From assembly GCA_018818835.1 (NCBI GenBank), contig JAHIRD010000167.1, positions 1 through 49,010 on the forward strand: DNA of 49,010 bases, in the 5' to 3' direction. This document shows, piece by piece, positions 1 through 49,010 of the stretch (its first letter is position 1; the number at the start of each line of letters is the position of its first letter). The notes beneath the pieces were generated by a model. That model was not told the origin of the DNA. It ran no database searches and saw only the letters and a program-made list of their open reading frames with translations. The position numbers and the translations under genes were made by a program. This DNA comes from Pseudomonadota bacterium (GTDB lineage Bacteria; Desulfobacterota; Desulfobacteria; Desulfobacterales; Desulfolunaceae).

Positions 1-432
1 CATTCCCGTCTGAAGGGCCCGGATGAGTCTATAGACGATTTAAACGTCAGAAACAGAAGAAGTCCCGCCCGGAATGACATAGCTAAGGGTGAGACCTTCC
101 CATTCCTGTGTCTTGACATAGACGATAGTACCCGTGAATAAATACCTCTGTTTTTAGCCATTCTCTGCGCCTCTGCGAGAGAAAAAACACACCGACCTCG
201 TTCCGGAACCTGAACGTTTATAGTGCGTCTCAGTTGCTGGTGTTAACGTTATTCGATGAAAAAGAAATAGATCTCGCTGAGGCGCTGAGGCGCTGAGAAA
301 AGCTTTGGGATTGTAGAAAATTAATTATTTACACCCCCTATTTCTCTGTTTTTTTGCCCTTCTCCGTGCTCTTTGTGCCTCCGTGGTTAAACCGTTTTTT
401 TATTCCCAGATAATACATGGAATTTTTAAGTC
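1..432. other. Intergenic region downstream of the acyl-CoA synthetase
   Basis: No open frame with a recognisable protein and no convincing terminator is visible. The stretch holds low-value remnants: short GC-rich palindromic words and a pair of inverted CTCGC-GAGGCGC-GAG motifs, annotated separately. The first 120 bases could be decayed coding or repeat DNA; I cannot tell. Confidence 0.5.
163..296. repeat. Inverted pair of short 'GAGGCGCTGAG' motifs
   Basis: The motif at 163-181 reads CTCTGCGCCTCTGCGAGAG. The one at 272-296 reads CTCGCTGAGGCGCTGAGG and continues as a 9-bp tandem (GAGGCGCTG, two to three times). They are near inverted complements about 90 bases apart. A third related word (GTGCCTCCGTGG) occurs near 379-390. 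They look like degenerate dispersed-repeat remnants; no function is assigned. Confidence 0.35.
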
Positions 433-2445
433 TTACGCTGAATACATAGACTCGATTTCATGGGTGTATTTCTGGTAAATGACACGGCGTTTCATTTTCA
501 TGGTGGGTGTCAGTTCACCGGTTTCCGGAGAAAAACCATGGGGCAGAAGATGGATTTTTTTTATCTGCTCGTACCGGGCGAATTTTGAGTTTATAAGGGC
601 AAGCCTCGTATCAAACAAATCAAGGATTTCTTTTTTTCCTATCAGATCATGTCTGTCTTTAAACGTTATTCCCTGGGTGATGGCATAGGACTCCAACACA
701 CCAAACTGGGGAACGACCAAGGCTGAAATATATTTTCTCCCATCCCCGATAACACAGGCCTGGTCCACATAGGGGTCCACGATCAAGGCCATTTCAATGG
801 GCTGTGGCGCAATATTTTTCCCCCCGGACGTCACCAGCAGTTCTTTTTTCCGGTCCGTAATTTTTAAAAAACCATCTTCATCAAACGCCCCAATGTCTCC
901 GGTTTTGAAAAAACCATCGTCGGTAAACGCCTCCGCTGTTTTTTCAGGCTGATTGAAATACCCGTGTTTTTGTGAAAAAACCTGGGGACCTTTGACAAGG
1001 ATTTCACCATCTTCAGCGATTTTGATTTGGGTTTCATCCAAAGGGCTGCCCACAAAGCCCGGTTTGATCAGAATCCTGGGAAGAATCAGCTTAGAGACCA
1101 CCGTGACTTTTAAAAAACCAATGACGCTTGTGAAGGGGCTTTTTCCCTGGCCTTGCATGACCACCATGGTATCGATCATCCAGTCAAAGGCTTTATTATA
1201 AAGAAAGGTATCCGGTAAAGGTTCCAGGAACCGTGGACCGTTCCAGGAAACCGGGGAGGTGGTTTCAGTCAGACCGTAACCTTCGGCAATAATGATATTC
1301 ATGGAACGAAAAAATGTTATAATTTCCGGCGCCAATGGACCTCCCCCGCTGATGGCGGACACCAGCCGATCAAGGCCTGAATGTACCCGGATATGGCGGT
1401 AGACAAGAATATTGGCCAGGGCAAATTTTAAGCCCACGAGCATGGGTAGTTTTTCGCCCTTGATCATATAACCGGAGGCATCTTCACCTGCTTTCATGGC
1501 CCAATAAAAGACTTTCTTTTTAGAACCGGTTAATTTCCGTGCATACTGTTGAACACCTTCATAAATTTTTTCAAATAACCGGGGTATGGACGAGAGCACC
1601 TGGGGCCGTATTTCAAGTAAATTTTTCGACATGTTTTGAATGCTTTCGGCAAAACAGATGCGGGACCCCAAGGCCATCTGGGCATGATAATCACTGGCCC
1701 GTCCCATAATATGACACAGTGGCAGATGGCAGAGGGTTGTGAGTCGGATTTGTCGTTCAAGAAGTTTTTTGGTAATAGGCGCGCCGATCACCAGTCGGGT
1801 CTGGGACTTAAAATTATCCTGGGTCAACACCACACCTTTGGGATTTCCTGTAGTTCCTGAGGTGTAGATAATCGCCGCAAGATCATCAATTGCAATTGAT
1901 TTCCGACGCAATTCAAACTCGTTTAATGCTCCCGGAGCATTTTTTCCCCGTAAAATCATATCATCATAGGGGATAATCTCACGGGCAACCGAATCCCCCA
2001 CCGGTCCCATGGTCGCGATAAATTTCAGGGACGGCACCTGGTCTTTGATCCGTAAAGCTTGCTTGGCCAGCTCCGGATCACCGGCAATTAGAGCCCGGGC
2101 TTCACAATCATTCAGAATAAACGTCAATTGGCTGTCTGTACTTGTAGGATAAACCGGAACACCAACGGCACCGGCGCCCTGGATGGCCAGATCACTGATC
2201 ACCCACCGGGGACGGTTATGGGAAAAAATCGCCACGCGATCATTTTTCATGATGCCCATATCAATAAGGCCAGAACCAAAGACCCTGATATTTTCAGCCG
2301 CTTTTTTCCAACTTATGTCGACCCATTCATTGCAGGGTTCTCCGTTTTTAAACTTAGAGCTCATAAACACATCATCGCCAAATTTTTCTGCTAAAGCAAA
2401 AAAAAGCCCCACCTGAGACGATTCTGTTTCATACAAAAAAGCCAT
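433..2445 (-). CDS. Long-chain acyl-CoA synthetase (AMP-forming)
   Basis: Predicted ATP-dependent activation of fatty acids to acyl-CoA through an acyl-AMP intermediate, peripheral to the cytoplasmic membrane. The 670-residue protein has the full adenylate-forming fold. The P-loop-like signature YTSGTTGNPKG is at residues 194-204, the A5-type motif EGYGLTETTSP lies in the middle, and the hinge region FKTGDIGAFDEDG followed by TDRKKELLVTSGGKNIAP is near the C-terminus. The Gly-Lys pair there fits bacterial/eukaryotic long-chain synthetases of the FadD15/ACSL type rather than acetyl-CoA synthetase. Length fits that family. The start has AGGAG a few bases upstream on the minus strand. It stands alone, with no beta-oxidation neighbours. 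Exact chain-length preference cannot be read from sequence. Confidence 0.93.
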   Translation of the reverse strand: MAFLYETESSQVGLFFALAEKFGDDVFMSSKFKNGEPCNEWVDISWKKAAENIRVFGSGLIDMGIMKNDRVAIFSHNRPRWVISDLAIQGAGAVGVPVYPTSTDSQLTFILNDCEARALIAGDPELAKQALRIKDQVPSLKFIATMGPVGDSVAREIIPYDDMILRGKNAPGALNEFELRRKSIAIDDLAAIIYTSGTTGNPKGVVLTQDNFKSQTRLVIGAPITKKLLERQIRLTTLCHLPLCHIMGRASDYHAQMALGSRICFAESIQNMSKNLLEIRPQVLSSIPRLFEKIYEGVQQYARKLTGSKKKVFYWAMKAGEDASGYMIKGEKLPMLVGLKFALANILVYRHIRVHSGLDRLVSAISGGGPLAPEIITFFRSMNIIIAEGYGLTETTSPVSWNGPRFLEPLPDTFLYNKAFDWMIDTMVVMQGQGKSPFTSVIGFLKVTVVSKLILPRILIKPGFVGSPLDETQIKIAEDGEILVKGPQVFSQKHGYFNQPEKTAEAFTDDGFFKTGDIGAFDEDGFLKITDRKKELLVTSGGKNIAPQPIEMALIVDPYVDQACVIGDGRKYISALVVPQFGVLESYAITQGITFKDRHDLIGKKEILDLFDTRLALINSKFARYEQIKKIHLLPHGFSPETGELTPTMKMKRRVIYQKYTHEIESMYSA

Positions 2446-2904
2446 TTTTTCTCCTTTTATCCAGAGTCTTTTAATGTCAGTCCACAGCCACCTGTCATAG
2501 CCAGGGAATCGCCATGCAATTTTATTCTATTTGTTTGTTCCTGGATCGTGATGCCGTGTCGGATGACTATGGTGAGCCACTGGCCATGGATGACGTATGG
2601 TTGGACCAGGCCCCCCCCCTTTATCCCACACCCCTTTTTCTGTTTATACATCTGACCAAAACAGACTTATGAGTTTTTTGTCAATATTTAAAATCAAAAT
2701 TAAACCTTTGGACTAAAAATAGTTCGATCCCACAGGGGTATTTATTCCATCTATCCCCATGCTCATACCTATATGCATTCAAGGGGTAAAGCATACGAGA
2801 ACGAATAATTCGGAAGTACGTCGCCAACCAACAGCTGGAGGCGACACATAAAACTGCGCGACTCAGCTTCTCGTTCGGAATGTGATTTCCGCCTACAATT
2901 TTGC
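2446..2904. other. Intergenic region between acyl-CoA synthetase and toxin-antitoxin operon
   Basis: No convincing gene. It contains a nine-C run near 2611 and, at about 2818-2880, an imperfect long hairpin (arms sharing AAC-A-AGCTG-AG-CG) that faintly resembles integron attC sites but lacks their core heptamers. A minus-strand frame of 98 codons across this stretch has no protein-like features and runs antisense into the toxin promoter. Confidence 0.45.
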
Positions 2905-2952
2905 TGTTGGAGTTGTTGACAACAAACTCGCATGTTGTTATAATCTCCAACA
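2905..2952 (+). promoter_or_regulatory. Nested palindromes over the toxin-antitoxin promoter (putative operator)
   Basis: An outer perfect 8-bp inverted repeat, TGTTGGAG (2905-2912) and CTCCAACA (2945-2952), encloses the whole promoter. An inner 6-bp inverted repeat, ACAACA (2919-2924) and TGTTGT (2933-2938), lies between the -35 and -10 boxes. This is the geometry expected of autoregulation by the winged-helix antitoxin. Binding is inferred, not shown. Confidence 0.6.
2916..2944 (+). promoter_or_regulatory. Near-consensus sigma-70 promoter of the TumE-type operon
   Basis: Perfect TTGACA at 2916-2921 and perfect TATAAT at 2939-2944 are separated by the optimal 17 bases. The expected transcription start (6-8 bases after the -10 box) falls on or within about two bases of the toxin ATG at 2952, so the transcript would be leaderless or nearly so. 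Confidence 0.85.
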
Positions 2953-3248
2953 TGAAAGCTGTTAAACTCATTAGCACACGTATTGTCTATTCTAAATCGA
3001 CATTTGCAGAGTTGGTATTATGGCGTCTCCCAAAGTCACTGCGTGGATCTGTGCACGAGTTCAAGTACAGGCTTGCGTATATCGTGCGTGGTAAATGCGT
3101 TTTGCGCTATGACAATGAGACTGGGAAGGGTGATCATCGGCATGTTGATGGAAAAGAAAATGACTACGCATTCACGACACCGGAGCAGTTGGTCGCGGAC
3201 TTCCAGAACGATATAGAGAGGTGGAACCATGAAAACAATAACTCTTAA
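2952..3248 (+). CDS. TumE-family (DUF6516-like) toxin of a type II toxin-antitoxin pair
   Basis: A 98-residue protein recognised by the pattern of TumE/DUF6516 toxins: an N-terminal basic strand, then ELVLWRLP, then HEFKYRLAYI, then the conserved RYDNETGKGDHRH block, and a C-terminal helix containing LVADFQNDIE. The conserved Asp-Asn and Lys-Gly-Asp-His-Arg-His residues are probably the active or nucleic-acid-binding site; the family is thought to act on RNA, which cannot be proved here. I chose the ATG at 2952 because the frame upstream of it is the promoter itself and family members start at this point. No Shine-Dalgarno fits in the predicted leader. The antitoxin frame overlaps its end by 20 bases, so translation is probably coupled. 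Toxin-first order is characteristic of this family. Confidence 0.82.
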   Translation: MKAVKLISTRIVYSKSTFAELVLWRLPKSLRGSVHEFKYRLAYIVRGKCVLRYDNETGKGDHRHVDGKENDYAFTTPEQLVADFQNDIERWNHENNNS

Positions 3249-3576
3249 TGTACGAACACCTGCCGATTCGATGGCAGAGTTCACATGCGCATGGAAAACA
3301 GGAAAATCCCAAAAATCCTCACAAATAAGCTTTGCAAATCCGGAATTACTTTGGCAGGTACTAACTGCAAAACGCTGGGAGTTGCTTAAAATTCTCTGCG
3401 GAGCCGGTCCAATATCAATTCGCGAAGCAGCGCGACGTGTTGGGCGTGATGTAAAGGCCGTTCACGGTGATGTTACTGCACTACTAAACGCCGGAATACT
3501 TGATCACTCAGAAAACGGGCGCATCATCTTTCCATACGAAGCCGTGAAAGTTGAGTTCATGTTGCATGCGGCATAA
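3229..3576 (+). CDS. Winged-helix antitoxin of the TumE-type pair (HVO_A0114-like)
   Basis: A 115-residue protein. The C-terminal half is a clear helix-turn-helix, with WELLKILCGAGPISIREAAR followed by VGRDVKAVHGDVTALLNAG and a beta wing around DHSENGRIIFPYEAVKVE. This is the usual partner annotated as an HVO_A0114-family DNA-binding protein beside TumE toxins. The N-terminal 35 residues probably contact the toxin. AGGTGG precedes the ATG, inside the toxin's last codons, and the reading frames overlap by 20 bases. It probably neutralises the toxin and represses the operon through the palindromes at 2905-2952 (inference). Its last 20 bases overlap the end of the convergent DUF3786 gene. Confidence 0.8.
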   Translation: MKTITLNVRTPADSMAEFTCAWKTGKSQKSSQISFANPELLWQVLTAKRWELLKILCGAGPISIREAARRVGRDVKAVHGDVTALLNAGILDHSENGRIIFPYEAVKVEFMLHAA

Positions 3577-4189
3577 TATGACATGCCATTTTCAAACGGT
3601 TAAACAAGTGCCGGCCAAGCATGGCGATACATTCGGCATCCAGGTAGGCTTCCACCCTTTGTTCAAACAAAACAGAACATGTTGCTGAAAATTCGTCATC
3701 CGTATCGTTATAGAGCATCATGACAGGAATCTTTGGAAGCGCATTGAACAGTAAAGAAATGTCATACTTAACATCAATGGCCGAAGGATAAGCGCCGATT
3801 AGGTCACTCGCTTTTTTCAAATCATCGATCTTTCCGGAAAATTGAGAGGCAATGGATCGTTCAACATCTTGTGTGAAATAATTGATCAAAGGCCCCGAGT
3901 CTTTTAAATCTCTGAACGATACCCAGTCATATTTTTTGGGCGATTCATCCGGACATAACAAAAGATACTTGCAAAGAATCACACAAATATCATAGGAAGG
4001 CTTTTTACCCCAGGGGTCTGCAATACACTGGGATGAAACCGCATACTCCATGTTAAATAACTGAATTTTTAGAGTCTGACCTTCAATTTTTGCCCCAAGT
4101 TTCTGTGCGATTGATTCGAAGGATAGTCCTTTAAGCTGTTCAAGGTAATCCTTATAAGTCCTTTCAAAGACGGTTCCTTCGGTTTTCAT
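3557..4189 (-). CDS. DUF3786 domain protein
   Basis: A 210-residue soluble protein resembling the DUF3786 family common in sulfate reducers and other anaerobes. Visible markers are the N-terminal FERTYKDYLEQLKGLSFESI, the conserved DICVILCKYLLLC segment, the WVSFRDLKDSGPL motif, and DVKYDISLLFNALPKIPVMM followed by YNDTDDEFSATCSVLFEQ near the end. Biochemical function is unknown; the conserved Cys and acidic residues have suggested cofactor or metal binding. It starts 15 bases after gltD and is probably co-transcribed with gltBD. Oddly, its last seven or so codons lie inside the convergent antitoxin gene, so the present C-terminus may have been redefined when the toxin-antitoxin block arrived. 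Confidence 0.75.
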   Translation of the reverse strand: MKTEGTVFERTYKDYLEQLKGLSFESIAQKLGAKIEGQTLKIQLFNMEYAVSSQCIADPWGKKPSYDICVILCKYLLLCPDESPKKYDWVSFRDLKDSGPLINYFTQDVERSIASQFSGKIDDLKKASDLIGAYPSAIDVKYDISLLFNALPKIPVMMLYNDTDDEFSATCSVLFEQRVEAYLDAECIAMLGRHLFNRLKMACHIMPHAT

Positions 4190-4204
4190 TTTTGCTTCTT
4201 TATC

Positions 4205-5623
4205 CTATGACAGATAGTTGATCAAACCTTTGGCAGCCTGTTTTCCTGAATAGATTGCCGTGACCACCAGGGACTGGCCCCTGGCCATATCACCGCCTGC
4301 AAACACGCCTTGGATGTTTGTCATCATGGACTCGTCAACCTTGATATTCCCCCGGGCATCGGTTTCAAGGCCAAAGCTGTTGACCAGGGACTCGTTGCCT
4401 GGACCGGTGAAGCCCATGGCCAGAAGCACCATGTCTGTTTCAATGTCAAATTCAGAGCCTTTGATCTCCTGGGGAACCATGCGGCCATCTTTTTGGGACC
4501 ATTCCAGTTCCACGCAGCGAATTTTCTTGAGAACCCCATTCTCGCCAAGAAAAGCTTTGGTGCTCACGGACCAGCGCCTTGAACCCCCTTCTTTGTGGGC
4601 ATGGGATTCCCGAAGTTTATTGGGCCACATGGGCCAGGGCGTCTGATCGGCCCTTTGGGCAGGTGGTTTGGGGAGAATTTCCAGCTGGGTCACATTCTTT
4701 GCCCCTTGCCGGAGGGAGGTTCCGATGCAGTCCGAGCCCGTGTCTCCGCCTCCAATGACAACCACGTTTTTACCTGCGGCACTGATTTCCGTGGACGGTG
4801 AAATCATCTCCTTGCTGATCCGTTTGTTCTGCTGGGTGAGAAAATCCATAGCAAAAAAAATACCGATGAGATTGCGGCCGGGTATATCCAGGTCCCTGGG
4901 TTTGCGAGCCCCGCAGGTCAGGCAGATGGCATCAAAATGCATGGTCAAATAACGGGTGGAGATATCTGTTCCCACAAGGACATTCTGTTCAAACGCGATG
5001 CCCTCCTGTTCCATGAGCCGTATGCGTCTTTCCACCACGTTTTTTTCCATTTTAAAGTCCGGAATGCCGTAGCGCAAAAGCCCGCCGGGTTTGTCGGCTT
5101 CATCGTAAACAGTCACCTTGTATCCTGCTCGATTGATCATCAATGCAGCGGCCAGGCCTGCAGGGCCGGATCCGATCACAGCCACCTTTTGTGCATGATA
5201 AAAGGGCGGGGGTTCCGGCTTCATCAAGCCTTTTTCAAAGGCCTTTTCAATAATGGCCAGTTCAATCTGGCGGATGGTGACAGGCTCTCCGTTGATGCCG
5301 TCCACACACGCTTCTTCACAAGGGGCTGGACACACCCTGCCTGTGAATTCGGGAAAACTGCTGGTTGCAAGGAGAATGTCCAGGGCGCCCTGCCAGTCTC
5401 CATGGTATACTCTGTCATTGAACTCCGGAATAATGTTCACCAAAGGGCAGCCGTAGTCATGGCAAAATGGAATGCCACAATCCATGCACCGTGCAGCCTG
5501 GTCGTAAATATCATCTTCATCGGGCATATTCTCCACAGCCCGGTAATCCTTGATTCGTTCGTCTTTAGCCCGGTAACCCGGATCTTTCCGTTCTATATCC
5601 AGAAAGCCTGTTTCTTTACCCAT
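4205..5623 (-). CDS. gltD: Glutamate synthase small subunit
   Basis: The beta subunit of NADPH-dependent glutamate synthase passes electrons from NAD(P)H through FAD to the large subunit for glutamate formation from glutamine and 2-oxoglutarate. The protein is 472 residues from the ATG at 5623. The N-terminal cysteines CMDCGIPFCHDYGC (Cys46, 49, 54, 59) and CPAPCEEAC (98, 102, 106) would hold the 4Fe-4S clusters. An FAD-binding VIGSGPAGLAAA follows at about 155-165, and a second Rossmann motif VVVIGGGDTGSDCIG binds NADPH. I preferred this start over one nine codons upstream because AGGAG lies about eight bases ahead of it and the codon overlaps the gltB stop by eight bases, which is typical translational coupling. 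It forms an operon with gltB and the DUF3786 gene. Confidence 0.95.
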   Translation of the reverse strand: MGKETGFLDIERKDPGYRAKDERIKDYRAVENMPDEDDIYDQAARCMDCGIPFCHDYGCPLVNIIPEFNDRVYHGDWQGALDILLATSSFPEFTGRVCPAPCEEACVDGINGEPVTIRQIELAIIEKAFEKGLMKPEPPPFYHAQKVAVIGSGPAGLAAALMINRAGYKVTVYDEADKPGGLLRYGIPDFKMEKNVVERRIRLMEQEGIAFEQNVLVGTDISTRYLTMHFDAICLTCGARKPRDLDIPGRNLIGIFFAMDFLTQQNKRISKEMISPSTEISAAGKNVVVIGGGDTGSDCIGTSLRQGAKNVTQLEILPKPPAQRADQTPWPMWPNKLRESHAHKEGGSRRWSVSTKAFLGENGVLKKIRCVELEWSQKDGRMVPQEIKGSEFDIETDMVLLAMGFTGPGNESLVNSFGLETDARGNIKVDESMMTNIQGVFAGGDMARGQSLVVTAIYSGKQAAKGLINYLS

Positions 5624-8600
5624 GCTGGATCTCCTGTCGTTCTGTCTCAATATCTTCGCGGATCATTTTCCCAAGGACCTTTCTGTATTCCATGGGGAAC
5701 ACCTTTACAAAACAGGGCAGACTCTTGTCCCAGTTGTCAAGGATGTCCTTTGCTTTTCCGCTCTTTGTGTAAGTGTAATGCCGTGTGATCATGGCCTTGA
5801 CATCCTTTGCCTCTTCAGGGTCAGTGATGATTTCAAGATCCACCATTTCCAGGTTGCACCGCAGGTCAAATTTCTGGCCCGGATCATACACATAGGCAAG
5901 TCCCCCGCTCATTCCGGCTCCGAAGTTAATCCCTGTTTCACCCAGAACCACCACACGACCGCCGGTCATGTATTCACACCCGTGGTCCCCGACACCTTCC
6001 ACAACAGCCAGGGCGCCACTGTTTCGTATGGCAAATCGCTCACCCGCTTTACCGTAAAGGTATACTTCACCGGATGTGGCTCCATACAGAAGAACATTCC
6101 CTGCGATAATATTTTCAGATGGGTTGAACGTGCAGGTATCCTGGGGTTTGACAATGATCTTGCCCCCGGACAGCCCTTTGCCGAGATAGTCATTGGCCTC
6201 ACCTTCGAGGATCATGGTCAGTCCCCTTGCGGCAAAGGCCCCGAAACTTTGTCCGGCACAGCCTGTAAAGTTGCAGGTGATGGTGTCTTCGGGCAGCCCT
6301 TTATCGCCGTAACGCCTTGCGATTTCACCGGACAGCATGGTTCCAATGGTTCTGAAACTGTTTTTCACCGGGATGTCCATGCTAACCTTTTTCCCTGAAT
6401 CAAGGGCCTTTGCCGCTCGTTTAATAAGATCTCTGTCCAGCACATGATCAATGTCAGACGGCTGGGCATGGATGGCCCGCCTGGCCACAGAGGGGTCTGT
6501 GGCCCAGGGATTGTAGAAGATGCGGGACAGATCAATCCCCTTGACTTTCCAGAAATCAATGGCCTTGTCCGTGGAAAGAAGATCTGATCGGCCGATGATA
6601 TCATCCATGTGTGAGAAACCTAGTTTTGCAAGGATCTCGCGTGCTTCCTCCGCGATCATATGAAGGAAGTTCACCACGTGCTCGGGTTTCCCATTAAACA
6701 GTTCACGCAATCGGGGATCCTGGGTAGCAATACCCACCGGACAGGTGTTTTTATGACATTTTCGCATCATCACACAGCCCAGGGTCACGAGAATTGAGGT
6801 GGCAAACCCAAATTCTTCGGCACCGAGGAGTGCCCCCACAATCACATCACGGCCTGTTTTGATCTGACCATCCACCTGGATGCGGATACGGTCCCTGAGG
6901 CCATTTAATATCAAGGTCTGCTGGGTTTCTGACAGTCCTATTTCCCACGGTCCCCCGGCATGTTTGATGGATGAAATCGGTGAGGCTCCGGTGCCGCCGT
7001 CACTTCCGCTTATCAGAACCGAATCTGCATGGGCCTTGGCCACGCCGGCTGCCACAGTGCCCACCCCTGCTTCGGCCACCAGCTTCACGGAAACAATGGC
7101 TGTTGGATTGACGTTTTTCAGATCAAAGATCAGCTGGGCCAGATCCTCAATGGAATAAATGTCGTGATGGGGCGGTGGTGATATCAGGGTCACACCCGGT
7201 GTGGAATGCCTGACCCTGGCAATTTCATCATTCACCTTATGGCCCGGAAGCTGGCCCCCTTCTCCTGGCTTGGCACCCTGGGCGATTTTAATCTGAAGCT
7301 CCCTGGCATTGACCAGGTATTCGGCTGTCACACCGAACCGTCCACTGGCAATCTGCTTGATGGCGCTTGATTTGCTGTCTCCGTTGGGTAGAGGGATAAA
7401 ACGAACCGGGTCTTCTCCCCCTTCTCCGCTGTTGCTCTTACCCTTGAGCCGGTTCATGGCAATGGCAATGGACTCGTGGGCTTCCTTGCTGATAGAGCCA
7501 AAGCTCATGGCACCGGTGACAAACCGCTTTACAATTTCAGATGCGGGTTCCACATCTTCCAAGGGGATGGCTTTACCATATTTAAAGGTAAAAAGACCCC
7601 GCAAGGTGCTCTGTTTTTTACTCTGGTCATTGATCATGGCCGCGTAATCACGGTAAAGATCATAATTATTTGTTCTGACTGCATGCTGGAGCGTACTGAT
7701 GGAACGGGAGGTCCACAGGTGTCTCTCGCCATCCACACGTGATCGGTAGTATCCGCCCGGAGGCAGAATACTTCTCTGGGTTTCAATGACCTTGAAGGCC
7801 TCATTGTAGCGATGGTTGGCCTCCTGGGCGATTTCTTCAAGACCAATGCCTTCTATGGTGGATGAGGTTCCGGTGAAATAAGCATCAATCACAGCACGTG
7901 ACAGACCCACGGCCTGAAATACCTGGGCACTCCGGTAACTTCTCAAGGTGGAGATACCCATTTTACTCATGACTTTCAAAAGGCCCTTGCCCAAAGATTT
8001 TATATAGTTTTCAATGGCTTTGGTGACATCCTTCTTTTTGGGTAGACGGTCTTTCATGGACAGATCAGCCACGGTTTCAAAGGCCAGATAAGGATTGACC
8101 GCCGTGGACCCATATCCCAGAAGCAAAGCAATGTGCATCACTTCCCTGGCCTCACCGGTTTCAATCACAATCCCTGCTCCGGTTCGCTGTCCAATACGAA
8201 CCAGGTGTTTGTTCACGGCTGAGGCCGCAAGAAGAGCCGGTATGGGTGCCATGCCTTCAGGAAGATTCCGGTCACTTAAAATAATCACCCGGTTTCCGTT
8301 GTTGAGGGCGGTTTCACATTTTTCACATAAGGCGAGCAGGGCCTTTTCAAGGTCCTTCCCCCCTCCCCCGGCAGGAAATGCCATGGCGATGACCGAACTC
8401 CTGAAATCCTGAAGTTTCAATCCCTTGAGCATCTTAAGATCCTCATTGGATAAAATGGGGTGCCGCAGTTTGATCAAACGGCTGTTCTGGGGAATTTCAG
8501 AAAGAATATTGCCGGGATTCCCGATATAGGTCATCAGGGACATGACCAATTCTTCACGGACCGGATCAATGGGCGGGTTGGTCACCTGGGCAAACAACTG

Positions 8601-10157
8601 CCTGAAATAATTATAAAGAAGCTGGTTCTGTTCCGACAAAACAGCATGGGGGGAATCATTTCCCATGGAGCCCACCGGTTCCTGGCCTTCTGAGGCCATG
8701 GGACCCAAAATCATGTCCAGATCTTCCCGGGTATACCCGAACAGTTTTTGCTGTTTCATCAGGTTTTCCGAATCAGGCACCACTGGGGCCACATCGCCGT
8801 AAAAGCCCCGCAGCGCAATCCTGTTTTCTTCCACCCACCGTCGATACGGTTGTTTTCTTGCGCAGTTGGATTTGACTTCTCCGTTTTTCATCACCCGTTT
8901 TTTGTCAAAATCCACCAGAATGATTTCACCGGGCCTCAAAGCTCCTTTTTCCAGAACATCCTCCGGAGCGATGGTCAACACTCCGGTTTCGGAACCGAAC
9001 ACAATCATTCCGTTTTTGGTGATGGTGTAACGTGCTGGCCGAAGTCCGTTCCTGTCCAATAGAGCACCTGTAAGACTCCCATTTGAAAAAGCCAGGGCAG
9101 CAGGCCCGTCCCAGGGCTCCATCATGCCGGAATGGTACTCGAAAAAGCCCTTGAGATCTGGTCCCATGGGGTATTTCACACCCCAGGCTTCAGGTACCAT
9201 CATCAGCATGGCATGATCAATACTCCTGCCGCCATTGACAAGAAGTTCCAGGGTATTGTCCATGCTTGAGCTGTCACTTCCCTTTTCCCGGATCACCGGC
9301 AGAACCTTGGCCATGTCATGGCCGAACAAATCTGATTTCAATGCCGCTTCACGGGATTTGACATGGTTCACATTACCCTTGAGGGTATTGATCTCTCCAT
9401 TATGGGCAAGATAGCGAAACGGCTGGGCAAGTTCCCAGGAGGGAAAGGTGTTGGTGCTGTATCTCTGATGAACCAGAGCCACGGCACTTTTCATAGCTGG
9501 ATCTGAAAGATCCGGATAGAAATCAGGAAGCTGTGGGGCCGTAAAAAGGCCCTTGTACACCATGGTTTTGCAGGACAGGCTGGAGATATAAAAACAACCC
9601 TCTGTGATGGCAATGGTATCGACGGCTTTTTCAATCATCCTGCGGGTGATATAAAGTTTCCGCTCAAAGGTGTTTCCGGTCAAGGTCTTCCCATGGACAA
9701 AAAACTGCATGACTTCAGGGCGTTTCAACAAAGCCTGGCCTGAAATGGCCGAAATATTAACAGGAACATCCCGCCATCCCAGGAAACCGAGTCCTTCCTG
9801 GACAACTGTTTTTTCAACTAAATCCATGCAGCGTTTCTTCACCTTGTTGTCCCTGGGCATAAACACCATGGCCACACCATAGCTGCCAGGTTCCGGACAT
9901 GTAATCCCAAGGGGCGGACACACCTTATCAAAAAACTCATCCGGTATCTGGAATAAAATCCCTGCACCGTCTCCTGTGGATTGATCGCCCCCAACGGCTC
10001 CTCGGTGCATCAGATTCTTGAGAATTTCAATGCCGTTTAGGATCACCTCATGGGTACGGGTTCCATCAATGTTCGCCGTAAAGCCCACCCCGCAATTGTC
10101 ATGCTCATGTGACGGGTGGTATAAGCCCTGGGGATGGGGCATGGAAAAACGTGTCAT
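5616..10157 (-). CDS. gltB: Glutamate synthase large subunit
   Basis: The alpha subunit of bacterial glutamate synthase (ammonia assimilation, cytoplasm), 1513 residues, normal for the family. The class II glutaminase domain begins after a short propeptide; Cys22 in HDNCGVGF is the expected N-terminal nucleophile after cleavage. The central domain is followed by the FMN synthase domain, with GQLPGHKVNDEIARVRHSTP and the loop SGSDGGTGASP. The 3Fe-4S cysteines are Cys1128, 1134 and 1139 in GCVMMRKCHKNTCPVG. The C-terminal beta-helix (GXXGXXG repeats such as GATSGEVYLYGKAGERFAIRN) is complete. AAGGA lies about ten bases upstream of the ATG. No sigma-54 or riboswitch-like control region could be recognised in front of it. 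Confidence 0.97.
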   Translation of the reverse strand: MTRFSMPHPQGLYHPSHEHDNCGVGFTANIDGTRTHEVILNGIEILKNLMHRGAVGGDQSTGDGAGILFQIPDEFFDKVCPPLGITCPEPGSYGVAMVFMPRDNKVKKRCMDLVEKTVVQEGLGFLGWRDVPVNISAISGQALLKRPEVMQFFVHGKTLTGNTFERKLYITRRMIEKAVDTIAITEGCFYISSLSCKTMVYKGLFTAPQLPDFYPDLSDPAMKSAVALVHQRYSTNTFPSWELAQPFRYLAHNGEINTLKGNVNHVKSREAALKSDLFGHDMAKVLPVIREKGSDSSSMDNTLELLVNGGRSIDHAMLMMVPEAWGVKYPMGPDLKGFFEYHSGMMEPWDGPAALAFSNGSLTGALLDRNGLRPARYTITKNGMIVFGSETGVLTIAPEDVLEKGALRPGEIILVDFDKKRVMKNGEVKSNCARKQPYRRWVEENRIALRGFYGDVAPVVPDSENLMKQQKLFGYTREDLDMILGPMASEGQEPVGSMGNDSPHAVLSEQNQLLYNYFRQLFAQVTNPPIDPVREELVMSLMTYIGNPGNILSEIPQNSRLIKLRHPILSNEDLKMLKGLKLQDFRSSVIAMAFPAGGGGKDLEKALLALCEKCETALNNGNRVIILSDRNLPEGMAPIPALLAASAVNKHLVRIGQRTGAGIVIETGEAREVMHIALLLGYGSTAVNPYLAFETVADLSMKDRLPKKKDVTKAIENYIKSLGKGLLKVMSKMGISTLRSYRSAQVFQAVGLSRAVIDAYFTGTSSTIEGIGLEEIAQEANHRYNEAFKVIETQRSILPPGGYYRSRVDGERHLWTSRSISTLQHAVRTNNYDLYRDYAAMINDQSKKQSTLRGLFTFKYGKAIPLEDVEPASEIVKRFVTGAMSFGSISKEAHESIAIAMNRLKGKSNSGEGGEDPVRFIPLPNGDSKSSAIKQIASGRFGVTAEYLVNARELQIKIAQGAKPGEGGQLPGHKVNDEIARVRHSTPGVTLISPPPHHDIYSIEDLAQLIFDLKNVNPTAIVSVKLVAEAGVGTVAAGVAKAHADSVLISGSDGGTGASPISSIKHAGGPWEIGLSETQQTLILNGLRDRIRIQVDGQIKTGRDVIVGALLGAEEFGFATSILVTLGCVMMRKCHKNTCPVGIATQDPRLRELFNGKPEHVVNFLHMIAEEAREILAKLGFSHMDDIIGRSDLLSTDKAIDFWKVKGIDLSRIFYNPWATDPSVARRAIHAQPSDIDHVLDRDLIKRAAKALDSGKKVSMDIPVKNSFRTIGTMLSGEIARRYGDKGLPEDTITCNFTGCAGQSFGAFAARGLTMILEGEANDYLGKGLSGGKIIVKPQDTCTFNPSENIIAGNVLLYGATSGEVYLYGKAGERFAIRNSGALAVVEGVGDHGCEYMTGGRVVVLGETGINFGAGMSGGLAYVYDPGQKFDLRCNLEMVDLEIITDPEEAKDVKAMITRHYTYTKSGKAKDILDNWDKSLPCFVKVFPMEYRKVLGKMIREDIETERQEIQHG

Positions 10158-10521
10158 ATGCGTATATCCTTATCTTTTTTCCCTTAAGTATTCCAATCTA
10201 AAATTTCCGGCAATCACATTCACAGGCCAGGATACTTATCCTTTCATAAATTGTGCCGAAACCGGGCAACTTACTATAAAATTTCCAGTAACAAAAGTTT
10301 TTTTTAATTGATTATCGTTTAAAGGCCCGTAGTAAATATCTCGATGGGCTAACCCATTATAGGCCAATCCGGCTATTAATTGAGCAGTATAATATTTTTC
10401 CCCTGAAAAACCAAGGGATTATTATTGAGCTGCCTTGCCATGGGGCCGCAACCGCCAAGGATCACTTGCGCAAAGAATGAGCGTCCAGTGCATCCGTTTA
10501 TTGGGATTTAGTTCCTTCGGC
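10158..10521. other. Upstream region of gltBD, no gene seen
   Basis: AT-rich sequence without a recognisable reading frame. A gltB promoter must lie here on the minus strand, but I could not pick out convincing -35/-10 or GG-N10-GC boxes. Confidence 0.4.
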
Positions 10522-10797
10522 ATCGAAATCGGGATCGAAATTGATTTGCTCAGATCCATAGACCGCGGAGTCTTCTTGACACCACCCAGACCGGTGTAAG
10601 CCTCCCAGATTTCTTCTCGCTCCCAGGCTCCTGCCTGGGAGTGTATTCTGCATGGCTCCAGCCATGCTTGTGGAGGCAAGAGCCCCCGGATTGGCATTCC
10701 CAGGCAGGAGCCTGGGAACGAAGCGACATAGCATATTGAACGGCGATAGACATCACATTTTTCGTGTCAAAATGTCATTTTCGATCCCGATTTCGAT
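10522..10797. repeat. Perfect 19-bp inverted repeat flanking palindromic element A
   Basis: ATCGAAATCGGGATCGAAA at 10522-10540 has its exact inverted complement at 10779-10797. The two arms enclose about 238 bases that contain the composite palindromic repeat at 10616-10722. The arms extend into further GATTTC/GAAATC words. This could be a nested repeat or a non-autonomous element; no target-site duplication was identified. Confidence 0.6.
10616..10722 (+). repeat. Composite palindromic element, copy A (REPIN-like)
   Basis: A 107-bp element with four hairpins in order: hairpin 1 (CTCCCAGGC ... GCCTGGGAG), hairpin 2 (ATGGCT-CC-AGCCAT), hairpin 3 (GGAGGC-AAGA-GCC), hairpin 4 (TTCCCAGGC ... GCCTGGGAA). 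The left end reads CTCGCTCCC and the right end GGGAACGAA. The centre of hairpin 1 (CAGGCTCCTGCCTG) is the exact inverted complement of that of hairpin 4 (CAGGCAGGAGCCTG), so the whole element is also one large palindrome. Confidence 0.85.
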
Positions 10798-10844
10798 TTC
10801 GATTATCCCTACATCATTATGTTTTGTATGTACAAGCCATCAAC

Positions 10845-10878
10845 AAAAAAACCCCTGTCTGGCAGACAGGGGTTTTTA
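10845..10878. terminator. Bidirectional rho-independent terminator
   Basis: CCCCTGTCT (10852-10860) pairs with AGACAGGGG (10864-10872) around a GGC loop, flanked by an A-run on the left and a T-run on the right. It lies about 55 bases downstream of the minus-strand gene at 10932-11177 and should end its transcript. Confidence 0.85.
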
Positions 10879-10931
10879 AATTTACATCCTATTCAATGTC
10901 GGTTTTCCGCTTACAGAAGTCCAGCCCACAT

Positions 10932-11177
10932 TCAATCATTCAATGCATATACCAGGCGCTTACGACCCATCATGCCCACACCCAGAAGACTTGCACCAAG
11001 GAGAAACACAGAAAATGACTCAGTTACAAAATGGCCATTGTCAAATTCGGGTACAAAACCTACTATGGAACGTCCATTTTCGGGATCATAGCTGTTCCTG
11101 TTGTACTCAAGGGGTGTGGCCAGGGCTGTTCCCCATAGTAAAAAAAAGATGCTAACCGTTAATAAAATATTTTTCAT
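10932..11177 (-). CDS. Tiny secreted protein with PEP-CTERM-like tail
   Basis: An 81-residue precursor. Residues 1-20 are a signal peptide (MKNILLTVSIFFLLWGTALA). Only about 30 polar residues follow, and then comes a sorting-signal-like tail: TESFSV, the hydrophobic stretch FLLGASLLGVGMMG, and RKR near the end. This three-part layout is that of exosortase substrates, although the PEP or VPLP motif before the membrane stretch is degenerate (TES). The ATG at 11177 is preceded by GGGGGA. A TTG four codons upstream is less likely. A sigma-54-type promoter lies about 75-90 bases upstream and a terminator follows, so it is a single-gene unit. The exosortase locus is 7 kb away. Function unknown; it may be a surface-anchored structural peptide. 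Confidence 0.65.
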   Translation of the reverse strand: MKNILLTVSIFFLLWGTALATPLEYNRNSYDPENGRSIVGFVPEFDNGHFVTESFSVFLLGASLLGVGMMGRKRLVYALND

Positions 11178-11250
11178 GGGATCCCCCAATCATCTTCGTC
11201 ATCGTTATAAAAAATAAAATTTCGAAAGAACTGCCTTCATTTAGTTACAT

Positions 11251-11266
11251 TGCAATTTAAGTACCA
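11251..11266 (-). promoter_or_regulatory. Sigma-54 (RpoN) promoter for the PEP-CTERM-like gene
   Basis: On the minus strand it reads TGGTACTTAAATTGCA, with GG and GC exactly ten bases apart, against the consensus TGGCAC-N5-TTGCA. The predicted start, about twelve bases downstream, gives a leader of roughly 60 bases. RpoN control of PEP-CTERM genes through PrsK/PrsR is established in other bacteria; here it is inferred. Confidence 0.75.
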
Positions 11267-11624
11267 CACGCCATATCTTTTCATAACAAACCCCGTAGTC
11301 ATTGCCAGCCATTGCCCATCCCAAGGGCGAGGTCAGAAAAAGCTCTTTAATTTTATATAGTTGCACGTTGATAAATACAATAATCCCATATTACAGGGTC
11401 ACATTTCACCACAGACCCATGTGCCTCACAATCCGTCTCAATGTCTTTTTGTGTCTCACATTATCTGCTTTTAACTGTAATAAGGATATATCTTAAACCA
11501 AATCAGTCCTCTCAATCAGTCCTCATTGATGTGATATAAATCAATATCATTGAATCAGAGCCTTAAGAGACCGTTCATCTTCATTTTCGTTAAATTCTCG
11601 GATTTTCAATGATAGCATAATCCT
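11267..11624. other. Intergenic region between the PEP-CTERM-like gene and the AAA ATPase
   Basis: AT-rich, with no gene or clear hairpin. Any activator site for the sigma-54 promoter would be expected in the first 150 bases, but no obvious dyad was recognised. Confidence 0.4.
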
Positions 11625-12770
11625 ATGTTTATCCACAGACCTGACAGAATTAAAGCCATTGAAACTGCACTTGGCCGTTCTCCGGTGACAGCCTTGCTGG
11701 GGCCGAGACAGTGCGGTAAAACGACACTCGCAAGGGTGTTTGGGGAAAAATATACCTCTGAATTTTTCGACTTGGAATCCCCCCTTGATCTTCAACGGCT
11801 GACCAATCCTGAGATGATTTTATCATCCACACAAGGGCTCGTGATCATTGATGAAATTCAAACACGTCCAGATCTTTTTAATGTATTAAGGGTTCTTTCT
11901 GACAGACCCGGAAACACGACTAAATTTCTTATTCTCGGCAGCGCCTCCCCAGATAGTGTTAAAAACGTTTCAGAGACACTTGCCGGAAGATGTGAGTTTA
12001 TAGAACTATCTGGGTTCAATTTTTCCGAAACGGGTGTGGACAGCGTCCAGAGTCTCTGGCTTCGAGGTGGCTTCCCCCGGTCATTTCTGGCAGGATCGTT
12101 GGATGACAGTATTGCCTGGCGGGAAGGGTTTATCCGGACCTTTCTTGAGCGCGATATCCCCCAATTAGGCATCACTGTCCCTGCCATGGCAATGCGAAGA
12201 TTCTGGACAATGATTGCCCATTATCACGGGCAGACGCTCAACTCGGCTGAAATTGGCAGATCCCTGGGGCTTTCAGACAAAACAATCCGCTCTTATCTGG
12301 ATATTTTGACCGGAACCTATATGCTGCGGCAACTCCTCCCCTGGTTTGAAAATATAAGCAAACGGCAGGTCAAAGCCCCCAAGATATATATCAGAGACTC
12401 TGGCCTGTTTCACAGCCTTCTGACCACTGAAACCATGGAAAGCCTCATGGTCAATCCACGGCTCGGCGCATCGTGGGAAGGGTTTGCCCTTGAGCAGGTT
12501 ATCCATATTCTTGGCTTGACCGACATCTATTTCTGGTCGACATACAGTGGTGCGGAACTTGATCTTTTATTTTTTAAAAACGGAAAACGCTATGGCATTG
12601 AATTTAAATATAATGAATCTCCTAAGCTGACAAAATCAATGCGGGTTGCCTTTGGAGATCTCCGTCTTTCACATCTGTGGATTATCTATCCCGGCAGACA
12701 TGTCATTCCGGTTGAAGAGAACATGTCCATGCTTCCCTTGTCCAAAATCGGTATGCTCTCTGTTTTGTGA
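11625..12770 (+). CDS. AAA family ATPase with DUF4143 domain
   Basis: A 381-residue cytoplasmic protein. The N-terminal AAA domain has Walker A GPRQCGKT at residues 26-33 and Walker B LVIIDE at 72-77, followed by the sensor-like FLILGSAS segment. The C-terminal half matches DUF4143: helical segments including SLGLSDKTIRSYLDILTGTY and KAPKIYIRDSGLFHSLL, then the nuclease-like E-LDLLFFKNGKRYGIEFKYN block with acidic and Lys residues reminiscent of PD-(D/E)XK folds. This family is abundant in bacteria and archaea and of uncertain role. Full length. It lies alone with about 150 bases before the next gene, and a clear ribosome site is not visible. Confidence 0.88.
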   Translation: MFIHRPDRIKAIETALGRSPVTALLGPRQCGKTTLARVFGEKYTSEFFDLESPLDLQRLTNPEMILSSTQGLVIIDEIQTRPDLFNVLRVLSDRPGNTTKFLILGSASPDSVKNVSETLAGRCEFIELSGFNFSETGVDSVQSLWLRGGFPRSFLAGSLDDSIAWREGFIRTFLERDIPQLGITVPAMAMRRFWTMIAHYHGQTLNSAEIGRSLGLSDKTIRSYLDILTGTYMLRQLLPWFENISKRQVKAPKIYIRDSGLFHSLLTTETMESLMVNPRLGASWEGFALEQVIHILGLTDIYFWSTYSGAELDLLFFKNGKRYGIEFKYNESPKLTKSMRVAFGDLRLSHLWIIYPGRHVIPVEENMSMLPLSKIGMLSVL

Positions 12771-12922
12771 AGCATTCTGTCTGGTGGTTCCTGTCCGAAG
12801 GACGTCGTCCCCCAATGCATTCACATCAAACTCTAATCCAATGCTAAACATAAACTCATTCCCTGATAAGATGAAACATAATCATATTAACCAACGGGTG
12901 TTCCGGGGAGCAATGTAAAACA

Positions 12923-14866
12923 ATGATCAAAATGGATCTGCATGTGCATTCCAGTTTTTCCAAAAGGCCATCCCAGTGGCTACTCCAAAAAATCAACTGT
13001 CCTGAGAGTTTTACCCGCCCGATGCAGGTTTACCGCCTTGCCATGAACAAAGGGATGAGCCATGTGACCTTGACGGATCACAACACCATTCATGGGGCAC
13101 TTTCCATTGCCCATCTTCCTGGGGCGTTTATCAGCGAGGAAATCACCACCTATTTCCCCGAAGACGATTGCAAGATCCATGTTCTGGCCTACCGCATTAA
13201 CGAATCCCAGCATAAGGATATTCAAAAATGCAGACAAAATATTTATGACCTTGCAGAGTATCTGAAGCGTGAGACCATCGTCCATGCTGTTGCCCACCCC
13301 CTTTATGCGGTGAATGATCGGCTCACCTTGGATCATGTGGAAAAAATGATGCTTCTTTTCAAAAACTTCGAAATCAACGGATCACGTAATGCGAGGCAGA
13401 ACGAAATCCTGGAGATGGCACTTTCACGGGTGACGGAAAAGGATATGGACCGTCTTTCGGAAAAACACCGGATAACCCCGATTCATGGAGCGATATGGAA
13501 AAAGAATTTAGTGGGCGGTTCGGATGATCATAGCGGTCTTAACGTGGCCAGGACCTATACCCAGATTCCCGGGACCTCGTATCTTGACGAGGCGTTTCAA
13601 CTCATTCAGTCCAGCGGGGCCGAGGTGGTGGGGAAATCCTCAACGCCCCTGACCATGTCCCACAATCTATATGGCATTGCTTATCAGTTTTATTGTGACC
13701 GCTTTAAAATGTCCCCTTACGTTCAATGTGATCCGCTGCTGAAATTTCTCAACCGTTCGCTCAAGCCTGAGTCTGAAGATGAAAGTACTGTTATGTCGAG
13801 GATTTACAGTTTTTTGAGCTATCGCAAACGGCGAAGACAGGATGAGGAATCCGGCGATTCATTTACCGGGTTGATCCGCAGGGAATCGGAACGCTTGATG
13901 CAGGAACGGCCCGATATTATCACTATGGACGATGGGGATGTGGCCAACGATGAAGAACGGGGAAAGAAGTGGTTTGGTTTTGTCACCCATATATCCAACA
14001 AAGTTCTGTCCTCCACTGCAGACCGGATGTTGAACGCTTTTTCCGGTGCAAATCTTCCGGATATTTTCCATACCCTGGGATCGGTGGGTAGCCTTTATAC
14101 CCTGATGGCCCCTTATTTCGTGGCGTTTTCCCAGTTCACCAAAGACAAGGACGTGACCGATGACCTTAGACGGCAATTCTGCGGAAATGATTGCCCAGGG
14201 TTCTCACATAAAAAAACGGTCAACATGGCCCACTTTACCGACACGTATTACGACGTGAACGGAGTGGCACTGACTCTTCAGCATCAGGTCGCCGTGGCAT
14301 TGAAAAACAACAAAAACCTGACCATGATCACCTGTGATGAAAAAGACAGGCCGAACGGCCAGGGCATCGCCCATTTCAAACCCATCGGGGTTTTCGACAT
14401 GCCGGCCTACAACGGCCTTAAACTTTTTTATCCGCCGTTTCTCGAAATGCTGGATTATTGTTATCGCACGGGTTCCACCCATATCCATACAGCCACGCCC
14501 GGCCCCATTGGGCTTGCAGCCTTGGCCATTTCCAGGATATTGAAACTTCCCATTATCGGCACCTATCATACGGCCTTTCCTCAATACGCTCAGTATCTTA
14601 CCGGAGACGCCATGATCGAGGATCTGACCTGGAAGTATACCCTGTGGTACTACAATCAACTGGACTGGATTTACGTGTCGTCGAAAAATTCCAAACAAGA
14701 GTTGACGGAAAAGAGGATCAGGGCTGACAAAATCCGGGTGATTGAAAGGGGTGTTGATATCGGGGTTTTCAATCCCTCGAAACGAAACAGTTGTCTGACT
14801 GAGCGATATGGCATTAAAGATGGTATCACGGCGCTTTACGTAGTCAGTTTGAGGACTCTCTTGTAA
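12923..14866 (+). pseudogene. PHP-domain / glycosyltransferase family 4 fusion, C-terminally truncated
   Basis: 647 codons. The N-terminal PHP phosphoesterase domain shows the metal ligands MDLHVHSSFS (His7, His9), LTDHNTIHGA, HAVAHPLY and GGSDDHSG. A linker with charged residues follows. From about residue 432 there is the N-terminal Rossmann half of a GT4 glycosyltransferase (HFTDTYYDVNGVALTL, then TPGPIGLAALAISRILKLP, IIGTYHTAFPQY and IERGVDIGVFNP). The chain stops at ALYVVSLRTLL, exactly where homologues continue ALYVGR-S-EKN into the nucleotide-sugar binding domain. The donor-binding half is therefore missing, and the glycosyltransferase should be inactive although the PHP part could still fold. 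GGGGAG lies about a dozen bases before the ATG. A radical SAM gene, also truncated, follows after 12 bases. Confidence 0.75.
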
Positions 14867-14878
14867 AAGCAGGATAAT

Positions 14879-15359
14879 ATGATAAAATCATTGATAAAAC
14901 ACCGTATTCCTGGCCAGCTTGTGATCCAGTTCACCGACAGATGCAACGCAACATGCCCCCAGTGCGGAATGCGGGTGACCGAGGATTTCCCCAGATCCCA
15001 GCTTAAATCGGATCAGGTGACCAAACTGATTGACGCTGCGGTATCCAAGGGAATTCGCTCCTTGTCCTTTACGGGCGGCGAACCGTTTCTCAGAAAAGAT
15101 GAACTCATCCCCTTGATTCGCTATGCCGTGAATTCGGGGATTCCCTATGTCAGGATCGGACTACCTCGCCGAGTTTTATAAACGATACAGAAAGGGTTTC
15201 CAGGCGTTTTACAAGGCGGTGATTGATATGGGTTTCACCATCGTCAACAGCGGCTATCGGGGCCAGGATGACCTGGGCTCGTTTCCCGATCTGGATATCG
15301 CCACCTTAAAAACCCAGGAAAACTGCAAAGAATGCCATTGGTCCAAGAGCCCTGACTGA
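14879..15359 (+). pseudogene. Radical SAM protein remnant (internal deletion and frame change)
   Basis: Frame one (14879-15181, AGGA ahead of the ATG) gives the start of a radical SAM enzyme: CNATCPQC with Cys22, 26 and 29 for the 4Fe-4S cluster, then SLSFTGGEPFLRKDEL, as in SPASM-type and heme-d1-like enzymes. After GIPYVRIG it runs into an unrelated frame and stops. A second frame (15147-15359) carries what looks like the C-terminal tail of the same kind of protein, with YLAEFYKRYRKGFQAFYKAV and NCKECHW. The two frames join near 15150-15165, consistent with deletion of the central part of the gene. No functional enzyme is expected. Confidence 0.65.
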
Positions 15360-15772
15360 GGCCGGAAAGGATAAGGGGTCCAGGGGATCTGTGTTTGAGG
15401 CGGTTTCGTCGCCATCAAAGCAGCCGTCACCGTCTGTGTCCGGGTTGTCCGGTTGGGTTCCCAGTTGGTATTCGGAGAGATCGGTTGCCAGGCTGCAATC
15501 ATATCACTTTCATAGGCCCAGCCTTCTCCGTCTGGCGTGATTTTCAAGGCGTACAGCTTGGCCTGGGGGGCACCCCCCCATGTAATCGCCGTAGGCAGGA
15601 AGACTGCCTGCAACGATCCCAGCACACTGGGTCCCGTGGCCCACCGTGTCCATGGGATCGAAACCTGGCTTGGAGATGCCACAAAAAACAGAGTCATGAT
15701 CAGCATGATAACCGGCGCAGCATACTGTGTGATGAACAGGTGTATAGAGATTTTTCGTGTCATTGATTTCAT
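15360..15772 (-). pseudogene. Fragment of a secreted protein with calcium-repeat-like segment, frameshifted and truncated
   Basis: The ATG at 15772 (or 15763) starts a product with an uncleaved-looking hydrophobic N-terminus (YAAPVIMLIMTLFFVA), then about 70 residues containing TRWATGPSVLGSLQAVFLP and LYALKITPDGEGWAYES. After NTNWEPN the frame becomes Arg/Thr-rich nonsense, but the minus-one frame reads PDNPDTDGDGCFDGDETASN followed by TDPLDPL, a classic thrombospondin-type-3/dockerin-like calcium motif. One missing C in an AACC run near 15450 would explain it. The 3' end is lost at the junction with the radical SAM remnant near 15360. Full-length function unknown; either a decaying gene or, for the single base, a sequencing error. 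Confidence 0.6.
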
Positions 15773-15796
15773 GGAGTATCTTTTTCCCCCTTCACT

Positions 15797-15904
15797 TTCG
15801 TTCCCAGGCTCCAGCCTGGGAATGCCTTCCTGGAGGCTCTTGCCTCCTGTCTGCATGGCTGGAGCCATGGTGTATACACTCCCAGGCTGGAGCCTGGGAG
15901 CGAG
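15797..15904 (-). repeat. Composite palindromic element, copy B (REPIN-like, inverted)
   Basis: A full four-hairpin element in minus orientation. The left end is TTCGTTCCC, then come GGAGGC-TCTT-GCCTCC and ATGGCTGGAGCCAT, and the right end is GGGAGCGAG. The terminal hairpin centres CAGGCTCCAGCCTG and CAGGCTGGAGCCTG are exact inverted complements. It lies directly upstream of the truncated secreted-protein gene. Confidence 0.85.
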
Positions 15905-16063
15905 GACGGTGTTCCAGAGCCCGGGAGCGAGGACGGTGTTCCAGAGCCCGGGAGCGAGGACGGTGTTCCAGAGCCTGGGAGCGAGGACGGTGTTCCAGAG
16001 CCTGGGAGCGAGGACGGTGTTCCAGAGCCCGGGAGCGAGGACGGTGTTCCAGAGCCTGGGAGC
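15899..16063 (-). repeat. 27-bp tandem repeat, six copies, attached to the CTCGC end of element B
   Basis: Six consecutive units with a 27-base period, the marker GTTCCAGAGCC recurring at 15911, 15938 and so on to about 16046. Each unit contains the GGGAGCGAG element end plus ACGGTGTTCCAGAGCC. Copies differ mostly by CCC/CCT. Being a multiple of three, the array is open in several frames; no start or ribosome site supports translation. Confidence 0.9.
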
Positions 16064-16194
16064 GGGGAAAAAAATTTGAAACCGTTGGAACGTTACAGAT
16101 AAACGTTAGTGATCAATTCGTTTAGATCAATAATCAAGATTTAGCACTGATTTAGAATATGCCCGTATATGTTTCAAAATAGATTCACAATAAC

Positions 16195-16233
16195 AAAAAA
16201 GCCCGCCGGGATCTTTCCCGGCGGGTTTTTTTG
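16195..16233. terminator. Strong rho-independent terminator of the exopolysaccharide operon
   Basis: CCCGCCGGGA (16203-16212) pairs perfectly with TCCCGGCGGG (16217-16226) around a TCTT loop, with an A-run before and a T-run after. It sits 24 bases beyond the stop of the last exopolysaccharide gene on the minus strand. Confidence 0.93.
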
Positions 16234-16256
16234 TTGGATATTACGTTTGGGCGTGT

Positions 16257-17042
16257 TTACACCTTTTGTTTATTGACCACATACCCCAGAATCTTTTCTC
16301 TTTGAAACATGTTGAGCATCATCCGAATTTCTTTATGGGTGGTTTTGCCTTCTTCAATAACAATCAGAATGCAGTCAACCAGAGGAGCAAAGGTGAGAGC
16401 ATCAGCCACGTTGAGGGCTGCCGGTACATCAAAAAAAACATACCTGTCGGAGTACCTCTTTTTCATTTCACTAACAACAGCTGCCATCTGAGGCGAACCC
16501 AGCAATTCGGAACTCCCCTTAATCGATCGTCCCCCGGATATCACCGTCATCTTGTCGATTCCCGGCCAGATCATCACGTTGTTCATGGGGACGCCATCTA
16601 TAATGATATCGGCCAGCCCCTTTTCACTTGCGATCCCCATGTCTTTGCAGATGGTTTGATTTCTTAAATCACAATCAACAAGAAGAACCGTATCTTCACA
16701 GGTTTTTGCAAAGGTCAGTGAAAGATTGACGGCGGTCAGAGTCTTACCGGTCCGAGGGCCCGCACTTGTTACCATGATGGTGTTCCAGCCTTTTTCCCGG
16801 GTTTTTTGCAGGATCTGGGTCCGAAGCTGGGTGTAATTTTCCAGAACGTCGGCATCCGGGAAATAACACATGAACCGGTTTGCCTCCATGTGCTTCACAT
16901 CGGGTTTTAAATGCCGGGAGTCCACATAGGACGGAGCATTCCAGATACCTGAAATGTCCGGATTGATATTTGACAGATTCTCTGAGCGGCTCAAGCTGTC
17001 GTGGTTTCTTTTTAACAAGGAAGAAATTTTATTTATTTTCAT
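16257..17042 (-). CDS. BY-kinase-like chain-length regulatory ATPase of the exopolysaccharide locus
   Basis: A 261-residue cytoplasmic P-loop protein of the CpsD/CapB/EpsG group that partners Wzz/GumC-type membrane proteins. Walker A is VTSAGPRTGKT (about 91-101), the Walker A' motif is LLVDCDLR (120-127), and Walker B is degenerate, YVFFDVPAAL (about 201-210). Residues 1-60 are a polar leader. Unlike canonical bacterial tyrosine kinases it ends in VVNKQKV with no tyrosine cluster, as in exosortase-linked versions. Its cognate membrane partner is probably the protein encoded at 30477-32048. It is the last gene of the operon, 14 bases after the barrel gene, and is followed by a strong terminator. 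Enzymatic tyrosine autophosphorylation is uncertain; an ATPase role in polymer-length control is likely. Confidence 0.85.
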   Translation of the reverse strand: MKINKISSLLKRNHDSLSRSENLSNINPDISGIWNAPSYVDSRHLKPDVKHMEANRFMCYFPDADVLENYTQLRTQILQKTREKGWNTIMVTSAGPRTGKTLTAVNLSLTFAKTCEDTVLLVDCDLRNQTICKDMGIASEKGLADIIIDGVPMNNVMIWPGIDKMTVISGGRSIKGSSELLGSPQMAAVVSEMKKRYSDRYVFFDVPAALNVADALTFAPLVDCILIVIEEGKTTHKEIRMMLNMFQREKILGYVVNKQKV

Positions 17043-17056
17043 TATGATTCCATGGG

Positions 17057-18292
17057 TTAAAAATTATATGTCAGTTTCATCCCGTAAATGTTTTTATTGG
17101 CCTTATAATGATCAGTCCAATATTCGGAATAACTGTAATTCCCTTGAACCGAAAAAGATTTGCTTAATAAATAACTGAGGCTTGATCCAACACGGTAGGA
17201 TTTGGAATAAACGGCATTGGGAAGATCAGGATCATCACTTCTATTGTAATAATAATTTGAAAAAACACTGAAATTAAGATCCGATGTAAACCGTTTGTTT
17301 AAAGAGGCAGACACCGAGGTTCGTGACACAGACTGGCTCTGACCCGATGAGGGTTGTAAATTTTGATCGACGGACAGTGACAGAGAATGGTCTTCTTGAT
17401 TATAGGTCACCCCGGCCCGGCCAATAAAACCATGGGTATCTATTTTTTTTTCACCGAACACGAACGTAACAGGGTCGACAGAATCATCAATTCCGGTGAT
17501 GATCTCGTACCTGTATGTCGTTGATCTCGTACCCAGACTTAAAAAATAAGCGAGTGTTTCACTGATATTCCGGTTCATTCCAAGGGATACGTAAACCTGA
17601 TCCACGGTACTCGTGGGATAATCATAATATGCGTAACCCAAATAAAGGTTTAAGGATGTCAGCTCATCCGCCTGATAGATCAACCCTGACGAAGCACTGT
17701 ACGTGGATAATGAATAATCCGATTCACTCTGGTCAGCGGGCCTGAATGTTTCATCGCTGAAGCCCAGATTCAAAACGGTTGAGAGCCGTTCATACAGACG
17801 TCGGCTAAGCGAGAGATCCCAATTCAGATGTTCATGGTCACGGGTGTCAAGGAGTATTCCTGTTGTTGAAAGATAACGGTCTATATTCGAATCATTCCCA
17901 TAGGTCACCGAAGACGAACAGGAAACTGTTTCTGAAGGAGACCAGAGAAGGCTGTTACTCACAGACCAATCATCGTTGTCAAGATCATGGTATTTTTTAT
18001 ATATCGAATAATCCGCTTCTCCCACGAGGCCGATTTTCAGGCGTTCCGTATCTTTTTTTAAATCAACTCGTGATGACAGGACTGACGCCCATGCTTTTTT
18101 CCCATGGTGTTCATCAAAGAACAGATTATCCTGATACTCTTCGGCAATGCCCAGAATGATCTTTGTATCAACCATATCGGCGTATAAATTCCCTGGACGT
18201 ATAAACGGCGACACGATCATCAGAACAATCAACACACATCTCAATGGAAACAAATTGACATTGCTTGAAATTATTATAGGGGGGTTATTCAA
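17057..18292 (-). CDS. Outer-membrane beta-barrel protein of the exopolysaccharide/exosortase locus
   Basis: About 411 residues. The first roughly 40 contain a hydrophobic signal (CVLIVLMIVSPFI) ending near YADMV. The rest is alternating polar/hydrophobic beta strands with aromatic girdles (for example LNLYLGYAYYDYPTS, FSVFSNYYYNRSDDPD), finishing in GMKLTYNF with a C-terminal Phe as needed by the BAM machinery. It resembles the PEP-CTERM-associated outer-membrane proteins (TIGR03016-like or EpsL-like) found beside exosortases, probably helping polymer exit or surface retention. The listed start is a TTG with no good ribosome site; the true start may be a few codons downstream. Placed between xrtD and the kinase-like gene. 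Confidence 0.72.
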   Translation of the reverse strand: MNNPPIIISSNVNLFPLRCVLIVLMIVSPFIRPGNLYADMVDTKIILGIAEEYQDNLFFDEHHGKKAWASVLSSRVDLKKDTERLKIGLVGEADYSIYKKYHDLDNDDWSVSNSLLWSPSETVSCSSSVTYGNDSNIDRYLSTTGILLDTRDHEHLNWDLSLSRRLYERLSTVLNLGFSDETFRPADQSESDYSLSTYSASSGLIYQADELTSLNLYLGYAYYDYPTSTVDQVYVSLGMNRNISETLAYFLSLGTRSTTYRYEIITGIDDSVDPVTFVFGEKKIDTHGFIGRAGVTYNQEDHSLSLSVDQNLQPSSGQSQSVSRTSVSASLNKRFTSDLNFSVFSNYYYNRSDDPDLPNAVYSKSYRVGSSLSYLLSKSFSVQGNYSYSEYWTDHYKANKNIYGMKLTYNF

Positions 18293-18366
18293 ATTGGCGG
18301 TTTTCTAAAAAAAATAAAGAATATGAAAATGATTGTTGTCCGAAAAGGTTTTCATAAGTAAATTTA

Positions 18367-19920
18367 TCATTGGGGCAGATATGTTTTCAAGACAGGCTCT
18401 ATATCCGATATGAAATCCGTCATTCGTTTTTCCGCTGACTCCAAGGTTTCATCGGGATATATTTGGGTAATCAATCTGACCAAAGCGCCGTCAGTTCGAT
18501 GCCGGGTCAATGCATCCCAGAAATTAAAAAATTTCATTTGATAAACATTGGTTAAATTTCTTCCTCGCGATGGAAACCAGTAATAAGCAATTTCTTTTAA
18601 AGAACCTTTTTCAATAATGGCCTGGTTAACCGGCATAGTCTTTTTGCCATCTATCATGATCTCTTTTCTGATAGATTGCTTGAACTCCCAACCGCCTCCC
18701 CTCAGACAAGTGGCCGGAGAATGGATAGATTCTCCCTTTCTTTGGCTTTCATAGTAAGCCACATAAAAGTTGATTGCTTTTCCGGAAGGGTCTTTGTAAT
18801 CCGACATGACATAATCTGACAGATCTAACGTTTCAATGATGCGTTGCTCCATTGTTTGGTTTTTTCCTTCCCATATACCCATTGTCATGGGAAACAAGGA
18901 AAAAGACTGAACCAATGGTTTCTTCTCTCTAAATTCAAAGCTATGTATAAAAATAATATTAACCAATAGTATAATTAGTGACAATGCAAATTGATTGTGA
19001 AACACAGGTATTCGTTTTTTTGGCATAGAAACAGAATCTATATTTATACGATTAGGTTCTTCATGTTCCATGTTATCATGATTCCCAAATGTGATAACTT
19101 TATTAAACAGCCATACTTCAAAAAGAAGGGCAGATAACGTAAACATAAATATCAACCAACCTTCAAAATCATGAAAAAATCCCTCAATAGCGATTAATCC
19201 GAATTTTGAGGCTAAAATACCCGTAAGTGCAATTCGAAGGCTGTTGGTTAAAATGGTTAATGGGATTGAAGAAACAACAACCAGAGCCTTTTTCCAAAAG
19301 GTTATTTTAGTAAAGTATACAACGATTATACTCAAAACAATCATTGGGAAAAGATACCTTAGTCCACTGCAAGCATCAACAACCTGAAGCTTTGAGAATC
19401 CAAGGTCAATGATATTGCCCTCACAGTGAGCACTCATGCCCATTAACTGCATAAATAAAACACCCAGTTTGGAGGAAGCTAACTTTAAATTTAATGATAC
19501 ATGATTATATAAAAACCGCGGCAAAGGTATCATTGTTAAAAGAAGGATATAGACAAACATGAGCTTTTTGCTTAACTGGGTCCCTGTATTCAACATTTGA
19601 AGACCAAGTATCAAAAACCATAATGATAAATTTAAACTCAGATATTCTCCACCTAATTCCCCAATCCAAAAAAGTAAAATCCCGAAAAAGAATGGAATAA
19701 TTCCTTGCCAGGATCTTTTAACTGGTATCGATTCGAATTCTTTTCTTTTTTCCCACAGAATATATCCAATAACAAAGGGTATTAAATATATATGAGAATA
19801 ATCTTTTACCTGCCACATCCCCCAAAGATACTGAAATGTGCTATAATACAAGCTAACTATCAACAATAAATAGGCAGATATTTTGCCGATAAACGTCATA
19901 TTCCTAACTTTATCTTCCAT
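18367..19920 (-). CDS. xrtD: Exosortase D fused to EpsI domain (VPLPA-CTERM-specific type)
   Basis: 517 residues. The N-terminal 280 form the multi-spanning exosortase core, with the catalytic triad in context: Cys184 in VVDACSGLRYLFPM, Arg229 in LTNSLRIALTG, His250 in EGFFHDFEGW. The C-terminal part after one more membrane span (about 312-517) is the EpsI/DUF3485 domain, with PATCLRGGGWEF and YYWFPSRGR. Fusion of the two is typical of XrtD. It should cleave and transfer surface proteins bearing VPLPA-like tails, such as the product at 37492-38190. I chose the ATG at 19920 because AGGA precedes it by seven bases; ten codons upstream another ATG lacks any such site. Membrane gene within the exopolysaccharide operon. 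Confidence 0.88.
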   Translation of the reverse strand: MEDKVRNMTFIGKISAYLLLIVSLYYSTFQYLWGMWQVKDYSHIYLIPFVIGYILWEKRKEFESIPVKRSWQGIIPFFFGILLFWIGELGGEYLSLNLSLWFLILGLQMLNTGTQLSKKLMFVYILLLTMIPLPRFLYNHVSLNLKLASSKLGVLFMQLMGMSAHCEGNIIDLGFSKLQVVDACSGLRYLFPMIVLSIIVVYFTKITFWKKALVVVSSIPLTILTNSLRIALTGILASKFGLIAIEGFFHDFEGWLIFMFTLSALLFEVWLFNKVITFGNHDNMEHEEPNRINIDSVSMPKKRIPVFHNQFALSLIILLVNIIFIHSFEFREKKPLVQSFSLFPMTMGIWEGKNQTMEQRIIETLDLSDYVMSDYKDPSGKAINFYVAYYESQRKGESIHSPATCLRGGGWEFKQSIRKEIMIDGKKTMPVNQAIIEKGSLKEIAYYWFPSRGRNLTNVYQMKFFNFWDALTRHRTDGALVRLITQIYPDETLESAEKRMTDFISDIEPVLKTYLPQ

Positions 19921-19983
19921 TTTACAGTCCTGAAAAACGATTAAATTCATAAAAAGAATAAATTAATTTAGCACAACTCAATT

Positions 19984-21261
19984 TTACAGATTATATTCTG
20001 TGTACGGTTCAAATAAATTAGGTTTAGATATTTTATTTCCGGGAATAATTATGGATAAAAGCAACCAATATCCGTAATATGTTACATAATTTGTAAAAAG
20101 GGATGTAAATGTAATGGTAAAAACATAAAGAAGTAACGCTAAGTTAAGTGAATTTTCGTTTATATCATTTCTTACCTTAAAATATATCACCACCGGTAAA
20201 GCGGCCATGAAAAGGTAGCCCATAAAAGCAATGCTCCCCAATTCAACCCAGACAAGTAAATAATTATTATGCGGATCGTTGACAACAATGCCATTTTTTT
20301 TGGAAAAATCAGCGAATTTCCCAAAACCCAATCCCGTTATAGGATTATTAATTATAGCTTTAAATGAAAGGGGTATGAGCTTCATTCTTCCGGGTACACT
20401 GTTATGAATACCTGATTTCGTAATTTGTTCTGAAGAGGTTATCAACATAAATCGTTCATAGGATATGGATGCTGCGCGTTGAGCGGTTTTTGAACATGAA
20501 AGACTGAATATCGAGATAAAAGTCAAAATCAATAAAACGATCATCATAATAAATTTTGTTTTCAGTCCGTAGTAAAAAAACAACATTAGCAAAACAATCA
20601 TTGAGCTTAAAATCATTCCTCTGGAAAATGAAAAAAAAATTGCAATCGCATTAAAGAAACAGGTCATCATAACGAATATCTTAAGACCATTTCTTTTAAT
20701 ATCCGAGAGCATTATAATGCCACTGATCATTCCAAACAGAATGAAATACGCGTCAAGATTTCTTGACCCAAAACCGACCTTCTGATGGTCAATAATTTCC
20801 ATCCAGGGGGCTCCTGACACCAGCAAACGAAACATACCTATACATGTCATGACAATTCCGTTAAACCATACAGCCCGAATACATTTTTTCATGAATAAGG
20901 CAGGCTGATTACCTGCGAGTAAAAAACCTGAAAGCGGGATAAATACATATAAAAATGGCTCAACTATCCCTTTATAACCCGTGTATTTAAACGCGTTGGA
21001 TAATAATACACCTGCCATGAAAAGCATGGCGGAAAACATATAAAATCCTAAGCCTGAAAAAGGGTTATCCAACAACGGTATACTAACGACGGAGAGACCA
21101 AAACTAATAATAAAAAAAACAATGTTAAAAGGAATTTTGATTTTGAAAAAAAAAATATTCAATCCGGGGTAAGCTGATGTCCAATAAAAAGATATGAATA
21201 ACAAAAAGAAAAAAACACCTAGTTTACTAACGATATTTGTGTTTATCGTTGTTGAATTCAA
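19984..21261 (-). CDS. O-antigen polymerase/ligase-like membrane protein (Wzy_C)
   Basis: 425 residues with about eleven membrane segments. The large periplasmic loop typical of Wzy/WaaL proteins is visible around residues 250-340, with the conserved block NSVPGRMKLI then NPITGLGFGKFADF and DPHNNYLLVWVELGSI. In this locus the role is probably polymerisation of undecaprenyl-linked repeat units in the periplasm. Translation starts at TTG at 21261, supported by AAGGA nine bases upstream and by the flippase stop immediately before it. Base composition is AT-rich compared with gltB or the surface genes, common for polymer-specific genes. Ligase function cannot be excluded but fits poorly with an exopolysaccharide locus. 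Confidence 0.85.
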   Translation of the reverse strand: MNSTTINTNIVSKLGVFFFLLFISFYWTSAYPGLNIFFFKIKIPFNIVFFIISFGLSVVSIPLLDNPFSGLGFYMFSAMLFMAGVLLSNAFKYTGYKGIVEPFLYVFIPLSGFLLAGNQPALFMKKCIRAVWFNGIVMTCIGMFRLLVSGAPWMEIIDHQKVGFGSRNLDAYFILFGMISGIIMLSDIKRNGLKIFVMMTCFFNAIAIFFSFSRGMILSSMIVLLMLFFYYGLKTKFIMMIVLLILTFISIFSLSCSKTAQRAASISYERFMLITSSEQITKSGIHNSVPGRMKLIPLSFKAIINNPITGLGFGKFADFSKKNGIVVNDPHNNYLLVWVELGSIAFMGYLFMAALPVVIYFKVRNDINENSLNLALLLYVFTITFTSLFTNYVTYYGYWLLLSIIIPGNKISKPNLFEPYTEYNL

Positions 21262-21262
21262 T

Positions 21263-22822
21263 TCAGCTGATCCTTAGCTTTTTTGTTATCAAAAAATAAA
21301 TTTGAAGGCAATTATCCATTTTAAGGATCAAACACGAAACAAAGAATACTATCCCAGCTATCAGAAAGGATAATAAGATGGTCCCTGATTTTTTCATCAT
21401 TGAGTCAATAATACAGTGATCTGTAAGTATCGTTTGAAAATAGTACACAATGAGTCCCATGAATAATGAAGCAGCCAAAACTTTAATAAAAAATATTAAC
21501 AATTCAATATTGAATATTTTACCAACCTTTTTCTGCATAACCAAAAACATAGGTATAGACACTGCAATATTTGAAAGTGTTCTTGCGATAGGGAGTGAAA
21601 GAATATTAACATGATTAATCAGCAGAGCGTTAATCAGCCAATTCGTCACCAAAAAAAAGGTGCTGCCCATTAAAATAAGCGAATATGATCGATAGGCAGA
21701 AAACACCGCTGTATATAACGGCATGATAGCCCCGAACACAATCCCTATTGAGTAACATGATAAAACACGATAAGACATTTCCATTTGAACCTGGGTCAAA
21801 GCACTTCCTGAAAATATCGTGCTGATAATTGGCTCCGCCATAATCATTAACAAAATCGAAGCAGGCAAGCAGACTGTTATGACAATCTTAATATTCCATG
21901 TGATGGTATCTCTTGCGTTTACAAAATTTCCTTTGCTTATATATCCGGACAGTGCAGGCAGAGCCGTGCCCATCACTGTTCCCCCTATGAGGTTAACAAA
22001 CCCGCTATAGATCCGCCCAATATAGGCGATGATGCTCACACTCCCCTCTTGAAGCATTGAAGAATAATACCGCTCTGATAATACGACTGTCTGAGACATA
22101 AAAATTGAAAGGATTGGAATAATAAACAAGAGGAGAATGTTGAGAGTCTTTTTTGAGGGAATAAAATGTGTCGGGAATGCCAGATTTGTTTTAAACAAAA
22201 AAACAACCAGGAATATAAACTGCATAAGAAACATTGAAATAGCAGCATAACTCAAAGCTTCAAATGACGATGAAAAATAAAAAAGAATCAAAATAAAAAA
22301 AACATTCCCAACAAACTTTAGTGTTGATGGAATAAACAACATGTTATTACTTCTTAAAAAAGAAGCAGATATAGCGATACAACCCGTCGGCATCAAAACC
22401 CATATGAACCGTTTAAAAAAATTTACAGCAATCAATTTTGACTGTTCAGACAACCCAGGGGCTAAAAACGCTATGATACTGTCAGAAAAATAAAATAGAA
22501 CTAATGATAGAATTCCTAAAAGTACGATCAAAAAAGCCGTTGATTCATAGAAAAGATTGCTTGACTGGTTGTCATCGTTTTCAATGTGGTCAACGAATGC
22601 GGGAATCAATACAATCGATGATGAGAGAAGAAGCGTCGTGTATATCAAAAAAATAGGGGAAAAGGCTGAAAAAAAACCGTCACTCAGCATTGAGGCACCG
22701 TATTTCCATCCCATGAAGATATCTTTCCCAAATTCACTGGCTTGACTTAATAAAAGACCCGTCAAAACCATAAAAGATTTTCTTTTGTTATTTGCATACC
22801 TATCATTATTGGGATATTTCAT
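21263..22822 (-). CDS. Polysaccharide flippase, MurJ/Wzx-like (MATE-MurJ superfamily)
   Basis: 519 residues with about fourteen membrane helices. The N-terminus SFMVLTGLLLSQASEFGKDI followed by FMGWKYGAS resembles MurJ-type proteins that begin with a helix-breaking Gly-Ala-Ser segment. Central features include LSERYYSSMLQEGSVSIIAY and a Gly-rich loop typical of lipid II or polysaccharide flippases. It probably moves undecaprenyl-diphosphate-linked repeat units across the inner membrane. The location between a glycosyltransferase and the polymerase supports export of this polymer rather than peptidoglycan. The start has only a weak ribosome site. A housekeeping MurJ cannot be excluded from sequence alone. 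Confidence 0.8.
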   Translation of the reverse strand: MKYPNNDRYANNKRKSFMVLTGLLLSQASEFGKDIFMGWKYGASMLSDGFFSAFSPIFLIYTTLLLSSSIVLIPAFVDHIENDDNQSSNLFYESTAFLIVLLGILSLVLFYFSDSIIAFLAPGLSEQSKLIAVNFFKRFIWVLMPTGCIAISASFLRSNNMLFIPSTLKFVGNVFFILILFYFSSSFEALSYAAISMFLMQFIFLVVFLFKTNLAFPTHFIPSKKTLNILLLFIIPILSIFMSQTVVLSERYYSSMLQEGSVSIIAYIGRIYSGFVNLIGGTVMGTALPALSGYISKGNFVNARDTITWNIKIVITVCLPASILLMIMAEPIISTIFSGSALTQVQMEMSYRVLSCYSIGIVFGAIMPLYTAVFSAYRSYSLILMGSTFFLVTNWLINALLINHVNILSLPIARTLSNIAVSIPMFLVMQKKVGKIFNIELLIFFIKVLAASLFMGLIVYYFQTILTDHCIIDSMMKKSGTILLSFLIAGIVFFVSCLILKMDNCLQIYFLITKKLRIS

Positions 22823-22902
22823 TTTGATTTATTGAAGCCTTCTTTAAAACTCTGGTGAGAACTGGATCAGCTTAGGTTCTTGAATATTCTTTAAACTTCA
22901 GC

Positions 22903-24048
22903 CTATTTTTCAGGCATTTTATATTTGACAGGTATTCTGCCTGTTGCGATTCTAATAAAACCCAAAAGAAAGCCAAGATTTGCTACAAAAAAACTATAGG
23001 ATTTCAGTGCAAAAGGAATGCGTAGGGCAATTGAATTTTTCATGCTGCCTATTGCAGTCAAAAGGATAGATACGACAATCAACAACATAAATACGTTGTA
23101 AAAAAAAGAGCCCAATAAAAAAACATTTGATATAAAAAGTGCTATCAAAAAAAAGGGACTGCTCCATCTCATAAATTTATGTGACATCATTGACCAACTA
23201 TAGAATGGATGGCGTAACCAGTTCGAACACCCCCATCTACTGATTGTTCCCACAAACCTTTTTGATGATCGAATGCGGCCGTTTAATTCAGCGTCTAATG
23301 TTTCGGGGGCTTCGTCATAGGCAATCGCTTTCTCTATATACCGTACTTTTTGACCAGCCTTAATCACATCTATCGTGGTTGCGTAATCAATATCATCAAT
23401 GGGACGCATGGGTTTAAATAAAATTTTTCTGAATGCCGTACACGCACCTGTGCCCGTCATTAATATTCCAAGTTGATCCTGTAGTATCCTTGTTTTAACT
23501 TCCCATTTCCAATAAAAACCTTCTGATTGCGCGATTCCCGTTTCTTTATTCTGATAATAAAGTCGCCCGACTGCACATCCGACATTCTTACCCTGAAAAG
23601 GCGCGACAATTTTTTCAATAAAGTCTTTTTCAAAAACTGTTTGAGCATCGGTTGTCACTATGATTTCACCTTTGGCAGATTGAATGGAATCATTGTGAAC
23701 GGAAGCCCGCCCCCTGTTTTCCTTATAATCAAAAATTACGGCACCTGATTTCTCATACTGCTGACTGATATTAACCGTGTTATCAGTTGAACCGTCTGAC
23801 GCGACGATGATTTCAATGGAACCGGTATAGGTCTGATCAAGTAGATTCTTGATTCTATTTTCAATGTGTTTTTCTTCATTGAAGGCTGCAATAATGACGG
23901 AAACTGTTGGAGTATAATTTTCGTCCAAAACAAAATCTATTTCGCTATCATTTTGTTTGAACATACAAAGCAACTTTAAACACAGATAGTAACCAAGATA
24001 GATGTATAAGACACCCCATAGAGATAGCCAAAAAACAAATGTACTCAT
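22903..24048 (-). CDS. Glycosyltransferase family 2, membrane-associated
   Basis: 381 residues. One N-terminal membrane helix (about 1-28) precedes a GT2 domain with TPTVSVIIAAFNEEKHIENR, the nucleotide-contacting VASDGSTDNT, and a metal-site variant TTDAQT in place of the usual DXD. These are followed by GTGACTAFRKILF and the acceptor-base region DDIDYATTIDV. Three C-terminal helices follow, as in processive or cellulose-synthase-like enzymes. It probably adds one sugar on the cytoplasmic face of the lipid-linked unit. I chose the ATG at 24048, seven bases after AGGTG; a GTG three codons upstream overlaps the previous stop and is also possible. Donor and linkage unknown. Confidence 0.85.
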   Translation of the reverse strand: MSTFVFWLSLWGVLYIYLGYYLCLKLLCMFKQNDSEIDFVLDENYTPTVSVIIAAFNEEKHIENRIKNLLDQTYTGSIEIIVASDGSTDNTVNISQQYEKSGAVIFDYKENRGRASVHNDSIQSAKGEIIVTTDAQTVFEKDFIEKIVAPFQGKNVGCAVGRLYYQNKETGIAQSEGFYWKWEVKTRILQDQLGILMTGTGACTAFRKILFKPMRPIDDIDYATTIDVIKAGQKVRYIEKAIAYDEAPETLDAELNGRIRSSKRFVGTISRWGCSNWLRHPFYSWSMMSHKFMRWSSPFFLIALFISNVFLLGSFFYNVFMLLIVVSILLTAIGSMKNSIALRIPFALKSYSFFVANLGFLLGFIRIATGRIPVKYKMPEK

Positions 24049-24053
24049 TGTAT

Positions 24054-25256
24054 TCACCTGATTTGAGATTTAATAATTTCGGATAATTTTTCAGCCTGAT
24101 GTTCAATTGTTTTTTCTTTAACAAAATTATAACCATTGGATATGATGGTGTTCATAAGTTCGAAATCATCAAGCAATGCCAGTATGCATTTCGCGATGGA
24201 TGTTTCATCTTCTGGTTTTACAAGCAACCCATTATTTTTATGAGTAATTATTTCTGGAATTCCCCCGACAGATGTTGCGATAATGGGGATTCCTTTAGCC
24301 ATAGCCTCCAAAAGGACCTTGGGGATACCCTCAGAGATTGATGGTAGGATAAAAATATCTGATGTTAAAAAAAGTTCATCCAAATCGGGATGAAGTTTGA
24401 CGAATCCTTGAAAATTAACATAAGCCGACAGGCCAAGGTTTTCTGCACATTTCTTTATCTGCTTTTCAGCAGATCCGGTTCCGCATATATCCAATGTAAA
24501 TAAATAATTACTCTGACTGATTAATATGGACAAAGCCTTTAGAAGTGTCTCAACCCCTTTCTCATGTTCCAGTCTTCCTGCAAAAAGAAGTTTAACTGTC
24601 AAAGGGGGCCATTTTGATATTTTTTTTTGAATAATATCATGTTTTCTCACAAGACTTGTGAAAATCTGATATGGATTTGAGCAATTAGATCCAAATTTCT
24701 TGAACAGATCATCACCGAGAAACAAGGAAGCACTGGAATTTGTGACGAGACATTGGGTCCGTTTGTTATGAATTAAAGCCAAAGTCTTAGCAAATGGTTT
24801 TATAAATCCCTTATACTTACCGGCATACGTTATAATTGCTTCCTGATCACCTACAATATAATTAACATATGGCTTTTGGCTTTTTATAATATCTTTACAA
24901 AAAAAGAAGGCGTTCATGGATGGAAGCCTTAAAACAACGACATCATGTTCATGGATCAGTTGCCTAATTTTCTTTGAATTTTTCCAATAAATAAACGGTG
25001 CCTTACAATAAAATTCTGTGACCCCGGAAAATGACCCGCCCGGTGAAATGGTAAATGACGCACCGGAGTTAACTTCAAAATACCCCTTAGTGCATAGATT
25101 TCTCCTTTTATTTTTTACAGGTGCGAATAACGTTAATACGGAAAAATGTGTCGAAATCTGTTTTACGAATTCAACAAATGTATTTTTTGTATACCATTTA
25201 TTTTTTTGATCTTTCGATTTAAATAAAACACCATCGCTAACCAGTAGGCATTTCAT
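24054..25256 (-). CDS. Glycosyltransferase family 4
   Basis: 400 residues with the GT-B fold. The C-terminal donor-binding half is diagnostic: KLLFAGRLEHEKGVETLLKA, then YLFTLDICGTGSAEKQI, then the E-X7-E motif SEGIPKVLLEAMAKGIPIIA and TSVGGIPEIITHKNNGLLV. It probably transfers a sugar to the growing lipid-linked repeat in the cytoplasm. The ATG at 25256 has GGAGAG five bases ahead; an ATG four codons upstream is the alternative. It abuts the GT2 gene in the same direction. Substrate specificity cannot be read from sequence. Confidence 0.9.
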   Translation of the reverse strand: MKCLLVSDGVLFKSKDQKNKWYTKNTFVEFVKQISTHFSVLTLFAPVKNKRRNLCTKGYFEVNSGASFTISPGGSFSGVTEFYCKAPFIYWKNSKKIRQLIHEHDVVVLRLPSMNAFFFCKDIIKSQKPYVNYIVGDQEAIITYAGKYKGFIKPFAKTLALIHNKRTQCLVTNSSASLFLGDDLFKKFGSNCSNPYQIFTSLVRKHDIIQKKISKWPPLTVKLLFAGRLEHEKGVETLLKALSILISQSNYLFTLDICGTGSAEKQIKKCAENLGLSAYVNFQGFVKLHPDLDELFLTSDIFILPSISEGIPKVLLEAMAKGIPIIATSVGGIPEIITHKNNGLLVKPEDETSIAKCILALLDDFELMNTIISNGYNFVKEKTIEHQAEKLSEIIKSQIR

Positions 25257-25328
25257 ATTACTCTCCATTTTTTTCCAGTTGTCATTAAAATTTAATTAAA
25301 GGCGCGTTACCGCATCATCTTTAGTACC

Positions 25329-27083
25329 TTACTCGCCATAATGCATAAGTGATCTTTCTAAAATTTTGTTATAGCTATCTGGAAGTTTGGAGGAAAATAT
25401 GTCGTAGCCAACGGGGTCACCTGACTGGGTGGCGCCATAAACCCAAACATAATTAAATGTTGAAAAGAGATAATTGTAGATGTCGAAAAAATCGTTTATC
25501 GTGTTGATATTAGCACTCAGGTTATCGGAAGTACCCATTCGTGACTTTCTTATCCAACTGTTTACGGGTAAATTGGAATAAGACTCAAATGGTGCGACAA
25601 CTCCTGCTAATTCTAAATTCGGATAGCGTTCAAGGTAATCATATTTTTCGGCAATTTTTGATTCAATAACATGTTTGGCATGTCCCAAGGAGAAATAAAT
25701 ATACTGTCCCGTCCACCCATCAATTACTTTCAGACTGTAGGCCTGATCCTTTGCCCTCTTCAGAATACCTTCGACGATATAAGTGATACTTTTCTGGAAA
25801 TCATTATTATAAACACAACCAAGATCCGCGATATAAAAAAAAAGGAGCGCATCAGGATACGTTGAATTGCAAGTGTCAGCTAAATTTTTACCGATTTCAT
25901 ATAATTGTGCAATGACTTCATCGGGTGTAGAACGATGGCGTTTTGCCAAGTCGGTAATTTTATATGCATCATAACAGTTATAAGCTTCAGAATCGATAAA
26001 TATACCGGGACTGTTTGTTTCCTTTGCAATTTTTAAAGCCAGTTTGAAAATGTTTATAAAATCGAACAATGCTCCCGAAGATTTTGACAAATCCAAACCA
26101 TTTGTTTTTTTTGCATAGGATGTAACCTTGGAGCCTTTCTGCATGATTCCATGGCAAGGGTTTATGGTGGGGGATCCAAAAAACCTGTTAAAAAATACCA
26201 CCGGCCAGACTTTGGAAATATGTCTTTCTTTTATGCTTTTAATTACAGGCTCGAATTCAGTATAATATGGCCTCTTATTATCATATGCTCCAATTAGACG
26301 AACACACACTCCAGAAAAGGCCGCTTGGGAAATTATTTCTAAATCATGATGTGTTAATGCATCATACTTAGGAGTTGCAAAGCTAAAATACAGCAACTCC
26401 TTCAATGTTTCCGGTTTTTCTTTGATTAAATGCTTACCGGCCAATATTAATACATCATTAAATTCGATGGCACCTTTGTAAATCGTTATGTTTCTGAGAG
26501 TTCCACTATAATTCCCAAACCAGACTCCGCCCCCAATCCTTAGGGTATGATTCAGATTGCAAATTTTTCCATTGTATGGGGATAACTGCGATGAATTATT
26601 CATCCCGTTAAGGTATATCTTTAAAGCCGAGCCATCAGCCACAACCACACAATGATACCAGGTATTATAATTGATGGGGTCTTTGCTTCGAACCAGTTTT
26701 ATACTGTCCGTTCCACCTTTTTCAGACACGGCAAAAACGACTCTCGAGTGTCTGTCTATCCCCACTATAAAAGATCTGTTATTGCTTCTTTTTTGCCATG
26801 CACCGAGGATCGTACCATGCGTTTGACAGTTAAACTCGAAAACGATACTCATTTTATTAGGGAGTGTACCATGGAGATTCTGGACTAATGTGTTTTCCCG
26901 GTCTCTGTTGTCACGGGGAATAACAACGTCCTGTTCAATTCGTCCATTTATAAGTCTGAAGGGCAACTGTGGTTTTGATTGGTATAATAAGGTGTCTGGG
27001 TACGCGACTGAAATACACAAATAACATACTGAAACAATTGTTGATATTATGGATAATATATATTTGTATAATTTATTTTGCAT
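25329..27083 (-). CDS. Secreted LamG-domain protein with C-terminal putative TIM-barrel domain, unknown function
   Basis: 584 residues, not assigned to a known enzyme. Residues 1-30 are a signal peptide. About 35-210 form a concanavalin/LamG-like jelly roll, with PNKMSIVFEFNCQTHGTILG, YNTWYHCVVVADGSALKIYL and NHTLRIGGG. From about 235 there is a second domain with repeated beta-alpha units: SFATPKYDALTHHDLEIISQ, VWPVVFFNRFFGS, SPGIFIDSEAYNCYDAY and DALLFFYIADLGC. Acidic residues at the strand ends (Asp and Glu in FIDSEAYN) look like a glycoside-hydrolase barrel. It could trim or modify the exported polymer in the periplasm, by analogy with hydrolases in other polysaccharide loci. Its start is the ATG at 27083, twelve bases after the epimerase stop. 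Function is inference only. Confidence 0.6.
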   Translation of the reverse strand: MQNKLYKYILSIISTIVSVCYLCISVAYPDTLLYQSKPQLPFRLINGRIEQDVVIPRDNRDRENTLVQNLHGTLPNKMSIVFEFNCQTHGTILGAWQKRSNNRSFIVGIDRHSRVVFAVSEKGGTDSIKLVRSKDPINYNTWYHCVVVADGSALKIYLNGMNNSSQLSPYNGKICNLNHTLRIGGGVWFGNYSGTLRNITIYKGAIEFNDVLILAGKHLIKEKPETLKELLYFSFATPKYDALTHHDLEIISQAAFSGVCVRLIGAYDNKRPYYTEFEPVIKSIKERHISKVWPVVFFNRFFGSPTINPCHGIMQKGSKVTSYAKKTNGLDLSKSSGALFDFINIFKLALKIAKETNSPGIFIDSEAYNCYDAYKITDLAKRHRSTPDEVIAQLYEIGKNLADTCNSTYPDALLFFYIADLGCVYNNDFQKSITYIVEGILKRAKDQAYSLKVIDGWTGQYIYFSLGHAKHVIESKIAEKYDYLERYPNLELAGVVAPFESYSNLPVNSWIRKSRMGTSDNLSANINTINDFFDIYNYLFSTFNYVWVYGATQSGDPVGYDIFSSKLPDSYNKILERSLMHYGE

Positions 27084-27094
27084 CAACGATTGTA

Positions 27095-28114
27095 TTAATT
27101 AATAAACCATGCCACTGTTTTATTTAAACCTGTTTCCAGACTGTAAACAGCAGTCCAACCCAGTTTTTCTCGTGCTTTGGATGTATCAGAATAATTTCTC
27201 ATAACATCACCTAACCGTTTGTCACCATGAACAACCTTAATTCCGGAAAGACCGGCTGCCTTAAGTTCCGGAACAAGAAGAGATGTCATTTCATCAACGG
27301 TTGTTTCCTTGTTTGTTGCTATCTGAAATACTTCTCCACCGACATTTGCTGTATTTTCAGCCAATCGTATAGCTTGAATTAAATCATCTATATAAATAAA
27401 ATCCCGTGTTTGAGATCCATCACCAAATATTTCGAGGGTTTCTCCAGCTATTGCACGTTTAATAAATTTTGCAACAACACTGTTTTTATGACCTGAACCG
27501 GGACCATAGACATTGCCAAATCTCAGAGCGACAGTCATAATCCCAAACGTTTTATGATATGCTGAGCAGTAACCTTCCCCAGCAAGCTTACTTGCGCCAT
27601 AGGGTGAAACCGGATGGGGAGCAAGTTCTTCATGAATCGGCGGCGAGCACTCTCCCACAGGGGCACCTGAGGAAGCAAATATAAAACGTTTAACCTGATT
27701 CATTCTTGCCGCTTCAAGCATATTTACAGTGCCGTTGACATTAACTTCCATATCCAGGCAGGGATTTTCAACAGATGGTGCAACCCCTGTATTTGCTGCA
27801 AGGTGAACGATGATATCCATATTCTGAGAACAGGCCTTACACGCGTCAAGGTCTCTGATATCGTTTGTGATCAACTGACACCCCTGTAAAACAGAGCCGT
27901 TATTTGACAATTTGCTGTAATCACTTATCATTTCAAAGTTACAAACCGTGGAAAGATCTTTTGCCGTACCTGTAGAAAGATTATCCAGAACCCTGATAAT
28001 GTGCCCTCCCTCATCGATTAAATTTTTAATCAGGCTTGTGCCGAGAAATCCACACCCACCTGTTATTAGCCATCGCAAAGGTCCGTGTTTCTCTGTTCTG
28101 TTACCTGCTACCAT
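27095..28114 (-). CDS. NAD-dependent sugar epimerase/dehydratase (extended SDR)
   Basis: 339 residues of the extended short-chain dehydrogenase family acting on nucleotide sugars. The NAD motif LITGGCGFLGTSL is at about 16-28, followed by VLDNLSTG for the adenosine ribose. The catalytic Tyr-Lys motif is in SPYGASKLAGEGYCSAYH, preceded by FASSGAPVGE carrying the catalytic Ser. The substrate-side motif LRFGNVYGPGS and FGDGSQTRDFIYIDDL are typical of UDP-glucose/GlcNAc 4-epimerases and dTDP-glucose relatives. Product identity is therefore limited to nucleotide-sugar 4-epimerase-like. AGAGG precedes the ATG, and the first seven bases overlap the SQD1-like stop, indicating translational coupling with that gene. 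Confidence 0.87.
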   Translation of the reverse strand: MVAGNRTEKHGPLRWLITGGCGFLGTSLIKNLIDEGGHIIRVLDNLSTGTAKDLSTVCNFEMISDYSKLSNNGSVLQGCQLITNDIRDLDACKACSQNMDIIVHLAANTGVAPSVENPCLDMEVNVNGTVNMLEAARMNQVKRFIFASSGAPVGECSPPIHEELAPHPVSPYGASKLAGEGYCSAYHKTFGIMTVALRFGNVYGPGSGHKNSVVAKFIKRAIAGETLEIFGDGSQTRDFIYIDDLIQAIRLAENTANVGGEVFQIATNKETTVDEMTSLLVPELKAAGLSGIKVVHGDKRLGDVMRNYSDTSKAREKLGWTAVYSLETGLNKTVAWFIN

Positions 28115-29253
28115 TTTACACCTCTGAATATTGATGATTCATTGACGTTTTTTCTATATTTTAAAACAATGTCCATAATACCTGCGATAACATCATCCGT
28201 AAGGTAATTCGGTTTTAATCCCAATTCCAGCAATCCTGTATGGACTGGATTATAATAATGATCTTCCAGCTCTTTCCTCGGATTCTGCAAAGATTTGATT
28301 TTAACATCTAGACCATATTGCTTTCCAACTCTTTGAACCCTGTCTGCAAGTTCATTTACAGAAAAAGTTTCAACAAACTGGTTGAAAATTCTTAACTCAT
28401 TCTCTTCCGGAGGATTTTCAAGTGCCAAGTTTACACATTGAAGTGTATCTTTGATATCAAGATACCCACGTGTCTGGCCTCCCTTACCATATACAGTTAA
28501 GGGGTATCCAATCGTGGCCTGAATTATAAATCGGTTTACAACCGTTCCGAAAAGTTCATCATAATTAAAAAATGGAAAAAGTGTTTCATCGCCTCTATTT
28601 TCATCTGTTTCCAAACCATATACAGGACCCTGCATAAGATCTGTCACTTTCAGCCCCCACATTCTTACATAAAACCACAACAGATCCGTATCCATAACTT
28701 TGGTTGTGTGATAGAGACTCCCGGCCTGTCTTGGAAACAAAAACCGTTCTTTTCTGCCTTTATGTTCGACATCCAACCAGCCTTCTTCAATATCTATATT
28801 GGGTGTACCATATTCACCCATCGTTCCTAATTTTACAATGTGTGCATCAGGAACAAATTCCTTTGTTGCAAAAATAACATTTGCAGTTACCTCCAGATTA
28901 TTCCGTATAGTACTCATTGCAGCAAGCCGGTTAAGCATTGAGTAAGGTGCCGATGGTTGCTCTGCGTAATGAACAATGGCATCAGGCCGTGTACTTTCAA
29001 AAACATTAGAAATAAACGCCCAGTCGCATAAATCTCCTATAATCGGGCGAATCGTTTTATTTGTTTTTTTTTGCCATAGTTTTGTTCTTTCAATTAAATT
29101 CGGTACCGCAAACAATGCCTCAGAATTTTCATCCCTGGAAATATTGCGCCTCAGATAATTATCAACAACCGTGATGTCATGCCCCCCGGCACTTAAATTC
29201 ATCGCTGTGGGCCAACCCAGGTAGCCATCACCACCAAGTATCAGTATCTTCAT
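28108..29253 (-). CDS. UDP-sulfoquinovose synthase-like enzyme (SQD1 family)
   Basis: 380 residues. The NAD motif GGDGYLGWPTAMNLS is at 7-21. The whole chain follows the SQD1 layout rather than a generic epimerase: EQPSAPYSM (99-106), KLGTMGEYGTPNIDIEEG (141-158), SLYHTTKVMDTD with Tyr181-His182-X-X-Lys185, and GQTRGYLDIKDTLQCVNLAL, then FNQFVETFSVNELADRV and HYYNPVHTGLLELGL. Family members combine UDP-glucose with sulfite to give UDP-sulfoquinovose. The start at 29253 has AAGGAG nine bases upstream and discards 28 spurious upstream codons. It is flanked by two other nucleotide-sugar SDR genes, suggesting a sulfonated sugar in the exported polymer. A related UDP-sugar reaction without sulfite cannot be excluded. 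Confidence 0.85.
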   Translation of the reverse strand: MKILILGGDGYLGWPTAMNLSAGGHDITVVDNYLRRNISRDENSEALFAVPNLIERTKLWQKKTNKTIRPIIGDLCDWAFISNVFESTRPDAIVHYAEQPSAPYSMLNRLAAMSTIRNNLEVTANVIFATKEFVPDAHIVKLGTMGEYGTPNIDIEEGWLDVEHKGRKERFLFPRQAGSLYHTTKVMDTDLLWFYVRMWGLKVTDLMQGPVYGLETDENRGDETLFPFFNYDELFGTVVNRFIIQATIGYPLTVYGKGGQTRGYLDIKDTLQCVNLALENPPEENELRIFNQFVETFSVNELADRVQRVGKQYGLDVKIKSLQNPRKELEDHYYNPVHTGLLELGLKPNYLTDDVIAGIMDIVLKYRKNVNESSIFRGVKW

Positions 29254-29269
29254 TAAAATGTATCTCCTT

Positions 29270-30349
29270 TTATGGCCAATATCTTTCAGCCGGATGACTT
29301 CCTTGGACAAACGATTCACTAAGAAGTTTATTCTCAATTAAAAATTTTCTAAGCTCTTCTTTTGAAAGTTTGGGTTCATTCCCTGAATTGTAGGGGTTCG
29401 TAACCGTTTTAGACACGACATTGTCGTATGAATAATTAATTTTTCTGTAAAGACTTTCAAATGCCGGTTTAACAACAAAGTATTTTTCAAGCTCAATGGC
29501 CCTCCGGGTTTCTTCATCACTCATTAATTCCTCATACATTTTTTCACCAGGCTTTGTCCCTATCAGCTTTATTTCAATATTTTTTGGTGAGAATCCATAC
29601 TGCTCAGCAAGCTCTTCAATCATGACTATTGCCAGATCTTTTATCCTGATCACAGGCATTTTTGTAATCATAACACAACCGCCTTTTGCAATTTCTGCGG
29701 TATTAATCACCAATTGAACTGCCTCTTGAATACTCATAATAAATCTTGTCATCTCTGAATCCGTAAGCGTTACTGGCCCTCCCCTACGAATCTGTTCGTT
29801 GAAAATAGGTATAACCGATCCCTTTGATCCCAGAACATTGCCGAATCTGGTTGATGAAAAAACAGTCTTGCTATCTCTAAGATTGCTATTTGCAGCCGTC
29901 ATGATTCTTTCTCCCATTAGCTTGGAAGTTCCCATGACATTTGTTGGGTTCACAGCCTTGTCAGAACTGGTAAAAATAACTTTTTCAACCCCACACGTTA
30001 CAGCGGAATTGATGATATTTTTAACACCCAAAATATTTGTCTGGATTGCTTCGAATGGTGACTTTTCACAAAGGACCACGTGTTTTAATGCTGCGGTATG
30101 GAAAACAATATCTACACCATGCATCATCCGTATCAATTTGTCCCTGTCTCTAATATCAGCGACGGCAAAATTTGTATTTTCTGTATGTAAATATTTCTGT
30201 TCAATAAAGAACAATTCACTTTCATTGTTATCGATACCCACAACTTCAAGTGGATTATTTTTGATTACAAGTTGGTTAATTAGCTCGCTACCAACCGTAC
30301 CGCATGCACCCGTTACCAAAATTCTTTTTCCTGACAAATAATTATTCAT
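29270..30349 (-). CDS. Polysaccharide biosynthesis SDR (FlaA1/CapD-like UDP-GlcNAc 4,6-dehydratase family)
   Basis: 359 residues from the ATG at 30349. The NAD motif LVTGACGTVGSELINQL starts at about 11. The hallmark of this group is TSSDKAVNPTNVMGTSK, with Lys replacing the usual catalytic Tyr context, followed by STRFGNVLGSKGSVIPIF, EMTRFIMSIQEAVQLV and GTKPGEKMYEELMSDEE. It lacks the N-terminal membrane domain of long CapD forms, so it is a soluble FlaA1/PseB-size enzyme, probably making a UDP-4-keto-6-deoxy sugar for the repeat unit. The ribosome site (GGACAG, about nine bases) is weak. It precedes the SQD1-like gene by 16 bases. Inverting and retaining forms cannot be told apart here. 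Confidence 0.85.
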   Translation of the reverse strand: MNNYLSGKRILVTGACGTVGSELINQLVIKNNPLEVVGIDNNESELFFIEQKYLHTENTNFAVADIRDRDKLIRMMHGVDIVFHTAALKHVVLCEKSPFEAIQTNILGVKNIINSAVTCGVEKVIFTSSDKAVNPTNVMGTSKLMGERIMTAANSNLRDSKTVFSSTRFGNVLGSKGSVIPIFNEQIRRGGPVTLTDSEMTRFIMSIQEAVQLVINTAEIAKGGCVMITKMPVIRIKDLAIVMIEELAEQYGFSPKNIEIKLIGTKPGEKMYEELMSDEETRRAIELEKYFVVKPAFESLYRKINYSYDNVVSKTVTNPYNSGNEPKLSKEELRKFLIENKLLSESFVQGSHPAERYWP

Positions 30350-30476
30350 AATTCTGTCCGTTTTCAAAAGTTTAAAGTGGTTTTCAGCTATATCCGATAA
30401 AATCAATCAGCTTAATGTGTTGAGTGAACATGTCAGCCAGCAAACAATAAGAGTTTGAAACCGATAAGAAAAAAAT

Positions 30477-32048
30477 CTACAGTGTAAGCATTCTTAAAAT
30501 TTTCGCCCAGGCCACATACACATCTATGATAAAAAAATGAAAAATCAACAGGCCGATGATAGGCGTTAAGATCGTGCTGAGCCATAGAGTGACCTTTCGT
30601 TGATGAATGAGGCGTAAATCGTTTTGATTCAAAATCAGGGGAATTTCACCAAGAACCGGGATCTGGGATGCTCGTGCAAGGTCCATGGGTTTGTAGATGG
30701 AATCGTCCATAAATTCAATGACTGCCGTTATTCCAATACTTAAACCCATACTGAGAATAATGCCTATGATCAGGATAACGATACGTTTCGGTTTAAAGGG
30801 CCGTTCAGGGAACCGTGCCGGATCAATGAGGGTGAAGCGTTCTCCTTTTTGGTCTTTTTCCAGGCCATAGGCGACTTTGGCTTCCATCAGTTTCTGGGTC
30901 AGGTCGTTTAATTTACTGTTCAGGTTGGCCTGCTCCGACAAATAAGCCTTATACTCTCCCTCAATAGTGGCCGAGGACTCGATGCGGTTTTCGTAATTTT
31001 TTTTCTTGAGGTTGGATTCGAGGATCTGACGTTTGATGGAATCGATTTCCGACCTGACGCCTGAAAGCTGGGATGTGATGTTAATATATGTTGGGTTATC
31101 AGGATTCATCCTCTTTTTTTCAGTCGATGTTTTTCCTGAGTTAAGCTGTTCTTGAAGTTGCTGAATTTCTGATTGAGTGTTGATCACGTCAGGGTATTTG
31201 TCGCTGAATTTCGATTTCAGAGAAACAAGGTGTACTTTCAAATCTTCAAGGCGTTTCAGGTCGCTGTTGAATTCCATTTCCGGCGACATCAGTGAGAGCT
31301 GGGTGACATAGTATTTTTCTCTCTCACTCATGATTTTCAACTGTTCGTTCAAACTGTCCCGATTTTTATCCGCCGATTCGAGCAATTGCATATTGATGGT
31401 CATGAATTCGGGTAATTTGAGTAAATGCTTTTCTTTAAACGATGAAAGCTTGAGATTCAGAACATCCAAGTCCCCTTTTACCTTGTTCATTTCATCTTCA
31501 AAAAACTGTGTGGTCTCTTTGGTCTGACGGGTTCGTACTTTGAGGTTTTCCTCGAGAAACAGGGATGTTAATGCGCTGGTGACGGAATGGACTTTCTTGG
31601 GATCTTTCCCTTCATAAGACAGCGTAAAGGCAATAGTCGCAACGGTGGGCCGGCCGGTACGTCGATCCATGACTTCAGCGCTGATGGTGTTGATCTGAAT
31701 ATCCTCACGCATTTTTTCGATAATCTGTTCTGTTGTCCATTTGTCTTTCAGGTCAAGGTACAACGCGTGTTGACTGATGAGATCCAAAAGATTGGCGTAG
31801 CTCATGATCCGTTGCTTGATCATTTCAAGCCGTTGTTCAGCAAAACTTGTCACGGTGGCCATGACAAGATTCTGGGGTATTTCCTGTTCTTCAATGAGAA
31901 TGGTGGCTGAAGATCTGTAATAAGAGGGCAGGAGAAACGCCAATGAAATGCTTATTGTCATGGTGATTAAAAAAGGAATCAGCAAGGCCGTTTTCCTTCT
32001 TTTTAAAATCGGTATGATATCGTTGGGATCAAATGGTGTGTGACTCAC
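30477..32048 (-). CDS. Polysaccharide co-polymerase, Wzz/GumC type (exosortase-locus chain-length determinant)
   Basis: 523 residues. A cytoplasmic N-terminus DPNDIIPILKRRK leads into a first membrane helix at about 21-42. A long periplasmic region follows, with heptad-like coiled coil (about 170-410: QFFEDEMNKVKGDLDVLNLK, LKRLEDLKVHLVSLKSKFSD). The Pro-rich DPARFPERPFKPKR comes before the second helix (about 425-447), and an additional hydrophobic segment lies near the C-terminus (about 490-510). This is the PCP-2/EpsF layout found in exosortase loci, controlling polymer length together with the ATPase at 16257-17042, which is separate rather than fused. The start is GTG with GGGG five bases upstream. 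About 260 bases separate it from the export lipoprotein gene. Confidence 0.88.
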   Translation of the reverse strand: MSHTPFDPNDIIPILKRRKTALLIPFLITMTISISLAFLLPSYYRSSATILIEEQEIPQNLVMATVTSFAEQRLEMIKQRIMSYANLLDLISQHALYLDLKDKWTTEQIIEKMREDIQINTISAEVMDRRTGRPTVATIAFTLSYEGKDPKKVHSVTSALTSLFLEENLKVRTRQTKETTQFFEDEMNKVKGDLDVLNLKLSSFKEKHLLKLPEFMTINMQLLESADKNRDSLNEQLKIMSEREKYYVTQLSLMSPEMEFNSDLKRLEDLKVHLVSLKSKFSDKYPDVINTQSEIQQLQEQLNSGKTSTEKKRMNPDNPTYINITSQLSGVRSEIDSIKRQILESNLKKKNYENRIESSATIEGEYKAYLSEQANLNSKLNDLTQKLMEAKVAYGLEKDQKGERFTLIDPARFPERPFKPKRIVILIIGIILSMGLSIGITAVIEFMDDSIYKPMDLARASQIPVLGEIPLILNQNDLRLIHQRKVTLWLSTILTPIIGLLIFHFFIIDVYVAWAKILRMLTL

Positions 32049-32099
32049 ATATACCCCTTTGTTGCGGATGGCAGCATGGTTTTGAAATCGCTGGTATTA

Positions 32100-32119
32100 G
32101 GGCACGGCGCGCCGTGCCC
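32100..32119. repeat. Perfect 20-bp palindrome
   Basis: GGGCACGGCGCGCCGTGCCC is a self-complementary 10+10 sequence, extended by TA..CTA on each side (TAGGGCACG ... CGTGCCCCTA). Similar palindromes are dispersed in many bacterial genomes. It lies in the gap upstream of the co-polymerase gene. Confidence 0.8.
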
Positions 32120-32162
32120 CTACAAACTGACATGGGCTGCAAGGATCAATTTATGGATGAGC

Positions 32163-32299
32163 TCGTAAAAAGCCGACGAATGGGTATGGAAAAAGGTCCA
32201 TAGGCAAGGCATAGTGTTTGGCCGGGCGTGAAGGCATACACGAACGTATGTCGAACGTCCGGCCAAACACTATAACGCCGCATATGGATCTTTTTACGA
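32163..32299. repeat. MITE-like long inverted repeat
   Basis: A 137-bp element bounded by perfect 10-bp inverted ends, TCGTAAAAAG (32163-32172) and CTTTTTACGA (32290-32299). Inside are a second pair of arms (AAAAAGGTCCATA and TATGGATCTTTTT) and a perfect 15-bp pair, ATAGTGTTTGGCCGG (32211-32225) with CCGGCCAAACACTAT (32259-32273). It encodes nothing recognisable and splits the exopolysaccharide operon between the export lipoprotein and co-polymerase genes. As RNA it would form a very stable stem that could attenuate or stabilise the transcript. Confidence 0.75.
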
Positions 32300-32307
32300 C
32301 GCCATCT

Positions 32308-32895
32308 TTATTGAACGACTATCAGATCACCCCGTTCAACTACAATATTCTGTTCAAGGTTTTTCCCTTTGGAAATATCATCATAATTAAACATGAACAT
32401 ATGATCTTTCCCGTCCACGTTTCTAAAAATACGGATCTTGTTTTTGTCCGCAAAGGAATTCAGGCCCCTTGCCAATGTCAGTGCCTGCATGACGCTAATC
32501 TTTTCATTGATCAGAAAATTTCCGGGGCTGTTCACTTTCCCGATAATATAGATCATCATGCTGTTGGGCTTGAGCACTTCCACCGAAAGGGCCACGCCCG
32601 CCATATATTTGGCCAGCCGTTTTTCGATCGTTTTTTTAAGCTCTCTGACCGTTTTACCATGGGCCTTCACATCTCCGATCAAAGGAAACGTAATGTTTCC
32701 GTCAGGAAGAACTGCGGTCTGCCGTGTCAAGGCCTCCTCCTTCCACACAGAGATATACAACACATCACCGTAACCGATCCGGTAACTCTGTTTGGCGGAA
32801 ACGGTATTCCGAAAGACAGAGAGAGATTTTGGCCCGTCCGATGCGCAGGAAATAACCATCAAAGCAAGAAGTAATGGCAGCAGTTTTTTCATCAT
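32308..32895 (-). CDS. Polysaccharide export lipoprotein (Wza/OtnA-like)
   Basis: 195 residues with a lipoprotein signal: hydrophobic LLPLLLALMVIS then Cys17. The mature part begins with the poly_export domain (YRIGYGDVLYISVWKEEALT, VLPDGNITFPLIGDVKAHGK, TVRELKKTIEKRLAKY), followed by one SLBB-type domain with IIGKVNSPGNFLINEKISVM. It is shorter than E. coli Wza and lacks the C-terminal transmembrane helix, as in the exosortase-linked EpsA-like forms. It should form the periplasmic and outer-membrane part of the export channel. It follows the TPR lipoprotein gene by 25 bases in the same operon. Confidence 0.9.
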   Translation of the reverse strand: MMKKLLPLLLALMVISCASDGPKSLSVFRNTVSAKQSYRIGYGDVLYISVWKEEALTRQTAVLPDGNITFPLIGDVKAHGKTVRELKKTIEKRLAKYMAGVALSVEVLKPNSMMIYIIGKVNSPGNFLINEKISVMQALTLARGLNSFADKNKIRIFRNVDGKDHMFMFNYDDISKGKNLEQNIVVERGDLIVVQ

Positions 32896-32920
32896 CTTTA
32901 AAATCCGTATAAGAAAAGCA

Positions 32921-35347
32921 TTAACTGTTCAATCCCGCCTTGAGTTTATCCAACGCTGCCTTGGCGTCCGGATATCCGTGGTAATCCTTACCGTTGTTCA
33001 CGGCCTTTTCCAGGGCACTCTTGGCCTCATCCACCCTATCCTGCTTCAGGTACACCATTCCTGCATGATAATTAATCACCGGGTTGTCCGGTTTTTCAAC
33101 CAAGACCTGGTTGATCAGTGCGGATGCTTTCGTCATGTCACCCATCCTGTAATAAAGCCAGGCCAGAGTATCCAGCGCCGCAAGATCATCCGGTCGTTTA
33201 TCAACGACATTCTGGGCGTAGGTGATGGCTTCCCTGATATCCGCATCGTTTTGAGGATACTCTCCCAAAAGAAAAGCCAGATTATTAGCCGCATCAAGAT
33301 TCCCCGGCATTTTCTTCACGATGCGTTTATAGACATCAATGGACTTTTGGTACTGTTTCTCATTTTCATAAAGAATGGCAAGTATCATGGCTGCTGACAT
33401 GGAGTCAGGATTTTTAGCAGATATGGCCTCAAAGATTTTTAGGGCTGTTTTCTGTTTTTTCTGAGTGATATAGAGTTTGGCCAGATTAAGATAGGGATCT
33501 TTCCATTCCGGTTTTAACTCTGTGGCTTTTAAAAATGCCTTTTCAGAAGGATCATACTTCTTTTCTGAAAAAAGCAGACGGCCAAGGATATTATAATAAA
33601 GTGGTTCATCCTTTTTTTTGTCAATCTGATCCTGACACAAGGCCTTTGCCTCAGGATAGCGTTTTTGTTCAGCCATGAGCTTGACCATGGGTAAGATCAC
33701 ATTTGGGTTATCAGGACTAAGGTCATCCGCTTTTTTTAACTCCTGAAATGCTTTTTCCGTCTGCCCTTGGGTTTCATAAAGATTCGCAATTTTTACATAA
33801 GCCAGATAATGGTCAGGTGCGATTTTCTTTATAACATCATAGTGTTCATGGGCCTGGTCATATTTCTTTTCAGCCAGATATAAATCGCCAAAGTTGGCAA
33901 AGGTCCCAAGGTCCTTGGGATGATGTTCCGTAAGTGCGGTAAACTCTTTTTCAGCACCGGATAAATCTTTATTTTTCATATGATACCGGATGAGAACCAT
34001 TCTGAGATCTTTGGAATCCGGGTTGCTATTCACCCCCCGCTTTAACGTGTCGTAAGCAAGTTCAGGCTGATTGTTCATCACATATGATTTGGTAAGATTA
34101 AGGTATGCGTTGACGGATTTGGGATTTTCAGCAATCACGGTCCTAAGAGCCGTAATGGCGTCAAAATACTTTCCGTCATTCATTAATAGAAGCCCGTGCA
34201 TATACAAGGCATCGATATTTTTCGGACTGACACTCAAAACATCGTCAATATAACCTGAAGCTTTTTCTTTCTCATTTTTCAGTATATGAATTTCAGCCAG
34301 TTTGTTTTTGACTCTGATCAAAACCGGATCTTCATTATCGTCTGTATAAGAAAGACCCTTCTCAAGCAGATTGAAGCCTTCATCAGCTTTGTTATCGTTA
34401 TAATAAAAATTGCTCAGTGCAAGAAGAAGATCCACATCTTTATCAAACCGATTCATGCCATCCTGGAGTGTTTTTTCAGCCAACTCCTTTTCATTCAACC
34501 GGAAAAAGTATTCTGCCAGGCGTACATAATTTTTACTCCTTACCTCGTGTTCGTCTTTGGCAATAAGGGTGGTATAAAGTAAGGCAATGGCCTTTTCTTT
34601 TTGATTCGTACGAAAATAAACATCGGCAAGAGCGTATTTATGTTCATCCTTTTCGGGCTCTTGTTCCATAAACTCTTTGAGGATGACAGAAAGCTTTTCA
34701 TCATTCTTGTTCTGGCTGTAATAAAGAGCCAATGCAATTTTAAGCGACTTATTGTCCGGATTTTTTTTTTCGCCTTCAAGCAGAATGGCCTCAGATTTAT
34801 CACTGTGGGCTTGTTTGGTGTATAAAGAGGATAACATCATATACAGCTCAGGTTCATGCGCATCCCCATCTTTTAATTCATTAAGAAGCGTTTCAGCCTC
34901 ATCGAGTTTTCCCGCCTGGAGATAAACCGATGATTTCAGAAGTAAACCCTGTCTGTTGGCTGCATCTTTTGCAAGAATCTCTTCAACTTTCGCCTTGACC
35001 TTATCCGACTGCCGCGCTGCCATATACAGCTTACCCAGTTCGATTTTAACCTCAATGTTATCCGGTGCCAGTGTTTCCGCTTTGAATAGATGTGCATATG
35101 CTTTTTGATAGTCTTTATCACCCAACTCACAGAGCCCCAGGTAGTAATAGGCATCGACGTAATTGACGTCGATTTGTATGGCGTTTTTAAACTCAAGTTT
35201 TGCCATGGTATAATTTTGTTTTTCATAAAGGGCTTTACCTTTATTCAGAAATTTCACTTTTTTTTCATCAGGTCCGCTGCATGAAAAAAGGCATGATGTT
35301 ATTGCGCTGACCATGACAATCCATGTGACTATTTTTTTAGGTTTCAT
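32921..35347 (-). CDS. TPR lipoprotein of the PEP-CTERM/exosortase system (PrsT-like)
   Basis: 808 residues. The N-terminal signal ends in SCLFSC with a lipid-attachment Cys23. The remainder consists almost entirely of tetratricopeptide repeats (roughly 20), recognisable by the 34-residue rhythm, for example YEKQNYTMAKLEFKNAIQID, YFDAITALRTVIAENPKSVN and LDTLAWLYYRMGDMTKASAL. Size, lipidation and position match the putative PEP-CTERM system TPR lipoprotein called PrsT in exosortase loci. It probably scaffolds periplasmic assembly or secretion complexes. GGGAG lies six bases before the ATG. It is the second gene of the locus, 15 bases after the phosphosugar transferase. Confidence 0.87.
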   Translation of the reverse strand: MKPKKIVTWIVMVSAITSCLFSCSGPDEKKVKFLNKGKALYEKQNYTMAKLEFKNAIQIDVNYVDAYYYLGLCELGDKDYQKAYAHLFKAETLAPDNIEVKIELGKLYMAARQSDKVKAKVEEILAKDAANRQGLLLKSSVYLQAGKLDEAETLLNELKDGDAHEPELYMMLSSLYTKQAHSDKSEAILLEGEKKNPDNKSLKIALALYYSQNKNDEKLSVILKEFMEQEPEKDEHKYALADVYFRTNQKEKAIALLYTTLIAKDEHEVRSKNYVRLAEYFFRLNEKELAEKTLQDGMNRFDKDVDLLLALSNFYYNDNKADEGFNLLEKGLSYTDDNEDPVLIRVKNKLAEIHILKNEKEKASGYIDDVLSVSPKNIDALYMHGLLLMNDGKYFDAITALRTVIAENPKSVNAYLNLTKSYVMNNQPELAYDTLKRGVNSNPDSKDLRMVLIRYHMKNKDLSGAEKEFTALTEHHPKDLGTFANFGDLYLAEKKYDQAHEHYDVIKKIAPDHYLAYVKIANLYETQGQTEKAFQELKKADDLSPDNPNVILPMVKLMAEQKRYPEAKALCQDQIDKKKDEPLYYNILGRLLFSEKKYDPSEKAFLKATELKPEWKDPYLNLAKLYITQKKQKTALKIFEAISAKNPDSMSAAMILAILYENEKQYQKSIDVYKRIVKKMPGNLDAANNLAFLLGEYPQNDADIREAITYAQNVVDKRPDDLAALDTLAWLYYRMGDMTKASALINQVLVEKPDNPVINYHAGMVYLKQDRVDEAKSALEKAVNNGKDYHGYPDAKAALDKLKAGLNS

Positions 35348-35362
35348 TGTGTACTCCCATAT

Positions 35363-37024
35363 TTAAAAGGAAATAACATGCCAAATATCCCCCATGATAA
35401 ATTTCGTAAAAAGTAAACCGATGATCGTATAATTCATCAGGGACAAAAACGACGTATTCTCTCTCAACTCACCGGCAAGAACTTCATAACCAAATAAAAA
35501 GACCATGATTTTGATCGTGATTTTCATAAAATCAAACCCGATAATCTGAAACTTGATCAGCAAAGGAAGGCACACCGTGATAAACAATATCAGATAATCA
35601 TGGGGTGTCGGTTTAAAACCCTTTTTCCGACGGGTAAATTTCAGAGTCATAAGCATGAAAAGGGTTAGAATACCGAATGACACATCGTAACAGGTGGACA
35701 GAACGTGGTGATCCCAGGCAACCAGGCTGTCTTCTGAAAAATACATTAAAAAGGGGGTAATAAGATAAAAGCAGTACCTTAAGCGGAGTTGTTTCCCGGG
35801 CCTGCCCTGCCTTAGTATGAAAAGCAACAAAGCGATCAAGGGAACTCCAAAACCCATATACAGAGGTAAGTCTACCGGAATCAAAGATGTTAGGATGATT
35901 ATGGCCAGAAAAAAATATTTTAAGGCATAAAATGACACTTTGATCAAGATCTGCTTATCTCGATATTCTTTAAATTTCCCTTTAATCACAAGGTCAACAA
36001 GACTGCTGCGTTGATACTGCCAGCCGTATTTTCCGGCAGCATGAAACGCTGAGATGACAGTTGCTGCAAAAAGAAGATATGTGATCAAAAGATGCCATTC
36101 CGAATAAAACCGGAACATATAAGCCAGACTCACCAGAGCTGACTGAAGAAGATACACCACAAACACCGCTTCAGAATGGTAAAGCCCAAGATCCATAAGC
36201 CTGTGATGGAAGTGGGATTTGTCGGCCTTGAAGGGCGATTGTCCTTTAATAATACGACCTGTCATGACCGTCAGGGTATCCAGAATGGGAAAGCCGAGAA
36301 GAATCATGGGAAACAAAGGACTGATGGGATCATTGTTTTGGCTTATATAAATGGAAAGGGTGATGGCCAGAAATCCCAGAAGCTGGCTTCCCGTGTCTCC
36401 CATAAAAATACTGGCCGGATGCGTGTTAAAACGCAAAAAACCAAAAACCGCTCCGATCACGGCCAGGGATAACACGCAGATGGACATCATACCCAGGCTG
36501 TAGGCCAGATAGGAAAGACAGAGGAAACATAAAATAATGATTCCACCGGCCAGGCCATCCAGGCCGTCCGACAGATTGACGGCATTGGTTACACCAACGA
36601 TGGCCACAAGGGTCAGAGGAAGTGAGACAAACCTTGGGATTATTGTTCCTGCAGGCAACAGGTTACCCACCGAGGAGATACTGATTCCCCCCAGTCCCAT
36701 AACCACCAAAGCCGCCATGACTTGTCCCAGAAATTTAACGCCATACCCCAGGTCTTTCACATCATCTAAAAAACCAAAAACAACGATCACCGCCGAACCG
36801 GCAAGAATCGCTATCACGCCCTGACCGGACGGGAGCCAGATCAATGACGGGAAAAGTATTCCCAAGGCCATGGCAAGGCCGCCGATTTTAGGAACAGGGA
36901 CCTGATGAACCTTTCGTTCATTGGGAAGATCCACAGCATTCATTCCAATAGCCATACTCTTGAACAAAGGAATCAAAGAAAGGGTGATGAACAATGACAT
37001 CAGTAAGGTCGAAAGATAAATCAT
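35363..37024 (-). CDS. Undecaprenyl-phosphate sugar-1-phosphate transferase (WecA/TagO/MraY family), extended
   Basis: 553 residues from the ATG at 37024. The first about 330 are the eleven-helix MraY-superfamily core, with VFGFLDDVKDLG (the Asp-Asp motif), NAVNLSDGLDGLAGG, FMGDTGSQLLGF and the His-rich ADKSHFHHRLMDLGL. This enzyme starts the repeat unit by moving a sugar phosphate from a UDP-sugar to undecaprenyl phosphate in the inner membrane. About 220 extra residues follow, with six to seven more hydrophobic helices, a length seen in some exosortase-locus members but not in WecA. Upstream codons to 37096 are discarded because the sequence there is not family-like. It is the first gene of the unidirectional locus. 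Confidence 0.9.
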   Translation of the reverse strand: MIYLSTLLMSLFITLSLIPLFKSMAIGMNAVDLPNERKVHQVPVPKIGGLAMALGILFPSLIWLPSGQGVIAILAGSAVIVVFGFLDDVKDLGYGVKFLGQVMAALVVMGLGGISISSVGNLLPAGTIIPRFVSLPLTLVAIVGVTNAVNLSDGLDGLAGGIIILCFLCLSYLAYSLGMMSICVLSLAVIGAVFGFLRFNTHPASIFMGDTGSQLLGFLAITLSIYISQNNDPISPLFPMILLGFPILDTLTVMTGRIIKGQSPFKADKSHFHHRLMDLGLYHSEAVFVVYLLQSALVSLAYMFRFYSEWHLLITYLLFAATVISAFHAAGKYGWQYQRSSLVDLVIKGKFKEYRDKQILIKVSFYALKYFFLAIIILTSLIPVDLPLYMGFGVPLIALLLFILRQGRPGKQLRLRYCFYLITPFLMYFSEDSLVAWDHHVLSTCYDVSFGILTLFMLMTLKFTRRKKGFKPTPHDYLILFITVCLPLLIKFQIIGFDFMKITIKIMVFLFGYEVLAGELRENTSFLSLMNYTIIGLLFTKFIMGDIWHVISF

Positions 37025-37491
37025 ATGAATGTGTCGTTTGTTCCCAATGGTGTTGTAAAAATTGGTATTTTCTGATCCCAAAATACAGCTCCGCACGGTC
37101 GATTACATTCTGACAGTACCCAGGATCAAAGTGTGGTGATGTATATCATGCCATTCATTACGCAATTATTAATGGGTGGTTAGAATTATGTTACAGCCTT
37201 TAAAAACAAGGGGAATGTAAACGAAAGGGGAAAATATGAAGTTCGGACAATGACCCTGTTCAGGGCTGTAACCAAAATTTAATGGAGTGTTAACGCAGAT
37301 CAAACAATTCAATTCTATATAGTTCACACCACGACCGTTATCACTAACAAAATACAACACTTTGTTTATACTTCGGATACATCTCAAACGAAGCGTGGAA
37401 TGACAAAGATCTGCCCTTGGATCGGTTCGTCCTGAACATATAAAAGGGTTTTGCATCAAACAATGAAACCGCGAGGTTAAAAAGATTTTAT
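37025..37491. other. Divergent control region between the exopolysaccharide locus and the surface-protein genes
   Basis: 467 bases without a plausible gene; a minus-strand frame at 37169-37459 has no protein character. Promoters for the 15-gene minus-strand locus and for the plus-strand VPLPA gene should lie here. I found no strong -35/-10 pair, and no GG-N10-GC match; the nearest, around 37283, has the wrong spacing. Confidence 0.45.
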
Positions 37492-38190
37492 ATGAACAAA
37501 TTCAACATTCTTCTTTTAACACTGATCTCTTTTACCCGAATGGCCTCCGATTCCTGCGCCTATTATATGGAGGTAGGCTCCCTTTCCATGGACCGGGCTG
37601 GTTCCACCCGACAATACATTGAAGGAAACGACCGGTATCTCAGCCAGACCTTTCAAGTGACCAACATAGGTGACGACAATTTAAGCCATGTGGGTCTGGC
37701 CTGGACATTCGTTTACTCGGGCAATTGGGCCTTTGATTACGACAGCCAAACCCACAGCTGGCAACGTGAGATCACAATGAATGACGAATCCCAAGGGGTT
37801 CATTCCCTGGAAGTCTTCACCCAGTCACCGTTTGATGATTCAGGTGAACAAACCTACTTGTCCCTTAATAGAGATATCACGAACCTTTCCCTGAGTTACT
37901 CAGCCAACAATCGAATCACAGACCATCCCCTCTTTTTGAATGAGGCCGATGAGGTTCCTGTGTTCTGGCTGGGTGATCTGGCCCCGGGCCAAAGTGTTTT
38001 TCTGGCCTGGTATGCCTTGCAAACACCTTATATTTCGGATGTCACGGATTCAGCCTGGAGCTTTCATATCCAAAACAGTTTTGTGGCAGAATGCATCCCG
38101 ATCCCGGCCGTTCCCCTTGTCGGGAGCATCTGGTTTTTGGGGGGTGGCCTTTTGATTTTAATGAAGAAACAAGGGAAACGGTTCCACTAA
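37492..38190 (+). CDS. VPLPA-CTERM-type exported protein, probable exosortase substrate
   Basis: 232 residues. A signal peptide (MNKFNILLLTLISF ...) probably ends near Ala23 in DSCAYY. The middle is a beta-rich extracellular domain with no recognised family (QTFQVTNIGDDNLSHVGLAW, WLGDLAPGQSVFLAWYALQT). The C-terminus has the sorting signal in order: IPAVPLVGS, the membrane stretch IWFLGGGLLILM, then KKQGKRFH. This matches the VPLPA-type signal recognised by XrtD, encoded 18 kb away in the divergent locus. It opens the plus-strand surface-gene group, and a short gene follows after about 120 bases. No clear Shine-Dalgarno at ideal spacing. Confidence 0.8.
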   Translation: MNKFNILLLTLISFTRMASDSCAYYMEVGSLSMDRAGSTRQYIEGNDRYLSQTFQVTNIGDDNLSHVGLAWTFVYSGNWAFDYDSQTHSWQREITMNDESQGVHSLEVFTQSPFDDSGEQTYLSLNRDITNLSLSYSANNRITDHPLFLNEADEVPVFWLGDLAPGQSVFLAWYALQTPYISDVTDSAWSFHIQNSFVAECIPIPAVPLVGSIWFLGGGLLILMKKQGKRFH

Positions 38191-38309
38191 TATAATGATG
38201 TCAAAAAGGGGCGGTTTTCATACCGGTCCCTTATCATAGTCCGACACAATTTTGCCATTCACGATTATGTATGGCATCAATTTATACGTTTTGACATTGG
38301 AGGATGGTT

Positions 38310-38501
38310 ATGGATGGCCAGGTCGTGGTGCAGAAATTGGAGCAGAGCATTAAAAAAAAGGACTCCCATATCAAAAAACAGGAACGGCTTCTTGAATACC
38401 TGAACGTCTCACGGGAGAAAAAATTCACCGGTTACATCAAAATCAATTTCAGCCAGGGCATCATCGGCCGCATTGAAAAATTCGAAGAAATTCTTAAATA
38501 A
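38310..38501 (+). CDS. Small conserved-looking cytoplasmic protein, unknown
   Basis: 63 residues, starting at the ATG six bases after GGAGG (an ATG two codons earlier would sit directly on the ribosome site). Residues 5-38 are a strongly charged helix with heptad character (KLEQSIKKKDSHIKKQERLL). The tail FTGYIKINFSQGIIGRIEKF is a beta hairpin resembling short DUF2292/YezD-type proteins, which is only a weak resemblance. It ends 13 bases before the giant surface-protein ATG, so the two are likely co-transcribed and perhaps translationally linked. No signal peptide. Confidence 0.6.
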   Translation: MDGQVVVQKLEQSIKKKDSHIKKQERLLEYLNVSREKKFTGYIKINFSQGIIGRIEKFEEILK

Positions 38502-38514
38502 TAAAGAGGGTTAT

Positions 38515-41500
38515 ATGAGATCTGGAAAATATTTAATCGTTTGCCTGTTACTGGTCCTGATGACGGGGTTTATGCCGGTTTCGTCGTTTGCTTATTTTGA
38601 AAATGGCCATCTTATTCTAAGTGTTTACAATGAAAATGATCTGGAGATTGGTATTGATCTTGGTGTTGCTGCCGATATTCTAACAATCACGGCTACCAAT
38701 TTTGAACTCGCCCCGTCGGGGATGATCAGCCTGGATAAGTTTGGTGATAATGTTGAAGGCTGGAGTGATTTGAGTGCTGGTGCCTGGGGTGGAATCTCTA
38801 CCCTTTATAAAATCTATGTGGGCATAACCGATACACTATCCCCTCCAGTTCAAATTCCTTCGATCAGTAATTTTATGAATGGTGTTTTGATGACTTCAAC
38901 TGAGTATAGGAAAACAAACAACGGTGAACAATATGATGTGATCACTTCAAGTAACCAAAATTCATATGATATGAGATTAAACAGCAACTCAAACGCTCCC
39001 GGAACGTTTGGTGATATTAACATCAATGGATCTAACAATAAATCAGAAGCCAATCTTGGTGTTCTTGACACCGTAGGGTATGTGGATCTGCATCTGTTTG
39101 CTTATGATGCAATAACAAATATGGCGGGGTTAAGTGGTGGTGCAGAACCCAATGCCCTGATCAGAATCATGGCAGACGGCAGCGTGATTCTCAATCCTTA
39201 TGTTGCCCCACAGGTCAACACCCTCACCATCACAGCATCTGCCAATCCCACAGCCCTTGATGAAGGAAGTTCGACTCAAGTCCAGTTGATTGGATCTGCA
39301 ATGGACACCCTGGGAGACGCTCTTGAATATTCATGGGCCCAGACTGAAGGCCCCATCGTGACACTTTCGGGTGCAGGCGATGCAGCCACCCGGAGTTTCA
39401 CCGCACCCAATGTGGGGTATGGCGGGGCCATCCTCACCTTTCAACTCACGGTCACGGATCTGCACAGCAACAGCAACACGTCCGACCCGGTGACGGTCAC
39501 CGTGAATTTCGTCAACCAAGTGCCTTTAGCCAATGCAGGGCCGGACCTGTATCTTGATCGTGACACGTCCCCAGACACCATCACTCTTCAGGGCTCTGCA
39601 CATGATCCTGATGGGGGAGATACCATCACCATCGCCTGGGCACAGGTCAGCGGAAACCCTGTAACCCTCTCCAGTTCCAATACAGCCACCCCATCCTTTT
39701 CCCTGGCCGAGGTGAGCAGCTCGGACAGCTCCCTTGAATTCCGGATCAGTGTCACAGACCTGAGCGGAGCTGTAACCACCGATACAATGATTGTCTCTCT
39801 GACCAGCCCCCCCACGGCGCAAGCCCAGGCTAGTCCGAACAATGTCGATGAAGTCCACGGTTCCACCGTTCCCGTGACATTGGTGGGTTCGGGGTCCACG
39901 GACCCTGAGGGGGATATCGTCTCCTATGTTTGGGCCTATTCAGGGTCTCTATCACTGACCGTTTCCAACGATGACACCACCCGGCCAGACCGGGTTATCC
40001 AAATTCCCGAAGTGGGATTTGGCGGAGCCCAGCTTGAATTCATCCTGACCGTGACCGATTCAAGTGGGAACACAGACTCCGATACCTTAACCATCACCGT
40101 CAACAATATGAACCGGGAACCTGAGCTTGTCATTGTTTCACCCGGAACTGTAATTGAAGGCAACGAGTTCACATTGGACGCTACAGGAAGCTCTGATCCT
40201 GACGGGCCTGCTGCCACGGAATTTTCTTCCATTGTCTGGACCCAATTGAATGAGACACCTGCAAATCATGCCGAACGTTTGGATAATGAGGTGGCCCTTG
40301 CTCCCCGTTACAGAGCACCGAGTCTGGAATACGGTGATAACCTGACCCTTGAATTCGAACTGTCGGTCACAGACACATCAGGAAGCACAAAAACAGCCCC
40401 AGTGTCGGTTCCGGTCACCTATGGCAACCACATTCCCACTGCCCCATCCATCAATGCTCCCAGATATACCGGCGGGATTTATTCGTCAGACAACGGCGAG
40501 GTCAACACCCTGACCCCCACTCTATCGGTCAACAATGCATCCGATGGTGACGGCCAGACCCTGACCTACCATTTCCAGCTGGCCGCCAATTCATCCATGA
40601 CCTCTATTCTGGCTGAAAGATCGGGTATCACCCAGGGGACCTCCATCACATCCTGGAATATCAGTGCCGAAGATTTTCTTATCTCCGGCCATAGCCTGGA
40701 TGATGAAACAATCTATTACTTCCGGGCATCTGCCACAGACGGTCTTTCTCTTTCCAACGAAATCCTCTGGTCACAAACCGCCGCGTTCTTTGTCAACCTG
40801 GCCAATGATGCCCCCACCCTTCCGGGCGTGATCTACCCGCCAGACAATACCGTCATCCGAACCCTGACCCCCTGGTTCTGCCTGAGCAATGCCACGGATC
40901 AGGATCATGACACCCTGGTTTATGACTTCCGTATTTACAGTTTTGAGAACGGTATCCAAGGGGATCTGCTCGTATCCACCGGGGAACAGCCCATTGCCCA
41001 GGGAAACGTTGCTGTGGATGATGAGGGCAACCCATTGAGTACCCCGGCCCAGGGCGAAACCTCCTGGAAACCTTCCATCATCCTCACGGACAACAGCACG
41101 TACCTCTGGAAAGTCCGAGCCATGGACATCAATCTTGGCGAGGTTTCCGTGGAACGTGACTGGAAGACCCTCACATTTACGATCAACACCGAGGACGACA
41201 CTCCGTCATCCCCGGTTGTGTATCATCCTGTCAACGGTTCCGAAGTGGACGTCCAAACCCCGACCTTGACCGTAACCAACGCTCAGGACAATGACCCGAA
41301 CGACATCCTGACCTATTATTTCGAAGTTACGTCAAAAGGGTCTGCCACAAGTTGTGAAGAGCGTTTCATAAACTGTGACGAGACAAATCTTTGTACGGTA
41401 TTTCAGTCCGGGTCCGTTGCCGAAGGAGCCGTGGACAACGAACTGCCAGGTGATCCAGGGTGGACAGATGTTGCCGATGAAGGTTCTTCATCGGGTGACT

Positions 41501-42903
41501 GGGAAATCCCGTTCAGCAGCACCACCACCTCCTGGACCCTGCCTTCAAACGAACCTGGTCTGCCCCTCAGCGACAACACCTATTACTGCTGGAGAGCACA
41601 GGCCCAGGATTCATCGGACCAGGTCAGCGAATGGACCTACAGCCGGTTTTTCGTAAACCGTTCAAACGATGCCCCTGAAGCTCCGGATATAGAAACTCCT
41701 CAAAACGGAAGCACGGTGATTCATTCAAGTGATCCGGCAAATACAAAAATAGCTCTTAAGATCCATGACGCCTTTGACATGGACCATGACAATCTGACCT
41801 ACAGGTTCGAATTATTCAATAACGATAATCCTGAAAACAGTGTGGCCATCCTTACAAAAACAAGCAACGAAACCACATGGGAGATCTCCAAACAATCATT
41901 GACCCATGGCCAGACCTATTATTGGCGGGTCCGGGCATCCGATGCCCATACGGACGGCCCCTGGTCCATGCTTGCCTCCTTCCGTTATTTCCAGGAATAT
42001 CCTCCGGTGCCGATCATCAACAGTCCGGCCCATGGCAGCGTGGTCAATTCCCTGACCCCGACCCTATCCGTGCTGAATTCCCAAAGCACTGAGCAGGATG
42101 ATATCACCTATGAATTCGAACTGTATGCAAGCAGCGCCATGAACGCGACATCCTATGTTGCACGTGCCGCCATTCCCCAGGGTGCTCCGGTCACCCAGTG
42201 GAAACTGTCTTCCCCTGCAACGCAGTGGTCCAACTCCTATCCTGCCCACACACTGTTTAACAGGACAAACTATTACTGGAAAGTCAAAGCAACCATCGGA
42301 TCTTTGAAAAGCAGCTGGACAAATACCTCCAGATTCAGTGTCAACTTGGATGCACAGGTCTTGGATGTGACTGTGGTAACCTCCCAGGCCGTGTTGGGCG
42401 CCTCGCTAACTGAACAGATCCTCCCGGTGAACGATGTGACAGGTCCACTTAACGGAATCAGTCTTACCATTCCCGCCGGAGAGATCAGCGAAAATGCCAC
42501 CCTCATTATCGGATATGTGACCAACCCCAGTACCCTGCCCTCGAATCTGGTGTCACTGTATCCCGTCATGGAATTCTTGCCTTCGGGTCTGACCTTCACA
42601 CACGGCATCCAATTGACCCTGCCCTGGAATATAAACGACCTGCCCTCGGGGGTTCTTGAAACCGCAACCGCCGTGGGGCTCTACTATTACAACACAGACA
42701 GCAACACCTGGGACCTGGTCCAGGAAATACCGATTGCATCCATTACCGGTGACACACTCACCTTCACCCTCAGCCATTTTTCAAGCTACGCCGTGGGGGT
42801 CAGTACCTCGGGTTTAGGATCATCCGATGATACGCCCGATTCGGGTTCATCTTCGGATGATAGCAGCAATTCCGGTTGTTTTATCGGATCGTCACGTATG
42901 TAG
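38515..42903 (+). CDS. Giant modular surface protein with PKD/REJ-like and FN3-like repeats
   Basis: 1462 residues. A signal peptide ends near SSFAYFENG. A unique N-terminal domain of about 210 residues (LILSVYNENDLEIGIDLGV...) resembles the start of many PEP-CTERM proteins. Then come four Ig/PKD-like repeats of about 100 residues, each with D-GS-DP-GD and LEF-L-VTD motifs, then five FN3-like repeats of about 130 residues marked by LTPTLSV-NA-D-D---LTY-FEL and YYWRVRA-D. A final beta domain ends in a Ser/Asp-rich linker and GCFIGSSRM. The Cys-Phe-Ile tail resembles the GCFIATAAYGS-type C-terminal signal of deltaproteobacterial surface proteins but stops at once. AGAGG precedes the ATG. Probably an extracellular adhesin or matrix protein; no catalytic motif seen. 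Confidence 0.82.
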   Translation: MRSGKYLIVCLLLVLMTGFMPVSSFAYFENGHLILSVYNENDLEIGIDLGVAADILTITATNFELAPSGMISLDKFGDNVEGWSDLSAGAWGGISTLYKIYVGITDTLSPPVQIPSISNFMNGVLMTSTEYRKTNNGEQYDVITSSNQNSYDMRLNSNSNAPGTFGDININGSNNKSEANLGVLDTVGYVDLHLFAYDAITNMAGLSGGAEPNALIRIMADGSVILNPYVAPQVNTLTITASANPTALDEGSSTQVQLIGSAMDTLGDALEYSWAQTEGPIVTLSGAGDAATRSFTAPNVGYGGAILTFQLTVTDLHSNSNTSDPVTVTVNFVNQVPLANAGPDLYLDRDTSPDTITLQGSAHDPDGGDTITIAWAQVSGNPVTLSSSNTATPSFSLAEVSSSDSSLEFRISVTDLSGAVTTDTMIVSLTSPPTAQAQASPNNVDEVHGSTVPVTLVGSGSTDPEGDIVSYVWAYSGSLSLTVSNDDTTRPDRVIQIPEVGFGGAQLEFILTVTDSSGNTDSDTLTITVNNMNREPELVIVSPGTVIEGNEFTLDATGSSDPDGPAATEFSSIVWTQLNETPANHAERLDNEVALAPRYRAPSLEYGDNLTLEFELSVTDTSGSTKTAPVSVPVTYGNHIPTAPSINAPRYTGGIYSSDNGEVNTLTPTLSVNNASDGDGQTLTYHFQLAANSSMTSILAERSGITQGTSITSWNISAEDFLISGHSLDDETIYYFRASATDGLSLSNEILWSQTAAFFVNLANDAPTLPGVIYPPDNTVIRTLTPWFCLSNATDQDHDTLVYDFRIYSFENGIQGDLLVSTGEQPIAQGNVAVDDEGNPLSTPAQGETSWKPSIILTDNSTYLWKVRAMDINLGEVSVERDWKTLTFTINTEDDTPSSPVVYHPVNGSEVDVQTPTLTVTNAQDNDPNDILTYYFEVTSKGSATSCEERFINCDETNLCTVFQSGSVAEGAVDNELPGDPGWTDVADEGSSSGDWEIPFSSTTTSWTLPSNEPGLPLSDNTYYCWRAQAQDSSDQVSEWTYSRFFVNRSNDAPEAPDIETPQNGSTVIHSSDPANTKIALKIHDAFDMDHDNLTYRFELFNNDNPENSVAILTKTSNETTWEISKQSLTHGQTYYWRVRASDAHTDGPWSMLASFRYFQEYPPVPIINSPAHGSVVNSLTPTLSVLNSQSTEQDDITYEFELYASSAMNATSYVARAAIPQGAPVTQWKLSSPATQWSNSYPAHTLFNRTNYYWKVKATIGSLKSSWTNTSRFSVNLDAQVLDVTVVTSQAVLGASLTEQILPVNDVTGPLNGISLTIPAGEISENATLIIGYVTNPSTLPSNLVSLYPVMEFLPSGLTFTHGIQLTLPWNINDLPSGVLETATAVGLYYYNTDSNTWDLVQEIPIASITGDTLTFTLSHFSSYAVGVSTSGLGSSDDTPDSGSSSDDSSNSGCFIGSSRM

Positions 42904-42922
42904 CCTTTCCGCTCAGCCCTTC

Positions 42923-43026
42923 CTCGTTCCCAGGCTCCGGCCTGGGAATGTGGCTCCGGCCTGGGAATGTGGCTCCGGACTGGGAATGTGGCTCCGGACT
43001 GAAAATGGGGCTCGGGCCTGGGAGCG
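42923..43026. repeat. Degenerate palindromic element, copy C, with 19-bp tandem
   Basis: It starts CTCGTTCCCAGGCTCCGGCC and ends GGGAGCGC, but the centre is replaced by four imperfect 19-bp units of TGGGAATGTGGCTCCGGCC. It lies 20 bases after the giant surface-protein stop. Confidence 0.75.
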
Positions 43027-43087
43027 CTTAAACCATGACTCCGACCATACCCTTTGAACAGGATTGACAGATAGGACAGAATAGATC

Positions 43088-44302
43088 ATGTGGAATAACA
43101 AACAAACCGTTCGCACCTCTCCATCGTCGCCTCGTTCCCAGGCTCCGGCCTGGGAATGCATACCCCATGGCTCTGCCATGTGCTTTATCGTCATGATGAT
43201 TGTTCTGGCACTGTTTTTAACAGCCTGCTCAGGCACAGATTCAGCCTTAAGCGATTCCACAACCGTCAAGCAGGGCCATTTCACCTTCGGCCCCACCCAG
43301 GGCCTGACTTACGAATGCAAGGACCTTTCAGGACAAACCGACAGTACCGGTGCCTATGAATACTATGAAAACGAATCCGTTTCATTTTATGTGGGAAACA
43401 TGCGTATCGGTTCTGCAACGGGAAAAGCACGAATCACGCCCAAAGATTTTACTGAGTTCACCGATACAGCCCCGGTCTGCTCATTTCTTTTAAGAGCGGA
43501 CAATGACCAAAATCCCATCAACGGCATTTCAATCAACGAAACCCTGGCTTCCCAGATCGGCCAGGAACAGGAATACTACCCCCATGACATCTGTCAAGGC
43601 CTTGTATGGCAAGGAACAACATACCGCATTTTTTTTGATAGCCCCAGCGAATCCGAAGACTGTGACCCGGAAGCTAATGAAACACTGATCCACATCACAC
43701 TTGAAAACGGGGCCATAAAAGGTTTCCGTCCTCTGTCTGAATCCGACACATCCAAACAGACAGAGGACGATGGGATCTTTTCTCTGGAAGAAACTGAATT
43801 CGACACAGACCCGAGCCTGACCAACCTGTTTCTCAACAGTTTCGCATCGTCGGGAATTAACCGCTTCATGACCTATTGCCAAGATACAAACCAGGTTCTC
43901 GACGGCTGGTACTCGCCGTTCTGGTCCCTGCCCGAGGCATACCGGAATTACCTTCGTGACCTTGCCGATAAAACCCTGTACGTTGCAAGCTTCACTCCCT
44001 ACACCGGCATTTATTCAGGTTCATTTGAAGGGAAAGGGTTTTCCGGAAATCTCAGACTGCAGATCACTCTCAATTATTTTGCAGGCTGCAAGGTCCGGCA
44101 TGTCTATGGGAGTACCTGTAACGGCGATGATATAAGTGTTTACGGAGATGTGATCAACGACGAAACCGGAGAAATCGAATTTGAAATCCCTGAGTTTGGT
44201 CTGACATTTATCGGGATTGTCCATCCGGATGCAGGCACCCTGTCCGGATCATTTTATGACCGGGATGATAACCAAGCTGGAACGTTTTCCTGCGAGAAAT
44301 AG
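43088..44302 (+). CDS. Secreted lipoprotein, unknown function, with a palindromic repeat inside its 5' end
   Basis: 404 codons from the ATG at 43088. Residues 1-14 (MWNNKQTVRTSPSS) are followed by 17 residues encoded by a half palindromic element (PRSQAPAWECIPHGSAM), then a lipoprotein signal MCFIVMMIVLALFLTAC. The mature part of about 350 residues has paired cysteines (for example CDPEANE, TYCQDTN, CKVRHVYGSTC) and beta-rich segments such as GIYSGSFEGKGFSGNLRLQI near the end, typical of surface carbohydrate-associated proteins. No family recognised. AGGA lies eleven bases before 43088. A start at 43178, supplied by the repeat itself, or at 43193 would give a conventional short lipoprotein signal. 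It follows the giant surface gene. Confidence 0.68.
   Translation: MWNNKQTVRTSPSSPRSQAPAWECIPHGSAMCFIVMMIVLALFLTACSGTDSALSDSTTVKQGHFTFGPTQGLTYECKDLSGQTDSTGAYEYYENESVSFYVGNMRIGSATGKARITPKDFTEFTDTAPVCSFLLRADNDQNPINGISINETLASQIGQEQEYYPHDICQGLVWQGTTYRIFFDSPSESEDCDPEANETLIHITLENGAIKGFRPLSESDTSKQTEDDGIFSLEETEFDTDPSLTNLFLNSFASSGINRFMTYCQDTNQVLDGWYSPFWSLPEAYRNYLRDLADKTLYVASFTPYTGIYSGSFEGKGFSGNLRLQITLNYFAGCKVRHVYGSTCNGDDISVYGDVINDETGEIEFEIPEFGLTFIGIVHPDAGTLSGSFYDRDDNQAGTFSCEK
43131..43181 (+). repeat. Half palindromic element, copy D, in frame within a coding region
   Basis: 51 bases (17 codons) starting CTCGTTCCCAGGCTCCGGCC and including hairpin 2 as ATGGCTCTGCCAT. Only the left half of the composite element is present, and the reading frame of the lipoprotein gene stays open through it. 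Confidence 0.8.
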
Positions 44303-44342
44303 CCCGGCTCGCTCCTGGATCCCAGGCCCCGGTTCCACACTC

Positions 44343-44448
44343 CTCGCTCCCGGGCTCAGGCCTGGGAGTGTATACCCATGGCTCCAGCCATACACGTGGA
44401 GGCAAGAGCCTCCGGGAAGGCATTCCCAGGCTGGAGCCTGGGAACGAG
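44343..44448 (+). repeat. Composite palindromic element, copy E
   Basis: Complete four-hairpin element: CTCGCTCCCGGGCTCAGGCC at the left, hairpin 2 ATGGCTCCAGCCAT, hairpin 3 GGAGGCAAGAGCCTCC, right end GGGAACGAG. First unit of a 176-177-bp tandem series (E, F, G). Confidence 0.88.
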
Positions 44449-44462
44449 AGGAGGGAGGATTC

Positions 44463-44518
44463 CTCGCTCTCAGGATCTGGCCCCACCCTCCTCGCTCCCG
44501 ATTTCCAGCTACACCCTC
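44463..44518 (+). repeat. Two 28-bp units before element F
   Basis: CTCGCTC starts at 44463 and 44491 and is followed by the CTCG of element F at 44519, an exact 28-base period. The unit ends (CACCCTC) are constant while the 12-14 bases in between differ (AGGATCTGGCCC, GATTTCCAGCTA). Confidence 0.85.
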
Positions 44519-44625
44519 CTCGCTCCCAGGCTCCGGCCTGGGAGTGTATACCGCATGGCTCCAGCCATACACGTGGAGGCAAGAGCCTCCGGGAAGGCAT
44601 TCCCAGGCTGGAGCCTGGGAACGAG
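44519..44625 (+). repeat. Composite palindromic element, copy F
   Basis: Complete 107-bp element in plus orientation. It starts with CTCGCTCCCAGGCTCCGGCC, has hairpins 2 and 3 as in copy E, and ends GGGAACGAG. It lies 176 bases after the start of copy E. Confidence 0.9.
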
Positions 44626-44639
44626 GAGAGGGAGAATTC

Positions 44640-44695
44640 CTCGCTCACAGGATACGGCTACACACTCCTCGCTCCCGATTTCCAGCTACACCCTC
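44640..44695 (+). repeat. Two 28-bp units before element G
   Basis: Units begin at 44640 and 44668, followed by element G at 44696, again an exact 28-base spacing. Core sequences are AGGATACGGCTA and GATTTCCAGCTA. Confidence 0.85.
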
Positions 44696-44802
44696 CTCGC
44701 TCCCAGGCTCCGGCCTGGGAATTTATACCCCATGGCTCCTGCCATGCATGTGGAGGCAAGAGCCTCAGGATAGGCATCCCCAGGCTGGAGCCTGGGAACG
44801 AG
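44696..44802 (+). repeat. Composite palindromic element, copy G, downstream flank of the RAYT gene
   Basis: Complete 107-bp element. Hairpin 2 is ATGGCTCCTGCCAT and the right end is GGGAACGAG. It ends 24 bases before the stop codon of the transposase gene, which is read toward it. Confidence 0.9.
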
Positions 44803-44826
44803 AGGATAATGCAAGACGACTATCAA

Positions 44827-45363
44827 TCAGAGCACCAGCTTCTCGATGGGCACCAGGCCCAGGTCTCCGGCATAGTCCCTGGCGCTGGAATAGCGCCAGT
44901 GCTCCGGCCGATCCACATAACCCCGCTTCACAGGATTGTAATGCACATAGTCTATTTTACCTGACATCATGACCTCATCCAGAATCTGCTCGGGGTGAAA
45001 CCCTTCCTGCCAGACTTGATAGGCCTGATCGCATTTATGTTTCTTCTTGTAAAAACGCATCTGATTCAAAAACATGCTCGGACCGTTTCTATCAAGATAG
45101 GCCACAACTGCCTTTGCCGTAAAAGATTTCATGTTTCGGACCTGGGAAGACATATCATGCGATGATGCCACCACATGGATGTGTGTTTCCATAATCACCC
45201 AGGCATGGAGGGTCATCCGCCCATCCTGGTGCATAAAAGCAAGTGAATCCACCACGATTTCTGCACATTGAGGTATGGCAAAAAGAGGTAGCCAGTTGAT
45301 CACACTGCTGGTGATAAAGTAAGTGTTTCCACTATCAAATGTTTTGTAACGACTTCGGCCCAT
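44827..45363 (-). CDS. REP-associated tyrosine transposase (RAYT, IS200/Y1 superfamily)
   Basis: 178 residues of the Y1 transposase fold. The HUH metal motif is His61-Ile-His63 in VIMETHIHVVAS. The C-terminal hallmark of RAYTs is present: KIDYVHYNPVKRGYVDRPEH followed by WRYSSARDYAG. In the helix where the nucleophile is expected, the sequence is MKSFTAKAVVAYL, with Tyr89 a candidate; the exact nucleophile cannot be assigned by eye. RAYTs are single-copy, domesticated relatives of IS200 transposases that nick and move REP/REPIN palindromes. This one sits between two complete elements of the same orientation (G and H), 24 and 91 bases away, the classic REP-RAYT arrangement. Complete frame, with no inverted-repeat ends of a normal IS. 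Confidence 0.9.
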   Translation of the reverse strand: MGRSRYKTFDSGNTYFITSSVINWLPLFAIPQCAEIVVDSLAFMHQDGRMTLHAWVIMETHIHVVASSHDMSSQVRNMKSFTAKAVVAYLDRNGPSMFLNQMRFYKKKHKCDQAYQVWQEGFHPEQILDEVMMSGKIDYVHYNPVKRGYVDRPEHWRYSSARDYAGDLGLVPIEKLVL

Positions 45364-45398
45364 ATCATTGTTTCCTCATAATCCTGTCCCGTTAACTC

Positions 45399-45454
45399 CT
45401 TGCTCCTGGGCACTGGCTCCACCCTCCTCGCTCCCAGGCTCCGACTGCACACTC
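45399..45454 (+). repeat. Two 28-bp units before element H
   Basis: Units begin at 45399 (CTTGCTC) and 45427 (CTCGCTC) and are followed exactly in phase by element H at 45455. Variable cores are GGGCACTGGCTC and AGGCTCCGACTG, with CACCCTC/CACACTC ends. Confidence 0.85.
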
Positions 45455-45562
45455 CTCGCTCCCAGGCTCCGGCCTGGGAGTGTACACCCCATGGCTCCTG
45501 CCATGCACGTGGAGGCAAGAGCCTCAGAGGAGGCATTCCCAGGCAATGAACCTGGGAACGAG
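45455..45562 (+). repeat. Composite palindromic element, copy H, upstream flank of the RAYT gene
   Basis: Complete element beginning CTCGCTCCCAGGCTCCGGCC, with hairpins 2 and 3 (slightly altered, GCCTCAGAGGAGGC), ending GGGAACGAG. Hairpin 4 has diverged (CAGGCAATGAACCTG). It lies 91 bases upstream of the transposase start. Confidence 0.88.
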
Positions 45563-45660
45563 AAGAGTAATGATTATTTGCGATACATAGATGATCCTTG
45601 TCAAGGAATTTATGCCCAAGTAGGAAAAGATACCTGGACATATTACCGAATATCTCTAAG

Positions 45661-45756
45661 GATCCGGCTGGGAATGTGTACCCCATAGCTCCGACAATGC
45701 ACGTAGAGGCAAGAGCCTCAGGGGAGGCATTCCCAGGCAAAGAGCCTGGGAACGAG
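45661..45756 (+). repeat. Partly degraded palindromic element, copy I
   Basis: The left hairpin is eroded (GGATCCGGCTGGGAATG), and hairpin 2 is mutated (ATAGCTCCGACAAT). The right part, with GAGGCAAGAGCCTC and GGGAACGAG, is intact. It ends about 10 bases before the convergent YibE/F stop. Confidence 0.8.
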
Positions 45757-45767
45757 AGGAGGGAGAG

Positions 45768-46913
45768 TTATATAGAAGCGATTTTATCCGGGATGTCATT
45801 CGTTTTCTTAAGCTGAAAAAGGAAGGCGGAAACGGCTGCGGTAAACGGGGCCACCGTCACCACACCGAAGCTGCCCACAAGGATATTCAGAATTTCAGCG
45901 GCCACAAACGGTGCGTTCAAAAGATTATCTGCAGGAAGTCCCTTTGCGATAAAAACCATAAACATGGTGATATGGCTGCCTGAATAGGCCAGCAAAAGCG
46001 TGGTGGTCATGGTTCCTGTAACAGCCCTTCCCACCCGAAGCCCGGAACGCATGTGTTCGAAAACACCTATATCCGGCTGTTGGAATTTGATCTCATCCAT
46101 GGTGGCTGCAATGTCCATGGCCAGATCCATGACCGCCCCGGAGCAGGAAAGAAACACACTGGCCACAAAAATATCCCGCAAATTAAGATCATAATATCCC
46201 GAATAAAGCAGCATCTCGGCAAAAGGCCGAACCGCCCCGTGCAAATGAAACATCCGGCTGAACAACACGGCAAGGCCACAGGTTAAAAGCAGCCCTAACA
46301 TGGAACCGCAAAAGGTCGAAAGTCCACGACGCGTGAGTCCCCCGACGGAAAAACAAATAACGGCCGTGAGAAGAGCAACAATGCCAAGACCTGTCATCAA
46401 CGGAGGATATCCCAGTAAGAGAAGGGGAAAAAACAGCTTCCACAAAACCATGGCAGCAAAAATGAAGGACAAGGCTGCTTTTAAACCCGTCACGCCAGCA
46501 ACGGCGAGAAGAAGAATCACAAACAATGCAATCAAAATCAATTGAAGTCTGAGGCGGTAATACCCCCTGGCCATGGCGTTGGCCGGTTTCCCATTTTTGA
46601 CCTGGTACTCCACCAGAATCACCTTGCCTGTTTCATAAAATTCATCCAGTTCCATTTTGCCGGTCAACATATTGACCACGTCCAGTGATTGTCCCTTGTG
46701 AGGACCATCCAAAAGCTTAACGGTAAGGTATTGGGCGTTAGTCTTGACAATCAGATTGACACGCACACTGCTGTTGTCCAGGCCCGTAATCAAGGCCCTG
46801 TGCCTCAGTCCCTGTGGAGCCGGCTGGATGTGACCGATGTCCACAAAACCCAGAACAATACAGACCAGAGCGATTACCAGTGAAAAAACCAATTCCCTGC
46901 GAAAATGAGACAT
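45768..46913 (-). CDS. YibE/F family multi-pass membrane protein
   Basis: 381 residues from the ATG at 46913, preceded closely by AGGAGAAAC. One N-terminal membrane helix is followed by a small extracytoplasmic beta domain (RHRALITGLDNSSVRVN, LLDGPHKGQSLDVVNMLTGK), then about seven to eight more helices. The C-terminal half carries the conserved block SGAVMDLAMDIAATMDEI, then HMRSGLRVGRAVTGTMTTTL and LLAYSGSHI that defines YibE/F. Function is not established; Gram-positive YibE/F homologues are thought to be transporters or regulators of export. Monocistronic by context: a terminator lies upstream, after the phosphatase gene, and palindromic repeats follow. Confidence 0.88.
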   Translation of the reverse strand: MSHFRRELVFSLVIALVCIVLGFVDIGHIQPAPQGLRHRALITGLDNSSVRVNLIVKTNAQYLTVKLLDGPHKGQSLDVVNMLTGKMELDEFYETGKVILVEYQVKNGKPANAMARGYYRLRLQLILIALFVILLLAVAGVTGLKAALSFIFAAMVLWKLFFPLLLLGYPPLMTGLGIVALLTAVICFSVGGLTRRGLSTFCGSMLGLLLTCGLAVLFSRMFHLHGAVRPFAEMLLYSGYYDLNLRDIFVASVFLSCSGAVMDLAMDIAATMDEIKFQQPDIGVFEHMRSGLRVGRAVTGTMTTTLLLAYSGSHITMFMVFIAKGLPADNLLNAPFVAAEILNILVGSFGVVTVAPFTAAVSAFLFQLKKTNDIPDKIASI

Positions 46914-46950
46914 GTTTCTCCTATTTATATTCCTATTTGAAAAAAAACAG

Positions 46951-46981
46951 AAAACGGCATCCTTTTTCAAGATGCCGTTTT
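46951..46981 (-). terminator. Rho-independent terminator of the alkaline phosphatase gene
   Basis: On the minus strand AAAACGGCATC pairs with GATGCCGTTTT around a nine-base loop, then CTG and an eight-T run. It is about 35 bases beyond the phosphatase stop. Confidence 0.88.
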
Positions 46982-47016
46982 GCAAATCTTAAAGCGCAAT
47001 AATTTCCAATTACATG

Positions 47017-48597
47017 CTATTTTTCCACGGGGAGTTTTTCAATGATATCCATGGCCTTGGCCAATTTTTTTGCAATATCCGTATTGTCATAAAATCCTGA
47101 AAACAATTCCGAGTCAGAACCCATGGCAAAAACAGGCACAGGAACGCCTGTATGGGAATAGGAAGTCCATCCAATGCTGGCATTCTCATTCATGATATGG
47201 GTGATGGTCACGATAATGGGTTCATAGTTACCGTAGAGAAGCTTATTTTCATCGGAGCTGTTGTCATTTTCTCCGATCATGGACTTGTCATAGGCATCTT
47301 CAAGTTTTTCTTTCTGGTAACTGTTCAGTTCATCCCAGGTTAGACCAAAAGCGCTGGTCAATAAATCCATCATGCTGCCATTGCTGGAAAAATTATCCGG
47401 ACGTGACCAGTCATATCCTTCATTATAAGCAGCCTTATGGGCGGGCCACTGATTCTGGGCAAAATAGGTGTAGCTGTTCATCTGACCCAGAAGGACATCG
47501 TAATGAGCTGAATAGCCCGTGGTGGCATGGCCGATGGTCATACCGCCAGTTTCATGGTCACCGGTGACAACGATCAGAGTTTCCCTGGGATGTTTGTTGT
47601 AAAATTCAATGGCCGAACCAATGGCGTTATCAAAATCAAGGGTATCACCGATGGAGGCAACAGCATCATTGGCATGACAGGCCCAGTCGATCTTTCCGCC
47701 TTCGACCATCAGAAAAAAGCCATTGATATTCCGGTTATTTCTAAATTTAGAACAATGCCTTTTCTTACCATGTTTTCCGTCAAACAGGAGCTTATCATCG
47801 TTATTTTCCAGGCATGAAATAGCCACATCGGTTATTTCTTTCAAAGAAAGGTTGGTGTTCGGGCGATCAATGGCATAAGGCATGGCGCTGCTGTCCTGCA
47901 ACCAGGGGTTGATGCAGACCACCTTGTCTTTGGGGTTTGTCATCAATGCCATGATGGAATCACGATCATTAAGCACAGAGTAACCATTTTCCGTCAGCAC
48001 ATCCCAGACATTGTTACTGGTGTCACCAACCCGGGATGCTGCAGTGGGGGAAGCCAGGCCACCACCGCCAAAAAAATCGTAATCGGTTTCTGCCAACTGG
48101 GTTGCAATGTTGTTCATAAAACCCCGGTTGGGCACACTGGCGTAATAGGATGCAGGGGTGGCATGATCCAATGAGACACTTGAAATCACGCCGACTTTTC
48201 GGCCTTGTTCATAGGCAAGTTGGGCAATACTTTTGTAGCTTATACTCTGGGTTTCATCCATCCCCACCACCCCGCTCATGGTTTTAATGCCGCAGGCAAA
48301 GGCTGTTCCCGCAGATGCAGAATCGGTCATCAGCGCATGGGCATCATAGGTGGTCTGCATGCCCACAACAGGCATTTTACTCATGTTCAACCGGTTTTCG
48401 TCTTTCTGAAGATCTGTGGCCAGAATAGCCGACCCACCATTCAGGGTCGTTAAATAGGCTTCTGTGGCCTGAATCTGGGTGCTGGACATGCCGTCACCCA
48501 AAAAGAAAAACACATACTTGGGCATATCGGCCAGAGCCGTACCCGCGGTCAGTCCGATCACAAGGATCAGCATGATTAGCGATTTGATCTTTTTCAT
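47017..48597 (-). CDS. Secreted alkaline phosphatase (PhoA superfamily)
   Basis: 526 residues from the ATG at 48597. A signal peptide is cleaved after GTALA (residues 19-23). Metal and active-site motifs of alkaline phosphatase are in place: FFLGDGMS with Asp35, the nucleophile Ser93 in LMTDSASAGTAF, DHATPASYYA, FLMVEGGKIDWACHANDA with the metal-binding Glu/Asp/His, and VVTGDHETGG. It hydrolyses phosphate monoesters in the periplasm or outside the cell. GGGGGA lies nine bases before this start, and the 21 upstream codons to 48660 are not family-like. No Pho box was recognised. A terminator follows the gene. Confidence 0.93.
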   Translation of the reverse strand: MKKIKSLIMLILVIGLTAGTALADMPKYVFFFLGDGMSSTQIQATEAYLTTLNGGSAILATDLQKDENRLNMSKMPVVGMQTTYDAHALMTDSASAGTAFACGIKTMSGVVGMDETQSISYKSIAQLAYEQGRKVGVISSVSLDHATPASYYASVPNRGFMNNIATQLAETDYDFFGGGGLASPTAASRVGDTSNNVWDVLTENGYSVLNDRDSIMALMTNPKDKVVCINPWLQDSSAMPYAIDRPNTNLSLKEITDVAISCLENNDDKLLFDGKHGKKRHCSKFRNNRNINGFFLMVEGGKIDWACHANDAVASIGDTLDFDNAIGSAIEFYNKHPRETLIVVTGDHETGGMTIGHATTGYSAHYDVLLGQMNSYTYFAQNQWPAHKAAYNEGYDWSRPDNFSSNGSMMDLLTSAFGLTWDELNSYQKEKLEDAYDKSMIGENDNSSDENKLLYGNYEPIIVTITHIMNENASIGWTSYSHTGVPVPVFAMGSDSELFSGFYDNTDIAKKLAKAMDIIEKLPVEK

Positions 48598-48780
48598 TTT
48601 CAAAATCCCCCATCTTTGAGCGTTAACATTATAAATTAATTTCCTGCCGTTCATTACCAATTTTTTTAGGATAAAATTTTGCCGTTTAGCTTGAGGTCTT
48701 GGAATAGTATTTAATGATCTTGTGTTAGAAAAAAATTATGAGTTGAATGGTATTTCATTAGATTGGTCATCTTTCCCAGG
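48598..48780. other. Promoter-side gap upstream of the phosphatase
   Basis: AT-rich and without a gene. A phosphatase promoter on the minus strand is expected here, but no convincing pair of boxes was identified. The last 10 bases (TTTCCCAGG) are a degenerate start of the repeat array that follows. Confidence 0.4.
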
Positions 48781-48796
48781 CTCTTGCTCCACCCTC

Positions 48797-48880
48797 CTCG
48801 CTCCCAGGCTCTTGCCCCACCCTCCTCGCTCCCAGGCTCTTGCCCCACCCTCCTCGCTCCCAGGCTCTTGCCCCACCCTC
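48797..48880 (+). repeat. 28-bp tandem array, three units, before element J
   Basis: CTCGCTCCCAGGCTCTTGCC plus CCACCCTC begins at 48797, 48825 and 48853, and element J begins at 48881, all spaced 28 bases apart. A partial earlier unit (CTCTTGCTCCACCCTC) starts at 48781. Unlike elsewhere, here the cores are identical, pointing to recent amplification. Confidence 0.92.
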
Positions 48881-48975
48881 CTCGCTCCCAGGCTCCGGCC
48901 TGGGAGTGTATACCCCATGCAATTGGAGGCAAGAGCCTCAGGATAGGCATTCCCAGGCTGGAGCCTGGGAACGAG
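48881..48975 (+). repeat. Composite palindromic element, copy J (hairpin 2 collapsed)
   Basis: It starts CTCGCTCCCAGGCTCCGGCC and ends GGGAACGAG, but the hairpin-2 region is shortened to CCATGCAATTGG. The 35 bases after it match the sequence after copy E (44449-44483), so another 28-bp unit probably continues past the window edge. Confidence 0.88.
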
Positions 48976-49010
48976 TAGAGGGAGGATTCCTCACCCTCAG
49001 GATCTGGCCC

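Follow-up and report, generated by a model that had tools for sequence, protein, structure and literature searches.

The window (the whole 49,010-nucleotide stretch analyzed here) carries a gene for a RAYT (REP-associated tyrosine transposase) between complete copies of a roughly 107-bp palindromic repeat, and hairpins with the same foot bracket relatives of this RAYT across about a dozen bacterial phyla. We consider it quite probable that gene and repeat form a REPIN-RAYT system whose REP belongs to a class of its own, and the RAYT probably spreads the hairpin repeat family. The first-pass annotation had described a RAYT gene with the motifs HIH, YVHYNPVK, and WRYSSARDY between complete element copies G and H, and the gene stands as described:

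44827-45363, minus strand: RAYT, intact open reading frame of 178 aa

The translation contains all three motifs (HIH is H61 and H63), and Tyr139, within YVHYNP, occupies the position of the E. coli catalytic tyrosine. The protein scores 110 bits against NCBIfam NF047646, above the cut-off of 80 for this curated family; a Pfam search of it returned no match at E 1e-3. Its AlphaFold model (pLDDT, 92.7) has its best PDB fold match in 4er8, the E. coli RAYT-REP complex (E = 4.7e-10), which is matched by sequence as well, with IS200/IS605 transposases next. A HUH motif with Y---NP, the curated score, and the predicted Y1 fold are all features of class 2 TnpAY1. In the sequence alignment to 4er8, E. 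coli residues W94, Q95, Y115 (which we take to be the catalytic residue), and N119 are retained. E100, H101, and R104, to which the main text of PMC6006769 assigns GTAG recognition, are replaced by P, E, and L. A second RAYT in the same genome (C12) is 68% identical; the 2.4 kb downstream of it holds only weak, chance-like hairpin matches, and on its upstream side the sequence is truncated by the end of the contig.

The four-hairpin palindromic repeat reported in the first-pass annotation is real: CTCGYTCCCAGGC with up to two mismatches matches the window 35 times, compared to a mean of 1.3 in shuffled sequences (largest, 5). The seven full-length copies align with a mean column identity of 91%. 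Copies and the parts of reference copy F are as follows:

10616-10722, plus strand: element A, complete (alignment and covariance model)
15797-15904, minus strand: element B, complete (alignment and covariance model)
42923-43028, plus strand: element C, in which 19-bp repeats follow the left REP (covariance model)
43131-43227, plus strand: element D, a lone left arm with a TGCATA tail, overlapping ORF 43088-44302 in its 5' part
44343-44448, plus strand: element E, complete (alignment and covariance model)
44519-44625, plus strand: element F, taken as reference for the four-hairpin composite (covariance model, 134.5 bits)
44519-44546, plus strand: left REP of F, CT, 11-bp stem (second pair G.T), and loop TCCG (read from the sequence)
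44555-44568, plus strand: inner hairpin 1 of F, ATGGC-TCCA-GCCAT (element alignment)
44575-44590, plus strand: inner hairpin 2 of F, GGAGGC-AAGA-GCCTCC (element alignment)
44598-44625, minus strand: right REP of F, inverted, CT-CGTTCCCAGGC-TCCA-GCCTGGGAATG (read from the sequence)
44696-44802, plus strand: element G, complete, flanking the RAYT 3' end (alignment and covariance model)
45455-45562, plus strand: element H, complete, on the RAYT 5' side (alignment and covariance model)
45650-45756, plus strand: element I, left REP degenerate (covariance model, 70.3 bits)
48881-48975, plus strand: element J, inner hairpin 1 mostly deleted (12-base gap in the alignment)

Element F folds strongly on both strands (z about -7.5). 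All seven full copies claimed earlier were located, but J has lost most of inner hairpin 1 to its 12-base gap, so that all four hairpins are present in six of the seven. The CTCG attributed to the outer hairpin ends is likewise there, but its last two bases are paired in the stem and the unpaired foot is 5' CT. Elements E, F, and G (44343-44802) recur at a tandem period of 177 bp (177-nt repeat, 93%) and are probably local duplicates. The elements also account for long spurious reading frames that pass through them in the window (e.g., 44217-44972).

Directly on the CTCGC side of each of the six full copies examined (B, E, F, G, H, and J) lie one or more half-hairpin units of 27 to 28 bp, absent from the earlier description:

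15905-16066, minus strand: six 27-bp half-REP units, abutting the left REP of B on its 5' side
44315-44342: one weak half-REP unit 5' of E
44463-44518, plus strand: two 28-bp half-REP units 5' of F
44640-44695: two half-REP units 5' of G, similar to the pair at F
45399-45454, plus strand: two 28-bp half-REP units 5' of H
48769-48880, plus strand: four 28-bp half-REP units, abutting the left REP of J on its 5' side

We considered these arrays as separate elements and disfavor that reading. Host flank is duplicated together with the 5' arm at three outside loci, and duplication with a breakpoint inside the hairpin is therefore more likely.

The association between hairpin and gene was assessed at 80 RAYT relatives picked irrespective of repeats. 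At 64 of 80 loci the core CTCGYTCCCANGC occurs no more than 500 bp from the RAYT (on both sides at 52), with a density of 7.2 per kb at 0 to 100 bp compared to 0.06 to 0.11 at 2 to 5 kb, and a reversed-pattern control was found near 3 of the 80. Loci with other upper stems are missed by the core pattern, and we therefore also searched for the general CT-hairpin, which occurs near the RAYT at 75 loci (both sides, 55). About 10 of the 16 loci without a nearby core match show the same foot and tail on inspection; one of the five without the general hairpin (L115) carries the core on an ATCG foot. Of 20 loci drawn from the 38 matches of a phylum-wide search (at least three of the 20 were already among the 80), 14 have the general hairpin; three of the six loci without it are strong RAYT matches. 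By comparison, among 36 other Y1 transposase genes in the same and related genomes, two have the core at a distance of 500 bp or less from the open frame, never on both sides (L006 and L009, one-sided at 355 and 333 bp), and none does when distance is taken from the matched stretch rather than the whole frame. The general hairpin is near five of these 36, inside the frame in three. Under the same comparison the close RAYT subfamily has the core at 7 of 9 loci (two lack it) and the general hairpin at 6 of 9. These counts support the first proposal, that this RAYT subfamily and the element belong together. Around the RAYTs, the 108 hairpins outside genes are mostly upstream plus (37) or downstream minus (40) rather than upstream minus (14) or downstream plus (17); they typically form an inverted pair whose CT lies on the outside. 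Contrary to that layout, the arm nearest the RAYT stop in the window has its CT directed towards the gene.

We aligned the subfamily in 76 rows (alignment A4), comprising 71 of the 80 loci, the window, and four loci from the genome search; L099, L119, L121, L134, and L139 were omitted because their frames are not open across the match, L100 because it and L067 are one gene, and L116, L117, and L143 by choice. A further alignment (A5) holds 46 loci and the window. The 76-row tree spans 12 named groups, led by Pseudomonadota (23) and Campylobacterota (21), with 10 rows in no group. REP type is clustered on this tree (9 changes, compared to 15.3 when shuffled; 70 of 76 rows labelled, 43 after removing the type "other"), which could be plain co-inheritance. 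Because the sequences are related, p values are nominal throughout.

Each unit has the layout 5'-CT-[11-bp stem]-loop-CATA-3', and its stem is conserved as a fold. Compensatory change on both sides was found in 104 cells compared to 19 when shuffled, and covariation is 0.491 compared to 0.03 to 0.08 when the pattern is slid (81 of 91 loci, these being the 80 and 11 others; 10 have no hairpin under the stricter rule). In 106 of 109 hairpins, the third base of the tag is paired with the second base of the tail. We weighed this covariation as a guide-to-cleavage-site pairing and preferred the 11-bp stem as the simpler reading. On the tagged strand, T.G outnumbers C.A 26 to 1 at the position where pairing is not required. 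The rows for wobble and compensation were preselected for a near-CTCG tag or at most two stem mismatches, and tag conservation and the percentage paired are therefore inflated. Together, covariation of the fold and wobble on one strand suggest single-strand recognition.

The same wobble would suit RNA as well as single-stranded DNA, and the elements fold strongly; they might accordingly be kept as terminators or mRNA stabilizers, with one-strand G.U tolerance reflecting a transcript. We regard this as improbable. To either side of the RAYTs the tagged strand is directed away from the gene in the 37 and 40 hairpins counted above, any single transcript would read both tag orientations since the elements are inverted pairs, and no Rfam family reaches threshold within the window. 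Less probable still, indeed very unlikely, is a miniature transposon of another (DDE) transposase whose ends are palindromic by chance: the copies in this genome are inverted repeats of 79 to 109 bp and so resemble MITEs (survey of the window and 40 own-genome loci, leaving out places C158 and C87), but the neighbors found are RAYTs of one subfamily, and the fold covariation and one-strand wobble again point to recognition of a single strand.

Some arms carry a second hairpin, on the 3' side in 86 of 258 arms, compared to 27 of 258 on the 5' side and 4.9% of shuffles (91 loci; symmetric hairpins may be counted in both orientations). Its tip is identical to that of the first at 20 of 34 loci, compared to a mean of 6.8 and a maximum of 16 when shuffled. 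The four-hairpin composite is supported in this sense, re-read as two arms of two hairpins each in inverted orientation.

Seven copies in 49 kb had been taken to imply a large genomic population, an extrapolation that is not supported; the copies cluster on the window contig. Across the 6.75-Mb assembly (334 contigs, in which copies may be collapsed), the covariance model gave 96 strand-hits that merge into 53 places on 34 contigs, a lower bound since 150 of 1286 first-look candidates were scored. The window contig holds 10 of these places, compared to 0.38 expected under uniformity, and seven of the 10 fall in about 3 kb around the RAYT. The exact tail-free hairpin pattern has 51 matches, 12 of them on the window contig; requiring the CATA tail leaves nine, and we rejected that strict pattern as a presence test because it is too narrow. 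The copies have the REPIN structure (two inverted REPs that can fold as one hairpin). The number found lies below the more than 100 REPs per genome described as usual in the abstract of PMC2817692, a level reached by one relative, G038 (607 pattern matches).

Among 58 relatives, 10 or more pattern matches occur in 6 of 6 with a close RAYT (broken or cut in two of them) compared to 7 of 52 without (Fisher p = 4e-5, uncorrected for kinship). Tracking of element abundance with the RAYT, set beforehand as a test, thus holds in that comparison but not in G038, which is rich without a close RAYT; repeat number does not simply track RAYT presence. In the phylum draw, 23 genomes have an A4 match with an E value of 1e-30 or lower; the strict pattern is absent from 17 of them and present in 9 of the remaining 372. 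Multicopy RAYT fragments in G055 were dismissed as proof of unit mobility, their left end not being at the CT foot. The relatives with many copies and no close RAYT (G038, 607; G018, 100; G047, 50) would fit chromosomal repeats independent of the RAYT, beside which RAYT genes merely insert at existing palindromes. That account is unlikely, given the close inverted bracketing on both sides at 52 of 80 loci, the link to one subfamily (7 of 9 compared to 2 of 36), and the clustering of REP type on the RAYT tree.

By motif, the window RAYT fits subclass 2.6 (Bertels group 5), for which the main text of PMC6006769 gives NH[LIV]H, WQ, YIH[QN]NP, and SS, a median of 179 aa, and genes flanked by "atypical," weaker secondary structures with genomic copies, in a sample description (mostly Bacteroidetes) rather than a strict definition. 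Our subfamily shows these motifs as a tendency (ENHLH in 44 of 76 rows and ENHIH in 13; WQ in 62 and WE in 13; YSS in 75; YIHQNP in 25 and YIHNNP in 15, with other Y---NP forms in the remaining matched rows); the window protein itself has ETHIH and YVHYNP. Its median length is close (177 aa), the HuH-Tyr distance is 78 (69 rows) compared to 82, and its flanking structures likewise have genomic copies. Compared with that main-text description, it differs in having a CT-hairpin whose foot and lower stem are conserved, two-hairpin arms, and a range of about a dozen phyla in which Pseudomonadota and Campylobacterota, rather than Bacteroidetes, predominate.

GTAG REP/REPIN systems with group 2 or 3 RAYTs (E. 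coli, Pseudomonas, Stenotrophomonas; PMC2817692, PMC8266576, PMC3116915) likewise place the RAYT between inverted hairpins, with inverted doublets and a 5' tetranucleotide at the hairpin foot. Here, however, there is no GT[AG]G; the foot is CT and two paired bases (CT[ACGT]G in 109 CT-oriented hairpins and the window copies), several GTAG-recognition positions are replaced, and some arms have a second hairpin. CGTC REPs (PMC3733652) share a non-GTAG tag, and the A. tumefaciens CGTC-3 dimers, whose structured spacers hold two stem-loops, are a precedent for four-hairpin dimers; their tag is nevertheless CGTC rather than CT(CG), and they are not associated with transposase genes, unlike the elements here. 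TIRtrons (TIRYT), as described in the text of PMC3733652, are also RAYT-like genes between inverted repeats that bear no relation to GTAG REPs and are in some cases "double palindromic," and on that description the classes may overlap. The string CTCG is absent from the body text of PMC3733652 (figures and supplements aside) and occurs twice in PMC2817692, both times within Table 1 REP stems and never as a foot. Judged by title, a literature search for the element and CACGC-variant strings (supplements and figures outside its scope) returned no paper on bacterial repeats.

We propose that the RAYT, as a HUH/Y1 endonuclease, would recognize folded single-stranded DNA of the tagged strand in the form 5'-CT-[CGTTCCCANGC]-TCY(n)-[GCN'TGGGAAYG]-CATA-3'. 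At some loci a smaller second hairpin with the same tip, mostly 6 to 9 nt 3', would complete a two-hairpin arm, and two facing arms would form the nonautonomous element of about 107 bp that the RAYT could spread through the genome. Nicking would probably occur at the hairpin foot, with the unpaired 5' CT or the 3' CATA as candidate sites, while the lagging-strand template is single stranded. More tentatively, and leaning slightly against it, we suggest that CT hairpins may be a third REP superfamily beside GTAG and CGTC, with foot and lower stem conserved in a dozen phyla through the retained recognition code of a single ancient RAYT subfamily, and with a bipartite substrate in which the transposase would read both the tagged outer hairpin and the smaller same-tip one.

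Such repeats are often said to vary from one species to another. The text of PMC3733652 does report some GTAG and CGTC families that are shared by several species. For the CT-hairpins, foot, lower stem, and tail are common to lineages from cyanobacteria through Campylobacterota, while the upper stem varies by compensatory change, and these shared and varying parts would separate recognized from free positions for the RAYT subfamily. To our knowledge there is no biochemistry on this subfamily; the CT-hairpin system makes REP-RAYT co-evolution directly testable and provides a DNA pattern for finding such systems.

The genome to which the window belongs (G000) comprises 6.75 Mb on 334 contigs, of which the window is contig C174. 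It carries an intact gene for a REP-associated tyrosine transposase (RAYT) between elements G and H, two of the ~107-bp four-hairpin repeats lettered A to J:

44827-45363, minus strand, intact RAYT gene (ORF, 178 aa)

NCBIfam model NF047646 ("REP-associated tyrosine transposase") scores the protein at 110 bits (cut-off, 80), and a Pfam search gave no match at an E value of 1e-3. Its sole PDB sequence relative at E ≤ 1 is Escherichia coli TnpArep (4er8), and a fold search with the AlphaFold model (mean pLDDT, 92.7) ranks the same entry, a RAYT bound to a REP hairpin, first (E = 4.7e-10), followed by IS200/IS605 transposases. W94, Q95, Y115, and N119 of the E. coli protein are retained in the 4er8 sequence alignment, and E100, H101, and R104 are replaced by P, E, and L. 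The E. coli protein contacts a GTAG tetranucleotide, according to PMC8266576 and PMC6006769, and the three replacements fit a foot other than GTAG. The Q of the WQ motif varies within the subfamily (WQ 62, WE 13 of 76 alignment rows). A second intact RAYT gene, 68% identical to that of the window, lies at a contig start (G000:C12:56-598; loci L087 and L243); C12 begins ACGAGG, as if a REP was cut there, and only weak hairpin matches occur within 2.4 kb downstream of the gene.

CT-tagged hairpins accompany this RAYT group well beyond the window. A five-RAYT alignment was searched against an 84,980-species collection, ignoring repeats, and around the best 80 of 413 relatives we located the hairpin core, allowing one mismatch and N at the variable position. 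The core lies within 500 bp of the RAYT at 64 of these 80 loci and on both sides at 52, its density falling from 7.2 per kb at 0 to 100 bp to 0.06 to 0.11 per kb at 2 to 5 kb; the reversed pattern is near the RAYT at 3 of 80. At about 10 of the 16 remaining loci, foot, lower stem, and tail are as at the core-bearing loci and the upper stem is different, and a general CT-hairpin search succeeds within 500 bp at 75 of 80 loci (both sides, 55; background at 3 to 5 kb, 0.15 per kb). The general hairpin also occurs at 14 of 20 loci drawn from 38 phylum-wide matches, at least 3 of the 20 being shared with the first set; the six loci without it comprise three strong and three weaker RAYT matches. Loci of other Y1 transposases in the same and related genomes served as a control (n = 36). 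Counting distance from the matched stretch, the core is absent within 700 bp at all 36; with the entire open frame as reference, it comes within 500 bp at 2 loci (on a single side at each), and the general hairpin occurs at 5. Nine close-subfamily loci yield the core at seven and the general hairpin at six, and the contrast between 7/9 and 2/36 remains with the whole-frame measure.

The consensus of 109 near-CTCG-foot hairpins from the 80 loci is 5'-CT-CGTTCCCANGC-loop-GCN'TGGGAAYG-CATA-3', with the seven bases ATGCATA exactly after GGGA in 47. When CT alone defines the orientation, tag base 3 forms a Watson-Crick pair with tail base 2 in 106 of 109 (C-G 89, A-T 9, G-C 6, T-A 2; shuffled mean, 76), and the stem is therefore 11 bp, with free feet of 5' CT and 3' CATA. 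With each locus represented by a single hairpin (81 loci, 73 distinct), 98.1% of cells are paired, a percentage inflated because rows were picked for pairing; both-sided changes number 104 cells versus 19 shuffled, and covariation is 0.491 (0.03 to 0.08 when slid). Selection imposed no pairing at the variable position; read on the tagged strand, it is C-G 67, T.G 26, G-C 9, A-T 6, and C.A 1. The tagged strand retains wobble and its complement avoids it (26 versus 1; P = 4e-7, nominal, as the sequences are related), an indication that the tagged strand is the one that folds and is read.

On the 3' side, 86 of 258 near-gene hairpins have a second hairpin of at least 5 pairs no more than 36 nt away; on the 5' side 27 do (shuffles, 4.9%). 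Taking one arm per locus, the tagged outer hairpin (REP) is followed by a second hairpin in 34 of 81, at 6 to 9 nt in 26 of the 34, and the three pre-loop bases are identical in both hairpins in 20 of 34 (5,000 shuffles: mean 6.8, highest 16). The four hairpins of the first-pass annotation's composite element stand, and the element is an inverted pair of two-hairpin arms. The spacers of 42 doublets (two inverted REPs) around RAYTs at 24 loci fold with two hairpins in 11 cases, one in 22, none in 6, and three or more in 3. Chloroflexota locus L141 most clearly resembles the window design, with a length of 97 bp and inner hairpins that are two and separate in 5 of 6 copies. At L067, L100 (Desulfoluna), L113 (cyanobacteria), and L096, each end of a longer spacer carries an inner-hairpin sequence, and RNAfold pairs the two ends with each other; at L138 and L172 it is clear at one end. 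In other doublets the spacer is unstructured. The four-hairpin layout itself is not new, since Agrobacterium tumefaciens CGTC-3 dimers have structured spacers with two stem-loops (PMC3733652); the tip shared by first and second hairpins is new as far as the literature text, figures aside, shows.

Within the window, the core CTCGYTCCCAGGC has 35 matches at up to 2 mismatches (chance mean, 1.3). Aligned, the seven near-complete copies share a mean identity of 91%; their number agrees with the earlier count, except that most of inner hairpin 1 is missing from copy J (48881-48975). E, F, and G follow one another in tandem at a 177-bp period. Eight single-stranded DNA folds (five copies, three on both strands) have z-scores of -5.1 to -9.6, and in seven the minimum-energy form is a long outer stem, element H being the exception. 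Arrays of 27- to 28-bp half-REPs (15905-16066, 48769-48880, 45399-45454, 44463-44518, and 44640-44695) lie directly 5' of the left REP in every case seen; outside the window, at L022, L026, and L229, the REP 5' arm is duplicated along with 5 to 12 nt of host flank, with the breakpoint in the loop or close by. Repeats of 19 bp, GGCTCCGGCCTGGGAATGT, follow the left REP of copy C at 42933-43027. The longest reading of a putative lipoprotein ORF (43088-44302, plus strand) begins upstream of partial element D; its real start may be a later ATG before a signal-peptide-like stretch.

A covariance model built from the seven copies gives at least 96 strand-hits in the genome, at no fewer than 53 places on at least 34 contigs, a lower bound because 150 of 1,286 first-look candidates were scored. 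At least 10 of these places fall on this contig (0.38 expected), and a tail-free hairpin pattern, its matches counted exhaustively, places 12 of 51 here (reversed control, 0). These counts make the window a hot spot around the RAYT rather than a sample of the large genomic population once extrapolated from its copies. A census of the window and 40 further loci of this genome gave 23 distinct inverted doublets: 14 are composites of 106 to 109 bp with both inner hairpins recognized, L060 is one further composite with its register shifted by one base, 2 are 95 bp, 4 form a 79-bp class without much of the right half (L227, L228, L229, and L232), and 1 is a 49-bp stub (copy C). The deletion behind the 79-bp class may have been caused by a short repeat that the right REP has in common with inner hairpin 2. 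Doublet L223 keeps both inner hairpins with other stems (GAGAGGCTCTGCCTCTC, GAAGGCAAAGCCTTC), a case of compensatory change.

The expectation that element abundance tracks the RAYT held in part. All six genomes with a close RAYT among 58 relatives have at least 10 pattern matches, versus 7 of 52 without (Fisher P = 4e-5, kinship not corrected). The RAYT is full-length and open in G000, G002, G026, and G030 and cut or broken in G052 and G055; the small fragments of G005 were left out of the six. Contig C1 of the two-contig genome G055 has several broken RAYT copies at separate places (L196, L204, L209, L212, and L215), ~91 to 96% alike at the DNA level, and at the right end of one copy a second hairpin is followed by an inverted REP. 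In a phylum draw, the strict pattern occurs in 6 of 23 with a subfamily-alignment match at E ≤ 1e-30 versus 9 of 372 others (P = 7e-5). Against such tracking, the hairpin pattern CTCGYTCCCANGC matches 607 times in the 6.7-Mb draft genome G038, 100 times in G018, and 50 times in G047, and no close RAYT was found in these three, profile search included. Within one genus, matches number 40 in G002 (RAYT intact), 26 in G003 (none), 3 in G005 (broken fragments), and 1, 0, and 0 in the others. These counts fit either element populations that persist after their RAYT is gone or draft assemblies from which a RAYT located between repeats has dropped out.

Folded single-stranded REPs are bound and nicked by RAYTs, as described in PMC8266576 and PMC6006769. 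Here the RAYT would recognize the CT-hairpin strand and nick close to the hairpin foot, and inverted doublets would spread on single-stranded DNA at the fork. On the RAYT tree, REP types cluster (9 changes versus 15.3 shuffled; 0 of 300 as low), which fits either co-evolution or plain co-inheritance.

By motifs and length the subfamily fits subclass 2.6 (Bertels group 5) as tabulated in Table 1 of PMC6006769; the HuH-Tyr distance is 78 here and 82 in that subclass. Of subclass 2.6 genes, mostly in Bacteroidetes, that paper's text says no more than that atypical structures, recognized by eye, lie on their flanks. The element here is neither a GTAG REP nor a CGTC REP. TIRtrons, RAYT-like genes with other inverted repeats in the available text of PMC3733652, may include the present class, a comparison made by text description, the repeat sequences being in that paper's figures. 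The system is of a known kind, REPIN-RAYT. What sets this variant apart is its new foot, the conservation of its hairpin across phyla, and its two-hairpin arms, and the RAYT group to which it is tied has little prior description.
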